A stretch of DNA of 64,000 bases, taken from contig NZ_AP025018.1 of the NCBI RefSeq assembly GCF_019977735.1, positions 3,534,001 through 3,598,000 of the forward strand, read 5' to 3'. The position numbers and the translations under genes are program-made. Shown here in pieces: positions 1 to 64,000 of this stretch. This DNA comes from Calothrix sp. PCC 7716 (GTDB lineage: Bacteria > Cyanobacteriota > Cyanobacteriia > Cyanobacteriales > Nostocaceae). Positions within the stretch are counted from its first letter, which is position 1; the number at the start of each line of letters is the position of its first letter. The notes beneath the pieces were generated by a model that made no database searches, was not told where the DNA came from, and saw nothing but the letters and a program-made list of their open reading frames with translations.

Positions 1-1342
1 TATCATTAGTGGCTGGTTGAGGCGCCTTAACTAGTTGTGAGTTTATAGGTCGCAATGGCATTAACTGATTGTTTAATGTTTGTCTAGAGGTGCGGTTGCT
101 AATAAAATTATTATTGCGAGCAATGTTAGTAGTTGGCGATGGGGCAGTAAAGGTAATCTCGTTACTAGATTCTGTTGGAGTTGAAACAGATTGAGCAGTG
201 GCTACAGGAGTTGTATTGCCACTAATATCAACTTTACCCGCAATACGGTTACTCGCTATAGAATTACCAACGGCAGAAAATAACTGCTTTGATGCATTCG
301 CGTTGATATCATAACGTCCGTTGTTGCGGAACTCGTTACCACCTGGTTCTGTTGCACTACCCAAGTCAGGTACTGCTTGAGCAATTACGACTAACCCATC
401 TTCACGGTTACTTTGAATTGAGTTATTACGCAATTTCGGACGTGAGGATGCTTGGACAACAACTCCTGCTCGGTTGAATTGTATTTGATTACCAATAATT
501 AATGGCTCCGCGCTTTGAGCGATGTTAATACCAAATCCTGTTTGTTGAAAAATATTTTCTCTAATTTCGGGACGAGCAGAGCCAGAAACTGTCACTCCGT
601 TTGCTTTATTTTGATAAAAATAATTTTTGCTTATAACTGGTGTGGCATTACCTGTAATCGAAATTCCGTCCTGGGTACTGCCAGCAAAGGTATTATCACT
701 AATTGTAGGGTTGGTTGACTCAATCAAAATTCCGTATCCACGTGGTTTGGGATTCATTACTGTGATACCAGTAATAGATGCTTGATTGGCGCCAACAATT
801 GCAGCGTTTTGTTTACCAAAGGTACGGCTAAGATAATCATCGCCACCTTGAATTACAATACCGCGTCCTTTAGTACTAGCATCGCCTTGAATAGAAACTC
901 CTGGTTTGAGTATCAAAGGAAAGACTTCACCTGTTTGCTCGGTATATGTACCAGGAGCAAGCATAATAGTGGTTTGTGGCGCCGCAACATGCAAAGCTTG
1001 GGTAATAGTCTTAAATGGAGTACGTGTACTCCCATTTCCGGTTTTGTCATCTCCAGCACTTGGGTTGACAAATAGGACATTAACCTGAGAGATTGTTTGT
1101 TCACCCTGAACTGTTCTAAGTTGCGACGATTGAGTTTGAGCAACGGCAGTGCTAGAGAAAGCGCTTGACAATATAGTCGATGCGACAGTAATGGTTAAGC
1201 CAAGTAATAGTACTGACGAACGGAATACCAAAGTAATCTCGTTAATTTTGAGGAACCAATATGATGGATGATGACAAAATGCCGAACTATTTGGCAAATT
1301 GCCCGACCGAGACGATTTAGGGAAAGAGTAAGAGTTAATCAA
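1..1342 (-). CDS. Secreted DUF1565 / right-handed beta-helix repeat protein (3' end outside window)
   Basis: The minus-strand frame is open from 1342 to the window edge, about 447 codons, with no ATG near its 5' end. I place the start at a TTG (1342-1340) because AAAGGAG lies nine bases upstream. After about 35 residues comes a hydrophobic signal segment ending in STAVAQ, a likely signal-peptidase site. The mature part begins VNPSAGDDKTGNG, typical of DUF1565 proteins, and continues with short repeated units of the kind G(I/V)...NxF/N, as in parallel beta-helix (NosD/pectate-lyase-like) folds. The protein is probably exported to the periplasm or surface; its substrate is unknown. The C-terminus is beyond the window. 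The start codon is inferred; the family call is fairly sure. Confidence 0.7.
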   Translation of the reverse strand, partial: MINSYSFPKSSRSGNLPNSSAFCHHPSYWFLKINEITLVFRSSVLLLGLTITVASTILSSAFSSTAVAQTQSSQLRTVQGEQTISQVNVLFVNPSAGDDKTGNGSTRTPFKTITQALHVAAPQTTIMLAPGTYTEQTGEVFPLILKPGVSIQGDASTKGRGIVIQGGDDYLSRTFGKQNAAIVGANQASITGITVMNPKPRGYGILIESTNPTISDNTFAGSTQDGISITGNATPVISKNYFYQNKANGVTVSGSARPEIRENIFQQTGFGINIAQSAEPLIIGNQIQFNRAGVVVQASSRPKLRNNSIQSNREDGLVVIAQAVPDLGSATEPGGNEFRNNGRYDINANASKQLFSAVGNSIASNRIAGKVDISGNTTPVATAQSVSTPTESSNEITFTAPSPTTNIARNNNFISNRTSRQTLNNQLMPLRPINSQLVKAPQPATND

Positions 1343-1610
1343 TTTTTTGCACTCCTTTAACCAACAAGACTTTTTTATACTTTTATTGTCAATATGTCGA
1401 TGATGTTTATTACATAATTTTTAAAACTCTTTATTCTTGACTACGTAAAGTTACTGAGTCAAGCCTTCCAGAGGACATATTGACCAATTGGCTATTTTTG
1501 ATACAAAGTAGAACTTGAAGACGATAACAAACCTTTACACGAATGCGAAACACGTTGCCAATATGAAACAGGCTGGCTATTACGATGAAAGCACTAATGG
1601 GGTTGTTGTA

Positions 1611-2669
1611 ATGGTCGAGCCATACAGCCAGAAACAGCAGATACAGCAAGTTGTTTACCGCATTTTAGATGCTAACTTAGACCGTGCGCGCGAAGGGTTG
1701 CGAGTTCTAGAAGAATGGTGTCGTTTTGGGTTGAACAACCTCCAAATGACTTCTGAGTGTAAGCAGCTACGGCAAGAAGTCGCTAGTTGGCACACTGCTG
1801 AGTTACGTGCAGCACGCGACACAGAAGGTGATACAGGGACAGAAATTAGTCACCCACAAGAAGAAACACGTTCTGGTATCAGGGCACTTTTGCAAGCTAA
1901 CTTTTGCCGGGTTCAAGAAGCGCTGCGAGTTTTAGAAGAGTATGGCAAGCTAGTAAATTCCAATATGGGAACTGCTTTTAAGCAAATGCGCTATCGAGTT
2001 TATACCCTAGAAACAAATTTAATGGGTTATGAGCGGCATCAAATGCTTTTGCGTACGCGTCTTTACCTTGTAACCTCCCCGTCAGAAAATCTAATTGGAA
2101 CCGTCGAAGCCGCACTTAAAGGTGGATTGACTTTGATACAGTACCGTGACAAAAATGCCGACGATACGCTACGTCTTGATTTAGCTGTATCACTACGAGA
2201 TTTATGTCGCAATTACGGCGCCCTGTTTATAGTCAATGACCGCGTTGATTTAGCGTTGGCGGTAGATGCAGATGGAGTACATTTAGGGCAACAAGATATG
2301 CCCATTTCAGTCGCACGTCAGCTACTCGGACCACAGCGCTTGATAGGTCGTTCTACCACAAATCCGCAAGAAATGCAACAGGCAATTGCAGATGGCGCCG
2401 ACTATATCGGTGTTGGACCAGTATATGAAACACCCACCAAAGAAGGGAAAGCCGCAGCTGGTTTAGAGTATGTACAATATGCAGCCCAGCATAGCACAAT
2501 ACCCTGGTTTGCGATTGGTGGTATCGATACCAGTAATATTAATGACGTTATCGACGCAGGCGCCAGTCGAGTCGCAGTAGTGCGAAGCTTAATGCAAGCA
2601 GAACAACCAACCTTAGTAACACAATATTTACTATCGCAGTTGAACCGCATTCAACCCGAACGCAAGTAA
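1611..2669 (+). CDS. thiE: Thiamine-phosphate synthase, cyanobacterial long form
   Basis: ThiE joins the HMP pyrophosphate and the thiazole phosphate moieties to make thiamine phosphate in the cytoplasm. The C-terminal half is a TIM barrel with YLVTSPSEN, LIQYRDKNADD, IVNDRVDLALAV, DGVHLGQQDMP, IGRSTTN, YIGVGPVYETPTK and WFAIGGI, all family hallmarks. The N-terminal ~150 residues (RILDANLDRAREGLR...) are the extra helical domain seen in cyanobacterial ThiE. I chose the ATG at 1611 (MVEPYS) because it gives 352 residues, the usual cyanobacterial length. In-frame starts at 1563 (ATG) and 1515 (TTG) would add poorly conserved sequence. It lies one base upstream of thiS, so the two are surely cotranscribed. 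I saw no TPP riboswitch upstream. Confidence 0.93.
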   Translation: MVEPYSQKQQIQQVVYRILDANLDRAREGLRVLEEWCRFGLNNLQMTSECKQLRQEVASWHTAELRAARDTEGDTGTEISHPQEETRSGIRALLQANFCRVQEALRVLEEYGKLVNSNMGTAFKQMRYRVYTLETNLMGYERHQMLLRTRLYLVTSPSENLIGTVEAALKGGLTLIQYRDKNADDTLRLDLAVSLRDLCRNYGALFIVNDRVDLALAVDADGVHLGQQDMPISVARQLLGPQRLIGRSTTNPQEMQQAIADGADYIGVGPVYETPTKEGKAAAGLEYVQYAAQHSTIPWFAIGGIDTSNINDVIDAGASRVAVVRSLMQAEQPTLVTQYLLSQLNRIQPERK

Positions 2670-2670
2670 T

Positions 2671-2883
2671 ATGTCAAACCAAATAACACTTCAGGTAAAC
2701 GGCGAACCCCGTACATGTACAGAGCAAACCTTTTTACCTGATTTACTTCAACAACTAGGCTTCAACCCCCGTCTCGTTGCCGTCGAATACAACGGCGAAA
2801 TCTTACACAGACAACACTGGCAAACCACACAAATCAAAGCAAACGACAACTTAGAAATAGTTACAATCGTCGGAGGAGGCTAA
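2671..2883 (+). CDS. thiS: Sulfur carrier protein ThiS
   Basis: This is a 70-residue ubiquitin-like protein that carries sulfur as a C-terminal thiocarboxylate for building the thiazole ring of thiamine. It begins with a beta-strand NQITLQVNGEPR and ends EIVTIVGGG; the terminal Gly-Gly is the adenylated and thiocarboxylated end. The gene starts one base after the thiE stop, so the two form a thiamine operon. Confidence 0.93.
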   Translation: MSNQITLQVNGEPRTCTEQTFLPDLLQQLGFNPRLVAVEYNGEILHRQHWQTTQIKANDNLEIVTIVGGG

Positions 2884-2914
2884 TTCTACCGCAAACGAAT
2901 AAAATCCACACTAT

Positions 2915-2977
2915 TGTCATACTAAAGAACGAAGCATCTTTAAGACTGTCATGCTGAGGAACGAAGCATCTTTAAGA
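2915..2977 (+). repeat. Two tandem copies of a 32-bp intergenic repeat
   Basis: Units begin TGTCAT at 2915 and 2947 and share ACGAAGCATCTTTAAGA with a period of 32 bases. They lie between thiS and the next gene and look like a dispersed cyanobacterial repeat of the TGTCATGCTGAG type. Confidence 0.7.
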
Positions 2978-3083
2978 TTTTTACCAAATTTATGAACGAC
3001 CAAAAATATGCAATTGCTTATTAAGAACTCATATTAGTAGGAGCAAACCCTGCTTCTTTAATATAAAATCAATTAAAACATCT

Positions 3084-3450
3084 ATGGCAAGCAAAATTAA
3101 ATTAATGGCAGACTACGGATGTTACCCTTTATGGTGGGCATCGGGAGACCTAGTTGGTAATATCGACCCTGCGAAATTGCCTTTGAGTCAAGAAACTATA
3201 GGTAGGTTGTATAAATGGGCAGCAGTTTACAACACAACATTAAACTGGGATGACCCCACAAACTCACCTGGCTTTTCTAATCCAGAAGTAGAAGCAGATT
3301 TTGATAGAGAGGCAATTAAACTCACCGAAGCAACTACAAATAGAACTGGCGCCTAATTATGAAGTCGTTTATTTTAGCGATATATTGGGGAAAATTGTAA
3401 CAGATGAAAGTGAATTAGACGTTTTACATATACCCTCACAAAGTCTTTAG
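3084..3450 (+). pseudogene. Frameshifted small conserved cyanobacterial protein
   Basis: The first frame gives 90 residues (MASKIKLMADYGCYPLWW...) and stops at 3354-3356. From 3331 the +1 frame continues QLQIELAPNYEVVYFSD and stays open to TAG at 3448-3450. From memory, homologues in this cyanobacterial family run ...WQQLRKELAPDYEV, so the second frame is the true C-terminus. One extra base between about 3321 and 3331 explains the break; for example, dropping the G of GAAG at 3330 restores one frame of about 122 codons. Function is unknown. A sequencing error cannot be excluded. Confidence 0.7.
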
Positions 3451-3475
3451 GTCATAGACATGCAATATACGTATG

Positions 3476-3508
3476 TAAAAGCCTCTCTCAGTGAAGAAAG
3501 AGGCTCTA
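3476..3508 (-). terminator. Rho-independent terminator for the 33-residue membrane peptide gene
   Basis: Read on the minus strand, GAGCCTCT ... AGAGGCTT forms an 8-bp stem followed directly by a T run. It lies about 40 bases past the stop of the small gene at 3547-3648 and supports that gene being transcribed. Confidence 0.65.
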
Positions 3509-3546
3509 TTAAGTTTTATGACCAAAATGATTGTTGATACACTTAT

Positions 3547-3648
3547 TTAAAACATGCTCATAATCGTAATAACGCTGACGCTGGTCAACATTACAGCAAC
3601 ACCCATAGCGATTGAAACACCCAATTGACCTGGATTTGATGAGTTCAT
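3547..3648 (-). CDS. 33-residue single-helix membrane peptide, unrecognised
   Basis: ATG at 3648 to TAA at 3547 encodes MNSSNPGQLGVSIAMGVAVM and then LTSVSVITIMSMF: a short polar N-terminus and one long hydrophobic helix with no charged residue. The size resembles the small subunits of photosynthetic complexes (Psa, Psb, Pet, Ndh), but it does not match the ones I can recall. A good hairpin terminator lies just downstream on the same strand. The ribosome-binding site is weak. It could still be a chance open frame; confidence rests on the terminator and composition. Confidence 0.45.
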   Translation of the reverse strand: MNSSNPGQLGVSIAMGVAVMLTSVSVITIMSMF

Positions 3649-3811
3649 ATTTCTAGTACCGTGAATTTTTGACTATGTATCTACCTTACCAACCTGCGTA
3701 TTCTTACATATTAAAAAGACTTAATTCTTAAATAACCTTTACTTAACTTCATAAATGTAGCTGTATATACTCTAATTAGATTCTGTCAATCTTCATAAAG
3801 GCATACAACTT

Positions 3812-3917
3812 TAAGACCAATACCCGTGAATCAACTCGTGTCTCATACCCTCAACAGGCGCCTGAATCACTTATTTTACCGTCACTTTATCAATTTCATT
3901 CACGGGTATTGACTTTA
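3812..3917. repeat. Hyphenated inverted repeat, 14-bp perfect arms
   Basis: CAATACCCGTGAAT (3818-3831) and ATTCACGGGTATTG (3898-3911) are perfect complements 66 bases apart. Similarity extends outward as TTAAG/CTTTAA. A GGCGCC palindrome sits inside the loop. The element lies just downstream of the two nuclease-like genes and resembles a small non-autonomous mobile element or a bidirectional terminator. Confidence 0.6.
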
Positions 3918-3923
3918 AGATGC

Positions 3924-4583
3924 CTATGTACCAAAATACTGTTTACAAATAGCTTTGAGAACTTGTAACAACTCAACAGAAGAATTGGGACGAGTTATAT
4001 CTAACTTGGGCAACAATTGATAAACGGGTGGATTTGCTTGTTGAATATAAACAAATTGATAATCCATACCATTTGTCGTCAACCCCCAAACCGATGATTG
4101 CTCTTTAACACTGTCATATGCATAGGTAAGCAATTGAGGTAATCCGTCTAATGCATTTATACTACTATTTTTAGTTTCGATAACCAAAACCCAAAATGGC
4201 GTTACTTCAGTTTCTCCAATCTCCTTATTTAGAGCTAATATATCCATTCGCCCTTTAATTAGCCTATCTTTGTCTTCAATCAAGATATCAGCAATTTTTT
4301 CTTCTAAAAGTATTTTGATGCTAGGAGTGTAAAATCCTGCTAGTTTAAGTAAAGGCGCCAAAAATAAAAACCTTATTTGCCCTTCACTAATTTTTCCTGC
4401 TGCATAGTAGCTGCGAAACAAAGTCCTAATTTCTTCTAATTCCTGCTGTTCAAATTCCGTTATAGACTCTAGAGTTAATAGAGAAGTAAACGAGTTGTTA
4501 AATTGCTCTTCATAATTTAACAGTGCTTGAACTTTTTCTAATGAAAGATTACTCGCATCAAGTGTAGTAGTCATTTTTTTCAC
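3924..4583 (-). CDS. PD-(D/E)XK-like protein related to type I restriction R-subunit N-termini, copy 2
   Basis: This 219-residue protein has a helical N-terminus (LDASNLSLEKVQALL) followed by a nuclease-fold core: IKILLEEKIADILIEDKDRLIKG, then G-R-M-D-I-L and V-I-E-T-K-N. The spaced D and E-x-K match a PD-(D/E)XK active site as in HSDR_N-type domains. No helicase part is present, so this is a stand-alone domain common in cyanobacteria with unknown role. It is a tandem paralogue of the next gene upstream (4604-5263): same length and highly similar throughout. A second in-frame ATG (MTTTLD) is an equally possible start. Confidence 0.7.
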   Translation of the reverse strand: MKKMTTTLDASNLSLEKVQALLNYEEQFNNSFTSLLTLESITEFEQQELEEIRTLFRSYYAAGKISEGQIRFLFLAPLLKLAGFYTPSIKILLEEKIADILIEDKDRLIKGRMDILALNKEIGETEVTPFWVLVIETKNSSINALDGLPQLLTYAYDSVKEQSSVWGLTTNGMDYQFVYIQQANPPVYQLLPKLDITRPNSSVELLQVLKAICKQYFGT

Positions 4584-4603
4584 CAGTTTAAAAATATTAT
4601 TGG

Positions 4604-5263
4604 TTATACTGATGTGTTAAGATACTTCTTACAAATAGCTTTAAGAACTTGTAACAATTGAATAGACGAATCAGGACGAATTAAGTTTAATTCAGGCAGA
4701 AGTTGGTAAACGGGAGGATTTCCTCGCTCAATATACACAAACTGATACCCTAACCCATTTGTAGTTAAACCCCAAACAAACGGTTGATTTTCTAAACTCT
4801 TGTATGCGTAGGTTAGTAGCTGCGGCAATCCCTCCATTTGGTGAACTGTGCTATTTTTTGTCTCTATAACCAAAATCCAGAATGGTGTTATTTCAATTTC
4901 TTCTTCAATTTCTCTGTTGACTGCTAATATATCCATACGCCCTTTAATCAACTTATCCTTGTCTTCTACCAAAATATCAGCGATTTTTTCTTCTAAAAGT
5001 ATTTTGATGCGAGGAGTATAAAATCCTGCTAGCTTAAGTAGAGGCGCCAAAAATAAAAACCTTATTTGCCCTTCACTAATTTTTCCATCTCCATAGTAGG
5101 AGTCAAACAACTCCCTAATTTCCTCTAATTCCTGCTGCTCAGATTCAGTTAAAGGTTCTAAAGTCAACAAAGACGTAAAGGAGTTGTTAAAAGTTGATTG
5201 AAATTTTAACAGTGCTTTGACTTTATTTAATGTAAGATTACTTGCATCAAGGGTAGTAGCCAT
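4604..5263 (-). CDS. PD-(D/E)XK-like protein related to type I restriction R-subunit N-termini, copy 1
   Basis: I start at the ATG at 5263 (MATTLDASN), which has AAGGAAAGG upstream and gives 219 residues, exactly the length of its paralogue at 3924-4583. The longer frame back to 5332 has no support. The core is IKILLEEKIADILVEDKDKLIKG, G-R-M-D-I-L and V-I-E-T-K-N, with the putative metal-binding D and E-x-K. The two genes are 20 bases apart and probably cotranscribed. They diverge mostly at surface positions (EEIEITPF versus ETEVTPF). Function is inferred from fold only. Confidence 0.7.
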   Translation of the reverse strand: MATTLDASNLTLNKVKALLKFQSTFNNSFTSLLTLEPLTESEQQELEEIRELFDSYYGDGKISEGQIRFLFLAPLLKLAGFYTPRIKILLEEKIADILVEDKDKLIKGRMDILAVNREIEEEIEITPFWILVIETKNSTVHQMEGLPQLLTYAYKSLENQPFVWGLTTNGLGYQFVYIERGNPPVYQLLPELNLIRPDSSIQLLQVLKAICKKYLNTSV

Positions 5264-5507
5264 TTTGTAAAACCTTTCCTTGCCTGTATGGTATAATAGT
5301 ACCAAAAGGAAAATTATTTTCGCTCCTACCATAATGAATCTTTATAAAAGTAAGATAGATGCTTTATAGATTCAATACAATATACGGGTAAGTTCCTTTG
5401 ATACGCTTTGGAAAGTAAATAAGAATATAAAGAGCAATATATTTAGTGTTACGATGTTGTTATTTAAGGTTCACAGACGTTCAAAAATCTTGCATTTTTA
5501 GGTAGCT

Positions 5508-5565
5508 GGTGCGTAACGCTATAAGTCTTATTGCTGCGTTGAAATTTTTATCAGCGTTACGCACC
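5508..5565. repeat. MITE-like inverted repeat with 13-bp arms
   Basis: GGTGCGTAACGCT (5508-5520) and AGCGTTACGCACC (5553-5565) are perfect complements around an AT-rich 32-base centre. The right arm ends exactly where a small minus-strand reading frame ends (stop at 5566), which suggests the element inserted into an older gene. Confidence 0.6.
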
Positions 5566-5706
5566 TTACGTCACTTTCACTAACATATCACTGACTTCTG
5601 TACTTAATTCTTCGTCACGCTGTAATGACTCTATTAGTTGAGTCGCTGTCTCAAACTTTTCTGGTTCTATTTCTAACCAACCACGTAGAGAAAAAAAGTA
5701 TGACAT
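5566..5706 (-). pseudogene. 46-residue remnant of a larger conserved protein
   Basis: ATG at 5706 gives MSYFFSLRGWLEIEPEKFET followed by 26 charged residues and a TAA at 5566-5568 that touches the inverted repeat at 5508-5565. The start MSYxFxLRGWLEIEP recalls the N-terminus of a longer cyanobacterial family, so this is probably a gene cut short by the repeat. The family assignment is from memory and weak. Confidence 0.4.
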
Positions 5707-6128
5707 AAGGTGAATTTATCTATATAAATCTTAACATAATTATATAAATATCTTGTGGGGTGGGCATCCTTGCCCGCCCTGACTCATAAATGCCCGCCCT
5801 GAATGAACAGGCAGGGATGCCTGTTCCACAAGATGATTAATTTAATTTTTGGAAATTTCTTATGGGTTGAATAATATTGTAGTATTTACAATGGTTTGTG
5901 GTATGGTTTAAAGTTTGAGGCTAGTGGTAAGGACTGAAGTCCTTATTACGGGGAGGGGTTGGGGCTTCACAAAAATTTTTCTTTGATTATAATATTTCCC
6001 TGTTGCAAATATCACTATAGTTGGTACACTTATACTTTATTGGCTTGCTTGAATAAGTTTATATATAAAAGCGGCGCCATTAAAACAAACACGTTCCTCA
6101 CACACCTACCCAAGACAAATACCCGCTT
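5707..6128. other. Intergenic region upstream of smc with dispersed palindromes
   Basis: No gene is apparent. At 5750-5833 lies a palindromic repeat, ATCTTGTGG...CCACAAGAT, containing GGGCATCCTTGCCCGCC and CAGGCAGGGATGCCTG modules; relatives occur at 10843-10932, 15905-15940 and 53795-53835. Around 5923 is GGTAAGGACTGAAGTCCTTA, whose reverse form is just after rsmE at 21782. The remainder is AT-rich and presumably carries the smc promoter. Confidence 0.6.
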
Positions 6129-9100
6129 ATGGTTCACATCAAGCGCGTTGAACTTACAAATTTTAAATCGTTCGGCGGCACAACTTCAGTTCCTCTATTG
6201 ACAGGTTTTACCGTTATATCTGGGCCTAATGGTTCTGGTAAGTCGAACATTCTGGACGCGCTACTGTTTTGCCTTGGTTTGGCAGGTTCTAAAGGGATGC
6301 GTGCAGATAGACTTCCTGATTTGGTTAATACAACACAAGTGTCAAAAGGACGTTCGACGGTTGAAGCTAGTGTTACCGTTACCTTTGATCTTTCTGATCA
6401 TGAGCCGGATGCTGTGTTAGATGAAGATTTAACTGTTACGGTTATTGAAGATGACTTGTTACCAGACGAAGAAGAGGAACCAGAGGAAGAAGAAGTTAGC
6501 GAAGATGATAAAAACCGTAAGGAAAAAATTCGTGCGAAACCGGGTGAAGATTGGTGTGTGACGCGAAGATTACGTGTAACCCAGCAAGGTACTTATACTT
6601 CTAACTATTATATAAATGGCATTTCTTGCACTTTAACTGAGTTACACGAAGAACTCGAACGGTTACGGGTTCATCCTGAAGGTTATAATGTGGTACTCCA
6701 AGGGGACGTTACAAGTATTATCTCGATGAACGCGCGTGAACGTCGAGAAATTATTGACGAGTTAGCGGGTGTGGGAGCATTCGATAGAAAAATTAACCAA
6801 GCGAAAAAGACTTTAGAGGAAGTTAAAGAAAAAGAAGATAATTGCCGCATTATTGAGTCGGAGTTGGTAGCGCAGTGCGAAAGGTTAGCGCAAGATAAAG
6901 CTAAAGCCGAAAGATATCAGAAATTTCGTGTAGAATTTCTGGAAAAGCAAAAGTGGGAAGCTGTATTATCATGGCGAACGTTACAAAATCAGCAGGAACG
7001 CTTACAAACACAAATTCAAGCTGGAGATAAGCAAAGTGTAGAGCTAACTGAGCAGTTGACCAATGTAAATAATCAAATTGCTGCAAAAAATATTGAATTA
7101 GAGCAACTCAACTTACTCCTCAAAACTTTGGGTGGTGAAGAGTTATTAGCTGCACAGTCACAGTTAGCAAACCAAGAAGCTGAACGTAAACAGCTAACCC
7201 GGAGAGCTAGCGAGTTAAACGCAGCACAGCAAGAAACCTCTAAAAAGTTACAAACTACACAGTTAGAAATTGAGCAATATAGAAAAAATTTGCAGCAAAT
7301 CACCGAAGCGCAAACTGTAGAGCAACAATCTATATTATATTGTCAGCAGCAACGCGCGTTAGTTCAAACAGCTTTAGAAGAATCTCGCGAAACTGCTGCT
7401 CAAGTTGCCGAAGCTTCGGAAGCTTGGGTACAACAGCAAACTGCACTCAACCGTCAAGTAGAAACTTTGCTACAAACTCTCGAACCGCAGCGTACAGAAC
7501 AAGCGCAGTTAAGTGAGCGTAATTCACAGTTAAGAACACAAATTCAAGAGCAAAGTGAGTTATTACAGCGTATTGAGCCAGAATTAGCTGAAAAACAAAG
7601 TCAGTTAAATACACTCCAAGAAGAAGTAAATAGTTCAAATCAACCAATTCAAGATTTAGCGCAAAACCTCAGTGCTACTGAACAGGAATTACAGTTACAA
7701 CAAGAAACACAAAAGCGTCTTTTAGCAGAACAGCGTGATAAAACCAGGCAATTAGATAAACTAGAAGCGCTTTCCCAAGCACAACAAGAAGCACAAGGAA
7801 CAGGCGCCAGTAAGTTAGTATTGCAATCAGGTGTATCTGGGGTTTGCGGTTTGGTTGCTGAGTTAGGACGGGTTGAACCACAGTATCAGCTCGCTTTAGA
7901 AATAGCTGCTGGCGCCAGATTAGCGAATATTGTAGTAGAAGATGACTCTGTAGGCGCCGCCCTTATTGAATTACTCAAACAGCGTCGTGCAGGAAGGGCA
8001 ACTTTTCTACCATTGAATAAAATTCAAGCAGCGAGAACACCTTCTGTTAGTGATTTAAGATATGCAAACGGTTTCATTGATTTAGCGGTTAATTTAGTTG
8101 AGACAGAGAACCGTTACCGCGATGTTTTTGGTTATGTGTTTGGTGGAACGGTGATTTTTGAAACTTTAAACCAAGCCCGCGCGCATTTAGGTAGATATCG
8201 TATAGTTACTCTTGATGGAGAATTGCTCGAACCCAGTGGTGCAATGACTGGGGGTAGCACTGGGCAACGTTCGCAATTACGATTTGGGGCACCGGAAACA
8301 GGAGAAACCGAAGAAGTAAGATTATTAAAGCAGCGTTTAACAGAGATTGAGCGCGTTTTAGAAAGATGTAGTGACGCAATTTTATCAATGGGCACCCGCG
8401 TCAAGCAATTGTCACAAGAATTAACAGAAAGTCGTCAAGCTAAACGTGAACAACAATTACGGTTAGAACAGCTACAGCGTGAAGTTAAAACCCTAACAGC
8501 ACAAGTAGAAAATACAAAATCTCAACTCTCACAAAACCAAAACAAATTTACCACTGCTCAATCGCGCTTAGAAATATTAAATAACTCATTACCTGGTCAA
8601 GAAGAACAGTTAGCACAGTTACGGCAAACCCTAGCAACATTAGAAGCAGAACAAACACCAAGCGAATGGCAGCAAGTCCAAGCAGTTATCAAAAATAACG
8701 AGCAACAATTGAAACAACGCGAAACCGCACTACGTGAAGCCGAACAGCGCTTAACCAACCTAGAATCACAATTCACTCGTCTAACCGAACGCATCCAAGA
8801 ATCAGAAACACGTATAACCCAATACCAACAAGAACAAACCAATCAAACAACCTTACTCTCCACACTCAGCACTCAACACTCAGCACTCAGCACTCAAATA
8901 GAACAAACGCGCGTTAAATTAACTGAACTAGAAGCAAACTTGGGAGAAGAGAAGAAAAAACGCGATGCACTCGAAGCAGAACTACGCGCGCATTTATTAC
9001 GTCAGCAGCAACTTGAGTGGGAAGTTCAAAAATTAGAGGAGTCTCAACTCGCACGTCGAGAAGAGTTAACCCAAGTTCAAGAGCAGTTGCGAACTATTGC

Positions 9101-9806
9101 CCCAGATTTACCCAACCCATTACCCGAAGTACCCGTAACGGTGGATTTAGAGGAACTGCAAAAAGAACTCAAAAGTCTCAGCAAGCGAATGCAAGCAATG
9201 GAACCAGTAAATATGCTCGCACTCGAACAATACGACCGTACCCAAAACCGCTTGCAGGAATTAACGCAAAAACTCGAAACTTTAGAAGGTGAACGTACAG
9301 AACTACTATTTAGAATTGAAAATTTCACTACATTGCGTCAACGCGCGTTTAAAGAATCATTCGATGCTGTAAATGAAAACTTTCAATCAATTTTCGCAAC
9401 ACTTTCAGATGGTGATGGCTATTTACAATTAGATAACCCCGAAGACCCATTCATCAGCGGTTTGAACCTTGTGGCACATCCCAAAGGTAAACCAGTACAG
9501 CGTCTAGCTTCAATGTCGGGGGGAGAAAAATCGCTAACAGCATTGAGCTTTATTTTCGCCCTGCAAAAGTACCGTCCATCACCTTTTTATGCTTTTGACG
9601 AAGTAGATATGTTTTTAGATGGAGCAAATGTAGAACGATTAGCTAAAATGGTTAAACAACAGGCGCAATCTGCACAATTTATAGTTGTTAGTTTACGGCG
9701 CCCAATGATAGAATCAGCCGAACGCACAATCGGTGTGACTCAAGCGAGAGGAGCTTATACTCAAGTTTTGGGAATCAAGCTCAAATCGGAACATACATCG
9801 GCTTGA
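6129..9806 (+). CDS. smc: Chromosome segregation ATPase SMC
   Basis: This 1225-residue SMC homodimer subunit organises and segregates the chromosome with ScpA and ScpB, which are not in the window. Walker A is GPNGSGKSN (about residues 32-40). Long coiled coils flank a hinge around residues 550-710 (GVSGVCGLVAELG ... MTGGS). The C-terminal head has the signature SMSGGEKSL and Walker B YAFDEVD. An acidic low-complexity insert (DEEEEPEEEEVSEDD) lies in the N-terminal head. At 8861-8896 the coding sequence contains a CACTCAG-type heptamer array, giving an STLSTQHSALSTQ stretch in the distal coiled coil. ATG at 6129 matches the conserved MVHIKRVELTNFKSF start. Confidence 0.95.
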   Translation: MVHIKRVELTNFKSFGGTTSVPLLTGFTVISGPNGSGKSNILDALLFCLGLAGSKGMRADRLPDLVNTTQVSKGRSTVEASVTVTFDLSDHEPDAVLDEDLTVTVIEDDLLPDEEEEPEEEEVSEDDKNRKEKIRAKPGEDWCVTRRLRVTQQGTYTSNYYINGISCTLTELHEELERLRVHPEGYNVVLQGDVTSIISMNARERREIIDELAGVGAFDRKINQAKKTLEEVKEKEDNCRIIESELVAQCERLAQDKAKAERYQKFRVEFLEKQKWEAVLSWRTLQNQQERLQTQIQAGDKQSVELTEQLTNVNNQIAAKNIELEQLNLLLKTLGGEELLAAQSQLANQEAERKQLTRRASELNAAQQETSKKLQTTQLEIEQYRKNLQQITEAQTVEQQSILYCQQQRALVQTALEESRETAAQVAEASEAWVQQQTALNRQVETLLQTLEPQRTEQAQLSERNSQLRTQIQEQSELLQRIEPELAEKQSQLNTLQEEVNSSNQPIQDLAQNLSATEQELQLQQETQKRLLAEQRDKTRQLDKLEALSQAQQEAQGTGASKLVLQSGVSGVCGLVAELGRVEPQYQLALEIAAGARLANIVVEDDSVGAALIELLKQRRAGRATFLPLNKIQAARTPSVSDLRYANGFIDLAVNLVETENRYRDVFGYVFGGTVIFETLNQARAHLGRYRIVTLDGELLEPSGAMTGGSTGQRSQLRFGAPETGETEEVRLLKQRLTEIERVLERCSDAILSMGTRVKQLSQELTESRQAKREQQLRLEQLQREVKTLTAQVENTKSQLSQNQNKFTTAQSRLEILNNSLPGQEEQLAQLRQTLATLEAEQTPSEWQQVQAVIKNNEQQLKQRETALREAEQRLTNLESQFTRLTERIQESETRITQYQQEQTNQTTLLSTLSTQHSALSTQIEQTRVKLTELEANLGEEKKKRDALEAELRAHLLRQQQLEWEVQKLEESQLARREELTQVQEQLRTIAPDLPNPLPEVPVTVDLEELQKELKSLSKRMQAMEPVNMLALEQYDRTQNRLQELTQKLETLEGERTELLFRIENFTTLRQRAFKESFDAVNENFQSIFATLSDGDGYLQLDNPEDPFISGLNLVAHPKGKPVQRLASMSGGEKSLTALSFIFALQKYRPSPFYAFDEVDMFLDGANVERLAKMVKQQAQSAQFIVVSLRRPMIESAERTIGVTQARGAYTQVLGIKLKSEHTSA
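8861..8896 (+). repeat. Heptamer tandem repeat (CACTCAG/CACTCAA) inside smc
   Basis: Five consecutive heptamers CACTCAG or CACTCAA lie in frame within the coiled-coil coding region. The same unit, in reverse orientation, makes the intergenic arrays at 22991-23083 and 57635-57684. Confidence 0.75.
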
Positions 9807-9866
9807 TTTTTTGTTAATAATAGTGTATAGATTAACCGGATTCGAGAATCGGGACTCGGTATTAGA

Positions 9867-10832
9867 ATGACCTCAGAACAAACTATTAGACGCTCGGATA
9901 TTTTAAACACACAGGTAGTCACCAGCGACGCTAGGCGACTCGGTATTATTAGTCAGGTATGGGTAGACGTTGACCAACGTGAGGTTGTGGCATTTAGCCT
10001 ACGAGACAGCCTGATTTCCGTTTCCGGTGTGCCACGTTACATGTACTTAGATAGCATTAGAAAAATCGCTGATGTCATCTTAGTAGACAACGAAGACGCA
10101 ATCGAAGATATTGATGTCGAAGCTTATAGTAATCTCGTTAACTGGGAAGTTATCACCGAAACGGGTGAAGCTTTAGGTCGGGTACGCGGCTTTAAATTTG
10201 ACACAGCAAACGGCAAACTATTAACAATAGTTATTGCATCAGTAGGACTACCTCAACTACCCGAACAAGTTTTAAGCACATACGAACTATCAATTGAAGA
10301 AATTGTCAGCACAGGTCCAAACCGTTTAATTGTATTTGAAGGCGCCGAAGAACGTCTCACACAATTATCTGTAGGTTTACTCGAACGCTTGGGTATTGGT
10401 CGGGCGCCTTGGGATAGAAGTGGTGACGATGAATACTACGCTCAACCTCGTACAGTTGCCGCAGACAAACAACTTCCTAGCGGTGTACCACTCGAAGCAC
10501 CAATGGCAAAAGTTCGCACACCCGAACGAGTCGAAGAACCAGCATGGGACGAAGACGACTACGAACCCGCACCAGCACCAAGGCGCCAAGTAATGGAAGC
10601 GCGCGCCACTTATGAACCAGCACCTCGCTACGATGACGACGACGAAGACGATAACTGGAGTGAAGCATCTGGCAAAGACAAATACGAAAAAGCCAGTTAC
10701 GAACCACCAAAACCAGTCATACAATACGAAGACGAAGACCTAGACCGTGATGCCTGGGATGATGACGAGGCGCCAACCCCATTAAACATCCCCGAAAAAG
10801 TCAGACAAAAACAACCCGAATACGACGAGTAA
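9867..10832 (+). CDS. PRC-barrel domain protein with acidic C-terminal tail
   Basis: Of 321 residues, the first ~170 form two PRC-barrel-like repeats: SDILNTQVVTSDARRLGIIS followed by VWVDVDQREVVAF, and then VNWEVITETGEALGRVRGFK with TANGKLLTIVIAS. PRC barrels bind RNA or protein partners (as in RimM or photosynthetic H subunits); the partner here is unknown. The C-terminal ~120 residues are disordered and acidic with Pro and Glu (DDDDEDDNW, YEDEDLDRDAWDDDEAP). It starts 60 bases after smc on the same strand and may be cotranscribed with it. Confidence 0.8.
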   Translation: MTSEQTIRRSDILNTQVVTSDARRLGIISQVWVDVDQREVVAFSLRDSLISVSGVPRYMYLDSIRKIADVILVDNEDAIEDIDVEAYSNLVNWEVITETGEALGRVRGFKFDTANGKLLTIVIASVGLPQLPEQVLSTYELSIEEIVSTGPNRLIVFEGAEERLTQLSVGLLERLGIGRAPWDRSGDDEYYAQPRTVAADKQLPSGVPLEAPMAKVRTPERVEEPAWDEDDYEPAPAPRRQVMEARATYEPAPRYDDDDEDDNWSEASGKDKYEKASYEPPKPVIQYEDEDLDRDAWDDDEAPTPLNIPEKVRQKQPEYDE

Positions 10833-11216
10833 GGTCAGGTTGAAAAACTCTTGTGGAACAGGCATCCCTGCCTGTTCCTTTCAATTTTGGGACTTTTGGG
10901 ACTCTAGAGGATGCCCATCCCACAAGATATATCCCATAAAATACATTTAATAAGAAAATTCAAATTACCTATGACATATTGATTCTTAGGCACCATTGCC
11001 TTATGATATAAATATATATGTACTAGGAATAACTTAAGTTTAATATTACAAAATTAATGAAGTTTAAGTATATTTTCTGCTAAGTATTAGAACTGTTTTC
11101 TAATGCGTCATATTATTAATGTCAATATAACCTCACTATATAGGTAGAGACATTAATTATAATTCTAAAAATACAAGTAAAGGGTAAAAGGTTTGATATT
11201 AGGCAAGGAGGGAAAT
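10833..11216. other. Intergenic region with a GGCATCC-type palindromic repeat
   Basis: At 10843-10932 a CTTGTGGAACAGGCATCCCT...CCCACAAGAT palindrome repeats the family seen at 5750-5833. After that the sequence is very AT-rich with no open frame of note. The AAGGAGGG at 11205-11212 is the ribosome-binding site of the next gene. Confidence 0.55.
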
Positions 11217-11522
11217 ATGAGTAAGACCCTTGAAATGCCAACGCTGTACAAGCGGTTGTATGCAATAGGACTACCAGCAAGGTTTATTCAAGAGAAAGCA
11301 CTACCAGAATGGTGGGATGAGTCCCTCGAAAAAGACCCTGTAGCTGTTTTAGAGGCAGCAGGACGTATTGCAAAACGTCTAGGGCTTAATATGGCATCAG
11401 TTCTTGACCCTGATGCTCCCATTACTTTTAAACAATTTAGTAGCCCTAAATTTAAGAAAATGCAAAAAAGTAACGAAAATAGATTGATTGTTGCACAAGG
11501 GCTAGCAGCTCGCGTTGTTTAA
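11217..11522 (+). CDS. Truncated HTH protein of the ImmA/IrrE-metallopeptidase-associated type
   Basis: ATG at 11217 has a strong AAGGAGGG upstream. The 101-residue product (MSKTLEMPTLYKRLYAIGLP...) resembles the N-terminal helical/HTH part of cyanobacterial proteins that normally continue into an ImmA/IrrE-like zinc peptidase of about 380 residues in total; this comparison is from memory. Here it stops at LAARVV. Just past the stop a shifted frame reads N-L-P-A-F-K-P before another stop, like the expected ...CLPEFKPLP continuation. So the 3' three-quarters of the gene appear deleted or decayed. The remaining DNA-binding half could still be expressed. Confidence 0.6.
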   Translation: MSKTLEMPTLYKRLYAIGLPARFIQEKALPEWWDESLEKDPVAVLEAAGRIAKRLGLNMASVLDPDAPITFKQFSSPKFKKMQKSNENRLIVAQGLAARVV

Positions 11523-11681
11523 CTTACCAGCTTTTAAACCAGCGCTATATTGAACATTGTTTCGGCGCCAAGTTAATATTCCATCTGAACAATTGGCGCC
11601 ACACTGTGATTCTGTAAAATAAGCAGTTGTGCAATTTTGTACAGGCTAGTGTCCTAAATTCTTGTACTCATAACACGTATT

Positions 11682-13163
11682 CTAAAAAACATTACTCAAT
11701 TCGCTTAATAATTCTCTACTAACAGGCGCCGTATTCAAAATATCATGTTTCAAGTCACCCCATTTTTTTCCTTCGCGTGTTTTATTTAAACTGAGAATTT
11801 CAGCCGCATGAGGATTTACTATTATGGAAGCTGGCGCCAGTTGACCCAAAAGTCTTGCATGGCGATATTGAGGAGACTGTTGCAGCAACATATCTAATTT
11901 TTCAGCAAGTTCCAACGTATCTGTATTGGCTGTATCTAGTAAAAGGATATATCTGGCTGTTGGGATGTGGGTAGGTATGAAAGTTTTAAAGTTGGTTTCA
12001 GCCAAAGCTAAATTATCAAGTACTTGACGGACGAACTCAGAGTGTAGTTTTTCTCCAACTAAATCACTAATTTCTTGTGTGCGTCCGATAAACTCTAGAC
12101 AAGGTGTAGCGTGATAGAAGTGGGTGACGCAAACTCGGTCTTTAATACGGTAACGGCATAACCCACCTTTTTGAGAAATAATAATTTCGTATACTTCTGC
12201 TTTTTTAAGTTCGTGGAGAAGATGTATATTACCTTTTTCGTCTTCAAACTCGAAAAATACCTCATCCAACATTGGTACACATCCATTTGCTGGTATGAGG
12301 GGAATGGTCATTGGCGCCTCAGTTGCTAAAAGTCCTTTACCCTGTACTAATACACCTGGGAAAAGCTTTCGTAATGTTTGGGCGCCATCTGCAGCGTTCG
12401 CACTGTCCCAACATGAAATTAGTTTGAGGTGGCGCCAGACTTTATGATATTGGGGTGCTTCCAACAGTAAGTTGTAGCGTTCGGCTGATATTTTAGTTTT
12501 TAACGACTCAGCTAGTTGTTTGTGATGAGTCTGTATATAGTCAAGAATGACTTTGAGAAAACTAGGACTCCATATTGAGATAATTTCTAGGTTTTCTGCG
12601 AGTAGTAGCGCTTGAGAAAGTTTGTGTTTAAATTCTTCAGCGTTTTGTATATGCTGTATTCCAGGAGGTGACACTAAAAAAGGACTGAGAATAGCACGTA
12701 ACCAACCATCAAGATATTCAGAGTCATCTTGTAAAGTTGTAACATCTGTGGGTGGAGTTAACTGTGGTGATATACAAAAGTAAATTCTTCCTGTTGAGAA
12801 TTTGGGACCATTGACAATTAAATCATGTGCCCAGACACAGAACATATGATTAAACGAACGACGTAAAGCTTTTGTATAAGGTATTAATTTTGCAGCACTG
12901 CGACTTCCTGATGTTTTTTCGTAAAAAATAATTGGTTCAGTAGTAAGCTTGTTTATACGACTTTCAATATCTTGGTATTCTACAATAGGTATTTGGCGCC
13001 AGTGTGTAATATTTAAAGATTTTCCATATTCACTTTGAGCAAAACGTTGGAAAAGTTCTTTCTGGAGATTTTTTTGCGTTAGTTCTGGGTTTTTAAGCGC
13101 GCGATTAAATCTATTTGCAGCAGGTGCGATAATTTTACCAAAAATTTGTATAAATATATTCAT
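11682..13163 (-). CDS. GH3-family acyl-acid amido synthetase, last gene of oxygenase operon
   Basis: This 493-residue GH3 enzyme belongs to the ANL-like superfamily that adenylates a carboxylic acid and joins it to an amine or amino acid, as plant GH3 proteins do with jasmonate or auxin. Visible motifs are the ATP phosphate loop KTSGSRSAAKLIPYT (about residues 84-98), the central GLLATEAPMTIPL and GGLCRYRIKDRVCV near residue 335, where plants usually have GLYRYRxGD. LEFIGRTQEISDLVGEKL is the C-terminal domain hinge. Gly to Lys in RYRIKD is unusual and may alter nucleotide handling. It starts two bases after the stop of the acyltransferase gene, so it is translationally coupled. Substrates are unknown. 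Confidence 0.82.
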   Translation of the reverse strand: MNIFIQIFGKIIAPAANRFNRALKNPELTQKNLQKELFQRFAQSEYGKSLNITHWRQIPIVEYQDIESRINKLTTEPIIFYEKTSGSRSAAKLIPYTKALRRSFNHMFCVWAHDLIVNGPKFSTGRIYFCISPQLTPPTDVTTLQDDSEYLDGWLRAILSPFLVSPPGIQHIQNAEEFKHKLSQALLLAENLEIISIWSPSFLKVILDYIQTHHKQLAESLKTKISAERYNLLLEAPQYHKVWRHLKLISCWDSANAADGAQTLRKLFPGVLVQGKGLLATEAPMTIPLIPANGCVPMLDEVFFEFEDEKGNIHLLHELKKAEVYEIIISQKGGLCRYRIKDRVCVTHFYHATPCLEFIGRTQEISDLVGEKLHSEFVRQVLDNLALAETNFKTFIPTHIPTARYILLLDTANTDTLELAEKLDMLLQQSPQYRHARLLGQLAPASIIVNPHAAEILSLNKTREGKKWGDLKHDILNTAPVSRELLSELSNVF

Positions 13164-13165
13164 AA

Positions 13166-13765
13166 TTATTTTACTACTGGAAGTGTGGTAGATATAGGTA
13201 TGTAGGTGTTATCGTTAATATTTACTCCTGGTGCAATATTATTACCGGCGCCTACAAATACATTGCTACCAATTTTTACTTTTTTTACGTATAGTAATAA
13301 ATCTTGTTTTTTTGGTTTAATTATATGAGAATAAATTCCAACTCCATACCCAAAAATCACATTATCACCTATTTCTATTAATCCTCTGTCAGCGATTTCT
13401 AATTTTGGTGTCCAGTAAACTTTTTTACCAACTGTTGAACCCCATAATCTTAACCACAGAGAAAACGCTCCTGGTATTAAGCGCAATATTGCTTCAAACA
13501 CAGGAAATGTTATATAGATAGATTGTATTTGATGACTTCCCCACCAAGGTGAATATTCTTTGCCACAAAGATAACTAATATCTTCTTTTATCGGTAAAAA
13601 GTAATTATGTATTCGATAAATCAGTAAAGGGAAGATATAAATAGAAAAAAATAAACTTAGTACGCTAATAATTCCAGGTTGATAGCAAATTCCTAGAAAT
13701 GAACTGAATATCATTAGCATGACTAAAGTTGGAAAAAAAGAAAGTACTGTACTTAGTAAAGTCAT
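13166..13765 (-). CDS. Membrane-anchored left-handed beta-helix acyltransferase
   Basis: The first ~55 residues form two hydrophobic segments (LSTVLSFFPTLVMLMIF and LSLFFSIYIFPLLIY). The rest shows a hexapeptide-repeat pattern: PKLEIADRGLIEIGDNVIFGYGV, KIGSNVFVGAGNNIAPGV, NINDNTYIPI. That is the LbH fold of O- or N-acyltransferases. At 199 residues it is short, with few complete coils. The gene overlaps the upstream hydroxylase gene by 4 bases (ATGA) and ends two bases before the GH3 gene. It may acylate the product of the pathway at the membrane; this is inference. Confidence 0.7.
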   Translation of the reverse strand: MTLLSTVLSFFPTLVMLMIFSSFLGICYQPGIISVLSLFFSIYIFPLLIYRIHNYFLPIKEDISYLCGKEYSPWWGSHQIQSIYITFPVFEAILRLIPGAFSLWLRLWGSTVGKKVYWTPKLEIADRGLIEIGDNVIFGYGVGIYSHIIKPKKQDLLLYVKKVKIGSNVFVGAGNNIAPGVNINDNTYIPISTTLPVVK

Positions 13766-14490
13766 ATAAAAGGAAAGAATAGTTTTTGCGATAAACTCAA
13801 ATTTGATATGGCGCCTAAATTTTCTGGTTGTTTTTCATTATCAGAATAAGTACCATGTATTTTATCCCATATTTTAAAGTTTGCTCCATAATTACCTCCT
13901 TCGTAATTACGCGCGTGATGCCATGCATGGTCTTGTGGTAAAATTAACCAAGGTGCAAGTAAACGGTAAATTTTAGATGTTGGTTTAGGTGTGAATGTGC
14001 TATGGCGCCATAAATCTAATGCTGATGTTAAACTGGCACCGAAAATATACCAAGTTGGGTCTTGCAGTAAGTATATAAATAATGAGTGAACCCATAAATA
14101 TATAATTAAAAAGCTTGTCCACAATGTATTGCGCGATGTTCCTACTACATCCATTGTTGTTACTGTATGGTGTACTTTATGCACTGACCAAAACCAAGGT
14201 GTGTGGAATATACGATGGTTCCAGTAGTATAAATAGTCTACGCAAATAAAGCTTAGGCTAAATGCTATTAATGGATGTAATGTCAGTGCGGATTTTAAAG
14301 TGGGGAGTAAGTTGTTATATAGTTGGAATACAACTGTGATTTGCAATATAGGAATAATAATTCCTTGGAAGCATAAACCAATCATATCTAAAAGCCAGTC
14401 TTGACGATTTTTACTGACTAGTATAGTTATAATGTTTTGATTGGCAAAAGTTAAAAATAGCAAAATAATAAAAGCAATAAAAATTAACAT
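13762..14490 (-). CDS. Membrane fatty acid hydroxylase / sterol desaturase family protein
   Basis: This 242-residue integral membrane diiron oxygenase has all three histidine boxes: H-RIF-H at 92-96, H-KV-HH at 104-108 and H-AW-HH at 187-191. Hydrophobic helices at roughly residues 1-15, 35-58, 72-90 and 125-142 anchor it. Family members hydroxylate or desaturate lipid-like substrates using O2 and electrons from a ferredoxin or cytochrome b5. It lies between the third Rieske gene (97-base gap with a repeat) and the acyltransferase (4-base overlap). SxtD of saxitoxin clusters is a relative by family only. Confidence 0.85.
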   Translation of the reverse strand: MLIFIAFIILLFLTFANQNIITILVSKNRQDWLLDMIGLCFQGIIIPILQITVVFQLYNNLLPTLKSALTLHPLIAFSLSFICVDYLYYWNHRIFHTPWFWSVHKVHHTVTTMDVVGTSRNTLWTSFLIIYLWVHSLFIYLLQDPTWYIFGASLTSALDLWRHSTFTPKPTSKIYRLLAPWLILPQDHAWHHARNYEGGNYGANFKIWDKIHGTYSDNEKQPENLGAISNLSLSQKLFFPFI

Positions 14491-14499
14491 AAAATTCCT

Positions 14500-14568
14500 T
14501 CTCTGTGAACTCTGCGTCTCTGTGGTAAAATCTTTTTCTTACCACAGAGGCACAGAGAAACAGAGGTA
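14500..14568. repeat. Dispersed CCACAGAG palindromic repeat
   Basis: CTCTGTG...TCTCTGTGGTAA and its complement TTACCACAGAGGCACAGAG form a long hairpin. The same family lies at 15960-15990, 19122-19193, 30272-30298 and 36886-36912. Here it interrupts the operon between two oxygenase genes. Confidence 0.7.
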
Positions 14569-14587
14569 AGAGATTAAAGAGAGTTTT

Positions 14588-15610
14588 TTATACCCAAAAT
14601 TCTACATTTACTGATTTATTTGGTAGTTGACGAGGGTCTTTTCCATCTGTGATAGCATTACGTATAGACTCGACGAATATATGGATGGTATCTGCGGGTG
14701 TGTTGGCAAATTGGGCGCCGTATTTTTCGATAACTTCTGATTGTATTTTTAATGCTTCGATATCTTGATGGATAATATATTGTGCTGTCCAATGTACAAA
14801 GGGTCGTGCGAGTTTGTTCCAAATGCCGTAGTTATATGTGACATCGGTGTATACTAAGGTGGAGTTTTCGGTTTCTGGTATTGACTGACTTGTTATAAAA
14901 AGTTTTCGGTGTTTGCCCATGTCGTATTCAACGCTGGTAATATTGGGCATGTGAAATGTATCTATATGATGTATTTGTGATGCTTTGCGGTTGAGAAAGC
15001 GCGCGAACCATCCTAGGTTATTGGTTTCGTTCTGGTATTGGGCAATAACTGTACCGTTTTTTCTTTCTACCAACATTTCTAGTTTTTGTTGACGAGGTGT
15101 GCGAAACACTCCTGGGTGAACGCTAACTGTGTGGGGGATATCAATAAAATTTTCAGCACAGTTGGTGACGTTGTTTTGAAAACGGTTTATTACACGTACT
15201 GTTTCCCATCCTGGTTTTTGGTAGTTGGGCATCGCGAAAGGTTTAAAATCTTCGGATGGGTTGGATGAGAGTTTTATGTATACGAAACCGTCTTGTTCTG
15301 TGGTGTTGTAGGTGAGTGTTTGACGCGCGTTACATATACGAGGGTTGTTTGCTTCGGAGGGGATGGTTACGACTTTGCCGTTTTTGTCATATACCCAACC
15401 GTGGTAAGGACAGTGTATTTGTCCTTGATGAACTTTTCCTTTGGATAGACGACTGTTTCTGTGCATACATTTATCTCGTAGTGCCACAGGTTTTCCGTCT
15501 GGGTCTCGGAATATTACTAACCACTCGTTTAAAATTGTACGTGAAAGAACGGTGTTTGTTTTGAGTTGTTTGCTTTCACAAACTATGTACCAAAAATCCT
15601 CGAATTTCAT
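14588..15610 (-). CDS. Rieske non-heme iron oxygenase, alpha-type (Rieske C)
   Basis: This 340-residue oxygenase uses O2 and two electrons delivered through its 2Fe-2S centre. The Rieske ligands are C48-x-H50 and C67-x2-H70 (CMH, CPYH). The mononuclear iron site is D157-x2-H160-x4-H165 in NFIDIPHTVSVH, with the preceding conserved Asn/Glu. The remaining carboxylate ligand should lie near EALKIQSEV. It differs clearly from the other two Rieske proteins of the operon in spacing. The ferredoxin gene ends two bases upstream of its start, a natural electron donor. The substrate is unknown; aromatic or guanidine-type substrates are known in the family. Confidence 0.88.
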   Translation of the reverse strand: MKFEDFWYIVCESKQLKTNTVLSRTILNEWLVIFRDPDGKPVALRDKCMHRNSRLSKGKVHQGQIHCPYHGWVYDKNGKVVTIPSEANNPRICNARQTLTYNTTEQDGFVYIKLSSNPSEDFKPFAMPNYQKPGWETVRVINRFQNNVTNCAENFIDIPHTVSVHPGVFRTPRQQKLEMLVERKNGTVIAQYQNETNNLGWFARFLNRKASQIHHIDTFHMPNITSVEYDMGKHRKLFITSQSIPETENSTLVYTDVTYNYGIWNKLARPFVHWTAQYIIHQDIEALKIQSEVIEKYGAQFANTPADTIHIFVESIRNAITDGKDPRQLPNKSVNVEFWV

Positions 15611-15612
15611 AT

Positions 15613-15900
15613 TTATATTAAAGGAGATATTTCAATATCATTTGTAAGTTGTATTTGACAAGCTAGTCTCGCTTGTTTATTTTCTGGTGCGAAGATTTCT
15701 AAGATTTCTTTTTCTTCTTCACTTGGTGGAGGAATGTCTCCTTTTATAGATACAAGGCAGGTTCCGCAAATTCCTGTTCGACATCCAAATAATATAGGGG
15801 AATTTTGTACTGTTAAATGTTCTGATAAGTTATCGTCTTGGTTAAGATGTATATCAGGATATTTTTGGTCAAAAGTAATTTTACAAACTTTTATATTCAT
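15613..15900 (-). CDS. Plant-type 2Fe-2S ferredoxin
   Basis: I start at ATG 15900 (MNIKVCKITF), giving 95 residues; the open frame back to 15969 runs through a repeat. The cluster ligands are C40, C45, C48 and C81 (C-x4-C-x2-C-x32-C, in FGCRTGICGTC and LACQ). It should carry electrons to the Rieske and diiron oxygenases encoded around it. It ends two bases before the Rieske C start. No dedicated reductase gene is in the operon, so a housekeeping ferredoxin-NADP reductase or photosystem I must reduce it. That last point is inference. Confidence 0.88.
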   Translation of the reverse strand: MNIKVCKITFDQKYPDIHLNQDDNLSEHLTVQNSPILFGCRTGICGTCLVSIKGDIPPPSEEEKEILEIFAPENKQARLACQIQLTNDIEISPLI

Positions 15901-15904
15901 TGTT

Positions 15905-16080
15905 ATATCTCTTGTGGAGCGGGCATCCCTGCCCGCCTCTACTAATTTAAATTTTTTTATTTTCACCACAGAGGCACAGAGTTTACAGAGAAGTTATTTT
16001 AACCAAATAGAAACCCGGTTTCCTTTGGTGTTTAGTGCTGGGTTGTTTTATTCAGTGATGGGGAAACCGGGTTTCTTCGG
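15905..16080. repeat. Composite of three dispersed repeats between Rieske B and the ferredoxin gene
   Basis: In order: CTTGTGGAGCGGGCATCCCTGCCCGCC (GGCATCC family), CACCACAGAGGCACAGAG (CCACAGAG family) and AGAAACCCGGTTTCC ... GGAAACCGGGTTTCTTC (AAACCCGGTTT family). The last one runs into the Rieske B coding sequence and encodes its C-terminal residues EETRFPHH. Confidence 0.65.
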
Positions 16081-17068
16081 GTTTATTAGACCACATTGAG
16101 GGCTGAAGTTGATTTACATATTGCATGTATTTTACTAGGGGTTCATCTATATTTAAAAGTGTATTAGGGTTATAATTAATATTGTCGTAAATCATGCCGT
16201 CTTCACCTCTAAGAAAGTAGTAAGCGGTTTTTGTTAGTAATAGTAATATTTTTGTTTTAAAGGCGCCTAATATACCTTTTCTTTTTTCTGCTATATATAT
16301 AGGTTGAATGCGTGTTCCTTTATCTATAGGAATGTAAGCATAAATCATGTGTAATGGCGCCACGAATTTGACTTTCTTCATAATTGTTAAAAGTCCAATA
16401 CATCCGTGTGCGTACCTCATTGTGTATTCGTAATAGTTTCCTAAAATTTGTCGTGCGAGCCTTTCTCTAGAAGTTGTATTGGGAAATTCGCCACTGAGGG
16501 TAAAATCTATAATGTCACCTCTAGCATTTGCTTGTAAAGATAATTTCATATCGATGTTCAATTTATGGACGGTTTGTAAATGTTGAGCATCGATACCGTT
16601 CATCATACAAATATGGTGATGACAACCTCGTTCAAACGGTTTATCAAACATTGTCATTAATGTTTTACCTTTGAGTTCGTCAAATTCTACTACACCTTCT
16701 GGCACCTTGGCATCAGGATAAATCCAAATAAAACCGTATTTTTCATCTATACTATAAGCTTGTAATTTAGCTTTTGCAGGAATTTCCTTTTGACAGGGAA
16801 TATCTTGACAAGTTCCTTCACCGTCAAATGCCCAATGATGAAAGTAACAGCGAATAAAGTTACCTTCTACTTTTCCTATTCCTAGGTCGGTTCCTAAGTG
16901 TGGACAATATGCATTAAGTGCGTGGAGTTGTCCGTTTGCTGTACGAAAGATGACGATTTTTTGCCCGCATAATGTTAAAGATTTTACTTTGCCTTTTGGG
17001 ATGTCTTTACTTGGACAAGCTATATACCATCCTTTGGCTATGATGTTGGGGTTATTGAAAATTTTCAT
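16052..17068 (-). CDS. Rieske non-heme iron oxygenase (Rieske B)
   Basis: This 338-residue protein has Rieske ligands C55-x-H57 and C74-x2-H77 (CPHLG and CYFHHW) and the iron site D160-x2-H163-x4-H168 (NGIDAQHLQTVH). The positions coincide exactly with those of Rieske A at 19203-20183, so the two are paralogues. It overlaps the upstream AurF-like gene by 4 bases (ATGA), indicating translational coupling. Its last ~10 codons are supplied by an AAACCCGGTTT repeat, so the native C-terminus may have been replaced. The substrate is unknown. Confidence 0.87.
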   Translation of the reverse strand: MKIFNNPNIIAKGWYIACPSKDIPKGKVKSLTLCGQKIVIFRTANGQLHALNAYCPHLGTDLGIGKVEGNFIRCYFHHWAFDGEGTCQDIPCQKEIPAKAKLQAYSIDEKYGFIWIYPDAKVPEGVVEFDELKGKTLMTMFDKPFERGCHHHICMMNGIDAQHLQTVHKLNIDMKLSLQANARGDIIDFTLSGEFPNTTSRERLARQILGNYYEYTMRYAHGCIGLLTIMKKVKFVAPLHMIYAYIPIDKGTRIQPIYIAEKRKGILGAFKTKILLLLTKTAYYFLRGEDGMIYDNINYNPNTLLNIDEPLVKYMQYVNQLQPSMWSNKPEETRFPHH

Positions 17069-18210
17069 GATGATGCAAACTGTTTGAATTTTTTAGTTTG
17101 ATGTGCTAAATATTTAGAAATGTTATTAGACCCCATTAACGTCATTTCTTTGTTACTCTTCCATACATAATCGAGTTTTTCTAGGTAAACTTTATAAGAT
17201 TCCATTGCTTCGGTATGTGTGTTGTAGCTACGATGTAGTCCTTCGCTTTCTTCTGTAAAACAGCGTCGCATCATTTCTTTTGCTTCGGCGCCATCCATAC
17301 TAAACACAGGTGAACACAACATTTGGTAAACTGCACTATATAAAGCGGGGTCATACCAAAAAATACCGTTGATGGCTACAGAAAAGTGATAATGGTCTTT
17401 TTGACAACCTTGTAAACCCAGGTTAGCTACTAATTTTTCAAATTCTGTTGGTGGTTTGAGACAATCAATCACATCATGGGAGATAATTGTCGAACTGTTA
17501 AAGTGAAAACTCTCGTCCATGAAGTGATAGTAAGATATTTTGGCTGGTATAGGCGCCTGTTCTTGGTTAGGATGTTTTTGGTAATAGTTACTTAGCTTAT
17601 GCTGTACGAGTTTACCGTTGAGTGTTCTAACTCCCCGTACAGTAAAATACTGACAAGCCAAAAAGGTGTTATCTGCCGAAAGTAACCCAAAAGCTTTTAA
17701 TTGCAGTTCTTTCCATTTGCGCTTGAAATAGTTAGTGTCGGCAAAAACCATTGTTTCGGCAAACGGACTTCGCATGGGATAACTAAATATACGTTTACCA
17801 AATAATGCTGTTTCAACTTCGTTCGCTACCGTTTTAAAAGCATTGATGTGCGCGCGTTCTTGACTCGATTCTAAATCAAGGGTGTCGCAAACTATGCGAA
17901 AATCTTCTTGGGCGTAAAGTCCGGCTGCACTCGTTTGGTTAAAATAAATGGTGGCAATTTCTGCGGAGATAATTTGCGAGTAATATGCTACCCAGTAAAG
18001 TTGATTTAAAATAATGCGTTGGCTAGAAGTTGCTTGTTCCCATAGGGGAGTGCCATACATTAAGGAAAATTCTTCAGGGTTCCAGTATTCGTTTTTACAA
18101 TCTTCGTAATTGAAAGCAGCAGATGCAGCATCGAGTAGTGCAGTGTGGTCTTGCTGTTTGTTACGTTTGTGGTTTATTTCTAGTCTACGGTTGACTACAG
18201 TGTTATACAT
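17065..18210 (-). CDS. AurF-like (p-aminobenzoate N-oxygenase type) diiron protein
   Basis: This 381-residue helical protein shows the AurF ligand pattern: E84 (SAEIATIYF), E118-x2-H121 (QERAHINAF) and H229-x3-E233-x2-H236 (YYHFMDESFHF). The last motif is the AurF signature that distinguishes N-oxygenases from ordinary ferritin-like proteins. I could not place the remaining glutamate ligand with certainty. AurF relatives oxidise amines to hydroxylamine or nitro groups. The gene overlaps its upstream neighbour by 16 bases and its downstream neighbour by 4. The assignment is by motif; the real substrate may not be an aryl amine. Confidence 0.72.
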   Translation of the reverse strand: MYNTVVNRRLEINHKRNKQQDHTALLDAASAAFNYEDCKNEYWNPEEFSLMYGTPLWEQATSSQRIILNQLYWVAYYSQIISAEIATIYFNQTSAAGLYAQEDFRIVCDTLDLESSQERAHINAFKTVANEVETALFGKRIFSYPMRSPFAETMVFADTNYFKRKWKELQLKAFGLLSADNTFLACQYFTVRGVRTLNGKLVQHKLSNYYQKHPNQEQAPIPAKISYYHFMDESFHFNSSTIISHDVIDCLKPPTEFEKLVANLGLQGCQKDHYHFSVAINGIFWYDPALYSAVYQMLCSPVFSMDGAEAKEMMRRCFTEESEGLHRSYNTHTEAMESYKVYLEKLDYVWKSNKEMTLMGSNNISKYLAHQTKKFKQFASS

Positions 18211-19103
18211 TGTTGTGGTGAAAAAGGTGTAAAAGAGTTACGCGCGTCTAGTTCCTGAACTATTGAGACAGTTTGCGGGTTTGTCATTAAGCCGCGCAGT
18301 AAGTTCAAACGACTGCTACTATGATATTCGGCGCCTAATTGTTGAAATACGGCGATTTTCTGCTGTCGTGATAAACTGCCTTTAACTTGTTCGACTGCTG
18401 CGACAACACCCTGTGGTCCGACTTGTACCATCTGTAGAAAAGATGCAAGTACTTCAATAATGGTTTTTTGACTTTGATGTTCTATCGAAACTTGCTCGCA
18501 TAACCTGACACCAGTAGCATGGTGACGACTTTCGTCTTCTAAAAAGCTTTGTAATACTACTTTGAATTCTGTGTTTATACAGTTTTTTGCCAAGTTTCGG
18601 TAATGTGTTAACCCCCATCCTTCGAGTATTACTTGCAGTACAAATATTAGTACAGCTTTCTCAGAAGTTTCAGCGACATCAGTGAGTAGATGCAAGAAAG
18701 GGTTATTTGTAGAAACTAGTTCGGGGTTTGGTAAGAAAGAACTTATTTTAGCAAGGTGAGTGACTTCATCTGCGCTAAATAATGCGTAGAGCATTCGTTC
18801 TTCGGTAGTTTCTGCGAGCATGACCATTTTTGACATGTAACCAATACCTGCTTTTTCAATAAAGTAAGCTTCTTCTAACAGTGTTTGGTTACAAAGGTGT
18901 AAAATTTGGGTTTGTTCTTCTGGAGTACTAGCTGAGAAAATATCGACTTTGTGTAAATCAAAATGTTCTGCATCCCAGTAAATTAAGTCTGTAGAAGATT
19001 TTATTTTCCCCACTTTACTTTGAAGCGCAGAGTCTAATATTCGACGCAGCTTATCTTCTTTAGAAACATGAGGTATATCAAAACCAGTAATCTTGTAATT
19101 CAT
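18195..19103 (-). CDS. Ferritin-like diiron protein of the oxygenase operon
   Basis: This 302-residue helical protein carries a full four-helix diiron ligand set: E77 or E78 (LLEEAYF), E113-x2-H116 (ADEVTHL), E161 (ILEGWGL) and E191-x2-H194 (EDESRHH). It is not a close match to any named enzyme I recall. Being stoichiometric with the AurF-like gene (16-base overlap), it could be a second oxygenase or an aldehyde/amine-processing diiron enzyme. ATG at 19103 opens a region after a CCACAGAG repeat. The function is unknown beyond O2 or iron chemistry. Confidence 0.72.
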   Translation of the reverse strand: MNYKITGFDIPHVSKEDKLRRILDSALQSKVGKIKSSTDLIYWDAEHFDLHKVDIFSASTPEEQTQILHLCNQTLLEEAYFIEKAGIGYMSKMVMLAETTEERMLYALFSADEVTHLAKISSFLPNPELVSTNNPFLHLLTDVAETSEKAVLIFVLQVILEGWGLTHYRNLAKNCINTEFKVVLQSFLEDESRHHATGVRLCEQVSIEHQSQKTIIEVLASFLQMVQVGPQGVVAAVEQVKGSLSRQQKIAVFQQLGAEYHSSSRLNLLRGLMTNPQTVSIVQELDARNSFTPFSPQQCITL

Positions 19104-19121
19104 AATAATCTCTAAATACTC

Positions 19122-19193
19122 TCTTCTCTCTGCGTTCTCTGTGTCTCTGTGGTGAAAAAAGATATTACCACAGAGACGCAGAGGACACAGAGG
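19122..19193. repeat. Dispersed CCACAGAG palindromic repeat
   Basis: CTCTGTGTCTCTGTGGTGA and TTACCACAGAGACGCAGAG form a long imperfect hairpin between Rieske A and the ferritin-like gene. It is the same family as at 14500-14568. Confidence 0.7.
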
Positions 19194-19202
19194 TTAATAT
19201 AG

Positions 19203-20183
19203 TTATTCCCATGTTGACCATACTCGCGGTTGTTGTTTTTCTGCGTGGTGGATAAATTGCATGATGGAGTTATCAGCTTTAGTAGGTGTTTTCAAATCGA
19301 ATTTAATCGTTTGGAAAATTTTAGTATCACCTTTAGCAAAGTAATTACCAACTGCATTAGTTAAAGCCAATACTATTCTATTAAAAATCCAACCAAGTAT
19401 TCCCGCGCGCTTTTTAGTAATTAAAATTGTTTGCCCTTCAGTTTTTCCTCCTTCTAATAGTCGCAACGTAAACATAATATGAAAATGTAAAAAGTCGGGA
19501 CCAACTGTCACTATACCTGTACTACCATACCAATAACACATATTATATGTCACAGCATTTTTATAAAAGGGACGAATTAATTTCAGGAATAATGAATTTT
19601 CTCCTCCGCGTGTAGTATTACTAAAAGTGATGGCGTTTTGAAGCTCATTTTTCTCAAATACTATTTTGACAGGAAAATTATGAACTGTGTTGAAATGGTG
19701 AGCATCTATAGCATTCACCATCACAACATTCGGGTGACAGTTCTTAATAAATCTTTTTGCTAAAGCACTATCACATTCTTCGTGTTCTAACTCAGGAACG
19801 AAAGGTAAGGGTAAACGTTCAGAGGGCGCCGTTTTTCCTGTCCATACCCAAATCATTCCGTACTTTTCTGCTGTTGGCCAAGTATTTATTTTGACGGGTA
19901 AAGCTTCGCCTATACAAGGTATTTCTATACATGTCCCGTCAACATCAAATTTCCAGTTGTGGAAAAAACAGCGCAGTGCATTACCTTCTACTCTTCCCTC
20001 TGCTAAATGGGCGCCCATATGTGGACAATATGCATCAACAGCAGTAACTGAACTGTCTTGTCCTCGAAATATTGCTAAGTCTCGACCCATAAGAGTTACA
20101 GGTTTAACTTGACCTTTTTTAAGATGATGTGAAGGTAATGCCCAGTACCATCCTTCGATAAAATATTCTGGGCTATTAAACAT
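19203..20183 (-). CDS. Rieske non-heme iron oxygenase (Rieske A)
   Basis: This 326-residue protein has Rieske ligands C53-x-H55 and C72-x2-H75 (CPHMG, CFFHNW) and the catalytic iron site D160-x2-H163-x4-H168 (NAIDAHHFNTVH). It aligns position for position with Rieske B. It begins MFNSPEYFIEGWYWALPS and ends EKQQPRVWSTWE, a more natural end than Rieske B. It is the second gene of the operon, after the GNAT-like gene. An AGAAACC repeat lies in the short gap upstream. Substrate unknown. Confidence 0.87.
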   Translation of the reverse strand: MFNSPEYFIEGWYWALPSHHLKKGQVKPVTLMGRDLAIFRGQDSSVTAVDAYCPHMGAHLAEGRVEGNALRCFFHNWKFDVDGTCIEIPCIGEALPVKINTWPTAEKYGMIWVWTGKTAPSERLPLPFVPELEHEECDSALAKRFIKNCHPNVVMVNAIDAHHFNTVHNFPVKIVFEKNELQNAITFSNTTRGGENSLFLKLIRPFYKNAVTYNMCYWYGSTGIVTVGPDFLHFHIMFTLRLLEGGKTEGQTILITKKRAGILGWIFNRIVLALTNAVGNYFAKGDTKIFQTIKFDLKTPTKADNSIMQFIHHAEKQQPRVWSTWE

Positions 20184-20252
20184 AAGAAACCTGGTTTCTA
20201 TTCGATAAATTAATTTTCATTATAATCTTTGAGAAGAAACCAGGTTTCTAGA
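20183..20252. repeat. AGAAACC(C/T)GGTTTCT inverted repeat pair
   Basis: AGAAACCTGGTTTCT (20185-20199) and AGAAACCAGGTTTCT (about 20235) are near-palindromes of the family also seen at 16005-16080 and 62975-63035. The second copy forms the 3' end of the GNAT-like gene. Confidence 0.65.
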
Positions 20253-20948
20253 AAACCAAATCCTTCTACCAGCTTTTGTTAAATTTTCTTCACTAATTTC
20301 AGCTAAACAAACTAACTCATCACCTCGTATATAACCTGGGTTATGTTTGGCAAAGAATTCGATATGTGGGTCTTGTAGACGTTCTAATGGAATTTGTTTT
20401 AACTCGTCGCGAAGTATATGAGGATGTGGAAAACGAACTATTCCTGCTATATGTTTATAAGACTCACCAAAGCGCTGATAACCTAAAAAGTGCATTAAGT
20501 CAGAGATACTCTCTGGTGTAGCTTTATCATATCGCGGATAAAACTCCTGCCAAAATATCGGTAGAAATCTATAGGTACGAAAACCACCTGAAATTAACAA
20601 CCAGTATAATTTACCTTCTGGGTACTGGCGCCTAATTTTCTGAACTGAAGTTATCCAAGTGCGAGACAGTGTAGAACTCGACCAAGCACTAGGGTCTACA
20701 ATCGTATCTCCAGAATAAACTATATTAATATTTTCATTATTAAATTGCGTAGTGTATATTAATAATGTCGAAAAACCTTTGAGTTGTTGAGTTTTCTGGT
20801 CTTCAAGCAAAATAACCCAGTTTTTCTTACTCAAATCTGAATCAAAAACATCTCGCCTAACCCCATCAAAATGATTACCAAGCAACAAATACATGGCATC
20901 TTTTTGACTATTCGATAAATATTCTATTTCTAATACTTGGCTTTTCAT
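20220..20948 (-). CDS. GNAT-like acyltransferase, first gene of oxygenase operon
   Basis: This 242-residue protein is not firmly recognised. The pattern (KNWVILLEDQKTQQLKGFSTLLIY, NIVYSGDTIVDPSAW, KLYWLLISGGFRTYRFLPIFW) suggests an acetyltransferase-like alpha/beta fold. It is the promoter-proximal gene of the ten-gene minus-strand operon; the 110 bases to rsmE on the opposite strand must hold two divergent promoters. Its last residues (FSRNLVSSQRL) are encoded by an AGAAACC repeat. A role in acylating an amine in the pathway is possible but unproven. Confidence 0.55.
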   Translation of the reverse strand: MKSQVLEIEYLSNSQKDAMYLLLGNHFDGVRRDVFDSDLSKKNWVILLEDQKTQQLKGFSTLLIYTTQFNNENINIVYSGDTIVDPSAWSSSTLSRTWITSVQKIRRQYPEGKLYWLLISGGFRTYRFLPIFWQEFYPRYDKATPESISDLMHFLGYQRFGESYKHIAGIVRFPHPHILRDELKQIPLERLQDPHIEFFAKHNPGYIRGDELVCLAEISEENLTKAGRRIWFSRNLVSSQRL

Positions 20949-21060
20949 AAATTGTATATAAAAGATAATTATGTTGCTCTGTTATCACTACTGTAATTTG
21001 TTCTTGAGGGTAGTGTATTGAGGTATGTGTCAGATGTTATACTGGACTAAATAAATTTTT

Positions 21061-21783
21061 ATGGCGCAACTACAACGTATTACTATATCTCCGCACCAAA
21101 TTAGAGATAATCAGGTTGTATTAGAAAAAGACCAGCTTCATTACCTAACTAGGGTTTTACGCTTATCTGATGGTGATAAATTCATTGTCATGGATGGGGT
21201 GGGAAAATGGTGGTTAACTTCCTTACAGTCCGAGTACGGTGAGATATTAGAAGCTTTAGAGGTACAGACAGAGTTAAAAGTATCTATCAGCTTATTGTTA
21301 GCACTGCCAAAAGGTAACGCCTTTGATGATGTAGTACGTATTTGCACGGAATTAGGAGTTGATACAATTGTTCCGATAATAAGTGAGCGTACTCTTTTAA
21401 AACCTAGTTCGCAGAAGCTTGAACGTTGGCGCCGAATAGCAGCAGAAGCAGCAGAACAATCTGAACGTGCGTTTGTTCCAGTTATTTATGAACCAGTTAA
21501 TTTTACTCAAGGGTTAAGTTTATTTGAAGCTTCACAAAAGTACATTTGTGAGGGACGTGGTGATAACCCGCATTTACTGAAGTGTTGGCGCCAAGTTGGG
21601 GAAAGTAAGGTAAAGGTTGTTATTGCTATTGGACCCGAAGGAGGGTGGACTAAAGAAGAGTTAAAAAATGCTGTGAATGCTGGGTTTAAAATGGTTTCGT
21701 TGGGTAAAAGAATTTTACGTGCTGTAACGGCGCCTTTTGTTGTTTTATCTATTTTGGCTGCCGAGATGGAAAACGACTCGTAA
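21061..21783 (+). CDS. rsmE: 16S rRNA (uracil(1498)-N(3))-methyltransferase
   Basis: This 240-residue SPOUT methyltransferase methylates U1498 of 16S rRNA with S-adenosylmethionine. The N-terminal PUA-like domain has HYLTRVLRLSDGD. The trefoil knot has LALPKGNAFDDVVRICTELG, ISERTLLK, AAEQSERAFVP, AIGPEGGWTKEE and LGKRILRAVTAP, all diagnostic. The TAA stop falls in a TAAGGACTTCAGTCCTTA palindrome just downstream. Confidence 0.93.
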   Translation: MAQLQRITISPHQIRDNQVVLEKDQLHYLTRVLRLSDGDKFIVMDGVGKWWLTSLQSEYGEILEALEVQTELKVSISLLLALPKGNAFDDVVRICTELGVDTIVPIISERTLLKPSSQKLERWRRIAAEAAEQSERAFVPVIYEPVNFTQGLSLFEASQKYICEGRGDNPHLLKCWRQVGESKVKVVIAIGPEGGWTKEELKNAVNAGFKMVSLGKRILRAVTAPFVVLSILAAEMENDS

Positions 21784-21885
21784 TAAGGACTTCAGTCCTT
21801 ACCATCAGCACCTCTAAATAAATATCCGAAATTTCTACGTTTTAGTTTTGGGGGGGAAAGCACTAAAGTGCTTACAACATAGTGC
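21781..21885. repeat. Two small palindromic repeats after rsmE
   Basis: TAAGGACTTCAGTCCTTA (21784-21801) and AAGCACTAAAGTGCTT (about 21858-21873) are perfect or near-perfect palindromes. Relatives lie at 5923-5940 and 24801-24820. They may double as terminators. Confidence 0.6.
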
Positions 21886-21918
21886 TTACAACGTGACGTA
21901 ACCTAACATACTATATAT

Positions 21919-23004
21919 ATGATTGAATCTGTTGCAGCTGCCTTTGAACAAAAAGATTATAAAACTGCTGGTAAGTTACTTAAACAGCTTTTACAAGAAT
22001 CACCAAAAGACCCTTGGGTTAAGTTTTATGTGGGAAGACTTCAAGAGGTGTCGGGAAAATATCAAGATGCTGAAAAAATTTATCGGCGCCTGCTTCGCGA
22101 CGAAACTAATAGTAAAATAGTGGCTCAAGCACGTCAAGGTTTACAGCGACTACGCGAGTTTGAGGAGGAGGAACGTAAACGCGGTATTTCTGAAGCGATG
22201 GGAGATACTCATGGTAATGAAGCAGGTGTATTGATTTTAGAACCTATAAGTAACGAGTTAAAAACACAAGCTGCACTCTTATTTGCGAAAGTTACTCAAA
22301 TCGATGCTTATAGTGCGAGGTTGTTATTGCCAAGTCGGGGTTGGCGCCTGTATCGAACTGGGGCGATAGGGGAGTTAAAATATTATGGGGAGCAATTACA
22401 GCAAGCTGAGATACCCTGTTTTTGGTCAACGCTCGCAGCATTACAGCAAATTCAGGTTTTTCAAGTTGATTATTTTCAGAAGAGTGAGTCAAATAGTAGG
22501 CAAGTCACTGTTGTTTGTCATAACCAAAGTAAACAACTTGGTTCGCTGACGTTTGAATGGAATGAAGTTAAAGCACGTGTCGTTGGGTTATTGCCTATTT
22601 TTGAAGAAGTTGTAGACCGTAATGCACGAGGAAAACTTGAGCGCAAAACTCAAACCCTAGACTATGCACAATTTTGCGATTTACATATTCCTAGTAGGAA
22701 ATGTATTTTAAGAATATTCGATGGTGGATACGAATGGAAGAAAGGAATCGAAATTACTCCACCAAATAGTCAAAATACTGTTCGTATTAATTGGAATAAT
22801 TTATCTAGTTGGCTTAATGAACAATTACCACAAGTAAAAGTTTGGTCAGATTTTACACCTTTTGCTGAAACAGCGTTAGACCAAAACGAAATGCTGAGTC
22901 ATATTCAGTCTAATGTGCATCTCTTTCGTAAAGAAGCAAGTAACTGGGACTCAGCATTTCAGTTATATAGTGGATTAGTTTTTTTTAAAAGTGCTGAGTG
23001 TTGA
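21919..23004 (+). CDS. TPR-containing conserved cyanobacterial protein
   Basis: This 361-residue protein has two tetratricopeptide-like repeats at the N-terminus (FEQKDYKTAGKLLKQLLQES and WVKFYVGRLQEVSGKYQDAE). A ~230-residue domain of unknown function follows, with AALLFAKVTQIDAYSARLLL and LRIFDGGYEWKKGIEI. It is soluble with no signal peptide. The last four residues (SAEC) and the stop lie in the GTGCTGAG heptamer array, so the end has been shaped by that repeat. Function is not known. Confidence 0.75.
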   Translation: MIESVAAAFEQKDYKTAGKLLKQLLQESPKDPWVKFYVGRLQEVSGKYQDAEKIYRRLLRDETNSKIVAQARQGLQRLREFEEEERKRGISEAMGDTHGNEAGVLILEPISNELKTQAALLFAKVTQIDAYSARLLLPSRGWRLYRTGAIGELKYYGEQLQQAEIPCFWSTLAALQQIQVFQVDYFQKSESNSRQVTVVCHNQSKQLGSLTFEWNEVKARVVGLLPIFEEVVDRNARGKLERKTQTLDYAQFCDLHIPSRKCILRIFDGGYEWKKGIEITPPNSQNTVRINWNNLSSWLNEQLPQVKVWSDFTPFAETALDQNEMLSHIQSNVHLFRKEASNWDSAFQLYSGLVFFKSAEC

Positions 23005-23083
23005 GTGCTGAGTGCTGAGTGCTGAGTACTGAGTACTAACTCCTAACTCCTAACTCCTAACTCCTAACTCCTAACTCATAACT
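22991..23083 (+). repeat. Back-to-back heptamer tandem arrays
   Basis: About six AGTGCTG/AGTACTG units are followed by about six CTAACTC units. These are short tandemly repeated repetitive sequences of the cyanobacterial STRR type. The array starts inside the 3' end of the TPR gene and runs to just before the stop of the opposing gene. Confidence 0.85.
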
Positions 23084-23088
23084 TTTAA

Positions 23089-23613
23089 TTACTTCTTCTC
23101 GGTTGGTGTTTTGACTTTGCTAGCCATTTCCAAGAATGAGTTCATGTTTGGACCTGGACGACGACGACCGTTAGAGCTAGGAGTCATCAAATATTTTGTA
23201 GCAAAGTTGGTTTCTGTAGGCAATTGTACTTCGGCCTTTTTCGCTACTGCTGCTGCTGCTAGTTCTGATGGGTCTTTCGGTCTAGCTTCTGCTGCTTCTT
23301 TTTCTGCTCTTGCTTTCTTCGCAGCATCAATTTTAGATGCTTTTGCTGCTGCCGCTGATTCTTTTCTGGTCATTTTACCATTTGATGAAGCAGTTGCAGG
23401 CGCCATTTCAGGTGTGGGTTTTGTTTCTTCTTTTACTTCTTTTACTTTTGCAGCAACTTTTTCTTTTTTGTTCTCTATATCTTCTTTTACATCAGAAATT
23501 TTGTGTCCTACCTCTTCCTTTACGTCAGCAATTTTCTCTTCTACTTCTTCCTTAAGTTCTAGAAAAAAGTTGTTGTCGCTTCTTTTTGCTAAATTTTTGA
23601 TAAATCCGAACAT
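23089..23613 (-). CDS. Ala/Lys/Glu-rich conserved cyanobacterial protein
   Basis: This 174-residue soluble protein starts MFGFIKNLAKRSDNNFF and continues with a Lys-Glu helix carrying a repeated D-V-K-E-(E/D) phrase (IADVKEEVGHKISDVKED). An Ala-rich charged segment (RKESAAAAKASKIDAAKKAR) and a conserved tail, TNFATKYLMTPSSNGRRRPG and NSFLEMASKV, follow. The composition suggests an elongated or disordered helical protein. I recognise it only as a cyanobacterial conserved hypothetical. Confidence 0.75.
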   Translation of the reverse strand: MFGFIKNLAKRSDNNFFLELKEEVEEKIADVKEEVGHKISDVKEDIENKKEKVAAKVKEVKEETKPTPEMAPATASSNGKMTRKESAAAAKASKIDAAKKARAEKEAAEARPKDPSELAAAAVAKKAEVQLPTETNFATKYLMTPSSNGRRRPGPNMNSFLEMASKVKTPTEKK

Positions 23614-24202
23614 GATTATTGACTCTCCGTTTGCTCTATTTGCTAATCGATTAAAATCGTAAAGAATCAGGTAAATTCTTACCCTTTTGAATAATTAATT
23701 GACGCTGATAGCTTCAACTAAACAAACAACAGGCAAAATTTCATTTGACCAACTTTGCCTCTATTCTAATAAAAATTAACTCATAAAACTAGGGGAATTA
23801 CCTAACTTTTAATTTGTTCGTTAAATTGTTACTGCTCTTTGACTTAAGTTTACTTCCTATAACTAGGTACTTAGTTAACTATAGTTCCTAAAAGCACAGT
23901 GTTTCTTCAATAAAAAGTTCACACTAAAATAATACCAGAATATAACCTCCATAAAATATATGACACCCCACGAAATTATTATGAGATTTATTTCTGCTCA
24001 AGGCAATCATTTTTATCATTATTATTTACAAAAATTTACATAACTTTATCCTGTAAACTGATTCTCATCCTCGAATTAGCATGAGAATCTCATGGTATCT
24101 CAAGCAAAAGTGCTTTTAGGCATTGGTTTCCAGTTACGCTTAAGATATTATATCAGCTAGCATGTTATATTTTTTACCTAAAACATCAGTTAAATTATTG
24201 AG
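23614..24202. other. Intergenic region, 589 bases, nothing identified
   Basis: AT-rich sequence between divergent genes. I see no open frame of interest and no clear RNA gene. An inverted ATGAGAATCTCAT palindrome at about 24080-24092 could be an operator but nothing fixes its role. Confidence 0.5.
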
Positions 24203-24889
24203 ATGGAACGCAACCCAGTAATACTAGTACACGGTATCAATGATACAGGCGCCGTGTTCAACAAAATGGCGACCTTTTTGAAAAAAGAGGGGTGGTCAGT
24301 ACACACACTCGATATGATTCCAAATAACGGGGATGTTGTACTGGAGAACCTAGCTAGGCAAGTAGCCAAGTACATATCAACAACCTTTGCACTGCAACAA
24401 CCCATAGATATAGTTGGCTTTAGTATGGGAGGACTAATAAGCAGGTACTACATCCAGCGACTAGGAGGAATTTTTCGCACACAAAGATTTATAACCATCT
24501 CCTCACCACACAACGGAACCGTAGCTGCTTATGCCTCACAACGTCCTGGTTGTGTGCAAATGCGTCCAGATAGTTTATTTATCAAAGACCTGAACAGCGA
24601 CGTAGAAATATTAAAACAACTCAGTTTCACTTCCATCTGGACACCATACGACTTAATAATAGTGCCACCTAACAGTTCAGTACTGCCATTTGGGAACGAA
24701 GTAATAATACCCGCACTAACTCACCCGTGGATATTAACCGACATCCGAACAATTAAAACAGTAGCCGAAGCACTACAAACCCCCCCGCACCCCCTCGTAA
24801 TAAGCACTTCAGTGCTTACAAACCCCTCTCACCAATCAAACCAAACTCAGGACTACCAAAAATCGCCTCCGAGTCACGATAAAATTTAA
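24203..24889 (+). CDS. Alpha/beta-hydrolase, triacylglycerol lipase-like
   Basis: This 228-residue protein has PVILVHGINDTGAVF (oxyanion region), the nucleophile elbow GFSMGG (Ser about residue 74) in IDIVGFSMGGLISRYYIQ and ISSPHNGT, all typical of bacterial lipases of the EstA/LipA type. There is no signal peptide. The natural end is probably around AEALQTPP. After that a TAATAAGCACTTCAGTGCTTACA repeat is translated (VISTSVLTN) and the frame runs 74 bases into the opposing VOC gene. Confidence 0.8.
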   Translation: MERNPVILVHGINDTGAVFNKMATFLKKEGWSVHTLDMIPNNGDVVLENLARQVAKYISTTFALQQPIDIVGFSMGGLISRYYIQRLGGIFRTQRFITISSPHNGTVAAYASQRPGCVQMRPDSLFIKDLNSDVEILKQLSFTSIWTPYDLIIVPPNSSVLPFGNEVIIPALTHPWILTDIRTIKTVAEALQTPPHPLVISTSVLTNPSHQSNQTQDYQKSPPSHDKI

Positions 24890-25247
24890 ACTCCATCAAA
24901 TTATAAAAAGGGTCTTCCAGAAAGAAAGTTTTGTGTTCCAAAGGACTACCAACAAAACGCTCCTTAGCCTCCTCCCGAAACAAAAGCTGGCGCCGAAGTG
25001 CCCTATCTAACAACTCTTCCCAGTCCTTCTCATCAGTAAACACAAGCCCAAAATGTCTTGGGTAAATACCGCGTTGAGGTTCTAAAGGTTCCTTAGTAGT
25101 ATGCGCCACTAATTGATGACCGTACAAATTAAGAATAAGCGCATGTCTATTTTCGCGACCGGCAATACAGCCCAAACCATCCACATAGTAAGCTTTAGCC
25201 TGGGCAACATCAGTAATTGGAAAAGCCAAATGAAATATAGTCTTCAT
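24816..25247 (-). CDS. VOC (glyoxalase/dioxygenase-fold) protein
   Basis: I start at ATG 25247 (MKTIFHLAFPITDVAQ), giving 143 residues. The product has paired beta-alpha-beta-beta-beta units: HLAFPITDVAQAKAYYVDGLGC ... RHFGLVFTDEKDWEELLDRA ... KTFFLEDPFYNLMEFKFYRD. Metal ligands are likely H6, E at the end of the second unit and a His in RHFGLV. Relatives are lyases, dioxygenases or antibiotic-binding proteins; the substrate is unknown. Its 3' end overlaps the converging lipase frame by 74 bases. Confidence 0.8.
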   Translation of the reverse strand: MKTIFHLAFPITDVAQAKAYYVDGLGCIAGRENRHALILNLYGHQLVAHTTKEPLEPQRGIYPRHFGLVFTDEKDWEELLDRALRRQLLFREEAKERFVGSPLEHKTFFLEDPFYNLMEFKFYRDSEAIFGSPEFGLIGERGL

Positions 25248-25333
25248 ATACTGTACTGTGGCACAGACCTTCTTCGCCTGTGCAGTGGACATTCGTATGG
25301 TGGGCAATGCCCACCCTACTATTATAAGAATTC

Positions 25334-26281
25334 TTACAGTTGTTTTAACGCTAACAAACAGGCGCCATAAGCAGGCTCATACCGTGGCAAAATCACTCTT
25401 AAATTACCAAACTCAGCATTAATAGACGCAATAAACTTCTCCCGGATATTAGACTTTCCCTTCCAAACACTACCCACAGTAACAATTTCAAAATCATCCC
25501 CTACTAATTCTGTAACCACCACTTTTGTTGCCTTTACCAACTCCCTCACACCCTCATCAATAATTCTCTTTGCAACTTCATCTCCATTTACAGCAGCATT
25601 ATCAACGACAGGCGCCAAACTAGCAATTTCCCTTACACCCCACCCACGACGATAAACAACTTCAATTAACTCCTCAATACTCTCTAACCCAAGTTTATTT
25701 TTAAAATCTTCAACCAAACTAGTTGAGAGTTCGCGTCCATCATACGCGCGCATCGCAGCTTTCATTCCAGCAACAGCAATATAATAGGCGCCACCTTCAT
25801 CACCTAAAATATAACCCCATCCACCAACACGCTTAGTTTGTCCTTGCTCGTTACGTCCAAATACAATAGTACCAGTACCAGCAGCAACAACAATACCAAC
25901 ATCATTAGCAATACCACCAACTAATGCAGTTAAAGCATCATGGCAAATAATTATATTATTAGGTGATATCCACTCAATCGGTAAATTAGGACTTTGTTGT
26001 AAACCTCTAACTATAGCTTGTATAACTTCGATATCCTTAGAACGTCCGGCGCCTGCTAATCCTAAACATATTGCTTTAACTTCGATTTTTCCTGGGATTT
26101 TTCCTGTTTGTTCAATTGCAGCTTTAATTGCTGATTCTATAGATATTAAAGCAGCATTGGCGCCGATACTTTGGTAATTTGAGGCGCCGACTTCACCACG
26201 TCCTAATATTTGTTTTTGAGAATTCATCAAAAGACAAACAGTTTTGGTTCCACCACCATCAATTCCTAAAACATTGTACAT
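25334..26281 (-). CDS. BadF/BadG/BcrA/BcrD-type ATPase, N-acetylglucosamine-kinase-like
   Basis: This 315-residue ASKHA-fold sugar kinase has a phosphate-1 motif GIDGGGTKTVCLLM at the N-terminus, IICHDALTALVGG, a phosphate-2 motif AAGTGTIVFG and an adenosine motif VTVGSVWKG. RVGGWGYILGDEGGAYYIA is typical of eukaryotic-type GlcNAc kinases. It likely phosphorylates a recycled amino sugar such as GlcNAc from cell wall turnover. It is monocistronic with convergent and divergent neighbours. Confidence 0.85.
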   Translation of the reverse strand: MYNVLGIDGGGTKTVCLLMNSQKQILGRGEVGASNYQSIGANAALISIESAIKAAIEQTGKIPGKIEVKAICLGLAGAGRSKDIEVIQAIVRGLQQSPNLPIEWISPNNIIICHDALTALVGGIANDVGIVVAAGTGTIVFGRNEQGQTKRVGGWGYILGDEGGAYYIAVAGMKAAMRAYDGRELSTSLVEDFKNKLGLESIEELIEVVYRRGWGVREIASLAPVVDNAAVNGDEVAKRIIDEGVRELVKATKVVVTELVGDDFEIVTVGSVWKGKSNIREKFIASINAEFGNLRVILPRYEPAYGACLLALKQL

Positions 26282-26689
26282 AAGTTAATTTGTAAATAAT
26301 TTATAGGATGTATTTCTACTTTACGTCATTTAATTCCTGTATTTAGATTCACTTTTATTTCTCACAAACCCTGTAAAGTATTCCCACCAATAAAAAGGTT
26401 GAGTGGATAATGGTAACTTGGTAGTTATCTTGCATCCAGCAAAACTAATTGATGGATGCACAACTTTATCTAAATGGTAAATGTTCGCAAGCCACAAGAG
26501 TTAGTACAGCGTATTTCTTGCTCACTAAATCTACTATTGTTTTTACGACTGCCAAATCACCTTTATTTTTTGTATGATGCTTCAATTTTTTTTTAAACCA
26601 AACTTCTTATGTTGGTAAATTTATCATAAGTATGGTACAATATTACTAGACTAAGAAAGCTTCCCAAAGACTTTAAAATGGCTTTAAAA
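26282..26689. other. Intergenic region, 408 bases, nothing identified
   Basis: AT-rich with no convincing open frame or palindrome of known type. It presumably holds the kinase promoter and the 3' flank of the tRNA. Confidence 0.5.
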
Positions 26690-26763
26690 CGAGCGTGGCA
26701 GGACTCGAACCTGCGGCAGATTGCTTAGAAGGCAATTACTCTATCCACCTGAGTTACACGCCC
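26690..26763 (-). tRNA. tRNA-Arg (anticodon TCT)
   Basis: On the minus strand the acceptor stem GGGCGTG pairs with CACGCTC. The D arm contains AACTCAGGTGGATAGAGT, the anticodon stem ATTGC/GCAAT encloses the loop CTTCTAA, and the T arm has GGTTCGAGTCC. The anticodon TCT reads AGA/AGG arginine codons. The discriminator is G; CCA is not encoded. Confidence 0.93.
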
Positions 26764-27054
26764 AGTCTACGTTACAAGTATTTTATATCAATTTAAAAAA
26801 AAAAGCAATAGTTTTTTGTAAATTTTAGTAAAGACTAAAATCTAGGTGTAAGATATATTGTTACTCATATAATCACAGAATAGCATTGATGAGGCGCCGG
26901 ATGGATAGTTAAGTTGAATAAAAGTAAAAATATGCTAACTTGTATCCAGTATATTGATATACAAGATACAAAGTAAACACAATTGACTTTCAGAGTCAGT
27001 GTGCTGTTTATAAAAAATAACAATGCCCCTGTCAGGAGTAGTGAAGCGTTTGTC

Positions 27055-27714
27055 ATGTTCATTTTAAAGCGGCAGGATGTTGAAATATCAACCATTCAGC
27101 ACCCAAAGCGGGACCAGCAGGTGCCCATTCTTTATTATCAGGGGCAAACTTTTCGGTTGATAAGTGTATTTCGAGCAAATCAAGAAGAAGAAGCCAAGGC
27201 ATTATGGCGTGAGTTGACGGATAATCGAGGTAAAGCTTGTATTCTTCTCGAAGAACCAGACCGTTATAGCGTTTGGGGAAAAGTACGTCTTGAGCAATTA
27301 GGTACAGAAACTGAAGATTCAGTAAAGACAACGACTTTGCTTGTAGCTAGTATTTTATTACTACAATCGATACATATTGATATAGAAGAACTTTTAGGCG
27401 CCCGACAAGCCGCATTATTTGAAAAAGATATGGCAGAAGTGTGTAGACAAAAGCAATATCCCCAAGCATCTTTACCTGAATCATTTAAATATTTGTTAAA
27501 CGTCAACCCATTACAGGCATCTCAATTGCCAACCTGGCAGGAAAATCATATAGTCACGTTTTTAACTGAACTGCATAGGTTGGGTAAAGTTTATTTTGGA
27601 AACACAAACTTTGCTCATCCTGTTGTCGATAAATTACAAGAGATGTCAGAAAGTGACCGTTCGTTTTTTATAAGTTGGCTCAATCAATCGCCTGTGAACA
27701 AAATTTGGCATTAG
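27055..27714 (+). CDS. Conserved cyanobacterial hypothetical protein
   Basis: I start at ATG 27055 (MFILKRQDVEIS), giving 219 residues; the 24 upstream codons are not conserved-looking. The N-terminal part (VPILYYQGQTFRLISVFRA, KALWRELTDNRGKACILLEE) forms a small beta-rich domain; the C-terminus is helical. I recognise it as a family restricted to cyanobacteria, which I believe is catalogued as Npun_F0813-like, though this is from memory. No catalytic motif is evident. Confidence 0.75.
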   Translation: MFILKRQDVEISTIQHPKRDQQVPILYYQGQTFRLISVFRANQEEEAKALWRELTDNRGKACILLEEPDRYSVWGKVRLEQLGTETEDSVKTTTLLVASILLLQSIHIDIEELLGARQAALFEKDMAEVCRQKQYPQASLPESFKYLLNVNPLQASQLPTWQENHIVTFLTELHRLGKVYFGNTNFAHPVVDKLQEMSESDRSFFISWLNQSPVNKIWH

Positions 27715-27845
27715 TGTTTAGTAGTTTTACTTAGGCTTAAGTTTGGGTAAAGCGAGTATATTGTGGGTTTAAGCGGTTTGAACAGCAAGCAGCGAATCAA
27801 ACTGAGTTAAAAAAACTACAACACGTATAGCACAAATAAATTAGT

Positions 27846-28724
27846 ATGAGTAACACTTATAAGAATTCGTATCCATCTACGCTGTTTTCAACCCAGAATA
27901 TCGTATTAGCTAGTCTAGGTTGGGGTGTGCTGACACTTTTGTACTTTCTGTTATTTAGCGCTGAGGTTCCTTCTAGTGACGGGAGTTTAAAGCGGGCGGA
28001 TTGGTACATAATTGGTACAAATATTTTTGAAGCAGTGGCTTATCTTGGTGCAGGTGTTCTATGCTTAAGAAATTGGCGCAGCCAAGCTTTGGTGAGCAAC
28101 CGCAATGTTTGGCTGTTGATGGGCATAGGTATGCTTTCTTTCTTTTTAGGAGGAGTATTCTTTGGCTACACAGAAATTGTTTTAAAGCAAGACCCATTCC
28201 CTTCAATTGGCGATGTGTTTTTCGTGATTACCTATATAGTTGTGGGGGGAGCAATGATTTTAGCAGTGGCTTCGAGACGAATTAAACTAGAGTCTTGGCA
28301 GTGGATTATCATAGCGATGATTGCTATATGTGGTAGTGCGCTTGCATGGTTAATATCGAATCAACCAGCGGGTGTAGAGAAAGACAAGGTTGAAGAGTGG
28401 GCAGTTCAAATTGCTCCACTATTAAACTGGTTTTATGTGATTAGTGACGTGTTGTTATTAATCATTGCTACAGCTTTACTGCTAGCATTTTGGGGTGGGC
28501 GTGTTTCTTTATCTTGGCGAATGATTGCAGCCGCAGCATTTTCGCTATATATCGCAGATATGTGGCAAAAATACGCTACTACGTGGATACAAAATTATCA
28601 AAGTGGAGGGATACTAGAAGTGTTCTATGTATGGAGTGGAGTGTTATTTGGTATGGGTGCTGTCTTAGAATATGACGCATCTCTCAATCGTTCGCGCCGC
28701 GAACGTTCAAAAAAACGAGCCTAG
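27846..28724 (+). CDS. Eight-helix integral membrane protein, unknown function
   Basis: This 292-residue protein has about eight hydrophobic segments, starting with IVLASLGWGVLTLLYFLLF and ending GILEVFYVWSGVLFGMGAVL. A basic tail (LNRSRRERSKKRA) is probably cytoplasmic. It has no recognised transporter or enzyme motif. The TTG-start HTH gene begins two bases after its stop, so the two are cotranscribed and may work together. Confidence 0.75.
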   Translation: MSNTYKNSYPSTLFSTQNIVLASLGWGVLTLLYFLLFSAEVPSSDGSLKRADWYIIGTNIFEAVAYLGAGVLCLRNWRSQALVSNRNVWLLMGIGMLSFFLGGVFFGYTEIVLKQDPFPSIGDVFFVITYIVVGGAMILAVASRRIKLESWQWIIIAMIAICGSALAWLISNQPAGVEKDKVEEWAVQIAPLLNWFYVISDVLLLIIATALLLAFWGGRVSLSWRMIAAAAFSLYIADMWQKYATTWIQNYQSGGILEVFYVWSGVLFGMGAVLEYDASLNRSRRERSKKRA

Positions 28725-28726
28725 AT

Positions 28727-29773
28727 TTGGTATCTACCGTGAGAAAACTAACAGAGTCAGACAAACAAGAGATACTTAAGTGCTATCGCGAGAGTGCTGA
28801 AACAACTTCAACCTTGGCGGAGAAGTACGACGTTAGCAACTCAACAATTAGTCGTTTGCTAAAAAGTACTTTGCCCGAAGATGAGTATGAGTACCTTGTT
28901 TCGCTTAAGCGAGCAGCGCGTACACCAGAAGGAAGAGCTACGGTAAGTTACGAAAATATCCCAGAGTTTAACTCACAACTTGTAATTCCCGAACCTGTTG
29001 TAGAAGTTGAAAAACCAGCAACTCCTCGCAAAACGAAACTGCCTCCTGTAGCACTAAAAGAACCACAACCAGAGGCTCCGATGCCAACAGAAGCAATTGA
29101 AGGTGAAGTTGGGGTTCGCAGGGTACGTAAAAAACGCTCTTCCGCAGAACTTGAGGCGCCTATAAATGTTCGACCTGTTGCAAAACAGTTAGAACTGCTA
29201 GAAACAAAATCATCCAATGTGCCTTCTTATCAAAATTCTCAATATCAGGAGGATATTCCAGAGGATATACGTGCTGATACAACAGCAATGCAGTTAGAAG
29301 CAACGCAAAACACTTTTGCTGAGATGTTTGGCGAGGAACTACTCGATGACCAAGGGGACGACTTAGATGATTTGGACGACCTAGATGATGAAGACGATGA
29401 CGACGATGAAGAATGGGAGGCGCCTCGACCATTAGTAACTCGACGTGGTGATAGCTTAGTTAGAGTTTTACCTCTATCAGCAGCTAGTTTACCTAGAACC
29501 TGTTATCTCGTCATTGACCGCGCCGCAGAACTAATCACCCGTCCATTGCGTGATTTTGGTGACTTAGGGCAAATACCCAATCCCGAAACGCAGCAACGTA
29601 CCTTACCCATATTCGATAATCATAGAGTCGCAAAACGGTTTTCGACCAAACGCGACCGCGTGATTAAAGTTCCCGACAGCCGGATGTTGCACAAAGCCCG
29701 CTATCAATTGCAAGCTAAGGGCATAACCCGCTTGTTAATCGACGGTCAGGTTTATTCATTATCCTCTGTGTAG
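28727..29773 (+). CDS. HTH protein with acidic linker, cyanobacterial conserved
   Basis: The start is TTG (28727), two bases after the membrane-protein stop; GTG at 28739 is the alternative. The N-terminus (ILKCYRESAETTSTLAEKYD then VSNSTISRLLKST) is a homeodomain-like/resolvase-type HTH as in transposase N-termini. The centre is Pro-rich and then strongly acidic (DDLDDLDDLDDEDDDDDEEWE). The C-terminal ~110 residues (YLVIDRAAELITRPLRDFGD ... KARYQLQAKGITRLLIDGQV) are conserved. Probably a DNA-binding regulator; a terminator hairpin follows at 29850. Confidence 0.7.
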   Translation: MVSTVRKLTESDKQEILKCYRESAETTSTLAEKYDVSNSTISRLLKSTLPEDEYEYLVSLKRAARTPEGRATVSYENIPEFNSQLVIPEPVVEVEKPATPRKTKLPPVALKEPQPEAPMPTEAIEGEVGVRRVRKKRSSAELEAPINVRPVAKQLELLETKSSNVPSYQNSQYQEDIPEDIRADTTAMQLEATQNTFAEMFGEELLDDQGDDLDDLDDLDDEDDDDDEEWEAPRPLVTRRGDSLVRVLPLSAASLPRTCYLVIDRAAELITRPLRDFGDLGQIPNPETQQRTLPIFDNHRVAKRFSTKRDRVIKVPDSRMLHKARYQLQAKGITRLLIDGQVYSLSSV

Positions 29774-29849
29774 TTATATAATCATTAGTCAGTAGTCACC
29801 TTAAAGATGGACTATGAACAATGAACTACATTATTAAGCAGGGCGCCTT

Positions 29850-29882
29850 GAGGGTTAACAGCTAGTTAGCCCTCATTGTTTG
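29850..29882 (+). terminator. Rho-independent terminator after the HTH gene
   Basis: GAGGGTTAAC (29850-29859) pairs with GTTAGCCCTC (29865-29874) with one G-U pair, followed by ATTGTTTGTTT. Confidence 0.65.
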
Positions 29883-29912
29883 TTTAATTACATCACTATA
29901 AATTTAGTACAT

Positions 29913-30230
29913 ATGGAATACTGCATAGTAATGGTGACAGCTAGTTCGCAGCAAGAAGCAGAAACCATAGCCAAAAACCTTGTAGAATCCAAACTTGCCG
30001 CCTGCGTTAACATATTTCCTATTCAATCAATTTATACATGGCAAGATAAAGTTCATAACGAGCCTGAATTTCAATTGTTTATCAAAACCGACAGGCGCCT
30101 ATTTGACAGCATAGAAACTAAAATCCGTGAACTGCACTCCTACGAAGTTCCCGAAATTATCGTCCTTCCCATTCTCACAGGTTCACAGCCTTATCTCAAC
30201 TGGATTTCCGAAAATACCAAAAACCCGTAG
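29913..30230 (+). CDS. cutA: Divalent cation tolerance protein CutA
   Basis: This 105-residue protein from ATG 29913 (MEYCIVMVTASSQQEA) shows the CutA1 trimer fold: KLAACVNIFPIQSIYTWQDK, FIKTDRRLFDSIETKIRELH and YEVPEIIVLPI. CutA binds copper in vitro, and its role in metal tolerance is debated. The stop codon is the TAG of a GTAGCACGGGCGTCTCGCC repeat, so the gene ends exactly at the repeat border. Confidence 0.92.
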   Translation: MEYCIVMVTASSQQEAETIAKNLVESKLAACVNIFPIQSIYTWQDKVHNEPEFQLFIKTDRRLFDSIETKIRELHSYEVPEIIVLPILTGSQPYLNWISENTKNP

Positions 30231-30303
30231 CACGGGCGTCTCGCCTGTGCAGCCACATTATTATTTTATACCACAGAGGCACAGAGAACACAGAGAGGAA
30301 TTT

Positions 30304-30346
30304 TCCTAGAGGATATATTTTTATGTGATTTATCCTCTAGGAAATT
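30304..30346. repeat. CCTAGAGGATA inverted repeat
   Basis: TTCCTAGAGGATA and its complement TATCCTCTAGGAA flank an AT-rich loop. The same hairpin is the core of the triple tandem repeat at 53040-53249. Confidence 0.75.
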
Positions 30347-30367
30347 GCCATGCTTACAGTGGAATGT

Positions 30368-31312
30368 TTATTTATTATCTAATGCTTTAATAAATCGATT
30401 TACTAAATCAATAATGTCATCTTTACGCGCGATTTGGTCTATCCAATCTGCAGGTATGTTTTCCACACCGTAATAAATGCCTGCCAACCCACCTGTTACT
30501 GCTGCTGTCGTGTCAGTGTCACCTCCCAAATTTACAGCTTTTAGTACTGCTGACTCATAATCAGAACTATTTAAAAGACACCACAATGAAGCTTCAAGCG
30601 TATCAATTACATATCCATCTGAACTAATTTCCTCTAATGGTAGTTTATCAATGGCGCCACTAAAGACTCTCTGAAAATGCTGCATCTCTGTACTATATTC
30701 AGGAGCGCTATAAATACCCTGAACTTTCTCTAAACCTTGTTGGTAAGCTTGATAAGGTTCGGCGCCTTCTAGTAAAGCAACTGCAATACTAATATAGATA
30801 CCACAGGCTATTTGTGACCTTGGATGAGCATGGGTGATACATGACACTTGATGTACCCGTCTGATTAATTCAGAAAATTCTAACTCTCTATGTAAATAAG
30901 CCATAGGCAAAATACGCATGAGCGAACCATTACCATTACTGTTCTCAGTTTTACCTCCTGCGTCTACGGGTGAGGCGCCTTGTTTCCAATTGACAATTGC
31001 CAAAAAAGTTGTGTTTCCAACGTCAAACACTTCCCCTCTGGCAGTCCAATAACTTTCTTGGTACCACTGCCAAAACGACTTTGCTATCGCATCGAGTGAA
31101 AACCCATTACATAAACTTTCTACCAAGCAAAAAGTCAGGGAACTATCATCCGACCAAGTACCGGGTGGTTGATCCCATGTCCCATAACCCTGCATTGCTG
31201 TTACTGGTGTGTTGGTTCTTTCAACGCGACTTGTAAATTCTACAGGTACTCCTAAAGCATCACCAACACAAACACCCATTAAACCAGATAAAACTTTATT
31301 TGCACTTAGCAT
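30368..31312 (-). CDS. ADP-ribosylglycohydrolase family protein
   Basis: This 314-residue DraG/ARH-type enzyme removes ADP-ribose from proteins or nucleic acids using two Mg ions. Key motifs are GVCVGDALGVPVEF, GTWSDDSSLTFCLVESL (the Asp-Asp metal site), NGNGSLMRILPMAY and the C-terminal GGDTDTTAAVTGGLAGIYYG. All metal-ligand aspartates are present, so it should be active. The target is unknown; no ADP-ribosyltransferase is nearby. Confidence 0.88.
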   Translation of the reverse strand: MLSANKVLSGLMGVCVGDALGVPVEFTSRVERTNTPVTAMQGYGTWDQPPGTWSDDSSLTFCLVESLCNGFSLDAIAKSFWQWYQESYWTARGEVFDVGNTTFLAIVNWKQGASPVDAGGKTENSNGNGSLMRILPMAYLHRELEFSELIRRVHQVSCITHAHPRSQIACGIYISIAVALLEGAEPYQAYQQGLEKVQGIYSAPEYSTEMQHFQRVFSGAIDKLPLEEISSDGYVIDTLEASLWCLLNSSDYESAVLKAVNLGGDTDTTAAVTGGLAGIYYGVENIPADWIDQIARKDDIIDLVNRFIKALDNK

Positions 31313-31575
31313 TTTCGCTCATAAGATATTGCGTATCATTTATAACTTATTTGTTCCCGAAAATGTGACAGAAAAAAAAGTGTCATCTTAAACATCTTAT
31401 TATCCTGTGTTTTCGTTAAAAGGCTGTAAAAATAATGTTTTTTACATATTACCTGCTGAAATCACTGTTTATAAATAACAACTTTGACCATAGAAAAGCA
31501 GAAAAACAACTGGAACCTTTTAGTATTTTTTTCGACCTTAAATATAAAGCGATACTTACAAATTAGGTTAAAAAT

Positions 31576-32109
31576 ATGAAAGGTGTGATGAAGTCTTTTG
31601 TGACAATTTCTGCATTGTCTGCTTTAGCAATTGCTCCAATTTTTATGTCTGCTGGTTCCGCTAGTGCGGTGCCTAAAAAAGGTACTGATGCAAGCTACGT
31701 AGGTGTTGGTATTTCTGCTGGTGTCACCAATGGTGGTCAAAATGGAGACGCTGCAACTTTTGGTGGTAATGTTCATGGTCGTCTTAACTTGGGTGGACCT
31801 GTATCAGCACGCACTCAAATCAACTTCAGTGACGAAACAAGCGCAATTATTCCCCACCTGACTGTAGACGTACCTGTCGCAAAAGGTACTAACGTCTATG
31901 TTGGTGCTGGTTATCAATTTGTTGAAGAAGACGGCAAACCAACTCCTAGTGGAAACAAAGACGGTGTTGCTGTTGTAGCTGGTGTTGAATCAGAAGTAGC
32001 TAAAAATTTCCTTATCTATAGCAACGCGACTGTTGGTGTCAACGCTTATCAGAATAGCTCGGCTTCTGGTGTTAGCCTTAGCGGTGGTGTTGGTTATCGC
32101 TTTAGATAG
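31576..32109 (+). CDS. Small secreted beta-barrel-like outer membrane protein
   Basis: This 177-residue protein has a clear signal peptide (SFVTISALSALAIAPIFMSA, cut near ASA-V). The mature part is built of alternating strands rich in Gly, Val and Asn: YVGVGISAGVTNGGQNGD, NVHGRLNLGGPVSART, NVYVGAGYQFVEE, and finishing VSLSGGVGYRFR with a terminal aromatic strand. This fits a small eight-strand outer membrane barrel. Function unknown. Confidence 0.72.
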   Translation: MKGVMKSFVTISALSALAIAPIFMSAGSASAVPKKGTDASYVGVGISAGVTNGGQNGDAATFGGNVHGRLNLGGPVSARTQINFSDETSAIIPHLTVDVPVAKGTNVYVGAGYQFVEEDGKPTPSGNKDGVAVVAGVESEVAKNFLIYSNATVGVNAYQNSSASGVSLSGGVGYRFR

Positions 32110-32129
32110 AAATTTGCCCTTCTCCATTC

Positions 32130-32191
32130 GCTAATAGTTAATACTTTATCAATATAGAATGGTATTTGCTGCCCACTTATTAACTATTAGC
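32130..32191. repeat. Perfect 14-bp inverted repeat
   Basis: GCTAATAGTTAATA (32130-32143) and TATTAACTATTAGC (32178-32191) flank a 34-base centre just after the beta-barrel gene. It may act as a terminator or mRNA-stabilising structure. Confidence 0.65.
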
Positions 32192-32233
32192 AACGAGTTA
32201 TTGACTATTTATAAATAATTAATAAGTATTATT

Positions 32234-32278
32234 GCCGGGTTTGTTCTAGTGTTACATCACTAGTCAAGTCGGCTTTTT
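32234..32278 (+). terminator. Probable terminator upstream of sir
   Basis: GCCGGGT...CTAGTGTTACATCACTAG...TCGGC followed by TTTTT forms a nested stem. It lies between the barrel gene and the sulfite reductase gene. Confidence 0.5.
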
Positions 32279-32410
32279 GACGTGGTAGAATATAAATAAT
32301 TCAACTTAATCTCGACCGGATTACCGTACATCCGTAGCCGAATGGGTGCTGAATCTTACCATGTTTCGGCGTGTAGCGGTGAGTTAATAAGAACACTTTA
32401 TTTTACAGAA

Positions 32411-34216
32411 ATGGTACAATCTGCTCCTCCTCCTGCCGTTGAAACCCGCAAACCTTCTAAAGTCGAAGGACTCAAAGAACGTAGTAATTTTTTACGTGAA
32501 CCAGTTGCGACTGAGTTACTTCAAGACACGAATCACTTTAGCGAAGACGCTGTACAAATTCTGAAATTTCATGGTTCGTACCAGCAAGATAATCGTGATA
32601 ACCGTGCCAAAGGTCAAGAGAAAGATTATCAAATGATGTTGCGGACACGCAACCCAGGTGGTTTTGTGCCACCAGAGTTATATTTGACTTTAGATAAACT
32701 GGCTGACGAATATGGTAATCATACAATACGTGCTACCACTCGCCAAGGGTTTCAGTTACATGGGATTTTAAAGAAAAATCTCAAGCCTTCGATTGCTGCT
32801 ATAGTTCAAAGCATGGGTTCAACGTTAGGTGCCTGTGGAGACGTGAACCGTAACGTCATGGCACCACCAGCACCTTTCAAAAATAGACCCGAATATCAAT
32901 ATGCTTGGGAGTATGCCGAAAATATAGCCCAGCTACTAACACCACAAACAGGAGCTTACTACGAAATTTGGTTGGATGGCGAAAAAGCTATTAGCGCTGA
33001 AGAAAACCCAGAAGTCGTAGCAGCACGTCAAAAGAATGGTACGGGTACAATTGTTCATGACAACCCAGAACCAATCTATGGTACACACTACATGCCACGT
33101 AAATTTAAAGTGAGCGTAACAGTACCAGGAGATAATTCAATTGATTTATATAGTCAAGATTTGACGTTGGTAGTCATTACCAACAAAAAAGGTGAGTTGA
33201 AAGGGTTTGATGTATTTGCTGGTGGGGGTTTAGGAAGAACTCATAATAAAGAAGAAACCTTTGCACGCACTGCTGACCCTATATGTTACGTCAAGAAAGA
33301 AGACGTTTACAACTTGGTAAAAGCAATTGTTGCCACACAACGCGATTATGGTGATAGAACCGACAGGCGCCATGCTCGATTAAAGTATTTAATACACGAT
33401 TGGGGTGTAGACAAGTTCCGCACGAAAGTCGAAGAATACTTTGGTAAACCCGTTGAACCTTTTAAGAAACTCATCAAATTTAGATATCATGACTTTCTTG
33501 GCTGGCACGAACAAGGAGATGGTAAATTATTCTTAGGTGTTTCCATCGACAATGGACGTGTAAAAGACGAAGGTGACTTTAAGCTCAAAACAGCATTGCG
33601 CGAAATCGTTGAGAAGTATAACTTACCAATACACCTAACACCGCATCAAAACGCCCTGTTATGTAACATTACGCCAGAAAACAAAGAAGATATTGAAGCA
33701 ATTCTGAATCGTAATGGCGTAGTCACTGACTTAGATAAAATTGACTCGTTAGAAAGATTATCTATGGCATGTCCTGCTTTGCCCACATGTGGTTTAGCAG
33801 TTACCGAGTCCGAACGCGCGATACCTTCATTTTTACAACGTATAAGAGCATTACTTGATAAAGTCGGGTTGCCAAACGAACATTTTGTAACCAGAATGAC
33901 TGGGTGTCCGAATGGTTGTGCGCGTCCTTATATGGCTGAATTAGGTTTTGTGGGTAGTGCGCCATTATCCTACCAAGTTTGGTTGGGAGGATGTCGAAAT
34001 CAAACTCGGTTGGCACAAGCTTATACTGAAAAAATGCACGTTGACGACTTAGAGACTTTTCTTGAACCAATTTTTGTGTTCTTCAAAAAGTCGCGTAAGA
34101 AGAGTGAAACATTTGGAGATTTTTGTGCGCGCGTTGGTTTCGATGCTATTCGTACCTTTAGCGAAAACTATCAACCTGGAGTTGAAGTTAGCGTAAAAAC
34201 CAAAACTAAAAAGTAA
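32411..34216 (+). CDS. sir: Ferredoxin-sulfite reductase
   Basis: This siroheme and 4Fe-4S enzyme reduces sulfite to sulfide with electrons from ferredoxin, in the assimilatory sulfur pathway. I choose ATG 32411 ([20 protein letters not shown]), giving 601 residues; the open frame begins at 32342. Duplicated nitrite/sulfite reductase repeats are visible ([70 protein letters not shown]). The cluster and siroheme cysteines are [11 protein letters not shown] and [11 protein letters not shown]. The length and motif favour sulfite over nitrite reductase. The stop abuts the stop of the opposing GNAT gene. Confidence 0.92.
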
Positions 34217-34795
34217 TCATGTGGTACGGTGGGCAATGCCCACCATACTAAATTCCTGACTATTGTAAAATTCTTTAATACTGGTAGGTGGTTGAGGGTT
34301 AGGCGCCACTGGTTGTAGCATAAGTCCTAACCAAATAACATCATGCCATTCGCCACATTTATATCCAGCATTTTTATAAATACCAGCGTATTCAAAGCCT
34401 AACGATTCATGAAGGCGCATACTTGGTATATTCGGTTGTGTAACCAGAGCATAAGCATTGTAATAACCTTGAAGTTTTAATATTTCAAATAAAGCTGTAT
34501 ATAAGCTTTTTCCAATTCCCATACGTCGCGCGCTTTCATGAATATAGACGCTGACATTTACTGACCATTGGTAAGCTGCGCGTTCATGATGCGGCGCCGC
34601 ATAAGCATAGCCTAAAACTTTACCATTGGAATCATACACTAACCAAGGATACTGCTGTTGAAGTTTGGTTATTCGAGAAAGCATTTGTTCAATAGTTGGC
34701 GCCTCAGTTTCAAATGTGATGGGTGATGTTAAGCAAAACGGAGCGTATATGGCTTGAATTGAGGCAGCGTCATCAACAGTTGCAAGACGAATCAT
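34217..34795 (-). CDS. GNAT N-acetyltransferase, phosphinothricin acetyltransferase-like
   Basis: This 192-residue protein starts MIRLATVDDAASIQAIYAPF and has SPITFETEAPT, WSVNVSVYIHESARRMGIGK (acetyl-CoA loop R-R-M-G-I-G-K), YNAYALVTQPNIPSMRLHES and LGFEYAGIYKNAGYKCGEWH, as in the Pat/Bar family that acetylates phosphinothricin-like or methionine-sulfoximine-like amines. The last ten residues (SMVGIAHRTT) come from a GGTGGGCAATGCCCACC palindromic repeat. Substrate not proven. Confidence 0.85.
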   Translation of the reverse strand: MIRLATVDDAASIQAIYAPFCLTSPITFETEAPTIEQMLSRITKLQQQYPWLVYDSNGKVLGYAYAAPHHERAAYQWSVNVSVYIHESARRMGIGKSLYTALFEILKLQGYYNAYALVTQPNIPSMRLHESLGFEYAGIYKNAGYKCGEWHDVIWLGLMLQPVAPNPQPPTSIKEFYNSQEFSMVGIAHRTT

Positions 34796-34867
34796 AAAAA
34801 ATTAAATAATCAAGATTAAGTATCATGCCACAGGTAGGCGCCTGCGAAGTTTACCATTAACCCCAGA

Positions 34868-35005
34868 TAAATTAGTTTAAAATCCCCCCAACCCCCCGAA
34901 ATCGCGGGGGGCTAAGAATAACTTCTTTTTTCCCCTCTTTTTTAAAAGGTTAAAAAAGCTTCTTGTCCCCCCCTTATCAAGGGGGGTTAGGGGGGATTAA
35001 AACAC
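34868..35005. repeat. Large G/C-run inverted repeat
   Basis: AATCCCCCCAACCCCCC and its complement GGGGGGTTAGGGGGGATT bracket inner hairpins (CGCGGGGGGC; TTTTTTAAAAGG). This type of C-run/G-run element is widespread between cyanobacterial genes. It lies in the 273-base gap between the GNAT gene and the aspartyl-protease gene. Confidence 0.7.
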
Positions 35006-35068
35006 TAAAGTTCTTTTTCCGGTGTCTGCTGAACTATTATAGTAGTAAATGCTTAAAGGTCGGATATT

Positions 35069-35527
35069 ATGAGTAAGCTATCGATACCATATTTTCCAGA
35101 CAGACAAAAGGGTCAAGTTATAATAACCTTAAACGTAACCAATCAAATAGATAAAATATTAGCCGAGCGTGGTTTTATTCCCCCTGAAGAAGTCCGTTCC
35201 GTTACTTTAACAAATGTTTTAGTCGATACAGGTGCAACATTATTATGTTTACCATCATCTGTGATTACTCAATTAGGTTTAGTTCAACTAGGAGAAGCAA
35301 GCATTCAAACCACTGCTGGGTTACAACAAGGACGAATATTTCAAAATGCTGAATTATCTATTGAAGGGCGCCAAAGTACTTTTGACTGTTTAGAGCTAAC
35401 AGAAGTACCATACGCTTTACTAGGTGTGCTACCAATGCAACGTTTAGGACTTGAGCCAGATTTAACAAACCATAAGTTGCGATTATTACCTATGAATTCT
35501 GAGCAAAGTTACCTTACAGTTTTATAA
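35069..35527 (+). CDS. Retropepsin-like aspartic protease domain protein
   Basis: This 152-residue protein has the aspartic protease active-site phrase VLVDTGATLLCLPSSVI (D-T-G-A) and the second-half hydrophobic-hydrophobic-Gly pattern ALLGVLPMQRLGLEPD, as in clan AA single-domain proteases that must dimerise. The C-terminus (NHKLRLLPMNS) is standard for the family in cyanobacteria. No membrane segment. Native substrate unknown. Confidence 0.82.
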   Translation: MSKLSIPYFPDRQKGQVIITLNVTNQIDKILAERGFIPPEEVRSVTLTNVLVDTGATLLCLPSSVITQLGLVQLGEASIQTTAGLQQGRIFQNAELSIEGRQSTFDCLELTEVPYALLGVLPMQRLGLEPDLTNHKLRLLPMNSEQSYLTVL

Positions 35528-35584
35528 AAGTATGGACGTGACATTAAGTATTAAGTATGGTGGGCATTGCCCACCTTACAAGTA

Positions 35585-36412
35585 CTACTGTAACCAATCA
35601 TACCAATCATTCAAACCCTGACCTGTTTGTGCAGAAACTTGAAAAACTTGAATTTGTGGATTGACTTGACGCGCGTATTCTATACATTTTTCGACATCAA
35701 ACTGTACATAAGGTAGCAAATCAAGTTTAGTGATAATCATTACCTGACTAGCACGAAACATATGAGGGTATTTAATTGGTTTATCTTCTCCTTCCGTCAC
35801 CGAAAGAATTACAACTTTTGCATTCTCACCCAAATCAAATAAAGCCGGACAAACAAGATTACCAACATTTTCAATCATCACAACCGAATTTAGAGGTGGG
35901 TTAAGCTGTTGTAAACCCTTATCAATCATTCCTGCATCTAAATGACAACCTGTTCCGGTGTTGATTTGTATAACTTTGCAGCCAGTATCTTGGATTTTTT
36001 GAGCATCATTAATTGTTTCTTGGTCGCCTTCAATCACGCTGATAGGTAATTTTTCCTTTAAATCTTTGATAGTGCGGGTAAGTAAAGTTGTTTTCCCGGC
36101 GCCTGGTGAACTCATCAAATTTAAAGCTAAAATATTGCGTCCCTTAAACCAACCGCGATTTTGAGCCGCAAGTAAATTATTTTTTGCTAAAATATCAGCT
36201 TCTACTGATATAGTCGTGCTGTGGACTTGGGCATGAATATGAGCAGGTTCATTATGATGGTGTGTATGAGTAACCACACTGCCATCAGGTAACACATGTG
36301 TATGATTATGATGATTATCATGATGGAGCGAATCAATCATAGCAACATGACCCGTTTCTAAATTAGTAACTTTTACATCTCCATCATCCGAACATCCACA
36401 ATCTACACACAT
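35585..36412 (-). CDS. hypB: Hydrogenase nickel incorporation GTPase HypB
   Basis: This 275-residue GTPase inserts nickel into [NiFe] hydrogenase together with HypA. The N-terminal CxxCxC motif (CVDCGC) is a high-affinity nickel site, followed by a His-rich tract (HHDNHHNHTH, THTHHHNEPAHIH) for metal storage. The G1 loop is SSPGAGKTT, with later IEGDQETINDA, VIENVGNLVCPA and ITKLDLLPY. The gene overlaps hypA by 10 bases. No hydrogenase structural genes are in the window. Confidence 0.95.
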   Translation of the reverse strand: MCVDCGCSDDGDVKVTNLETGHVAMIDSLHHDNHHNHTHVLPDGSVVTHTHHHNEPAHIHAQVHSTTISVEADILAKNNLLAAQNRGWFKGRNILALNLMSSPGAGKTTLLTRTIKDLKEKLPISVIEGDQETINDAQKIQDTGCKVIQINTGTGCHLDAGMIDKGLQQLNPPLNSVVMIENVGNLVCPALFDLGENAKVVILSVTEGEDKPIKYPHMFRASQVMIITKLDLLPYVQFDVEKCIEYARQVNPQIQVFQVSAQTGQGLNDWYDWLQ

Positions 36413-36744
36413 AATTCCTCTATCTCAATTTCTTTTATTTTTAACTCTTCACCAGCAATTAAATCTAACTCGGTACAACCACACGTACATCGACCAAAAG
36501 GCTTTTCAAGTAAAATTTGTGTACCGCAGTTGCGACAGTTTGCCAAACCAGGGATTTCTCTAATTTGCAACATGGCGCCTTCTAAAACAGTTCCCTGCGA
36601 GCAAATATCAAAACAAAATTTAATAGCATCAGGTAAAATAGCCGATAGCTTACCAACTTCTAATAAAACACGCTGCACTTTCTTACCTTCAGCATATTCA
36701 GAAACAATCGCTACAATATTTTGAGTAATACTCAACTCATGCAT
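36403..36744 (-). CDS. hypA: Hydrogenase nickel chaperone HypA
   Basis: This 113-residue protein begins M-H-E-L, whose His2 binds nickel. The zinc site is C-R-N-C in ANCRNCGTQ and CTCGC further on. It overlaps hypB (10 bases), forming an operon. hypE, usually a near neighbour upstream, is 7.2 kb away (43924-44994) on the same strand. Confidence 0.95.
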   Translation of the reverse strand: MHELSITQNIVAIVSEYAEGKKVQRVLLEVGKLSAILPDAIKFCFDICSQGTVLEGAMLQIREIPGLANCRNCGTQILLEKPFGRCTCGCTELDLIAGEELKIKEIEIEELCV

Positions 36745-37712
36745 ATCTACCGTAGGTTGGGTGGAACGTAGAGGAACCCAACATTTATATTATTATCACG
36801 CAATATTATTGGTAGTAGCTCTTGTAATTAATTTTGGCGCATTTGTAGCATAGGCGTCTCGCCTGTGCAGTAGATAATTTTTTTTACCACAGAGACGCAG
36901 AGAACACAGAGAGAAAAGAAAAAAAGATTTATTCACGTAAACGTAAACGTGGTGTTCCCGCAGGGTAGTTTTCCTTTATGTTAGTGTACCGTAGGTAAAT
37001 TGGCGCCAGATTGCTACAGTTAATATTTTAGAACCAAGTAGTATTTATCAGCTTTAGTCAAGAGTACACATGTTTTGAAGTTGGCGCCTACAGTATAGAT
37101 ATTGATTTATTGTAGAGCTAGTAAAGTCGGAAAATTTTCAGGAAGTTCAAATTCATCATATCCATCGATAGAGAAGCACTATTATTTTAACTAAATTTAG
37201 ATTGTTCTGATTCTACAAGTTGGGCAAGTTTGTAAGTAGCTTCATGTAGGTTAAGGATACGCACCAATCTTAAATCTCTATACGTTTATGAGCCGTGCAG
37301 AAATGACTGTAGAGCTTTATGTCACTTTAGATGGTACAGATAACCGCTTTGATGGGTGCCGCGCACACAAACATCTTACCCAAAGTTTAGTTATAAATTT
37401 AATAACGATGCACGTTAGCAACGTAATAACTTTTCGTTGGAAGCCTTTGGTTCGTTTGCTAACCTTCTTCGCAACAAGAAACTCCTAAGCAGGGGCGCCA
37501 TTATTAATCCTGAATACTAATATAGGTTATTATATTATCGTCCTTGATTTAACCGCCCATAAAATAACCATACAGCAGTTAAATTACTGAAATGTCTACA
37601 CTGTATTAGTTTGGTAATATTATGCTAGATATTATGATATAAGCGAATCTAATAACCGCCCAATTGACGGGCGGTAATAAAACGACGTATTATGATTTGA
37701 AGAGTTAACCAT
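36745..37712. other. Intergenic region, 968 bases, repeat-rich
   Basis: It contains a GTAGCATAGGCGTCTCGCCTGTGCAG palindrome (about 36847-36871), a CCACAGAG repeat (36886-36912), a CCCGCAGGGTAG fragment near 36958 and three GGCGCC sites. A minus-strand scrap at about 37120-37170 reads SIDGYDEFELPENFPTLLAL before a stop and may be a gene relic. The 66-codon plus-strand frame at 37288-37488 has no supporting features. This is the left edge of the accessory block that separates hypA from hypE. Confidence 0.5.
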
Positions 37713-37925
37713 ATGCCTGTGAGACTCAAAGTAAAAAATCTAAGGGTTAATCATCCAGATAAACCATCCCAGCGTTATATGGGTGATTTATTAGGAATGA
37801 CCGAATCTAATTACAGGAAGTTAGAATCTAACGTTTTAGAATCTATTAAGTTAGACCATTTGGACAAATTGACGGATTTTTTCAACTGCAATTTGGATGA
37901 AATATTAGAAAAAGTCAGCAACTAA
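37713..37925 (+). CDS. Small XRE/Cro-type HTH protein
   Basis: This 70-residue protein has the pattern SQRYMGDLLGMTESNYRKLE and IKLDHLDKLTDFFNCNLDEI, which is a Cro/C1-type helix-turn-helix. It is 14 bases upstream of the coiled-coil gene and likely cotranscribed; it could be its regulator or the antitoxin-like half of a pair. Function inferred from fold only. Confidence 0.75.
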   Translation: MPVRLKVKNLRVNHPDKPSQRYMGDLLGMTESNYRKLESNVLESIKLDHLDKLTDFFNCNLDEILEKVSN

Positions 37926-37939
37926 GGAATGTCACTATC

Positions 37940-38434
37940 ATGACTAACGCAAACAATGCCAATCAAGAAGTATACGCGCTTTTAGCAGAATTAGCACGTA
38001 AGCAACTACAGACAGAAACTAATTTACAGCGCACTCAGGAAAAAATTGACCGCACCCAAGAACAATTAGAACGTACCGAAGATCAATTACAACGCACCCA
38101 ACAGCAACTAGAACGTACTGAAGATCAATTACAACGCACCCAACAGCAACTAGAAACCACACAACAACAATTAAGCGCTACTCAATATGAAGTTGAATCG
38201 CTTACAAACGACGTTAACAGGGTACTAACGAGGAGTGTTGTACTGGATGAAGTTGTTTTAGAACTTAGGGATACTCAAAGTATTTTACAAATGAATCAAG
38301 AGATTATGCAACGAAATTTTGAACAACATCAAAATGATTTTAGAGAAAATCAACGTACAACTAATGCAGCATTAAATAGCCTTGAAGCAATTAATTTAAG
38401 GTTAATACAGATTATCACTGGCGACCAAAATTAG
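37940..38434 (+). CDS. Coiled-coil protein with internal 14-residue repeats
   Basis: This 164-residue protein is mostly Gln/Glu/Arg/Thr. The segment from about residue 30 repeats the phrase QLERTEDQLQRTQQ two to three times, encoded by near-identical 42-base DNA repeats (about 38063-38152), which shows recent expansion. The C-terminal half (DTQSILQMNQEIMQRNFEQH) is a further coiled coil. No signal or membrane segment. Function unknown; partner of the upstream HTH gene by proximity. Confidence 0.72.
   Translation: MTNANNANQEVYALLAELARKQLQTETNLQRTQEKIDRTQEQLERTEDQLQRTQQQLERTEDQLQRTQQQLETTQQQLSATQYEVESLTNDVNRVLTRSVVLDEVVLELRDTQSILQMNQEIMQRNFEQHQNDFRENQRTTNAALNSLEAINLRLIQIITGDQN
38063..38152 (+). 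repeat. 42-bp in-frame tandem repeat in coiled-coil gene
   Basis: The unit CAATTAGAACGTACCGAAGA... recurs with a period of 42 bases and only silent-looking differences, giving a 14-residue protein repeat. Confidence 0.7.
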
Positions 38435-38484
38435 TTTCAAAATAAAACATACAACCAATAACTTTTAATAATGCTCTGCTAAGT

Positions 38485-38961
38485 TTAAGCTTCTCGTACT
38501 AAAATTACAAAAGTTTCACCCTGTGGCTGGTGTTCAAAAGTATCAATAGGACGAAAACCTGCTTTACTCCATACCCGAAGCGCGCGCTGATTAAACGTTG
38601 CAATTGTAACCCGAAACAGAGGAGCATTAAATTCTCTTAAAGCGAAATTTAAAACTGCTGATACGTAATAATTTCCACGACCTTGCCCTGTCATATCAGG
38701 ACGAATACCCATTCCAATATCGAGAGCAAGCGCGCTGTAATTACCTCCATCAACTTGCCCGTCTTTTCCAAAACTACAAAAGCCAATAAATTCCAGCTTC
38801 TCAAATATACCTTAGAAGTTGTTTTGAGGGTCAAGAAAGTATTGTACGTTTTGTTCGATTTCATCGGAATTCAAATTATAGAAGTTTAGTGGCGCCTCAT
38901 AATGCCAGAGAGCGCAAGCACGCGCGTTGATTTCATCCAACTGTTGAATGTTTAAAGACAT
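38485..38961 (-). pseudogene. GNAT acetyltransferase gene broken by one in-frame TAA
   Basis: ATG at 38961 opens MSLNIQQLDEINARACALWH ... FLDPQNNF, then TAA at 38814-38812, and the same frame continues GIFEKLEFIGFCSFGKDGQV ... IGMGIRPDMTGQGRGNYYVS (acetyl-CoA loop GQGRG) ... VWSKAGFRPI to 38485. Codon 50 was probably TAT or TAC (NNFYGIFEK). The 158-residue whole is a normal GNAT. An ATG at 38712 could express only the last 75 residues. A single sequencing error is the alternative. Confidence 0.8.
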
Positions 38962-39026
38962 TTGTACGTTCTGTATCGTTAATATCAGTTGTTTGAATCA
39001 AAGGTGCCTATCTCAAACCTCAACTT

Positions 39027-39545
39027 TTACTTTGGTTGTAACTCTTTGCCTTTCTTACGTCTACGCCATTGTTCAGCGATTTTTTTAACTTCTTCAATCT
39101 CATCAAAATCTACTTTTACAAACGCATCATCAAACTCTATACCTAAAGCTGTGCTAATTTCAAGAATTTCACTAAAACTGGCAAATCTATAATTTTTTGC
39201 TTCATACTCTTTAATTTTTTCTTCTTCAAACCCTATTATATCAGCCAATTCTTTGTAGCTCATTTTTGCAGCAATGCGAGCTTTAACCAGGGTGTCTGGA
39301 AGCTTATTAAAATTTTCTACTTTTATTCTTATTGATTGTTTATTTTCACAATTGATTAAAGTTTCATATTCACTAATTTCTTTTTGTAAAGCCATTAAAT
39401 GAGACTTTTTAACATCAATATCAGATTGCCAGCTTTCAGGATTATTTTGCCTCCATGCCTCATCCTGCTGTATCACTGATATAGAATATTCAAATTTTTT
39501 TGCACATTCTTTACTATAATTATATTCTTTTTCATTCTTTATCAT
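39027..39545 (-). CDS. HTH regulator, putative antitoxin partner of the nucleotidyltransferase
   Basis: ATG at 39545 overlaps the upstream stop as ATGA, so translation is coupled. The 172-residue protein has an N-terminal helical, charged region and a C-terminal XRE HTH: KARIAAKMSYKELADIIGFE and EEKIKEYEAKNYRFAS, followed by SEILEISTALGIEFDDAF. It is a likely DNA-binding autoregulator or antitoxin for the adjacent nucleotidyltransferase-like protein. The pairing is seen; the toxin-antitoxin role is inferred. Confidence 0.75.
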   Translation of the reverse strand: MIKNEKEYNYSKECAKKFEYSISVIQQDEAWRQNNPESWQSDIDVKKSHLMALQKEISEYETLINCENKQSIRIKVENFNKLPDTLVKARIAAKMSYKELADIIGFEEEKIKEYEAKNYRFASFSEILEISTALGIEFDDAFVKVDFDEIEEVKKIAEQWRRRKKGKELQPK

Positions 39546-39988
39546 GATTCCCACCTCATTAAATCAATAGCAATAATTCCTTTCCGATTTTGCATTCTGT
39601 CACGCTGGAAGAAATCAAATGAATTTAAGCCCAAATCGCCCACGGGTTCATCTGACCGATATAATTCACCTCTATATTTAGACTTTTGTGCTTGACTATT
39701 ATAAGATGTGAATATCGGGAGCGCATTTTTTCGCAGATAATCCATATCAACTTCTTCCGTGTCCCAGCAGGCATCAAAATCATTCGGGTCTGGTTCACGA
39801 GTGACAAAACTACCGTTTATATAAATAGTTCTACAACCAGCTTCTTGTAATTGCTTCATTGCCAATTCGAGACCAGTTATCATACGCTGCCTTTGTACAG
39901 TATAACCAAATCTCTCTACAAATTCTTCCCATTCGCAAAAATGTACCCCTACTGGTAAGTTCCCGTTTTCATCAAAGTCTGGAATCAT
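39542..39988 (-). CDS. Nucleotidyltransferase-like protein (DUF6932 type), putative toxin
   Basis: This 148-residue protein has the minimal nucleotidyltransferase signature: YINGSFVTREPDPNDFDACWD, that is G-S-(x)n-D-x-D-x with D at positions expected for metal binding. The start MIPDFDENGNLPVGVHFCEW is characteristic of the family. Relatives are encoded next to HTH proteins. Small NTases such as MNT, MenT and AbiEii act as toxins or modifiers of tRNA or protein. It ends in the ATGA overlap with the HTH gene. Confidence 0.75.
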   Translation of the reverse strand: MIPDFDENGNLPVGVHFCEWEEFVERFGYTVQRQRMITGLELAMKQLQEAGCRTIYINGSFVTREPDPNDFDACWDTEEVDMDYLRKNALPIFTSYNSQAQKSKYRGELYRSDEPVGDLGLNSFDFFQRDRMQNRKGIIAIDLMRWES

Positions 39989-40078
39989 GTATCACGCCCT
40001 CACATTTTTCAATTCTCGAATGTGAATGGCTAAATTTGCTTAAAATCTCAACAAAAATCAATATAAACATATTAACTA

Positions 40079-41863
40079 TTAACTAATTCTAAAAACCTTT
40101 CCTTTGGGAACAAAAGGTAAGTATCTTTGTGCGGGGAGCAAAAAAGCGTGTTCTCGGCGTATGTGTAAGCGGTCACAAAATCCATCAGTGATAATTAGTA
40201 AGGGTCCATCTTTGGGAAAATCGGATGCTGCTTCTAACATATCGATTCCTGGTTGTAATACTGTACCACCTCGACCTTTTACTTGAACTCGCTCTGCAAG
40301 AGTTTCCGGCGCCATATATCCTTGATCGTAAGCAAATGCATCACAGAAAATAACCCGCACATAAGGAACGTCATGAGAAATACTGTAACTAGCAATGGCG
40401 CCTAAAGCTTTCCCTAATAATTCCCGCTCCATTGAGCCAGAAGTATCTAAAATTACTCCAAATGTTCGACCTTCTTCGGCACTGCTATCAGGTATGTAAC
40501 GAGGACGGGGAATATCTGGAGTTGAAGATTGGCGCCGACTTGGACGCGCGTATGACCTAACTTGAACTAATGGCGAAAAATAATTATCAAACCATCTTGC
40601 TAATTCCACATCCCAAGGAATTGGAGGATGATTTAAAGCGCGAATCTCTTCGACTAACCCCAAGGGGAGAAAACCTCTGTTTTGTTCGTGATGATAAATA
40701 AGTCCTTGATTTAAACAACGACGATAAAAATCATCTAGTGCCATACCATCATCAGAAGTCCACCATTCAGGTGTTCCCCTCTCTAAAATGTCACATTGCC
40801 CAACACCTCGCAATGTTGCTAGTTTACGGAAGCGTCGTAAATCTGTAACTATTTGGTCATAGATAGCTTCGGCAGACAAACCTTTTAAGTCGGGGTCGTA
40901 TAACAAACCAAATTTTGGTAATTCTCCTAAACCCATTTCTATCAGCCAAGAGTTAATTACATAATCACAAGCAACGTTCCAAAAGTAAAAGTCTCTTCCT
41001 TGGCGTCGCATATCATGTCTCAACCCTACATGCAATAACTCGTGTGCCATTACAAAACGACATTCTTGGTCATCAAGGTTAGCAGCAGGGTTAATAAAAA
41101 TTTCTTTGTTTTGAATATCGACAGCAGCTACAGAAATATCTAAACGTTGACAAACTAACGGGTCTTCGATAATTTCAAAGTTTGCTGCTAAGGCGCCTAA
41201 TAAAGGATAGCTGTTAATAAACCATGACTTTGCTCTATTTGCAGGAGTATCTTTTTCAATATTTGCTCCCAAAAAAGGTTCGCGTCCTCCAGCAACATTT
41301 ACTGCGCTTGTAACAGCACGAATTAAGCCTTTGCCAAAACTTGCTTGCCAGTCAAAGTTTCGACTTAGATAGTAATTATTATTTTTAGTAGACTCTATAA
41401 TCATATCAATAAAGTTATACCCAGGAATGCCATTTTGGCAAAATTCCTGATATAAACTTTCTTCATTACGAGTCGCAAAATTAAGGGTGAAATTATATTC
41501 ATCTGGAACGCGACCTAATTTTAAGTCATTCAAGAATTTAGCTATAAAGTAATTACAAGCGGCATTCCATTCTCGAAAATTAGTTTTTTGCTGAAAGTGA
41601 CCAAATCCTAGATGTAATAAACAATGAGCTAGTACATACGCCCACTCTTCTTTTGAACCGCGTCTGGTAGGATGTACATGAATGGCGCCGTTACTTGTAA
41701 CAACAGCCCAACCTTGAGGTGGACATTTATTCCCTTCTCTACGTATAATATCAGCACGGTAAATTAGCTCAGTAAACATGGGATGCTGGCGGATAATTGC
41801 ACATCCTTCATTAAAATTAATTAATGCAATATCCTTGCCTGGTTGCTTCTTTTTACTTGCCAT
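40079..41863 (-). CDS. Zincin-like / VWA domain protein, partner of MoxR ATPase
   Basis: I start at ATG 41863 (MASKKKQPGKD), inside an 11-base overlap with the upstream ATPase gene. Of 594 residues the N-terminal part is an internal duplication: AHCLLHLGFGH (H80, H84, H89) with WNAACNYFI after it, and AHELLHVGLRH (H274, E275, H278, H283) with WNVACDYVI after it. Only the second keeps the HExxH glutamate. The C-terminus is a VWA-like domain with the MIDAS motif DTSGSMERE and later ITDGFCDR. This matches DUF2201-type proteins, which are paired with MoxR AAA+ chaperones. Exact target unknown. Confidence 0.8.
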   Translation of the reverse strand: MASKKKQPGKDIALINFNEGCAIIRQHPMFTELIYRADIIRREGNKCPPQGWAVVTSNGAIHVHPTRRGSKEEWAYVLAHCLLHLGFGHFQQKTNFREWNAACNYFIAKFLNDLKLGRVPDEYNFTLNFATRNEESLYQEFCQNGIPGYNFIDMIIESTKNNNYYLSRNFDWQASFGKGLIRAVTSAVNVAGGREPFLGANIEKDTPANRAKSWFINSYPLLGALAANFEIIEDPLVCQRLDISVAAVDIQNKEIFINPAANLDDQECRFVMAHELLHVGLRHDMRRQGRDFYFWNVACDYVINSWLIEMGLGELPKFGLLYDPDLKGLSAEAIYDQIVTDLRRFRKLATLRGVGQCDILERGTPEWWTSDDGMALDDFYRRCLNQGLIYHHEQNRGFLPLGLVEEIRALNHPPIPWDVELARWFDNYFSPLVQVRSYARPSRRQSSTPDIPRPRYIPDSSAEEGRTFGVILDTSGSMERELLGKALGAIASYSISHDVPYVRVIFCDAFAYDQGYMAPETLAERVQVKGRGGTVLQPGIDMLEAASDFPKDGPLLIITDGFCDRLHIRREHAFLLPAQRYLPFVPKGKVFRIS

Positions 41864-42917
41864 TTTCTTTTTGTACCAAACGCGGCAAATCTCTAACAAT
41901 TTCTACCATCAGCCAACTTGGTAAAGCATCTCCTTTTTCTGGTTGAGAAACAACCATTTGGGCAATCTCTAAACTAATAGAAGCTAGTTCTTTCAGCAGT
42001 CCTTTTGCACGATGAGCTAAATCTTTATGATTACCTGTAGCTATTTTTTGTTCTTGAGGTAATTCTTTGATAAGTTGCGCGCGTAATGACTGTGCCAAGA
42101 AATATAAAACATCCCTGTCTTCTGGCTGATGAGGCCAACTAATATCTCCTTTGAGAATAGCACTCAGTTGATACTTACTTTTAATTTGTTTGATAAACCC
42201 TTTAAACTGAGTCGCATGGTGGGGAGATAAACAGCCAATAGCCAAAACTTCCAGCCAATCATCAGTAATACGCTCACCAAATTCATGAAGAGCATCGCTT
42301 AACATATGCCAAGAACGTGGTGTAGAAAAAGTTTCTTCATGTTTGGGAGGTTGACTCCACAAATGGTCGGGACGAGTTTGGATATATTCAATTACCCAAG
42401 GATGAATGTTATTATTTTTTGCCCATTCTAACCAATCGCGATGCGAAGCTTTTAAATGCACGTGAATCATCCGGTTGAGCAACGCAGAAGACATCGGCTT
42501 AACAATGGCACTATCAGACGCGCGATTCCCGGCGCCGATTACAATAGAACCAGCAGGAAGATGATACTCACCAATCCGACGTTCGTGAATAAGACTATAA
42601 AATGCTTTTTGTACCTCGTGAGAACAAGCATTTAGTTCGTCCAAGAACAAACAGTACGGTTCCTCGCGGGCAATAATTCGTGGCGGACAGAAGCGACTTG
42701 TTCCATCCATAATTTGTGGTACACCGATTAAATCTTCCGGCGCCAGTTGGCTACCAAGCAATGAAACACATGGTATTCCTACCTCTTTTGCAAATTCTTC
42801 CACCAAAGATGATTTACCTATTCCTGGCGCCCCCCAAATAAACACTGGTCGTACTACAGCCACATTCAGCAGAAACTCGGATAGTTGTTTTTGGGTAAGT
42901 GCAATTGCTGGGTTCAT
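41853..42917 (-). CDS. MoxR-type AAA+ ATPase
   Basis: This 354-residue ATPase has Walker A GAPGIGKSSL (about residues 29-38), Walker B CLFLDELNA, sensor-1 VIGAGNRASDS and the arginine-finger region ALLNRMIHVHL. It overlaps the VWA/zincin gene by 11 bases. MoxR-VWA pairs mature or insert cofactors into client complexes. Being next to hyp genes could be accidental because the block looks inserted. Confidence 0.88.
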   Translation of the reverse strand: MNPAIALTQKQLSEFLLNVAVVRPVFIWGAPGIGKSSLVEEFAKEVGIPCVSLLGSQLAPEDLIGVPQIMDGTSRFCPPRIIAREEPYCLFLDELNACSHEVQKAFYSLIHERRIGEYHLPAGSIVIGAGNRASDSAIVKPMSSALLNRMIHVHLKASHRDWLEWAKNNNIHPWVIEYIQTRPDHLWSQPPKHEETFSTPRSWHMLSDALHEFGERITDDWLEVLAIGCLSPHHATQFKGFIKQIKSKYQLSAILKGDISWPHQPEDRDVLYFLAQSLRAQLIKELPQEQKIATGNHKDLAHRAKGLLKELASISLEIAQMVVSQPEKGDALPSWLMVEIVRDLPRLVQKENGK

Positions 42918-43668
42918 TCAATACCAATTTGTATAGATTTATATAATTTTTAAATGTATCTTTTTTACAACACGTTGCAAGAGCATGATTCCGGATTAAT
43001 TAGAACGGCATCTGTCATATACATCGCTTATAGCGTGCCAAGGTTGCTTACTGCATCAAAACCTAAAATCATTATATTGATTTTAGCTTGCTCCGTCAGA
43101 AGCTTATCTTGAAGCGTGACAGGTGAGTATAAAGGTTCATTCTGCTTGAATTAAATGTGCCTGATTTAAACCTAGTTATCCAATAAAAAATTTACCACCT
43201 CAACCTTTTACTTGAACTCGTTCTGCAAGAGTTTCCGGCACCTGTGATATATATATAGTTTATTATAATTTATTAAATATTATTGACAAGTGCTGATTTA
43301 ATAATTAGGACTTTATCGTTTTGATGAAATGCGGGTTTGAGTCAAAATCTTAAAACCTATAATTATATTATTTTAGGATAAGAATTATCGATATATCTTT
43401 TAAAGATATCAGTTTTTTATAAATCACTGACTGTGGTTAGATGGTTAAAGAAAAGCTAACAAGCAGCAATAATTTAGAATAAAGCTATGCTTACATCCAC
43501 ATTTAAATTACGACCCGAAAATAAACTTACTTAATAATTAATATACGCAATCTCACTTAGAATAGTTTGCAAGGGCATTATTCCGCTCAAATCTCTATAA
43601 TAATTGCTTTTAACTTGCGCTTAATCGCTTAAAAAGCTATACTGTAGAGGTACTAGCACAATTGATAC
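42918..43668. other. Intergenic region, 751 bases, with a stray fragment of the VWA gene
   Basis: AT-rich, no open frame of note. The only recognisable content is a 50-base near-copy of the VWA gene (43190-43241), described separately. Confidence 0.6.
43190..43241 (-). repeat. Duplicated scrap of the VWA gene
   Basis: TACCACCTCAACCTTTTACT and the next ~30 bases match 40264-40312 inside the VWA gene with about three substitutions. One of them changes GGCGCC to GGCACC. It codes for nothing here. Confidence 0.75.
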
Positions 43669-43854
43669 ATGATAACTTACAAATGTACGCGCAATAAACC
43701 TTATATTAACGATATTGCACGCAAAACTGAAATTGCCTCTCGCCAAGGGCACTATATCAAAGCTAACTCTATAGAAGATGCAATCGCACAAATGGAAAAA
43801 AAGTTTCCCAATGAAAAGAATATAGGATTTACAGCTGAAGAGTGGGAAGACTAG
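43669..43854 (+). CDS. Small conserved cyanobacterial protein
   Basis: This 61-residue protein (MITYKCTRNKPYINDIARKT ...) is basic at the N-terminus with a C-terminal helix (SIEDAIAQMEKKFPNEK) ending GFTAEEWED. It looks like a cyanobacterial conserved hypothetical family; no function known. Codon usage is ordinary and it stands alone between the accessory block and hypE. Confidence 0.55.
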   Translation: MITYKCTRNKPYINDIARKTEIASRQGHYIKANSIEDAIAQMEKKFPNEKNIGFTAEEWED

Positions 43855-43923
43855 TTAGTGATACCATAAGCTTGGTAGCATTGATATCAAGCTATCAAGT
43901 CCTTTATGTAGCAATATCCAAAA

Positions 43924-44994
43924 CTAACAAATTCTAGGCAATTGGTCTCCTACTAACATATCAACTATTCTTTCGGCGCCAAAACCAGTCTTTAACAAAA
44001 CAATACCTGCGGGTGAGTCAATTATTTCTCCAACTACGCACGCATTTAAACCTGCTGGATGTGATTTCATTGCTGATAATACTGTATCCGCGTCTTCACG
44101 TTTGACGACAACTACTAGTTTTCCTTCATTAGCTAAATACAAAGGGTCGAAACCAAGAATTTCACATACACCCTTAACTTCTTCTTTGACTGGTATAGCT
44201 GCTTCATCAAGACGAATACCTACATTGGCACTTGAAGCAAATTCATTTAAAACTGTTGCTAAACCACCACGTGTAACATCCCGCATTGCATGAATATCAG
44301 GACACGCTTCAATTATAGTGGCGACTAAATCATTCAAAGGCTGACAGTCACTCTCTATATTACTATCCAACGCTAACTCACCACGCGCGATTAAAATAGC
44401 TGTACCATGATTCCCCAATTCTCCGTTAATTAAGACTACGTCACCAGGTTGGATATTTTGGGTGGATATATTTACTTTATTAGATATTACTCCAATACCA
44501 GTTGTATTAATAAATATTTTATCTGCGGCGCCCTTCGGCACGACTTTAGTATCACCTGTGACTATTTGGACACCTGCTTTAATTGCAGCATTTTGCATAC
44601 TTTTAACAATACGCCTTAGTGTTTCTACTGGAAACCCTTCTTCTAAAATAACGCTACACGTTAAATATAATGCTTTGGCACCACTTACAGCTAAATCATT
44701 GACTGTGCCATTTATTGCTAACTCACCAATATCACTACCAGGAAAAAACAACGGGTCTACAACATAAGAGTCAGTAGTAAAGGCAAGTTTATCACCATGT
44801 TGCATTAAAGCTGCTATATTAAAAGTTGCTTGGTCTTCAAGTGGCGCCAAATATGAGTTATTAAATGTATTAACAAAAATATCATCGATTAAATCGCGCA
44901 TAGCTTTACCACCACTGCCATGCGCGAGGGTTATATTTTTATCTCGTACATTCGTGCGTTTGTTAAGTTCAATACCGTTAAGAAAATTTTTCAT
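43924..44994 (-). CDS. hypE: Hydrogenase maturation protein HypE
   Basis: HypE dehydrates the carbamoyl group on its C-terminal cysteine to make the CN ligands of [NiFe] hydrogenase. I start at ATG 44994 (MKNFLNGIELNK), giving 356 residues. Motifs: ITLAHGSGGKAMRDLI, FTTDSYVVDPLFFPGSDIG, NGTVNDLAVSGA, ITGDTKVVPKGAADK and DVTRGGLATVLNEFA (AIR-synthase-like ATP site). The terminal PRIC has the essential cysteine as last residue. The response-regulator gene ends only 15 bases upstream, so they are probably cotranscribed. Confidence 0.95.
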   Translation of the reverse strand: MKNFLNGIELNKRTNVRDKNITLAHGSGGKAMRDLIDDIFVNTFNNSYLAPLEDQATFNIAALMQHGDKLAFTTDSYVVDPLFFPGSDIGELAINGTVNDLAVSGAKALYLTCSVILEEGFPVETLRRIVKSMQNAAIKAGVQIVTGDTKVVPKGAADKIFINTTGIGVISNKVNISTQNIQPGDVVLINGELGNHGTAILIARGELALDSNIESDCQPLNDLVATIIEACPDIHAMRDVTRGGLATVLNEFASSANVGIRLDEAAIPVKEEVKGVCEILGFDPLYLANEGKLVVVVKREDADTVLSAMKSHPAGLNACVVGEIIDSPAGIVLLKTGFGAERIVDMLVGDQLPRIC

Positions 44995-45009
44995 TGCTAA
45001 ACAGGACAA

Positions 45010-46338
45010 TTAACTAAAAATTGCGAACTGTGCTTTGCCTTGCTGTTTGGCACGGTACATAGCAATATCCGCATCGTTGAGCAAATTAAGAGGTTCTTCA
45101 TGATTTTTTGAACTTAAGGCAATTCCAATACTAGCGCTAGCAATAAGCTCGTATCCTTTAAGGTGTAATGGTTCTTTGAAAGATTCTTGAATACGTATTG
45201 CTACACTTGTTGCCAAGTGTACGTTCTTGATGTCTTCCAGTAACACAGCAAACTCGTCACCTCCAAACCGAGCAACCGTGTCACCACTTCGCACACACGA
45301 GTTTAACCGAGAAGCAACATGAACTAGTAAATCATCTCCCATCGAATGTCCGTAACGGTCATTAATTCCTTTAAAACCGTCTAAATCTAAAAACATGACG
45401 GCAAAATGATAATTATTCCTTCTTTTTGCACGCTCGAAAACTTGCCTTAAGCGGTCTAAAAATAAAACTCGATTTGGTAATGATGTTAATGCATCGTAAA
45501 AAGCGTTACGTACTAAATGCTCTTCCTTTTGTTTACGCTGCGATATATCTTGAAATACTATAACGGCGCCTGTAATATTACCATCTCGGTCGCGAATTGG
45601 AGCAACGTTGTCCCCAATAGGAATCAAATCGCCATTTTTATTGATTAACACGCAGTTTTCTGGCAAATTTAAAACTTGACCCTGCTTAATTGCTTGCCTT
45701 ACCAAATAGTCGATTTCTTCTCCTGTGTCATTATCTACTAATTTCAATACTTGTGTAATGTGCTTTCCAATAACTTCTTCTTCTTTCCAACCAGTTAGAG
45801 TTTCTGCAATTCGATTAATTACTTGCACGTCTCCACTGATACCAGTAATAACTACGGCGCTACCCATACTGTTAATAACTGACAGCATCCGTTGCTGTTC
45901 TACTTCAAATTTAGTTTCAATATGATGCTTATAAAGTGCCATTTCTACAGCGTTATGTAAATCTTTTTCTGCAAACGGTTTAAATATATGACTAAACGGT
46001 TCGCTCCGGTGATTTTGATATAAATTCGGTTCTACCGTATACTCCATTAAATATAATACTGGTATATGAAACTTTGTCCGGATAATATTACCTACTGCAA
46101 TCGCATCAATATCACCAGCCAAGCAGATGTCCATTAATACTAAATTAGGTTGCGTTTCTGCGACCTTTTCAATAGCAGATGAACCTGAATCTATTATATC
46201 TGAAACTGCATACCCTAATGAAAGCAAACTATTCCTAATATCTATTGCGAGAACTTTAGAGTCCTCAACAACTAGGATTTTTGGACAGTCCATACTAAAG
46301 TTACCTGCTTGAGCCGGTTCAGATGCGATTAACGACAT
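45010..46338 (-). CDS. Response regulator-PAS-GGDEF diguanylate cyclase
   Basis: This 442-residue protein has a receiver domain (ILVVEDSKVLAIDI, phospho-acceptor D in NLVLMDICLAGD) followed by a PAS domain (MGSAVVITGISGDVQVINRI ... VFQDISQRKQKEEHL) and a C-terminal GGDEF domain (RFGGDEFAVLLED). An intact inhibitory-site R-S-G-D lies just before GGDEF. It should make cyclic di-GMP. The first 16 residues before DCPKILVVED are an N-terminal extension. It is tightly coupled to hypE, which is unusual. Confidence 0.9.
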   Translation of the reverse strand: MSLIASEPAQAGNFSMDCPKILVVEDSKVLAIDIRNSLLSLGYAVSDIIDSGSSAIEKVAETQPNLVLMDICLAGDIDAIAVGNIIRTKFHIPVLYLMEYTVEPNLYQNHRSEPFSHIFKPFAEKDLHNAVEMALYKHHIETKFEVEQQRMLSVINSMGSAVVITGISGDVQVINRIAETLTGWKEEEVIGKHITQVLKLVDNDTGEEIDYLVRQAIKQGQVLNLPENCVLINKNGDLIPIGDNVAPIRDRDGNITGAVIVFQDISQRKQKEEHLVRNAFYDALTSLPNRVLFLDRLRQVFERAKRRNNYHFAVMFLDLDGFKGINDRYGHSMGDDLLVHVASRLNSCVRSGDTVARFGGDEFAVLLEDIKNVHLATSVAIRIQESFKEPLHLKGYELIASASIGIALSSKNHEEPLNLLNDADIAMYRAKQQGKAQFAIFS

Positions 46339-46751
46339 GAACCATCACGGGCGAGAAAATAATTCTATCATATTCAATCTCCATACTGCTTGCATCTATC
46401 ATTAGTACAAAGTCAGACAGAATAATCATAATTAGGCTTTTCTTTGTTCGATTAAACCGTTTATTTTGGCACAAGCCCGCGATTAATCTATGCAATCATT
46501 ATCAAGCTTTCAAAGCTATGTTTCGCATATACTTGTATAAAAAATATCATTATATGTTGACTATTGATTACCTCAAAATACAACTATACTCGGTTTTTAC
46601 TTAACTGAATAAAAATATTATGTTAACATATAGTTCAGTTATGTGTTGATTTTATATACTGCGTAACCGAAAAAAACTTATTCACAGGCTAACGAAATAT
46701 TAGCTAAACGTAAGCGTTTGGAATGCCATTGTAAATACAGTTTTCATGTAT
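46339..46751. other. Intergenic region, about 410 bases, nothing identified
   Basis: AT-rich. No open frame, tRNA or repeat of a named family. Presumably contains the promoter of the response-regulator/hypE transcript. Confidence 0.5.
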
Positions 46752-46783
46752 AAAAAAAACCAGGTTTGTTCTTAACCCGGTTT
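46752..46783 (-). terminator. Rho-independent terminator for folB
   Basis: On the minus strand AACCGGGTT and ACCTGGTT form a stem followed by a run of eight T. It is placed 35 bases past the folB stop. Confidence 0.75.
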
Positions 46784-46816
46784 GCTGAACAACTTTTGGC
46801 GTTTGGTAATAAAACT

Positions 46817-47185
46817 TTAAACTCTATTACGAGTCACTTCGAGACTAATTCTGCCTCCAAAATCAGGAATAGGCGCCGCTGGTTTACTGAGAATCACCTG
46901 TACTTGGGTGACAGAATTACACTCGGCTAAAATCGACTCTGCAATTGTTGCTATTAGCTTTTCAATCAGTGCGAACTTCGATGTTTGTATTAAATGCTTC
47001 ACTATGCTGATTACGCTACGGTAATCTAAAGTATCTTCAATGGCATCAGTTTTTCCTGCAAAAGAGATATCTAGCCACAACTTAACATCTACTTCAAACC
47101 ATTGTCCTAGCACTTGCTCTTCTGGTAGGTACCCAGTGTAACCATAAGCACGAATACCTGTCACATGAATGTTGTCCATATTCAT
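46817..47185 (-). CDS. folB: Dihydroneopterin aldolase
   Basis: This 122-residue enzyme splits 7,8-dihydroneopterin to 6-hydroxymethyl-dihydropterin in folate synthesis. Motifs are IHVTGIRAYGYTGYLPEEQV (catalytic region), DTLDYRSVISIVKHLI, FALIEKLIATIAESIL and VQVILSKPAAPIPDF. In-frame ATGs at 47185 and 47179 are both possible starts. It stands alone and ends at a clear terminator. Confidence 0.93.
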   Translation of the reverse strand: MNMDNIHVTGIRAYGYTGYLPEEQVLGQWFEVDVKLWLDISFAGKTDAIEDTLDYRSVISIVKHLIQTSKFALIEKLIATIAESILAECNSVTQVQVILSKPAAPIPDFGGRISLEVTRNRV

Positions 47186-47294
47186 ATATTATGTAAAAAC
47201 GTTAAATTGCCTGGTTGGATTGTAATAGGTATTGGGTAATGGTAATCAAGTACTAGATACTAGATAGAGCAATATTGATTTCACCACTGCCAAA

Positions 47295-49019
47295 ATGTCA
47301 TTGATTCGTAATACAAATGAACTGTGGGCTTTTGTTCTTGTCGAGACTCTAAAAAGGTTAGGGTTGACTTGTGCTGTAATTTGTCCAGGTTCTCGCTCGA
47401 CTCCTTTAGCTGTTGCGTTTGCTCAAAAAGCACCAAAAATAGAAGTGATTCCTATTCTCGATGAACGTTCAGCAGGATTTTTTGCATTAGGAAGAGCAAG
47501 AGTGACAAAAAAACCTGTGGCAGTTGTTTGTACTTCTGGAACAGCGGGGGCAAATTTTTATCCTGCGGTGATTGAAGCTTATGAAAGTTGTGTACCGTTA
47601 TTGTTACTGACTGCTGATAGACCGCAAGAATTACGCTTTTGTCACTCTGGACAAACTATCGACCAAGTAAAGTTATACGGTAATTATCCCAACTGGCAAG
47701 CCGAACTCGCAATTCCTGGCGCCACATTAAATCTATTAACATATTTAAGGCAAACAATAATTCATGCATGGGAGCGTTGTTTATCTCCTCAACCAGGTGT
47801 AGTACATTTAAATATACCGTTTCGCGACCCTCTAGCCCCAGTAAGAGATGGTATTGATTTAACTAGCTTACAGTCAGAAATAAATAGCGAAGATTTTTGG
47901 CGCCATATTAAATCCCTTTCACCCTTACCCCTTACCCTTTCACCCTTACCCCTTCCCCCATCTTCTCGTGGTATTATTATTGCTGGAATTGCTCAACCGC
48001 TTATAGACGACCAATATTGTAATCAGGTAGCATTACTTGCACGCGCTTTAAATTATCCTGTATTGGCAGAAGGACTTTCTCCCGTTCGTAACCACGCTCA
48101 TCTAAATCCCTATATAATTTCCACTTACGACTCAATTCTTCGTAATGCTGACTTTAGAGAAAAGCTTGCACCCGAATTTGCCATCCTTATTGGTGAAATG
48201 CCAACTAGCAAAGAGCTACGAACTTGGTTACAGCAAACCCAACCTCAATTACTAATCATCGATAAAAGCTTTCGCAATCTTGATTCGCTGCACTTAAGAA
48301 CTTCACACCTGCGGGTAGACATTTGCGAATTAAACGAATTTCCCACGTTACCAACTACTACTTACCTTGAAGATTGGCGCCATATTGAAACGAAAACGCG
48401 CATAACACTCGATAAAACTTTTGAACAAATCAGCGAGATGCTTGAATGTAAAGCAGCTTGGTTACTTTCACAAATACTACCACCAAAAACACCTTTATTT
48501 ATTGCCAACAGTATGCCTGTACGTGATATTGAGTTTTTCTGGAAACCCAATAATCTTGGTATTAAAGCTTTTGTTAACCGAGGCGCCAATGGTATTGATG
48601 GTACATTATCTACAGCTTTAGGAGTAGCTCACCGTAACCAAAGTAGTGTTATGCTAACAGGTGATTTAGCTTTACTACATGATACAAACGGATTTTTGAT
48701 TAGAAAAAAGTTTATAGGTCATTTGACAATTGTTCTAATTAATAACAACGGTGGTGGTATTTTTGAAATGTTACCAATTTCTCAATTTGAACCACCATTT
48801 GAAGAACTTTTTGCCACTCCCCAAGATATTGATTTTGCCAAACTCTCTGCGACATATGATATTGAACATGAAATAATTACATCATGGGATTTATTAAAAG
48901 AAAAATTAAATCCATTGCCTACATCAGGAATCCGCATTTTAGAATTACCAACAAACCGTAAACATGATGCAAAATGGCGTAAAGATAATTTAGGAAAATT
49001 CGCTCTTTATATTGATTAG
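47295..49019 (+). CDS. menD: 2-succinyl-5-enolpyruvyl-6-hydroxy-3-cyclohexene-1-carboxylate synthase
   Basis: MenD is the thiamine-diphosphate enzyme that adds succinate semialdehyde to isochorismate in phylloquinone synthesis. The 574-residue protein has CPGSRSTPLAVAF, LDERSAGFFALG, VCTSGTAGANFYPAVIEA and the C-terminal ThDP/metal region LTGDLALLHDTNG with NNNGGGIFEMLP. Between the first and middle domains a low-complexity insert SPLPLTLSPLPLPP is encoded by two 21-base repeats (47914-47955). That insert is not a MenD feature and looks like a repeat that entered the gene without breaking the frame. Confidence 0.95.
   Translation: MSLIRNTNELWAFVLVETLKRLGLTCAVICPGSRSTPLAVAFAQKAPKIEVIPILDERSAGFFALGRARVTKKPVAVVCTSGTAGANFYPAVIEAYESCVPLLLLTADRPQELRFCHSGQTIDQVKLYGNYPNWQAELAIPGATLNLLTYLRQTIIHAWERCLSPQPGVVHLNIPFRDPLAPVRDGIDLTSLQSEINSEDFWRHIKSLSPLPLTLSPLPLPPSSRGIIIAGIAQPLIDDQYCNQVALLARALNYPVLAEGLSPVRNHAHLNPYIISTYDSILRNADFREKLAPEFAILIGEMPTSKELRTWLQQTQPQLLIIDKSFRNLDSLHLRTSHLRVDICELNEFPTLPTTTYLEDWRHIETKTRITLDKTFEQISEMLECKAAWLLSQILPPKTPLFIANSMPVRDIEFFWKPNNLGIKAFVNRGANGIDGTLSTALGVAHRNQSSVMLTGDLALLHDTNGFLIRKKFIGHLTIVLINNNGGGIFEMLPISQFEPPFEELFATPQDIDFAKLSATYDIEHEIITSWDLLKEKLNPLPTSGIRILELPTNRKHDAKWRKDNLGKFALYID
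47914..47957 (+). repeat. Two 21-bp C-rich tandem units inside menD
   Basis: CCCTTTCACCCTTACCCCTT(A) occurs twice in tandem. Being 21 bases long it keeps the frame and codes for an SPLPLTL-type linker. Confidence 0.8.
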
Positions 49020-49040
49020 AGAAGAGGGGGAAATAAAACA

Positions 49041-49625
49041 ATGGAATCTGTATGTGTATTTTGCGGTTCGAGTATGGGAGTTCGACCAAGTTACAGGCAG
49101 TCAGCGCAAAAACTAGGCGAAACTTTGGCTAATCTTGGATTAAAATTAGTGTATGGAGGCGCCAGTGTTGGTTTAATGGGTATTGTTGCTGATGCTGTCT
49201 TAAATAAAGGTGGTCAGGTAATTGGTGTTATACCAGAGTTTTTAGCAAATAAAGAAATAGCTCATATTGGACTTACTGAACTTTACATTGTAGATTCAAT
49301 GCACGAACGTAAAACCAAGATGGCAGAATTAGCTTCGGCATTTATTGCCTTACCTGGAGGATACGGAACATTTGAAGAGTTTTGTGAAATCTTAACTTGG
49401 GCACAATTACGACTTCATGATAAACCTTGCGGGTTATTAAACATTGAGGGATATTATGACCCATTGCTGAAATTATTTGACCAAGCGGTTACAGAACAGT
49501 TTTTGAAACCAGATTTACGCGCGTTGGTTCTTCAAGCATCAGAACCTGAAGAATTGTTAAGTTTATTTGCAAATTATAAACCCAATATAGTTGACAAATG
49601 GATTGGTCAGGAAGTTAAACCATAA
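49041..49625 (+). CDS. LOG-family protein (cytokinin-activating type phosphoribohydrolase)
   Basis: This 194-residue Rossmann protein has VCVFCGSSMGVRPSY, LVYGGASVGLMG, SMHERKTKMAELASAFIALP and the catalytic PGGYGTFEE (residues 105-113). LOG enzymes release free cytokinin-like bases or purine bases from nucleoside monophosphates. It begins 21 bases after menD with GAGGGGG upstream, so it is likely cotranscribed. In bacteria the physiological substrate is often unclear. Confidence 0.9.
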   Translation: MESVCVFCGSSMGVRPSYRQSAQKLGETLANLGLKLVYGGASVGLMGIVADAVLNKGGQVIGVIPEFLANKEIAHIGLTELYIVDSMHERKTKMAELASAFIALPGGYGTFEEFCEILTWAQLRLHDKPCGLLNIEGYYDPLLKLFDQAVTEQFLKPDLRALVLQASEPEELLSLFANYKPNIVDKWIGQEVKP

Positions 49626-49634
49626 TTTACACTG

Positions 49635-50351
49635 TTATTTGATTCCACCAAAGACAGCTAAACCGTAGTATTTCCAGGGAACAGCTACAGTTGAAAATCC
49701 AGCTTGTCTAAGCATTTGTAAGTGTGCGTCCAAAGTTGCTAATTGGTCTTGACTGGAGTAACCATAGGTACTGCTACTTCCTATTCTTGCACGGACATCA
49801 GCTAGTGTAGTACCTTGTTGAGTTGCCCATTCTTCTCGCGCTAATTTATACACTTCTGCTAAAGTAGGGCAAGATGGTAAAATTGGGTCAGCATTCCAAA
49901 AACAACCAGATGGAATAAGACTTTCATAAACACGTGTAAATAAATTTTGCTTCATTTCATCCGTAAGATGATGAATTGCCAGTGACGATATACACGCATC
50001 AAAATCGGTGCCGATATTAAATCTATCAGGATAACTCGCCCATTCACCAAAATCAGCTTCTTTTCCCGACCATCTTTGTTGATAACCAAAAGAAGTAACT
50101 TTCTCGCGCGCGAAGTTAATCATGCGTGGCGAATAGTCAAGTGCTATAATTTCCGCATCTGGACAACGTTTAAGAATTTTAAGCGTTAACTCCCCTGTTC
50201 CACAACCAAGTTCTAGAATTTTTCTACTTGTAGATGGTACACAGCGAGTAATCACTTCGAGCATTTCATCATAACGTGGCAAAAGTTGACGAATACCAGC
50301 ATCAAAGTCAGAAGTGTTCGCGAAGACCTCACCAGGATATATTTGTGACAT
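49635..50351 (-). CDS. Class I SAM-dependent methyltransferase
   Basis: This 238-residue protein has motif I ILELGCGTGELTLKIL, motif II IIALDYSPRMINFAR, an acidic D in KEADFGEW and ISSLAIHHL. These fix the AdoMet-binding Rossmann fold of the Methyltransf_25 type. The substrate is unknown. It converges on the LOG gene with a 9-base gap. Confidence 0.85.
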   Translation of the reverse strand: MSQIYPGEVFANTSDFDAGIRQLLPRYDEMLEVITRCVPSTSRKILELGCGTGELTLKILKRCPDAEIIALDYSPRMINFAREKVTSFGYQQRWSGKEADFGEWASYPDRFNIGTDFDACISSLAIHHLTDEMKQNLFTRVYESLIPSGCFWNADPILPSCPTLAEVYKLAREEWATQQGTTLADVRARIGSSSTYGYSSQDQLATLDAHLQMLRQAGFSTVAVPWKYYGLAVFGGIK

Positions 50352-50959
50352 CGGTTTAAAGTAAATGCATTTAATTTAACGTATTCGCGGAATTCCCCAC
50401 CCACAACGAGTGTAGGGTGGGGTGGTTCATATCAGGTCGTAACTGCATAAATTATGATACAGATTGAAAACCACCAAAAAAAGCCAATCCCAAAATAATT
50501 AGCACTGATGTTCTAGCCAATCTCTGGCACCTTGATTATACTAAAAATCATGTTCGATTTTTAGCTAGCGAGAGTGAGATACTAAAATTGAATGAATTAA
50601 CTTTGACTGCTGCCATAGTACTGTCACGGCACGACTATTTCAGCATACCTAACTGGGGGATGGTGGTCAAGGATACTACCGAGCAAGTAGCGGTAAAACG
50701 TAAACGTCGGGTAGTTTCCAAGCACTAGTTGCGCTTCCATTCTGAGTTAAAGTAAGTTACACCGTGGACTTGGACTTGTGGAAACTAGATTTTCATAGGT
50801 TTTTACAAGCGGTTTCAAACACAGGAATTTACGATGAAAGCAAAAGGAGCGGTACACTAGAACCTAAAAGTAGTAATGGACAGGCGCCAGATAGGCACAG
50901 CACAGCTTGCAAAGTGTATGGCGTGACGGGAAAACGGAGTAATTAGGAGTAATTCCTTC
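50352..50959. other. Intergenic region with palindrome and no clear gene
   Basis: CCCCACCC (50395-50402) and GGGTGGGG (50415-50422) form a hairpin. Further on are ACGTAAACGTCGGGTAG-type repeat fragments near 50700, as at about 36945. A 60-codon frame at 50764-50946 has no support. The region leads into the IscB locus. Confidence 0.5.
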
Positions 50960-51186
50960 TTATTTCGGGTCATGCCCAGACTCAACGTAGAACTGTTTAT
51001 TTTACGTTAGGGATAAAACCCTTTTAGTCCGCTCACAGGTCAGGATTCAATGAGATTAGCCAGTCTCAAGCGTCGGTCAAAGATGAAAACGATTTTTCCC
51101 ACTGTCGTTGAACTGAAGACTATCAACAAACCTGTAAGCAGTGTCGAGGCAAACTTTACCCAGGTAATGGAGATTAGTCACAACCA
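50960..51186 (+). ncRNA. Candidate omega (HEARO-type) RNA of the IscB locus
   Basis: This ~225-base block directly upstream of the IscB start codon has no open frame but many possible stems: AACGTA/TACGTT, AGGG/CCCT, GAGA(TTAGCCAG)TCTC and a longer ACAGGT/ACCTGT pairing. IscB loci carry their guide RNA here (first described as HEARO RNA), so position is the main evidence. The 5' boundary and fold are guesses. Confidence 0.4.
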
Positions 51187-52035
51187 TGACTACCAATTTA
51201 ATTTTCGTACTTGATAGTGATAAAAAACCATTAACAATGTGTACTGCGCTCCCTAGCAAGAAAACTATTGGATAGTCAAAAAGCAGCAATGTTTAAATGG
51301 TATCCTGCAACAATTATTCTCAAAAAATCTGTAAAAGAATTACCACTACCTTATTTGGAATTACGCATCGACCCTGGTTCCAAATTTACTGGCATTGCTC
51401 TTGTAGAAATTGAAACAGAAACAATCGTTTGGGCAATGGAATTGGAACATCGTGGACTATCTATTTCCGAAAATTTAACAGCAAGGTCGAACGTTCGACG
51501 CGGACGACGAAACAGAAATACTAGATATCGTCCGATGCGACCAAATCATAAAAAACAACCGGGTTGGTTACCTCCAAGCCTTCAACACCGAGTTTATACG
51601 ACTATGACATGGGTAAAGCGTATACTGGCGTTGGCGCCGATAAAGAGTATCGCAGTCGAACGTGTCAAATTTGACATGCAGAAGTTAGAAAACCCTGAAA
51701 TAGAAGGCATTGAATATCAACAAGGTACTTTACAGGGGTACACTTTACGGGAAGTGCTGTTAGAACATTGGGGTAGAAAATGTGCTTACTGTGATGCTGT
51801 TAATGTACCTCTAGAAATAGAACATATTCAACCAAAATCGAAGGGTGGGTCAGACAGATTCAATAATTTAACATTGTCTTGCCACCAATGTAATCAAAAT
51901 AAAAGTAATCAATCAGTAGAAGAATTTTTGAAAAATGACCCTGTGAGATTAAACAATATCAAGAAGCACCAAAAACAAAGTCTCCGGGATGCTGCTGCTG
52001 TTAATTCGACTAGAAATAAATGGTTTTCCTGGTAG
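51187..52035 (+). pseudogene. iscB: IscB RNA-guided nuclease, frameshifted and C-terminally truncated
   Basis: From ATG 51187 the frame reads MTTNLIFVLDSDKKPLTMCT, the IscB N-terminal PLMP-type domain, then hits TAG at 51274. The body continues in the next frame, ARKLLDSQKAAMFKW. So there is a frameshift between about 51241 and 51262. Downstream: RuvC-I ELRIDPGSKFTGIAL, Arg-rich bridge helix RSNVRRGRRNRNTRYR, RuvC-II IKSIAVERVKFD and an intact HNH domain (CAYCDAVNVPLEIEHIQPKS, CHQCNQNKSNQ). It stops at DAAAVNSTRNKWFSW, where intact proteins go on to RuvC-III. The remaining ~130-150 residues are lost. Confidence 0.85.
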
Positions 52036-52549
52036 GAAGATAGATTTGTGGGATTTAATTGAATTTTGCCCAGATGAGTTGCGTGATTTTGATGCATTTG
52101 AGTATCAGTGTGCATCAGGTAACGCGCGTAGGAAACCCGCATCGGAAAAGAAGAAAGCAGCGGATAGTAATGACTCTACTTCAGAGAAAGAAGAACTAAT
52201 TGTGGCGTGATGGTTGTGGTGTTGCTTTCTCGATTTCTTACTCTTTTTATAAAGAATATGCTGAAGAGCGAAGTTATTTGTAAGAGATGCAATCTGTCCT
52301 CTAACTCCTTAATGAAGGGCATCTGGAATTACCACACTGCGAAACTATTAATGGTAGTGGCGCCTGGGAAGCCCTCCCACTCTTTATTGAGGCGCCGATA
52401 AAGGAGTTTTACTTTTCTCTTGTTGCTGTTTTAATTATCTTACGAAAAATTAAAAAATCTAACTTTTGTAACAATTCCTTTGCCAAAATATATTTTGATA
52501 ATGATTTTGCGTCTCTAGATTGACATAAAAACAAAGCAGGATAATATCT
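52036..52549. other. Junk downstream of IscB with an unattributed gene tail
   Basis: A frame open through 51989-52210 reads INGFPGRKIDLWDLIEFCPD ... EKKKAADSND and ends EELIVA; it looks like the 3' end of another, unrecognised gene fused to the IscB break point. The 64-codon frame at 52207-52401 is unsupported. GGCGCC occurs at about 52361 and 52392, the second in a CTTTATTGAGGCGCCGATAAAG near-palindrome. Confidence 0.45.
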
Positions 52550-53053
52550 ATGACAACTGATACAGATGAAATTGATGACCACCTTGCGGATAGAGAAACT
52601 TTGATTGTTTACATGACTAAACATGAGGAGCAATCAATTACTATTGACGGCAATTTACTAACGATGGGACGTTGTACCCGAATACTTCAAGATTCTTATG
52701 ATTTTCGCCCAGTTCACAAGCGGCAAGTAAAAATAGGAGAACGTCTTACAGTTAGCGCTTCTATAGGAGGGGGACTTAAAGCCAGAACCATTCCTACTGA
52801 CTGGGTTGTTACAGAAGCTGAAACCTACGAACCAAAAAACGAGATACCAGGTTTCAGGGAAATCATAATTGCTTATTGTGAACAAGTACCCTTATCTCTG
52901 GATGAATTTAGGAAAGCTATTTACGATAGTGGTGCTGTAGTTAGCCTAGATTCCTTTGGGGGTGATGAAGCAGCTTACGATAAATATTTACAATCATTGA
53001 AGCCAACGGTTAATAGTAATGGTAATTTTAATGCACATGTGCCAAATTCCTAA
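52550..53053 (+). CDS. Hypothetical protein, unrecognised
   Basis: This 167-residue soluble protein (MTTDTDEIDDHLADRETLIV ...) has a first half that looks beta-rich (LTMGRCTRILQDSYDFRPVH, IGERLTVSASIGGGLKARTI) and a second half that is helical (PLSLDEFRKAIYDSGAVVSL). No motif or neighbour gives a role. Its last residues (AHVPNS) and stop are in the first unit of the triple repeat, so the C-terminus is repeat-derived. Confidence 0.6.
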   Translation: MTTDTDEIDDHLADRETLIVYMTKHEEQSITIDGNLLTMGRCTRILQDSYDFRPVHKRQVKIGERLTVSASIGGGLKARTIPTDWVVTEAETYEPKNEIPGFREIIIAYCEQVPLSLDEFRKAIYDSGAVVSLDSFGGDEAAYDKYLQSLKPTVNSNGNFNAHVPNS

Positions 53054-53249
53054 AGGATAAATCATACCAAATATATCCTCTAGGAAAGTTGATATAACAA
53101 AGGCGCCAAAATTCCTAGAGGATAAATTATATCCAAATATATCCTCTAGGAAAATTGACATCACGAAGGCGCCAAATTCCTAGAGGATAAATTACACCCA
53201 AATATATCCTCTAGGAAAGTTGATATAACGAAGGCGCCAAAATTCCTAG
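53040..53249. repeat. Triple tandem ~62-bp repeat carrying GGCGCC and a 13-bp hairpin
   Basis: Each unit reads GGCGCCAAAATTCC then TAGAGGATAAAT..., then the complement TATCCTCTAGGAA, then a GTTGATATAACGA spacer. The first copy has GTGCC and TAAAGG variants, and a partial fourth ends at 53249. A single hairpin copy is at 30304-30346. Confidence 0.85.
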
Positions 53250-53926
53250 TAGTCCATGTTATTAATTTTACCAAGTTACAAAATAATCAACAGCAATATT
53301 TGAGTCAAGATATATTGAATAATGTTGGAAGTTGACTACCCAAAAATCATTGGTACAGCTTCATACTTACAATGGTACGGCAAATGGTACGGAAAAAGAG
53401 TTCGTAGCATTTCTTCTACAAATTTGTACCAACTTTTAAGGTACGAGGCACAAAAATTGTACCAATAAATAAAGAATAATTCTAAAATCATGGTACAAAT
53501 TTGAGCATGGGAAAGTGTAAAAGTACGTTTTTTCGTTGTTTTTTGCTCCTGTACCACGGTACGAAGTTTAAGTAACCAGACTATGTGAAATTAAAAAGAC
53601 TGTGCTGACAGCGCCATTTATCACAGTGTTTTTGGTACGGAGTTTGCCTTTTTTTGGTACAAAACTCTTATTTTTATGGTACGGGTGGAATGGCACTTAC
53701 TTAACGTATTAATGGTGCGTGAAAGTTATTACAATCAATGCAACAGAATAGTAAAGTGCTTTAACGCACCCTATTGGTAAAAAATATCACTTACTGCACA
53801 GGCAGGATGCCTGTGCGACAAGACGCGACAAAAGTTACAAATTAATGGTGTGATGAAAGGCGCCTTTGATGCTGTCGTTGCCCTATGCGATAAAATTTTT
53901 TGGTTCAGCAATAATAAACGCCTGTA
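53250..53926. other. Gene-free region with a GGTAC-rich patch
   Basis: From 53346 to 53690 GGTAC/GTACC occurs about twelve times, many as GGTACGG or TTGTACCA, in an otherwise AT-rich sequence. Around 53795-53835 is a GCACAGGCAGGATGCCTGTGC palindrome of the GGCATCC family. I see no gene. The end should contain the menB promoter. Confidence 0.5.
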
Positions 53927-54760
53927 ATGGAAACCAATTGGCAAACTGTTAAATCTTACGAAGATATTCTTTATCATAAATCTGATGGCATTGCGAAAAT
54001 AACCATCAACCGTCCTCATAAGCGCAATGCTTTTCGTCCCAAAACGGTATTTGAGCTTTACGAGGCTTTTTGTGATGCTCGCGAAGATACTACTATTGGA
54101 GTTGTTTTATTTACTGGATATGGGCCACATACTGATGGTAAGTATGCTTTTTGTTCGGGTGGCGACCAAAGTGTGAGGGGACAAGCTGGTTATATTGATG
54201 ATGAAGGTACTCCACGATTAAATGTATTAGATTTACAACGTTTAATTCGTTCGATGCCGAAAGTTGTAATCGCTTTGGTTGCTGGTTATGCTATTGGTGG
54301 TGGACATGTTCTACATTTAATTTGTGACTTGACAATTGCCGCTGATAATGCTGTGTTTGGTCAAACTGGCCCTAAAGTGGGTAGCTTTGATGGTGGTTTT
54401 GGCGCCAGTTATCTCGCACGTATCGTTGGACAAAAAAAAGCTCGCGAAATTTGGTTCCTTTGCCGTCAGTATAACGCTCAACAAGCTCTAGAAATGGGAT
54501 TAGTCAATACAATTGTTCCTGTTGAACAGCTTGAAGCAGAGGGTATTCAATGGGCAAAAGAGATTTTAGAAAAAAGCCCCATTGCTATTCGCTGTCTCAA
54601 AGCTGCTTTTAATGCTGACTGCGATGGACAAGCTGGTTTACAAGAACTCGCTGGTAACGCCACTCTACTTTATTACATGACTCAAGAAGGCGCCGAAGGT
54701 AAACAAGCTTTTTTGGAAAAGCGTCCGCCAAATTTCCGCTCTTTTCCTTGGCTACCTTAA
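53927..54760 (+). CDS. menB: 1,4-dihydroxy-2-naphthoyl-CoA synthase
   Basis: MenB is a crotonase-fold enzyme that cyclises o-succinylbenzoyl-CoA in phylloquinone synthesis. The 277-residue protein has [79 protein letters not shown] and the C-terminal [19 protein letters not shown], all diagnostic. It is followed by a strong terminator. menD is 5 kb away on the same strand. Confidence 0.96.
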
Positions 54761-54783
54761 TTATTTTTTAACATTTCATCCTA

Positions 54784-54818
54784 AAAATCGCACCTTTATA
54801 TTCAAGGTGCGATTTTTT
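54784..54818 (+). terminator. Strong rho-independent terminator after menB
   Basis: AATCGCACCTT, a TATATTC loop and AAGGTGCGATT form an 11-bp perfect stem followed by a T run. Confidence 0.88.
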
Positions 54819-54981
54819 TATCAAGATAAATACATGAAGCCGAAGCCTATCTTCTTACTTTTTTTACACAGTTGCACCAATCAGTATATCCAGGTGATTG
54901 GTAACTAGGAACGTTAACTAGATTCAGATTATTTACTCAGGATTTATTTAAGAAAATGTAACATTTGATAAATAGGAGGTA

Positions 54982-55275
54982 TTAAACTGACACAGTTTTT
55001 GCCGCAGAAAGTTCAGCGCGGTGAACTGGTAACTCTTCTAATGTCCGAACATCTTGCTTCAAATTTGATGCTACAACAGGTATGGCTTCTGGCAAGCTCC
55101 ATGCACCTTCTAAGGTTTCCCAAGATGGTGCAAACGCTGGTAAAGCCAATGAGCAAGCTTTCCAATGTCCTTGAACTGGCGCCCCTAGTTGCTGACAGTT
55201 TCCACCGCGACGACCTTCTGGATTGTAATGACGACAATATTTACAGGCAGAAGTTAAGAAATTGATGCTCTTCAT
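54982..55275 (-). CDS. Conserved cyanobacterial Cys-rich small protein
   Basis: I start at ATG 55275 (MKSINFLTSACKYC), giving 97 residues. The N-terminal half is dense and conserved-looking: CKYCRHYNPEGRRGGNCQQL and GAPVQGHWKACSLALPAFAP, with four cysteines (C-x2-C, C, C) that could bind zinc or an iron-sulfur cluster. The rest is a variable tail. I recognise the pattern as a cyanobacterial family without known function. Confidence 0.7.
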   Translation of the reverse strand: MKSINFLTSACKYCRHYNPEGRRGGNCQQLGAPVQGHWKACSLALPAFAPSWETLEGAWSLPEAIPVVASNLKQDVRTLEELPVHRAELSAAKTVSV

Positions 55276-55293
55276 GGTCAACGCCGTAGGCAA

Positions 55294-55668
55294 ATAGTTT
55301 TCACTATTTATTTTCCTCCTAGATACAAATACGGATTATTGCCAACAAACCATTATTCAGCATATGTTTTACCGATCCCCAAGCCAATTTTGCCTTTATA
55401 TTTATTTTATGTTTGTGTTATATTTTTCAACTTTTTGGTTACAATCACGATACATAAAGCTAAATTGGACTCTTGGAAATCACCCTTTAAAAGCAATTGG
55501 GATCAAAGCTAACATTACCGCCATAGATTTGTCATAAATTCGCTCATCGCCCTTTGGATAGAAAGTTTTTACATTTTTATCGCTTTTTTAACTTTTTCTA
55601 CTTCTTTTGACTTATTTGGCGTATGTATATTTTATCTATAATTAGCTAAAAAATAATCTAAAATCTAG
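55294..55668. other. Intergenic region, 375 bases, nothing identified
   Basis: AT-rich, no open frame, no recognised repeat. Two of the rare GATC sites of this window are here (about 55376 and 55502). Confidence 0.5.
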
Positions 55669-56274
55669 CTAAAACCGTTTTGCCGCGCATAATGCACAAA
55701 CTCCCCAACGTTCTAGTTCACCCGAAGGAGTCGGAGCTTGACATTGCGGACAAAGTGGTAAGTTTTGTGAACTAGTTTGTACTTTTTGAACCCAGCTATC
55801 AAAAGCTGTATTTACAGCATTACTACCTATTGCTGGAATATTCTTCTCTACAGTTTTAGAGATATTTGGTTCTAAATAGCATGGATGTTCTTGATGTGAA
55901 GCTCTTCTTGGTTTTATGATGCGGGTGCTACTATTCCAACCAGCAGTAGAAAAATGAATGTCGTTTAACGGTGAGTCAGTCAGCGATGTCGGTTTCCGTC
56001 CCGTTGAACTGACGAACCCGGAGGGTGCCGATAGTTTTTGATTAATCTTTATAAGTAAGGTTTTGCGCTCAAACGTCAAAGTTTGTGCCCATGCAGCACT
56101 CGATGTTGCAACCCGCAAAACATCACGATGGATAGAAATAGGACGAGTATGTAGTGCAATAGAACTACCGACAATATCATGCCAGCATTTGAGCAAAATT
56201 TGTAAAGGTGGAGTTTGCCAGTGACCCCGCGCTTGTAAAAGTTTTAATACATCGCTTACAGTTCTGAAAGCCAT
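55669..56274 (-). CDS. DUF721 / DciA-like protein with C-terminal zinc ribbon
   Basis: This 201-residue protein has an N-terminal DUF721 domain (QILLKCWHDIVGSSIALHTR, LRVATSSAAWAQTLTFERKT, LLIKINQKL), as in the replicative helicase loader DciA. A linker and a C-terminal CPQCQAPTPSGELERWGVCA-LC zinc ribbon follow. The helicase-loading role is known for DciA; its application here is inference. It is divergent from the SPOR-like gene. Confidence 0.8.
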   Translation of the reverse strand: MAFRTVSDVLKLLQARGHWQTPPLQILLKCWHDIVGSSIALHTRPISIHRDVLRVATSSAAWAQTLTFERKTLLIKINQKLSAPSGFVSSTGRKPTSLTDSPLNDIHFSTAGWNSSTRIIKPRRASHQEHPCYLEPNISKTVEKNIPAIGSNAVNTAFDSWVQKVQTSSQNLPLCPQCQAPTPSGELERWGVCALCAAKRF

Positions 56275-56361
56275 CGAATTTAATTTGAGGGATATTATAA
56301 AGACTAAGCGTAAATTATTTTTTTACTTTTTAGAGTCTTATCGCTTGAAAGTGAGTAGTTC

Positions 56362-57621
56362 ATGAGTCAAAATCCCCTGATGCATCTGGGTAGTCAATTT
56401 TCTAAAACACCTGGCTTGAAACCACCACTAGCAGCAGCACTAGCTAGTTTGGAAGTACAACTCGACCGAGAGTTAGCAAGATACAGGCGTACACGAACTG
56501 GTGGATATCGTGCTTCTAGCCAAAGCTCAAAAGACAAAAATAGTAGTGTAATTGGACTACAATATTTAACTCCGGTAGCTGACACGATACCATTTGATAC
56601 AGCTATACCGAGTTTAGACGAAAATATTAGTGAAACTCCTATATCCGAAACGAATGTTACACCAGTAACTTATATAAACGAAATAACCACGACACCTCCA
56701 CCGCCACCCCCACCTCCACCAAGTCCCAGAGTTGCGGTTACACCTGACTCAATACCTGACCCAATAAAAGAAACGGCGCCATCACCATTATCTAGCAGTG
56801 CCAGCATCGTGCCAGTTACTACAATCAAAGCCTCTACAGACGAAAATGTAGAGTCTAGTACTCATCAAAATCAACCCGATAATTATTTAGAGTCATCGGA
56901 GGCATTATTACGGAGTTTGACAGAAGAGGCGCCAAAACCACAAAAGCGACCAAAAAGCAACAGTGATAGTTTGCTTTCGCCTTTAGGGATTGGTTCTATT
57001 TTATTATTCTTAATGGCAAGTATAATTTTGGGTGCCGTTGTACTAAATCCAAAACTTCTGCCACAATTTAGTCTTGGTGGTTTGTTTAAACGCGATGGTT
57101 CAACTGCAACTAATAGTGATGTAGGTAGCTCCAGTAGTGACGGCAACACAAAAACAGTCGCTCAACCACAGCTAACACCCATAACTAGATATCCCAACCT
57201 TGCTTCATACGAATTCCCAGAGGTTAAGAGTCCTAACGATGTTGTTGGCTTGACCCCCAAACCAAAACCGACTCCAACTGTAGCACCTCCAACTCCTCAA
57301 AATGTGGCGCCTCCTGTAGTTCCTGCCATATCCGCTCCAACAACTCAGGCACCAGTAGCTATTACACCATCACCAACACCAACACCAACACCAACAGATA
57401 TTTCTATCTCTGAAATTAAACCTTCAAGTGATGGGTTTTATCATGTAGTTATAGATAACACGACAGAAGGCGCCTTTGCCAACGCCCGTAAAGTAGTTCC
57501 AGATGCATATTTGTCACCCGATGGCAAGTTAATTTATCTTGGAGCAATTAAAAACAAAGAAAAAGTTCAAGAATTGCTAAATGACGTTAGGCAAAAAGGC
57601 CTCAACGCCAGAGTTAAATAA
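56362..57621 (+). CDS. Single-pass membrane protein with proline-rich linker and SPOR-like end
   Basis: This 419-residue protein has a cytoplasmic N-terminus (GLKPPLAAALASLEVQLDRE then LARYRRTRTGGYRASSQSSK), a Pro-rich stretch (TTPPPPPPPPPSPRV), a transmembrane helix (IGSILLFLMASIILGAVVL, about residues 208-226) and a Thr/Pro linker. The C-terminal ~70 residues (GFYHVVIDNTTEGAFANARK ... VQELLNDVRQKGLNARVK) have an SPOR-like pattern that could bind denuded septal peptidoglycan. Probably a cell envelope or division protein. Confidence 0.75.
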   Translation: MSQNPLMHLGSQFSKTPGLKPPLAAALASLEVQLDRELARYRRTRTGGYRASSQSSKDKNSSVIGLQYLTPVADTIPFDTAIPSLDENISETPISETNVTPVTYINEITTTPPPPPPPPPSPRVAVTPDSIPDPIKETAPSPLSSSASIVPVTTIKASTDENVESSTHQNQPDNYLESSEALLRSLTEEAPKPQKRPKSNSDSLLSPLGIGSILLFLMASIILGAVVLNPKLLPQFSLGGLFKRDGSTATNSDVGSSSSDGNTKTVAQPQLTPITRYPNLASYEFPEVKSPNDVVGLTPKPKPTPTVAPPTPQNVAPPVVPAISAPTTQAPVAITPSPTPTPTPTDISISEIKPSSDGFYHVVIDNTTEGAFANARKVVPDAYLSPDGKLIYLGAIKNKEKVQELLNDVRQKGLNARVK

Positions 57622-57634
57622 GTGGAAAGTAGAA

Positions 57635-57684
57635 AGTGCTGAGTGCTGAGTAGTAACTTCTAATTATACTCAGCACTCAGCACT
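57635..57684. repeat. Heptamer inverted array between SPOR-like gene and pspA
   Basis: AGTGCTGAGTGCTGAGTA (57635-57652) is the exact complement of TACTCAGCACTCAGCACT (57667-57684), forming an 18-bp hairpin from STRR heptamers. It may act as a terminator. Confidence 0.85.
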
Positions 57685-57709
57685 CAGCACTCATTACTTA
57701 GGAGATATT

Positions 57710-58390
57710 ATGGGATTTCTAGATAGAATCACCCGTGTGGTACGCTCAAACGTCAATAGTTGGGCAGCAGCTTCGGAAGACCCAGAAAAAGTTTTACAGC
57801 AAGCTGTAATTGAAATGCAGGATAATTTAATTCAGTTACGACAGGCTGTTGCTAGCGCTATTGCTACACAAAAACGTACTGAACGTCAAGCTGCTAATGC
57901 TACTGAAGCTGCCGAAGAATGGTACAGACGTTCAAAACTTGCTCTCGGACAAGGTAACGAAACTCTTGCCCGTGAAGCGCTTATTAAACGGAAGAGTTAT
58001 CAAGATACCGCAATTTTGCTTAATACCCAAATTCAGCAACAAAACAGTGTAGTTGTTACACTAAAAAAGGATATGCGAGCTATCGAACTTAAAATAGCTG
58101 AAATCAAGACTAAAAAGGACATGTATATTGCGCGTGCGCGTTCTGCACAAGCGTCATTACGTCTCCAACAACTTGTAGGCGAGCTAGAAAGTGGTTCTAC
58201 AAGCCTTTTTGAGCGTGTTGAAGACAAAATTATACAACTCGAAGCTCAAAAAGAAGTATCCTATATTACTCATGAAGATAATTTGGAAAAGAAATTTTTA
58301 GCTTTGGAATTAAGTAATAATGATATAGACAATGAACTTAAAGCAATTAAGGCTCAAATCTCAAAAAGCACTATTACTGAGATAAAGTAG
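57710..58390 (+). CDS. PspA/IM30 family protein, first copy
   Basis: This 226-residue helical ESCRT-III-like protein begins MGFLDRITRVVRSNVNSWAA and EDPEKVLQQAVIEMQDNLIQ, the membrane-binding helix and hairpin of PspA/Vipp1. It has no C-terminal tail beyond ISKSTITEIK. It is the shorter paralogue of the next gene, 200 bases downstream on the same strand. GGAGATATT precedes the ATG. Confidence 0.9.
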   Translation: MGFLDRITRVVRSNVNSWAAASEDPEKVLQQAVIEMQDNLIQLRQAVASAIATQKRTERQAANATEAAEEWYRRSKLALGQGNETLAREALIKRKSYQDTAILLNTQIQQQNSVVVTLKKDMRAIELKIAEIKTKKDMYIARARSAQASLRLQQLVGELESGSTSLFERVEDKIIQLEAQKEVSYITHEDNLEKKFLALELSNNDIDNELKAIKAQISKSTITEIK

Positions 58391-58591
58391 TAATATATAA
58401 CACTGTGGTGATGAAAATAATATTAATACGCATGTGCGGAAATTTGAGCGTATCTTAAGAAGAAAGATATTAAGGGGGTGTTTGCTGCACAATCTCGCAT
58501 AAGAAAGATTAAATTTAAAGAATGGCAGATAGTTAATAGTAAAAATCCAAATCGTTCTTGAAAGTAAGCGTAAGTCTCAAAGGAAAAAATT

Positions 58592-59389
58592 ATGGGTTTA
58601 TTCGACAGAATTAGACGAGTGGTCAGTTCAAACCTCAACGACATGGTGAGCAAAGCTGAAGACCCTGAGAAAATGCTGGAACAAGCGATTCTGGAAATGC
58701 AGGAGGACTTGGTACAGTTACGTCAGGGTGTTGCACAGGCTATTGCAGCACAAAAGCGTACTGAAAAGCAATATAACGATGCTCAAAACGAAATTAATAA
58801 GTGGCAACGTAACGCGCAGCTAGCTTTACAAAAGGGTGACGAGAACTTAGCTCGTCAAGCTTTAGAAAGGAAAAAATCTTTTACAGATTCTGGAAGCGCG
58901 CTGAAAGAAAGCTTAGACCAGCAAACAACCCAAGTTGAAACTCTCAAACGTAGTTTAATTCAACTTGAGAGCAAAATTTCTGAAGCCAAAACCAAGAAGG
59001 AGATGCTCAAAGCTCGTATTACCGCAGCTAAAGCACAAGAGCAACTTCAGGGTATGGTGCGCGGTATGAATACATCTAGCGCGATGTCAGCTTTTGAGCG
59101 CATGGAAGAAAAAGTCCTCATGCAAGAAGCACGCGCTCAGTCCGCAGGAGAATTGGCAGGCGCCGATTTAGAGAGTCAGTTTGCTAAATTAGAAGCAGGT
59201 AGCGACGTTGACGATGAGTTAGCTGCACTCAAAGCCCAAATGACATTAGGCCCAGCGCAAGCGCCAAATCAACCCCAATTACCCGGACAAACCACCCCAC
59301 AACCACAGTCATCAACATCAACGCCAAAATCAGAAGAAGTTGTTGATGCCGAACTAGAATCGCTCCGCAAACAACTAGACAACATGTAA
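58592..59389 (+). CDS. vipp1: Vipp1/IM30 membrane-remodelling protein
   Basis: This 265-residue PspA-family protein starts MGLFDRIRRVVSSNLNDMVS with EDPEKMLEQAILEMQEDLVQ and continues as a long helical hairpin. A Gln/Pro-rich linker (PNQPQLPGQTTPQPQSSTST) and a C-terminal helix EEVVDAELESLRKQLDNM follow; this C-terminal extension distinguishes Vipp1 from PspA. It maintains thylakoid membranes. It is followed by a strong terminator. Confidence 0.9.
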   Translation: MGLFDRIRRVVSSNLNDMVSKAEDPEKMLEQAILEMQEDLVQLRQGVAQAIAAQKRTEKQYNDAQNEINKWQRNAQLALQKGDENLARQALERKKSFTDSGSALKESLDQQTTQVETLKRSLIQLESKISEAKTKKEMLKARITAAKAQEQLQGMVRGMNTSSAMSAFERMEEKVLMQEARAQSAGELAGADLESQFAKLEAGSDVDDELAALKAQMTLGPAQAPNQPQLPGQTTPQPQSSTSTPKSEEVVDAELESLRKQLDNM

Positions 59390-59430
59390 GAATATATACA
59401 GTTTGTATTTTTACAAAATATTTCATTTTT

Positions 59431-59462
59431 AAATCCCACAAACTTATATTTGTGGGATTTTG
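59431..59462 (+). terminator. Terminator after vipp1
   Basis: AAATCCCACAAA and TTTGTGGGATTT form a 12-bp perfect stem around CTTATA, followed by TGTTA. Confidence 0.8.
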
Positions 59463-59489
59463 TTATCTAATCTGCGGTAATCTTTAATA

Positions 59490-59834
59490 ATGAATTACGA
59501 CACCGCGCGCAAAGTCCTTATTGACCAAGCGATTACAAATTTAGACAATCCCGACGCCTTGCTGACACGAATGCAGCAAGGTAAACCTCCCGTTCCAGGT
59601 CAAATAACATCCATACTATTAGCTTTAAAAGTCGCGTTTGAAGCTCTTAAAGAAGCGACCACTTTAGACCGAGAACTTACCTATGCTTTATACCTATTAT
59701 CTTTAAGAACACAACAGTTATTTGCAATTGGGCGTAAAAACGGTATTGACTGGCCTCCTTTATTCAAAGAAGACTTACTAAGAATTTCCGCAGCTTGCGA
59801 AAGCATTTTTTCTGGAACGTGGCAGAATATGTAG
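59490..59834 (+). CDS. Conserved cyanobacterial small helical protein
   Basis: This 114-residue all-helical protein (MNYDTARKVLIDQAITNLDN, DALLTRMQQGKPPVPGQITS) ends IAA/ISAACESIFSGTWQNM-like. Homologues are sometimes labelled dethiobiotin synthetase in databases, as I recall, but no P-loop or other enzyme motif is present, so that name is not supported. Its stop codon lies within the left arm of the repeat at 59831-59879. Confidence 0.75.
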   Translation: MNYDTARKVLIDQAITNLDNPDALLTRMQQGKPPVPGQITSILLALKVAFEALKEATTLDRELTYALYLLSLRTQQLFAIGRKNGIDWPPLFKEDLLRISAACESIFSGTWQNM

Positions 59835-59879
59835 AGACGCGATTATTCCCTGCGGGACACTGCGTGAACGCGTCTCTAC
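59831..59879. repeat. GTAGAGACGCG inverted repeat
   Basis: GTAGAGACGCG (59831-59841) and CGCGTCTCTAC (59869-59879) form an 11-bp stem with a CCCTGCGGG inner hairpin. It separates two convergent genes and can terminate both. Confidence 0.8.
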
Positions 59880-59884
59880 ATTTT

Positions 59885-60478
59885 TCAACGGTTTCTTAAT
59901 TCTGCTTCGAGTTTATCGATATCGCTCTTTAGTAGTACAGTCATCTGCCCTGTAAAAGCCTTACCATTTTTAGGTTTAGCAATTTCGATCCAGTAAGCAT
60001 AACGGTCTCCCATTCTTAACTGACCACGTAATGCTTCACGAATAGGTGACGAAGCTAAACGTGCTGAATTTATTGCACTTTGGTTTGGATAATCGTAAAT
60101 TAATTGCGCGCGTTTAAAATCTTGATATACATCTAAACCATAAATTATTCTTAGTGATTCCTGTAAACGCTCAAAACTCATTCCATTGATAGCATCATAC
60201 ATTGATAGTCTTTCAGTACGTATTTTACTACGGTCTCTGGAAAAACTTACGGCGCCTGGAGGTAGTACAGATGCTTGGAAAGTAAATCGTTGTGCTGCGG
60301 TGTCACTTCTGTGTATTAAAAAACGTTCACCTTGCTTCGGTTTGAGTGTAGCATGTCCTTTTAACCAGGCGCCTACTTCTTCGGTACTTTGTCCTGGCAA
60401 TGCTAGCACACGGTTTGTAAAAGCTAAAAAAGTAAAAGGTAATAGCCAGAGGGAAATTAATTGCTTGTTTAGTTTCAT
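59885..60478 (-). CDS. Secreted conserved hypothetical protein
   Basis: This 197-residue protein has a signal peptide (QLISLWLLPFTFLAFTNRVL, cut near VLA-L). The mature part begins LPGQSTEEVGAWLKGHATLK. It has no motif I recognise; conserved-looking phrases are FERLQESLRIIYGLDVYQDF and REALRGQLRMGDRYAYWIEI. Likely periplasmic. Confidence 0.7.
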   Translation of the reverse strand: MKLNKQLISLWLLPFTFLAFTNRVLALPGQSTEEVGAWLKGHATLKPKQGERFLIHRSDTAAQRFTFQASVLPPGAVSFSRDRSKIRTERLSMYDAINGMSFERLQESLRIIYGLDVYQDFKRAQLIYDYPNQSAINSARLASSPIREALRGQLRMGDRYAYWIEIAKPKNGKAFTGQMTVLLKSDIDKLEAELRNR

Positions 60479-60638
60479 ATTTCTTTATCAAGTTAAGGGA
60501 TTATACTGACATACCCCTGGTATAAATATGGGGTAATATTAGTTTTCCCTTTTTTGATAGAATTCTCTTCACATGGGCAAAAACCTTTATATACTACATA
60601 ACCAAATACTTTATCAACGATATAAATAACAAAACGAA

Positions 60639-60668
60639 AGGGCAGACAAAATAAAATTGTCCGCCCTA
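60639..60668 (-). terminator. Terminator for the J-domain gene
   Basis: On the minus strand AGGGCGGACAA and TTGTCTGCCCT form a stem with one mismatch, then TTTCGTTTTG. It lies about 55 bases past the J-domain gene stop. Confidence 0.7.
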
Positions 60669-60721
60669 GAACATATGCAATAATTTAGGGTAGATGAATT
60701 ATAGCACTCTTAACCAGGCTA

Positions 60722-61786
60722 TCAATACCTAACATACCTATCAAAGTCATTAAACATATCCTCTAAAAGCTCATCCATCATTTCCTGCTGTAATGAGCGC
60801 AAAATCTCAGGTCCCTGTAGAAACTGCTTGACAGAAATTTTACTTTGGTTAAAGTCTTGGGCGTAATCACGTATCTGAGATATTATATTGATTTGATTTT
60901 CGAGTTGTTCGGTAATTGTATCAAGCGGCTCAACTCCTTGTTTTCTAAACTTCCGAAAGTCTGTTACCATTCCCCCTTGAGGTGTCTTTTTCGCTTCTCT
61001 AAGTGAGCGTTTCAAACTTTCAAATTGCGTTTTGAGAACTCCATTTTGCTGCTCAATACGTAGACACTTGCGACTTAAGTCATCTTCACTACTACTATCT
61101 ATTTGTTCTCCAACTTGATACTGTTGCTCAATTTCTAAAAGTCTTGCTAAATCTCCTTCAGTATACGCTCGATTAATTTCTTTCATTATTTCTGTATGAC
61201 GCTCTTGAGTTTCACTGTCACTAGCTTTATCTGGGTGAAAAACTTCAGCTAACCGCAAAAATATATGACGAATTTTTTTAGAAGATTCGCTACGACTTGC
61301 AGACGCAGATTGTGCTTCTGTATCTGATTGATAATAATAGTGCTGGTGTGATTGATTTGATTTATTAAAATCTTCGTCACCATCAAATTTTTCTTCTATT
61401 TCTATTTCTTCTTGTTCAATCGGCTGAGGACTGATTATTTCAGCATATTGTAAACTACGATAAATTTCTTCAACTTTCTTTTTATTTTGCTTGTTTAGCT
61501 TTTTATTTTTAAGAATTTCATTAAATATTGCGTGAATTTCTTTATCAATAACTGCTATTTTCTGAATATTTGGAGTTGCTCGACCATACACTTCTGTTGC
61601 AACAGTACGCATTTGCTCTATGAATTTATCTAACTCCGTGCGTTTCTTCTTTATTTGCTTAAGCAGCTTTTGGTGTTCAATTTCAAGACCTTCCAAACGT
61701 AGGTGGACTTGGCTCGGCGCCAAAGTGGTGGTCGCGGTAGTGCTACTAGTCGTGCGTTTCAAAGTTGGTGAAGATTTTCGAGACAT
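60722..61786 (-). CDS. J-domain protein with flanking coiled coils
   Basis: Of 354 residues the J-domain is in the middle (about residues 165-225): SKKIRHIFLRLAEVFHPDKA with the H-P-D motif, then HTEIMKEINRAYTEGDLARL. An N-terminal coiled coil (LRLEGLEIEHQKLLKQIKKK) and a C-terminal helical region follow, with no Gly-rich or zinc-finger DnaJ parts. It is a type III J-protein that would stimulate a DnaK on specific clients. No DnaK gene is near. Confidence 0.82.
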   Translation of the reverse strand: MSRKSSPTLKRTTSSTTATTTLAPSQVHLRLEGLEIEHQKLLKQIKKKRTELDKFIEQMRTVATEVYGRATPNIQKIAVIDKEIHAIFNEILKNKKLNKQNKKKVEEIYRSLQYAEIISPQPIEQEEIEIEEKFDGDEDFNKSNQSHQHYYYQSDTEAQSASASRSESSKKIRHIFLRLAEVFHPDKASDSETQERHTEIMKEINRAYTEGDLARLLEIEQQYQVGEQIDSSSEDDLSRKCLRIEQQNGVLKTQFESLKRSLREAKKTPQGGMVTDFRKFRKQGVEPLDTITEQLENQINIISQIRDYAQDFNQSKISVKQFLQGPEILRSLQQEMMDELLEDMFNDFDRYVRY

Positions 61787-61943
61787 GAGACCAACGAGTT
61801 TTACAGAGGGTGTTTACCGAACATTTTGAACTAAATTGACACAAATTATTACAAAAGTTACTTTTCAAAACACAAAATTAATTTTACTGTACCGTCTATT
61901 GTACTACTTTAATCCCAAATTACAAATTTATTTCCAGCAGTAA

Positions 61944-62972
61944 TTACTCTGGCTGTATTGCCACTTTAATTACTTTACGCTCACGCATATCTACGAAGAC
62001 CTGTTCTAAATCTTTTAAAGGTCGTTGTTCGCTAATCAGTAATTCAAAAGGAATTTTACGACTTGCAATTAGTGACAACGCTTCACGCACAAAATAAGGC
62101 GTGTTATGAAATACACCTTTAATTGTCAATTCGCTGTAATGTAACACCTCTGTACTTACAGAAATATTTGTATTTTTAGGACATCCGCCAAATAAGTTTA
62201 CAGTGGCGCCTCCCCTGGCACAAGCAATTGCTGTCTCCCATACAGTTTTATCTCCTGTTGCTTCAATAACTATATCGGCGCCGTAACCATCTGTTAATTC
62301 TTTTACTCTTTCTGCAATATCTGGCACCTTATGATAATTAAAAGCTTCTACTGCCCCAAATTTTTTCGCTATCTCTAATCTTTGATCGTTCCCACCAAAA
62401 ACTAGTACTTTTGCATTGTAATCTAAAACGAGTTTAGCAACAAACATTAAACCAATGGCGCCATCACCAAGCAAAACAACTTTATCACCTGGTTTAATAT
62501 TGGAGCGGGCAACACCATGCAATACACACGCTAGCGGTTCCGTCATTGCTGCAAGTTGATATGGTACATCAGGCAACAATAATAAATTCTGCTCAACAAT
62601 AGTAGCAGGAATTTTAAGATATTGTGCGAATGTACCGTTGTTCCAAGTTAAATTCGGACAAAGCGAAAATTCTTGCTTTTTACAAAAGAAACAGTGACCG
62701 CAGGGTGCAGAATTATTTGCAACCACAGCGTCACCAATTTTCCATTTGGTCACACCAGCACCAACAGCAACAATTTCTCCTGCTGCTTCATGTCCAAACA
62801 AAGTGGGAGGTTTTAGCATTTTTGCATGACCACCCCTCTTCCATACCTTTAAGTCTGTGCCACAAGTTGTTGCAGCATGTACTTTGATGACGACTTCACC
62901 TGTATTAGGTATGGGGTCGTTTATATGTTCAAGCCGTAAATCTTCTTGACCGTAAAGTAAAGCAGCGAGCAT
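61944..62972 (-). CDS. Zinc-dependent medium-chain alcohol dehydrogenase
   Basis: This 342-residue MDR enzyme has the catalytic zinc ligands C37 (TCGTD), the GHEAAGEIVAVG motif with H and E, and the structural-zinc cysteines CGHCFFCKKQEFSLC. The NAD-binding loop is VVLLGDGAIGLM (G-x-G-x2-G). It resembles sorbitol- or threonine-dehydrogenase-like proteins; the substrate cannot be told from sequence. An AAACCCGGTTT repeat sits at its 5' edge. Confidence 0.88.
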   Translation of the reverse strand: MLAALLYGQEDLRLEHINDPIPNTGEVVIKVHAATTCGTDLKVWKRGGHAKMLKPPTLFGHEAAGEIVAVGAGVTKWKIGDAVVANNSAPCGHCFFCKKQEFSLCPNLTWNNGTFAQYLKIPATIVEQNLLLLPDVPYQLAAMTEPLACVLHGVARSNIKPGDKVVLLGDGAIGLMFVAKLVLDYNAKVLVFGGNDQRLEIAKKFGAVEAFNYHKVPDIAERVKELTDGYGADIVIEATGDKTVWETAIACARGGATVNLFGGCPKNTNISVSTEVLHYSELTIKGVFHNTPYFVREALSLIASRKIPFELLISEQRPLKDLEQVFVDMRERKVIKVAIQPE

Positions 62973-63038
62973 AAGAAACCGGGTCTCTACCCGAATTGTT
63001 TTTTACTACAATATCAATAAAGAAACCCGGTTTCGCTG
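62971..63038. repeat. AGAAACCGGGT / AAACCCGGTTTC inverted repeat pair
   Basis: AAGAAACCGGGTCTCTACCCG and AGAAACCCGGTTTCG lie 50 bases apart between the alcohol dehydrogenase start and the zinc-ribbon gene stop. Same family as at 16005-16080 and 20183-20252. Confidence 0.65.
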
Positions 63039-63218
63039 CTATGATTGCGAAACAACTCCAAGAATTCTAGATTCTCCTCCTGTGGGCGCGCGATTAACTG
63101 TTAGTAAAGAAACTTCTTGGCGACAAGATTGACATAACCAGTAAACTTTACCGTGGCGAACGTGACGCAACAGCATGGAACTACCGCAACAGGGGCAACT
63201 GTTAGCTCTCATACTCAT
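63039..63218 (-). CDS. 59-residue zinc-ribbon protein
   Basis: ATG at 63218, with AAAAGGAGAACA upstream, opens MSMRANSCPCCGSSMLLRHV and then RHGKVYWLCQSCRQEVSLLT, ending ILGVVSQS at a TAG (63039-63041). The two C-x2-C knuckles (CPCC, CQSC) around an aromatic strand are a zinc ribbon. A good ribosome-binding site and conserved-looking pattern make it a real gene although it is short. Function unknown. Confidence 0.72.
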   Translation of the reverse strand: MSMRANSCPCCGSSMLLRHVRHGKVYWLCQSCRQEVSLLTVNRAPTGGESRILGVVSQS

Positions 63219-63291
63219 ACTATTGTTCTCCTTTTAAATTATTTAACGTTGTTGATTTGTTCTTGATTAAGGGCCATGCACGCCCAACTGA

Positions 63292-64000
63292 TTAAAATTT
63301 GATTTTGGCTGCGTGGATACGTCCGTTCTGATTAATGCGAGTTTGAATGATTTTTTCATACACTTGCTCGTATCCATCAACCATGCGAGTCACGCTAAAG
63401 TTTTTTTCTACATGTTTGCGACAGTCATGACGGCTAAGTTGCAGCGCTACAGGAACCATTGCGGCCATTTCCTCATAACTAGTACAAACCATTCCAGTCA
63501 CTCCGTGGGCAATAACCTCTGGTACGGCGCCCATATTCATTGCAATCACTGGCGTACCAGTTGCCATTGATTCAATCATTACCAGACCAAAAGGTTCTCG
63601 CCAGGTAATTGGAAATAGTGCGAGTGCAGCATTACCTAAAAGTTCAACCTTTTGGGCATTACTAACTTCTCCTAAAAACTCGATATGCTCACCATCGATA
63701 TGTGGAGCTATTTCGCGTTCAAAGAATTCTGCGTCTACTACATCCACTTTTCCAGCCATTTTTAGGCGCCATCCAGTCGCACGCGCAATGTTAATTGCAT
63801 GTTGCGGGCCTTTTTCGGGTGAAAAGCGTCCTAAGAATGCTAAGTAAGGCTTAGTTCCCTGTTGTTGAGCAATAAATGGATAGTCTTCTAGGTTAATACC
63901 GTTGTAAACTGTATCAACGTAATTAAGGTCTATTTGACGTTGAGTGTTGCTAATGCTAACAAATGGTTGCTTTTTATGATGGGTGTAAACGTTGATATTT
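63292..64000 (-). CDS. Glycosyltransferase family 4 protein (5' end outside window)
   Basis: The frame is open from the window end to 63292, so at least 235 C-terminal residues are present. It has YNGINLEDYPF, the donor-domain start YLAFLGRFSPEKGPQHAIN, LKMAGKVDVVD, the E-x7-E motif EPFGLVMIE and ATGTPVIAMNMGAVPEVI, typical of GT-B family 4 retaining transferases. The first ATG inside the frame (63759) is internal to the domain and is not the start. Sugar and acceptor unknown. Confidence 0.88.
   Translation of the reverse strand, partial: NINVYTHHKKQPFVSISNTQRQIDLNYVDTVYNGINLEDYPFIAQQQGTKPYLAFLGRFSPEKGPQHAINIARATGWRLKMAGKVDVVDAEFFEREIAPHIDGEHIEFLGEVSNAQKVELLGNAALALFPITWREPFGLVMIESMATGTPVIAMNMGAVPEVIAHGVTGMVCTSYEEMAAMVPVALQLSRHDCRKHVEKNFSVTRMVDGYEQVYEKIIQTRINQNGRIHAAKIKF

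Follow-up and report, generated by a model that had tools for sequence, protein, structure and literature searches.

A co-inherited ten-gene oxygenase cluster in Calothrix and the oxidised N-acyl lipid that it may build

The window analysed here is a 64,000-nucleotide stretch of the genome of Calothrix sp. PCC 7716 (contig NZ_AP025018.1, positions 3,534,001 to 3,598,000). At 11682..20948 the open reading frame (ORF) list gives ten minus-strand frames, all with intact catalytic motifs. In transcription order they are:

20220..20948, minus strand, GNAT-fold acyltransferase-like protein, 242 aa, first of the run (ORF and AlphaFold model)
19203..20183, minus strand, Rieske oxygenase A (RieA), 326 aa (PF00355)
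18195..19103, minus strand, ferritin-like diiron protein, 302 aa (Ferritin_2 below cut-off)
17065..18210, minus strand, CylC/AurF-like diiron enzyme of the PF28091 family, 381 aa, with Gln203
16052..17068, minus strand, Rieske oxygenase B (RieB), 338 aa (PF00355)
15613..15969, minus strand, plant-type [2Fe-2S] ferredoxin, GTG-started ORF of 118 aa (PF00111)
14588..15610, minus strand, Rieske oxygenase C (RieC) with a VanA_C-like C-terminal domain, 340 aa (PF00355, PF19112)
13762..14490, minus strand, membrane fatty-acid hydroxylase, 242 aa (PF04116 above cut-off)
13166..13765, minus strand, hexapeptide-repeat acyltransferase with a hydrophobic N-terminal part, 199 aa (PF00132)
11682..13163, minus strand, GH3-family acyl-acid amido synthetase, 493 aa (PF03321, PF23571 and PF23572 above cut-off)

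The ORFs and the families given to them in the initial annotation were borne out by Pfam, motif and fold matches. Pfam scores lay above cut-off for Rieske in three proteins, Fer2, FA_hydroxylase, Hexapep and GH3, and below it for Ferritin_2 and AurF. The count of six O2-activating metalloenzymes (three Rieske proteins, the hydroxylase, and the ferritin-like and AurF-like proteins) likewise has motif support. The genes had also been described as closely packed, with overlaps of 2-16 bases or very small gaps; this holds for five of the nine junctions, but the other four have gaps of 36-151 bp. As listed, the junctions measure +36, +99, -16, -4, +82, +2, +97, -4 and +2 bp in transcription order. 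The GTG at 15969 probably lies upstream of the real ferredoxin start, because in 12 of the 13 other loci with a ferredoxin match the similarity sets in at residue 14-48 (at residue 1 in L014). The true start is probably the ATG at 15900, giving a protein of 95 aa and a 151 bp gap to RieB. Promoter-like and terminator-like sites were at background in our scan (30 versus 34.8 and 8 versus 6.6 expected, respectively). No carrier protein or fatty acyl-AMP ligase (FAAL) was found among the ten genes with Pfam and NCBIfam, and PADLOC returned no defence system match for the five of ten proteins submitted.

The three Rieske proteins of the window each carry CxH/CxxH and DxxHxxxxH. Among orthologs the Rieske motif of RieA was present in 72/73 rows and its DxxHxxxxH in 73/73, and both iron-site motifs were kept in RieB (60/60) and RieC (62/62). 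The best NCBIfam match of RieA and RieB is the SdmA model, and the closest solved relatives of RieA by sequence profile are SxtDIOX, SxtT and KshA. The cluster-binding Cys motif of the ferredoxin (13/13 rows) and the HxxxH and two HxxHH boxes of the hydroxylase (54/54) are equally constant. The only NCBIfam match of the hydroxylase is OlsE, at 56.6 bits against a cut-off of 475, and the hexapeptide protein scores 29.7 bits against 27 for PF00132; both matches are generic, which counts against the lipid reading developed below. In the ferritin-like protein E78, E83, E113xxH116, E161 and E191xxH194 are invariant (28/28 rows). Its AF2 model is all-helical (pLDDT 88) and Foldseek found weak matches to ferritin-like enzymes, among them a PaaC-like protein, AurF, ADO and VlmB; a best E of 0.012 allows no assignment beyond the class of fold. 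The GNAT-like protein had no Pfam or NCBIfam match, and its AF2 model (pLDDT 87) matches GNAT acetyltransferases with a best E of 4.5e-7, probability 1.00 and a TM of ∼0.4. No useful match came from PDB sequence searches with the profiles of the ferritin-like, AurF-like and GNAT-like proteins.

The same gene set was found in other cyanobacteria, and its co-conservation indicates that the arrangement is more than chance. Of the 80 named loci, 32 fall short of 21 kb and were set aside; among the remaining 48, 29 hold the full set and 12 the order of the window; genes at these loci can be missed where the 10 kb flanks end. The length filter kept 77 AurF-like but 12 ferredoxin rows. Gene order varies, with RieB, GNAT and GH3 changing place among loci. 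Orthologs of the AurF-like enzyme, GH3 and RieC mark an identical 18 of 292 genomes, by limits chosen after the score gap was visible (GH3, 295.9 versus 252 bits; RieC, 47% versus 39% identity; AurF-like, 57% versus 31%). The agreement extends to genomes in which these genes lie 0.4-2.9 Mb apart: GH3 is 2.9 Mb from the cluster in one (G125), and three genes are 0.4-0.96 Mb apart in another (G076). The chance coincidence of two independent 18-genome sets would be 4.6e-29, a figure that cannot be read as a P value, given the common ancestry of the relatives and the frequent linkage of the genes. The GNAT-like protein was matched at E <= 1e-3 in 27/292 genomes, including all 18 cluster genomes. 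These data, unlinked co-occurrence included, support well the proposal of the initial annotation that the genes serve one pathway. We also found GNAT-GH3 pairs without the oxygenases, which is new here; a fatty-acid desaturase gene lies inside two such modules (L143, L144) and adjoins GNAT at a further locus (L045). Carriers of the cluster span photosynthetic and non-photosynthetic Cyanobacteriota.

The pathway is larger than ten genes. In many relatives the cluster is adjoined by genes for a GT2 glycosyltransferase, an amidohydrolase and an Mpo1-like protein (2-hydroxy-fatty-acid dioxygenase family), which were the only recurrent neighbour groups run through Pfam. In the genome of the window these three genes are adjacent at a separate second locus, not previously described (identities 67% for GT2, 77% for the amidohydrolase and 65% for Mpo1-like). 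The Mpo1-like gene is present in 23/48 loci, adjoins an upstream RieB gene in many relatives and is fused once to the AurF-like enzyme (P0166). The amidohydrolase had a strong match in 9 of 18 carriers, one of these broken; half of the carriers thus lack it, and the pathway does not depend on it.

The cluster class itself is already known. In 2021 Eusebio et al. described orphan 'Rieske-containing' CylC-homolog clusters (PMC8406957), which by their account have 2-4 Rieske proteins, mostly one CylC homolog together with a sterol-desaturase family protein, and acyltransferases, without a carrier protein or known product, and occur chiefly in Nostocales and Oscillatoriales. They form the most abundant CylC-homolog category of that survey (36/95 clusters). 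The window cluster belongs to this class, with three Rieske proteins, a single CylC homolog, a PF04116 hydroxylase above cut-off and neither carrier protein nor FAAL, GH3 being a different kind of adenylating enzyme. The product had been called unknown. In agreement with this we found none for the class in the literature searched, which excluded most subscription journals, but the class has been in print since 2021. The expectation that standard tools would miss such a cluster is matched by the survey's text, according to which the Rieske-containing clusters escaped CORASON and manual annotation was needed to find 40 CylC clusters. Our results differ from that description in several respects. 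The main text of PMC8406957 never uses the word GH3, whereas GH3 and GNAT are co-inherited core genes here; three further genes join from the second locus; and the CylC homolog, treated in that paper as a putative halogenase, carries a Glu-to-Gln change.

This AurF-like enzyme is in the same superfamily as the CylC/NocO dimetal halogenases (PMC12101540). Its profile aligns with that of the CylC-type proteins at 31% identity and probability 100 (hhalign), and with 381 aa it is shorter than the 11 CylC-type proteins compared, which span 401-469 aa (11 of 12 loci gave a full-length ORF). ExxQExxH and HxxDExxH are kept in 78/78 rows, the six expected diiron ligands are present in all rows examined (E84 as the first-helix ligand is our own assignment), and the second-sphere Gln and Asp are those of CylC/NocO. 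Eight of the nine CylC/NocO active-site residues are kept. The ninth, E252 of NocO, is Gln203, a change not described before. Gln occupies this position in the window protein, in 83/83 locus orthologs, in L128 and in 231/231 database relatives listed, counts in which locus and database rows overlap and in which the 231 are the best 120 of 1160 plus the best 120 of 1111 matches with overlap removed and the window protein included. Glu was found in 11/11 CylC-type proteins, and profile-profile alignment placed Gln203 identically. Since NocO E252A is inactive (PMC12101540), a Gln in all 231 listed relatives means that halogenation cannot be assumed.

A true halogenase yielding a chlorinated or cryptically chlorinated fatty-acid-derived product, with Gln203 supporting the diiron site and leaving the chloride position open, is nevertheless the most serious competing explanation, although on balance an unlikely one. 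The clade has been placed among CylC homologs in print (PMC8406957), all six expected ligands are present, the two conserved motifs are those by which a current halogenase pipeline tests its candidates (PMC12871659), and Gln binds metal less strongly than Glu, which makes an open site conceivable. Against this stand the loss of the Glu essential to NocO and the lack of a carrier protein, ACP partner or FAAL among the ten genes, whereas the characterised members described in the cited papers act on ACP-tethered chains. N-oxygenation, suggested by the initial annotation, was rejected. The enzyme scores 20.1 bits against the gathering cut-off of 29.6 for the AurF family (PF11583), its profile had no PDB sequence match and its closest characterised relatives are CylC-type. 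It shares the ferritin-like diiron family and a weak Pfam match with the p-aminobenzoate N-oxygenase AurF, whose label is used in database names of its relatives, but has Gln where AurF has D135 and E196, as placed via the NocO comparison.

The GH3 protein scores 91.4 bits against a PF03321 cut-off of 23.6, and its closest solved relatives are JAR1/GH3. Three GH3 nucleotide-binding motifs were recognized against PMC12493201, with T84-S85-G86-S87, E282 and G333-G334..R337-Y338..D342 invariant in 21/21 rows. The strict YRYR..D pattern fits 36/48 GH3 rows, and the window protein diverges with CRYRIKD. Given these adenylation motifs and the precedent of OlsH, a bacterial GH3 enzyme that converts free fatty acids to N-acyl-ornithine (PMC12493201), amide formation and acylation by the cluster are plausible. 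The OlsH/OlsI ornithine-lipid pathway resembles the present one in that a GH3-like enzyme is proposed to form the amide from a fatty acid; in contrast, the ten genes lack OlsG and include six oxygenases instead. No alpha/beta-hydrolase Pfam match of the OlsI O-acyltransferase kind was found among the ten proteins, so that OlsI is without a counterpart; this argues against the explanation favoured below, as does G018, where the RieA, ferritin-like and GNAT genes sit at a distance of ∼25 kb on the contig.

An aromatic, terpenoid or steroid-like acid might instead be the substrate; GH3 would then form an amide of aromatic or isoprenoid type, and rings would be hydroxylated by the Rieske enzymes. 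The SdmA matches of RieA and RieB speak for such a substrate. So do two further points, which also count against a lipid: GH3 enzymes of plants form conjugates of benzoates, auxin and jasmonate, and the solved relatives that RieA resembles act on steroids and alkaloids. We consider this explanation improbable, because the recurrent partner genes are lipid-type, no aromatic or isoprenoid skeleton gene was recognized among the recurrent neighbours and Rieske family likeness is a poor guide to substrate. Of the two alternatives named in the initial annotation, a lipid or an aromatic amide, the linked Mpo1-like and desaturase genes and the OlsE-like hydroxylase favour the first. A loose neighbourhood or a scavenging or catabolic set is very improbable, since the wide junctions (up to 99-151 bp) and the mobility of RieB, GNAT and GH3 are outweighed by the shared distribution of three separately tested genes even when unlinked, and the presence of acyltransferases and of an amide ligase that uses ATP indicates synthesis.

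We therefore favour, with a probability of roughly 0.5, one co-inherited pathway of the Rieske-containing class that builds and heavily oxidizes an N-acyl lipid, for which a heavily oxidized N-acyl amino- or glycolipid would be the best reading of the product type. A lipid is suggested by the association of genes for an OlsE-like fatty-acid hydroxylase, an Mpo1-like protein and a fatty-acid desaturase, and by characterised CylC-type relatives, which act on fatty acyl chains (PMC12101540, PMC8406957). In the order we infer, GH3 would adenylate a free fatty acid or related acyl acid and couple it with an amine or an amino acid, in the way that OlsH uses ornithine, and the GNAT-fold and hexapeptide enzymes would add further acyl groups. 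The acyl chain or chains would then be oxidized by the membrane hydroxylase, the ferritin-like and CylC-like diiron enzymes and the three Rieske oxygenases, the last fed by the ferredoxin, the chemistry of each oxidation being presumed from its family. The enzymes of the second locus would probably add a sugar and trim the chain. Among neighbour groups recurring in at least 3 of 18 loci, of which the amidohydrolase, Mpo1-like and GT2 groups were run through Pfam, no transporter was evident, which fits a lipid that would reside in the membrane; an HlyD-type secretion gene adjoining the trio of hexapeptide, ferritin-like and GNAT genes in one genome (G058, L150) is a slight argument to the contrary.

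More tentatively, and with odds that we place below even, the cluster may represent an unrecognized class of GH3-built, heavily oxidized N-acyl amino- or glycolipids across Cyanobacteriota. Its Gln-for-Glu diiron enzyme, branched from the radical halogenases, would perform a different or differently tuned C-H functionalization of a lipid that is not tethered to a carrier. It would be one step in a series shared with the three Rieske oxygenases, the other diiron enzyme, the membrane hydroxylase and, in many carriers, a dioxygenase of alpha-oxidation. If so, a widespread bacterial lipid family has been overlooked, and the largest CylC-homolog category of the 2021 survey (PMC8406957) may serve something other than halogenation. 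Mining by the two motifs alone (PMC12871659) would not separate Gln203 proteins from halogenases, and the position offers a direct handle on what makes a diiron enzyme halogenate rather than oxygenate. Close relatives of the AurF-like enzyme also occur in Halobacteriovorax and in a Planctomycetota bin.

The ten-gene run, annotated initially as a tightly packed oxygenase operon serving one pathway, was recovered by ORF calling in the window as ten minus-strand ORFs with intact catalytic motifs, and the finding is real. The window spans G000:C1:3534001-3598000 of a host genome that measures 12.37 Mb. The run and the ORFs that bound it are:

20948-11682, minus strand: ORFs in the order GNAT-like, Rieske oxygenase RieA, ferritin-like diiron protein, AurF-like diiron protein, RieB, ferredoxin, RieC, fatty-acid hydroxylase, hexapeptide acyltransferase, GH3
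21061-21783, plus strand: flanking ORF, read as RsmE from sequence
ending at 11522, plus strand: small flanking ORF at the other side

The nine junctions measured +36, +99, -16, -4, +82, +2, +97, -4 and +2 bases. By these lengths the 'tiny gaps' described earlier applied to five of the nine junctions and not to the remaining four. The true start of the ferredoxin is probably 15900, which would widen the fifth gap to 151.

Judged by motif, the enzymes of the run are intact. The Rieske cluster motif was present in 72/73 RieA, 60/60 RieB and 62/62 RieC rows, and DxxHxxxxH in every row of all three. The hydroxylase carried HxxxH and two HxxHH motifs (54/54 rows), the ferritin-like protein two ExxH motifs (74/74) and the ferredoxin its Cys motif (13/13). 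Residues E78, E83, E113, H116, E161, E191 and H194 were invariant in the ferritin-like family (28/28 rows) and may be read as a two-His, four-carboxylate site. The confident AlphaFold model of this protein (pLDDT 88) gave weak best matches to solved structures (PaaC-like, E 0.012; AurF, 0.041), and the GNAT-like model (pLDDT 87) matched acetyltransferases.

A protein scan for relatives of the AurF-like protein, one genome per species, returned 160, from which the best 80 loci were kept; the closest named relatives were Dulcicalothrix desertica PCC 7102 (98%) and Calothrix strains. Counting by tblastn (E up to 1e-6) in the 48 of these loci of at least 21 kb demonstrated that the same gene set recurs in other cyanobacteria: RieA, the ferritin-like protein and ferredoxin were each found in 47, RieB and GNAT each in 44, hydroxylase and RieC each in 42, the hexapeptide protein in 39 and GH3 in 36. 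All ten genes were present in 29/48 loci (33 of the best 80), and the order was exactly that of the window in 12/48 (15 of the best 80). When five of the window's flanking genes were sought in the 80 loci they appeared in L051-L055 only, all of Calothrix type; within the flanks retrieved, conservation of the ten-gene set therefore does not depend on what surrounds it. In Mojavia pulchra (L076) the AurF-like and ferredoxin genes are doubled in tandem, the AurF-like copies matching the window protein at 77% and 65% identity.

We also considered a panel of 292 genomes sampled across the phylum. AurF-like (at least 57% identity), RieC (at least 47%) and GH3 (>295 bits) were each found in 18 genomes, and the three lists were identical. 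Genome G125 has its GH3 gene 2.9 Mb away from the cluster, and the three genes of G076 are separated by 0.4-0.96 Mb; shared presence is therefore not only shared linkage. Together with the complete sets in 29 loci, this co-occurrence supports well the claim of one pathway.

GNAT occurred in all 18 cluster genomes and in nine others (weakest match E 9.8e-4). In seven of these nine a GH3 relative lies within ∼5 kb of GNAT on one contig, which shows that GNAT and GH3 form a module in the absence of the oxygenases. The pair is accompanied by a fatty-acid desaturase at loci L143 and L144 and by a hexapeptide protein at L149. Of the remaining two extra genomes, G058 (L150) has a hexapeptide-ferritin-like-GNAT trio adjoining an HlyD-type gene, and G063 has a weak GNAT match only. 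A 359-aa gene, by Pfam a fatty-acid desaturase in L045, adjoins GNAT at L045:5754-6833 and L047:13389-14468, both in genomes without the rest of the cluster nearby. Radical SAM proteins, of the B12-binding type in L148, replace the oxygenases at GNAT-GH3 modules of two genomes without the cluster (L148:8199-10966, L149:5852-12897); such modules are possibly an O2-independent counterpart.

Three carriers (G004, G018 and G038) fall in a different class of the phylum. A search of these for PsaA/PsaB gave no match, with both photosynthetic controls positive and G038 only 73% complete. Among the matches listed, AurF-like relatives named from proteins alone included Sericytochromatia, Melainabacteria, Halobacteriovorax and Halobacteriovoraceae, and another lies in a Planctomycetota bin (L128). 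Carriers without PsaA/PsaB and relatives beyond photosynthetic lineages together indicate that the pathway is not tied to photosynthesis. At L128, where RieA, a short-chain dehydrogenase, the ferritin-like protein, AurF-like (64%), ferredoxin and RieC adjoin multihaem cytochromes, the Planctomycetota assignment reflects either transfer or a binning error. The window's genome has two psaA/psaB pairs (G000:C1:7790150-7794699 and 2458640-2463167); one of them may belong to a second photosystem I set of the kind known from far-red acclimation clusters.

Eusebio et al. (2021) describe 36 clusters termed 'Rieske-containing', which encode two to four Rieske proteins and in most cases one CylC homolog and a sterol-desaturase protein; the clusters have no known product, and fatty-acid intermediates are proposed as possible substrates (PMC8406957). 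The window cluster fits this class and hence belongs to an orphan class already in print; it does not define a new one. With regard to a match to an already characterised pathway, which the initial annotation had named as counting against it, a published class exists but lacks a known product; the literature searched, with incomplete coverage, gave no report of one. GH3 is absent as a term from the main text of PMC8406957. New here are a core gene set that includes GNAT and GH3, a second locus, the wider spread and a Gln203 subtype of the AurF-like enzyme.

In many Nostoc-type relatives an amidohydrolase (568 aa), an Mpo1-like protein and a GT2 glycosyltransferase adjoin RieB (18, 23 and 7 of the 48 loci of at least 21 kb, respectively). 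In the window's genome they form the second locus, 6.7 Mb from the ten-gene run:

G000:C1:10266995-10270682: three genes in a row, Mpo1-like (65% identity), amidohydrolase (77%) and GT2 (67%)

The amidohydrolase exceeded 470 bits in 9/292 genomes, all within the 18 carriers (next best match 108 bits); one of the nine, G125, has a copy shortened by a stop. Its closest solved sequences are PpOngB, a carbohydrate de-N-acetylase, and D-aminoacylase-type deacylases. The amidohydrolase and Mpo1-like protein are fused in one genome (L041), and an Mpo1-like domain is fused to the AurF-like enzyme in a metagenomic protein from a single 2-kb contig (P0166). The pathway extends beyond the window's genes to these three partners. 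By its Pfam name, the Mpo1-like protein presumably acts in alpha-oxidation of 2-hydroxy fatty acids.

Enzymes of the GH3 family activate an acid by adenylation and couple it to an amino acid. Counterparts of three nucleotide motifs are recognizable, if divergent, in the window GH3; the strict third-motif pattern was matched in 36/48 rows and not in the window protein. The hydroxylase of the same run had OlsE (ornithine-lipid hydroxylase) as its sole NCBIfam match, at 56.6 bits versus a cut-off of 475. A 2025 report describes OlsH, a bacterial GH3-like enzyme that uses ATP to convert free fatty acids and ornithine to N-acyl-ornithine (PMC12493201). In contrast to the OlsH system with its partner OlsI, the ten-gene set has no OlsI. 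OlsH-like amide formation by the window GH3 would be, by analogy, a lead and not a demonstration. A 249-aa gene lies inside the cluster on the opposite strand between the ferritin-like and AurF-like genes at L038:10374-11123 and, in the same size and place, at L039:10696-11445; by Pfam the L038 copy is an alpha/beta-hydrolase, the superfamily to which OlsI also belongs.

Relatives of the AurF-like protein (381 aa) carry the database name 'P-aminobenzoate N-oxygenase AurF' and the label PF28091, but the window protein scored below the AurF family cut-off (20.1 versus 29.6 bits). In the panel, the next tier below its orthologs (∼31% identity) consists of CylC-type proteins of 401-469 aa. Nine residues are named as essential in the halogenase NocO (PMC12101540). 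The window protein keeps eight (E84, Q117, E118, H121, H229, D232, E233 and H236), E84 being assigned by us as the probable first-helix ligand because of its spacing and conservation. At the ninth position, that of NocO E252, the window protein has Gln203, and Gln occupies this position in 83/83 locus orthologs, in L128 and in all 231 listed database proteins (best 120 of 1,160 plus best 120 of 1,111). Glu was found there in 11/11 CylC-type proteins, with a Glu-to-Asp spacing of 30 as in NocO (E252 to D282), versus 29 in the window protein. Profile-profile alignment, run separately, placed Q203 opposite E252 of a 434-aa protein from L027. As the window protein has no Glu between residues 198 and 211, a small alignment shift would not supply one. 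According to the same source, NocO E252A bound iron normally and chlorination was absent (PMC12101540). The clade retains ExxQExxH and HxxDExxH, the motifs used by a current mining pipeline (PMC12871659). We conclude from these residues that the clade uses the same diiron scaffold as CylC/NocO and that, on present evidence, it should not be filed as a halogenase, though it may yet halogenate. The Gln203 subtype thus makes a halogenase assignment doubtful and testable. A second, CylC-type homolog lies ∼58 kb upstream of the window start (G000:C1:3474556-3475857), in an open frame of 485 aa with pieces of 31% and 39% identity.
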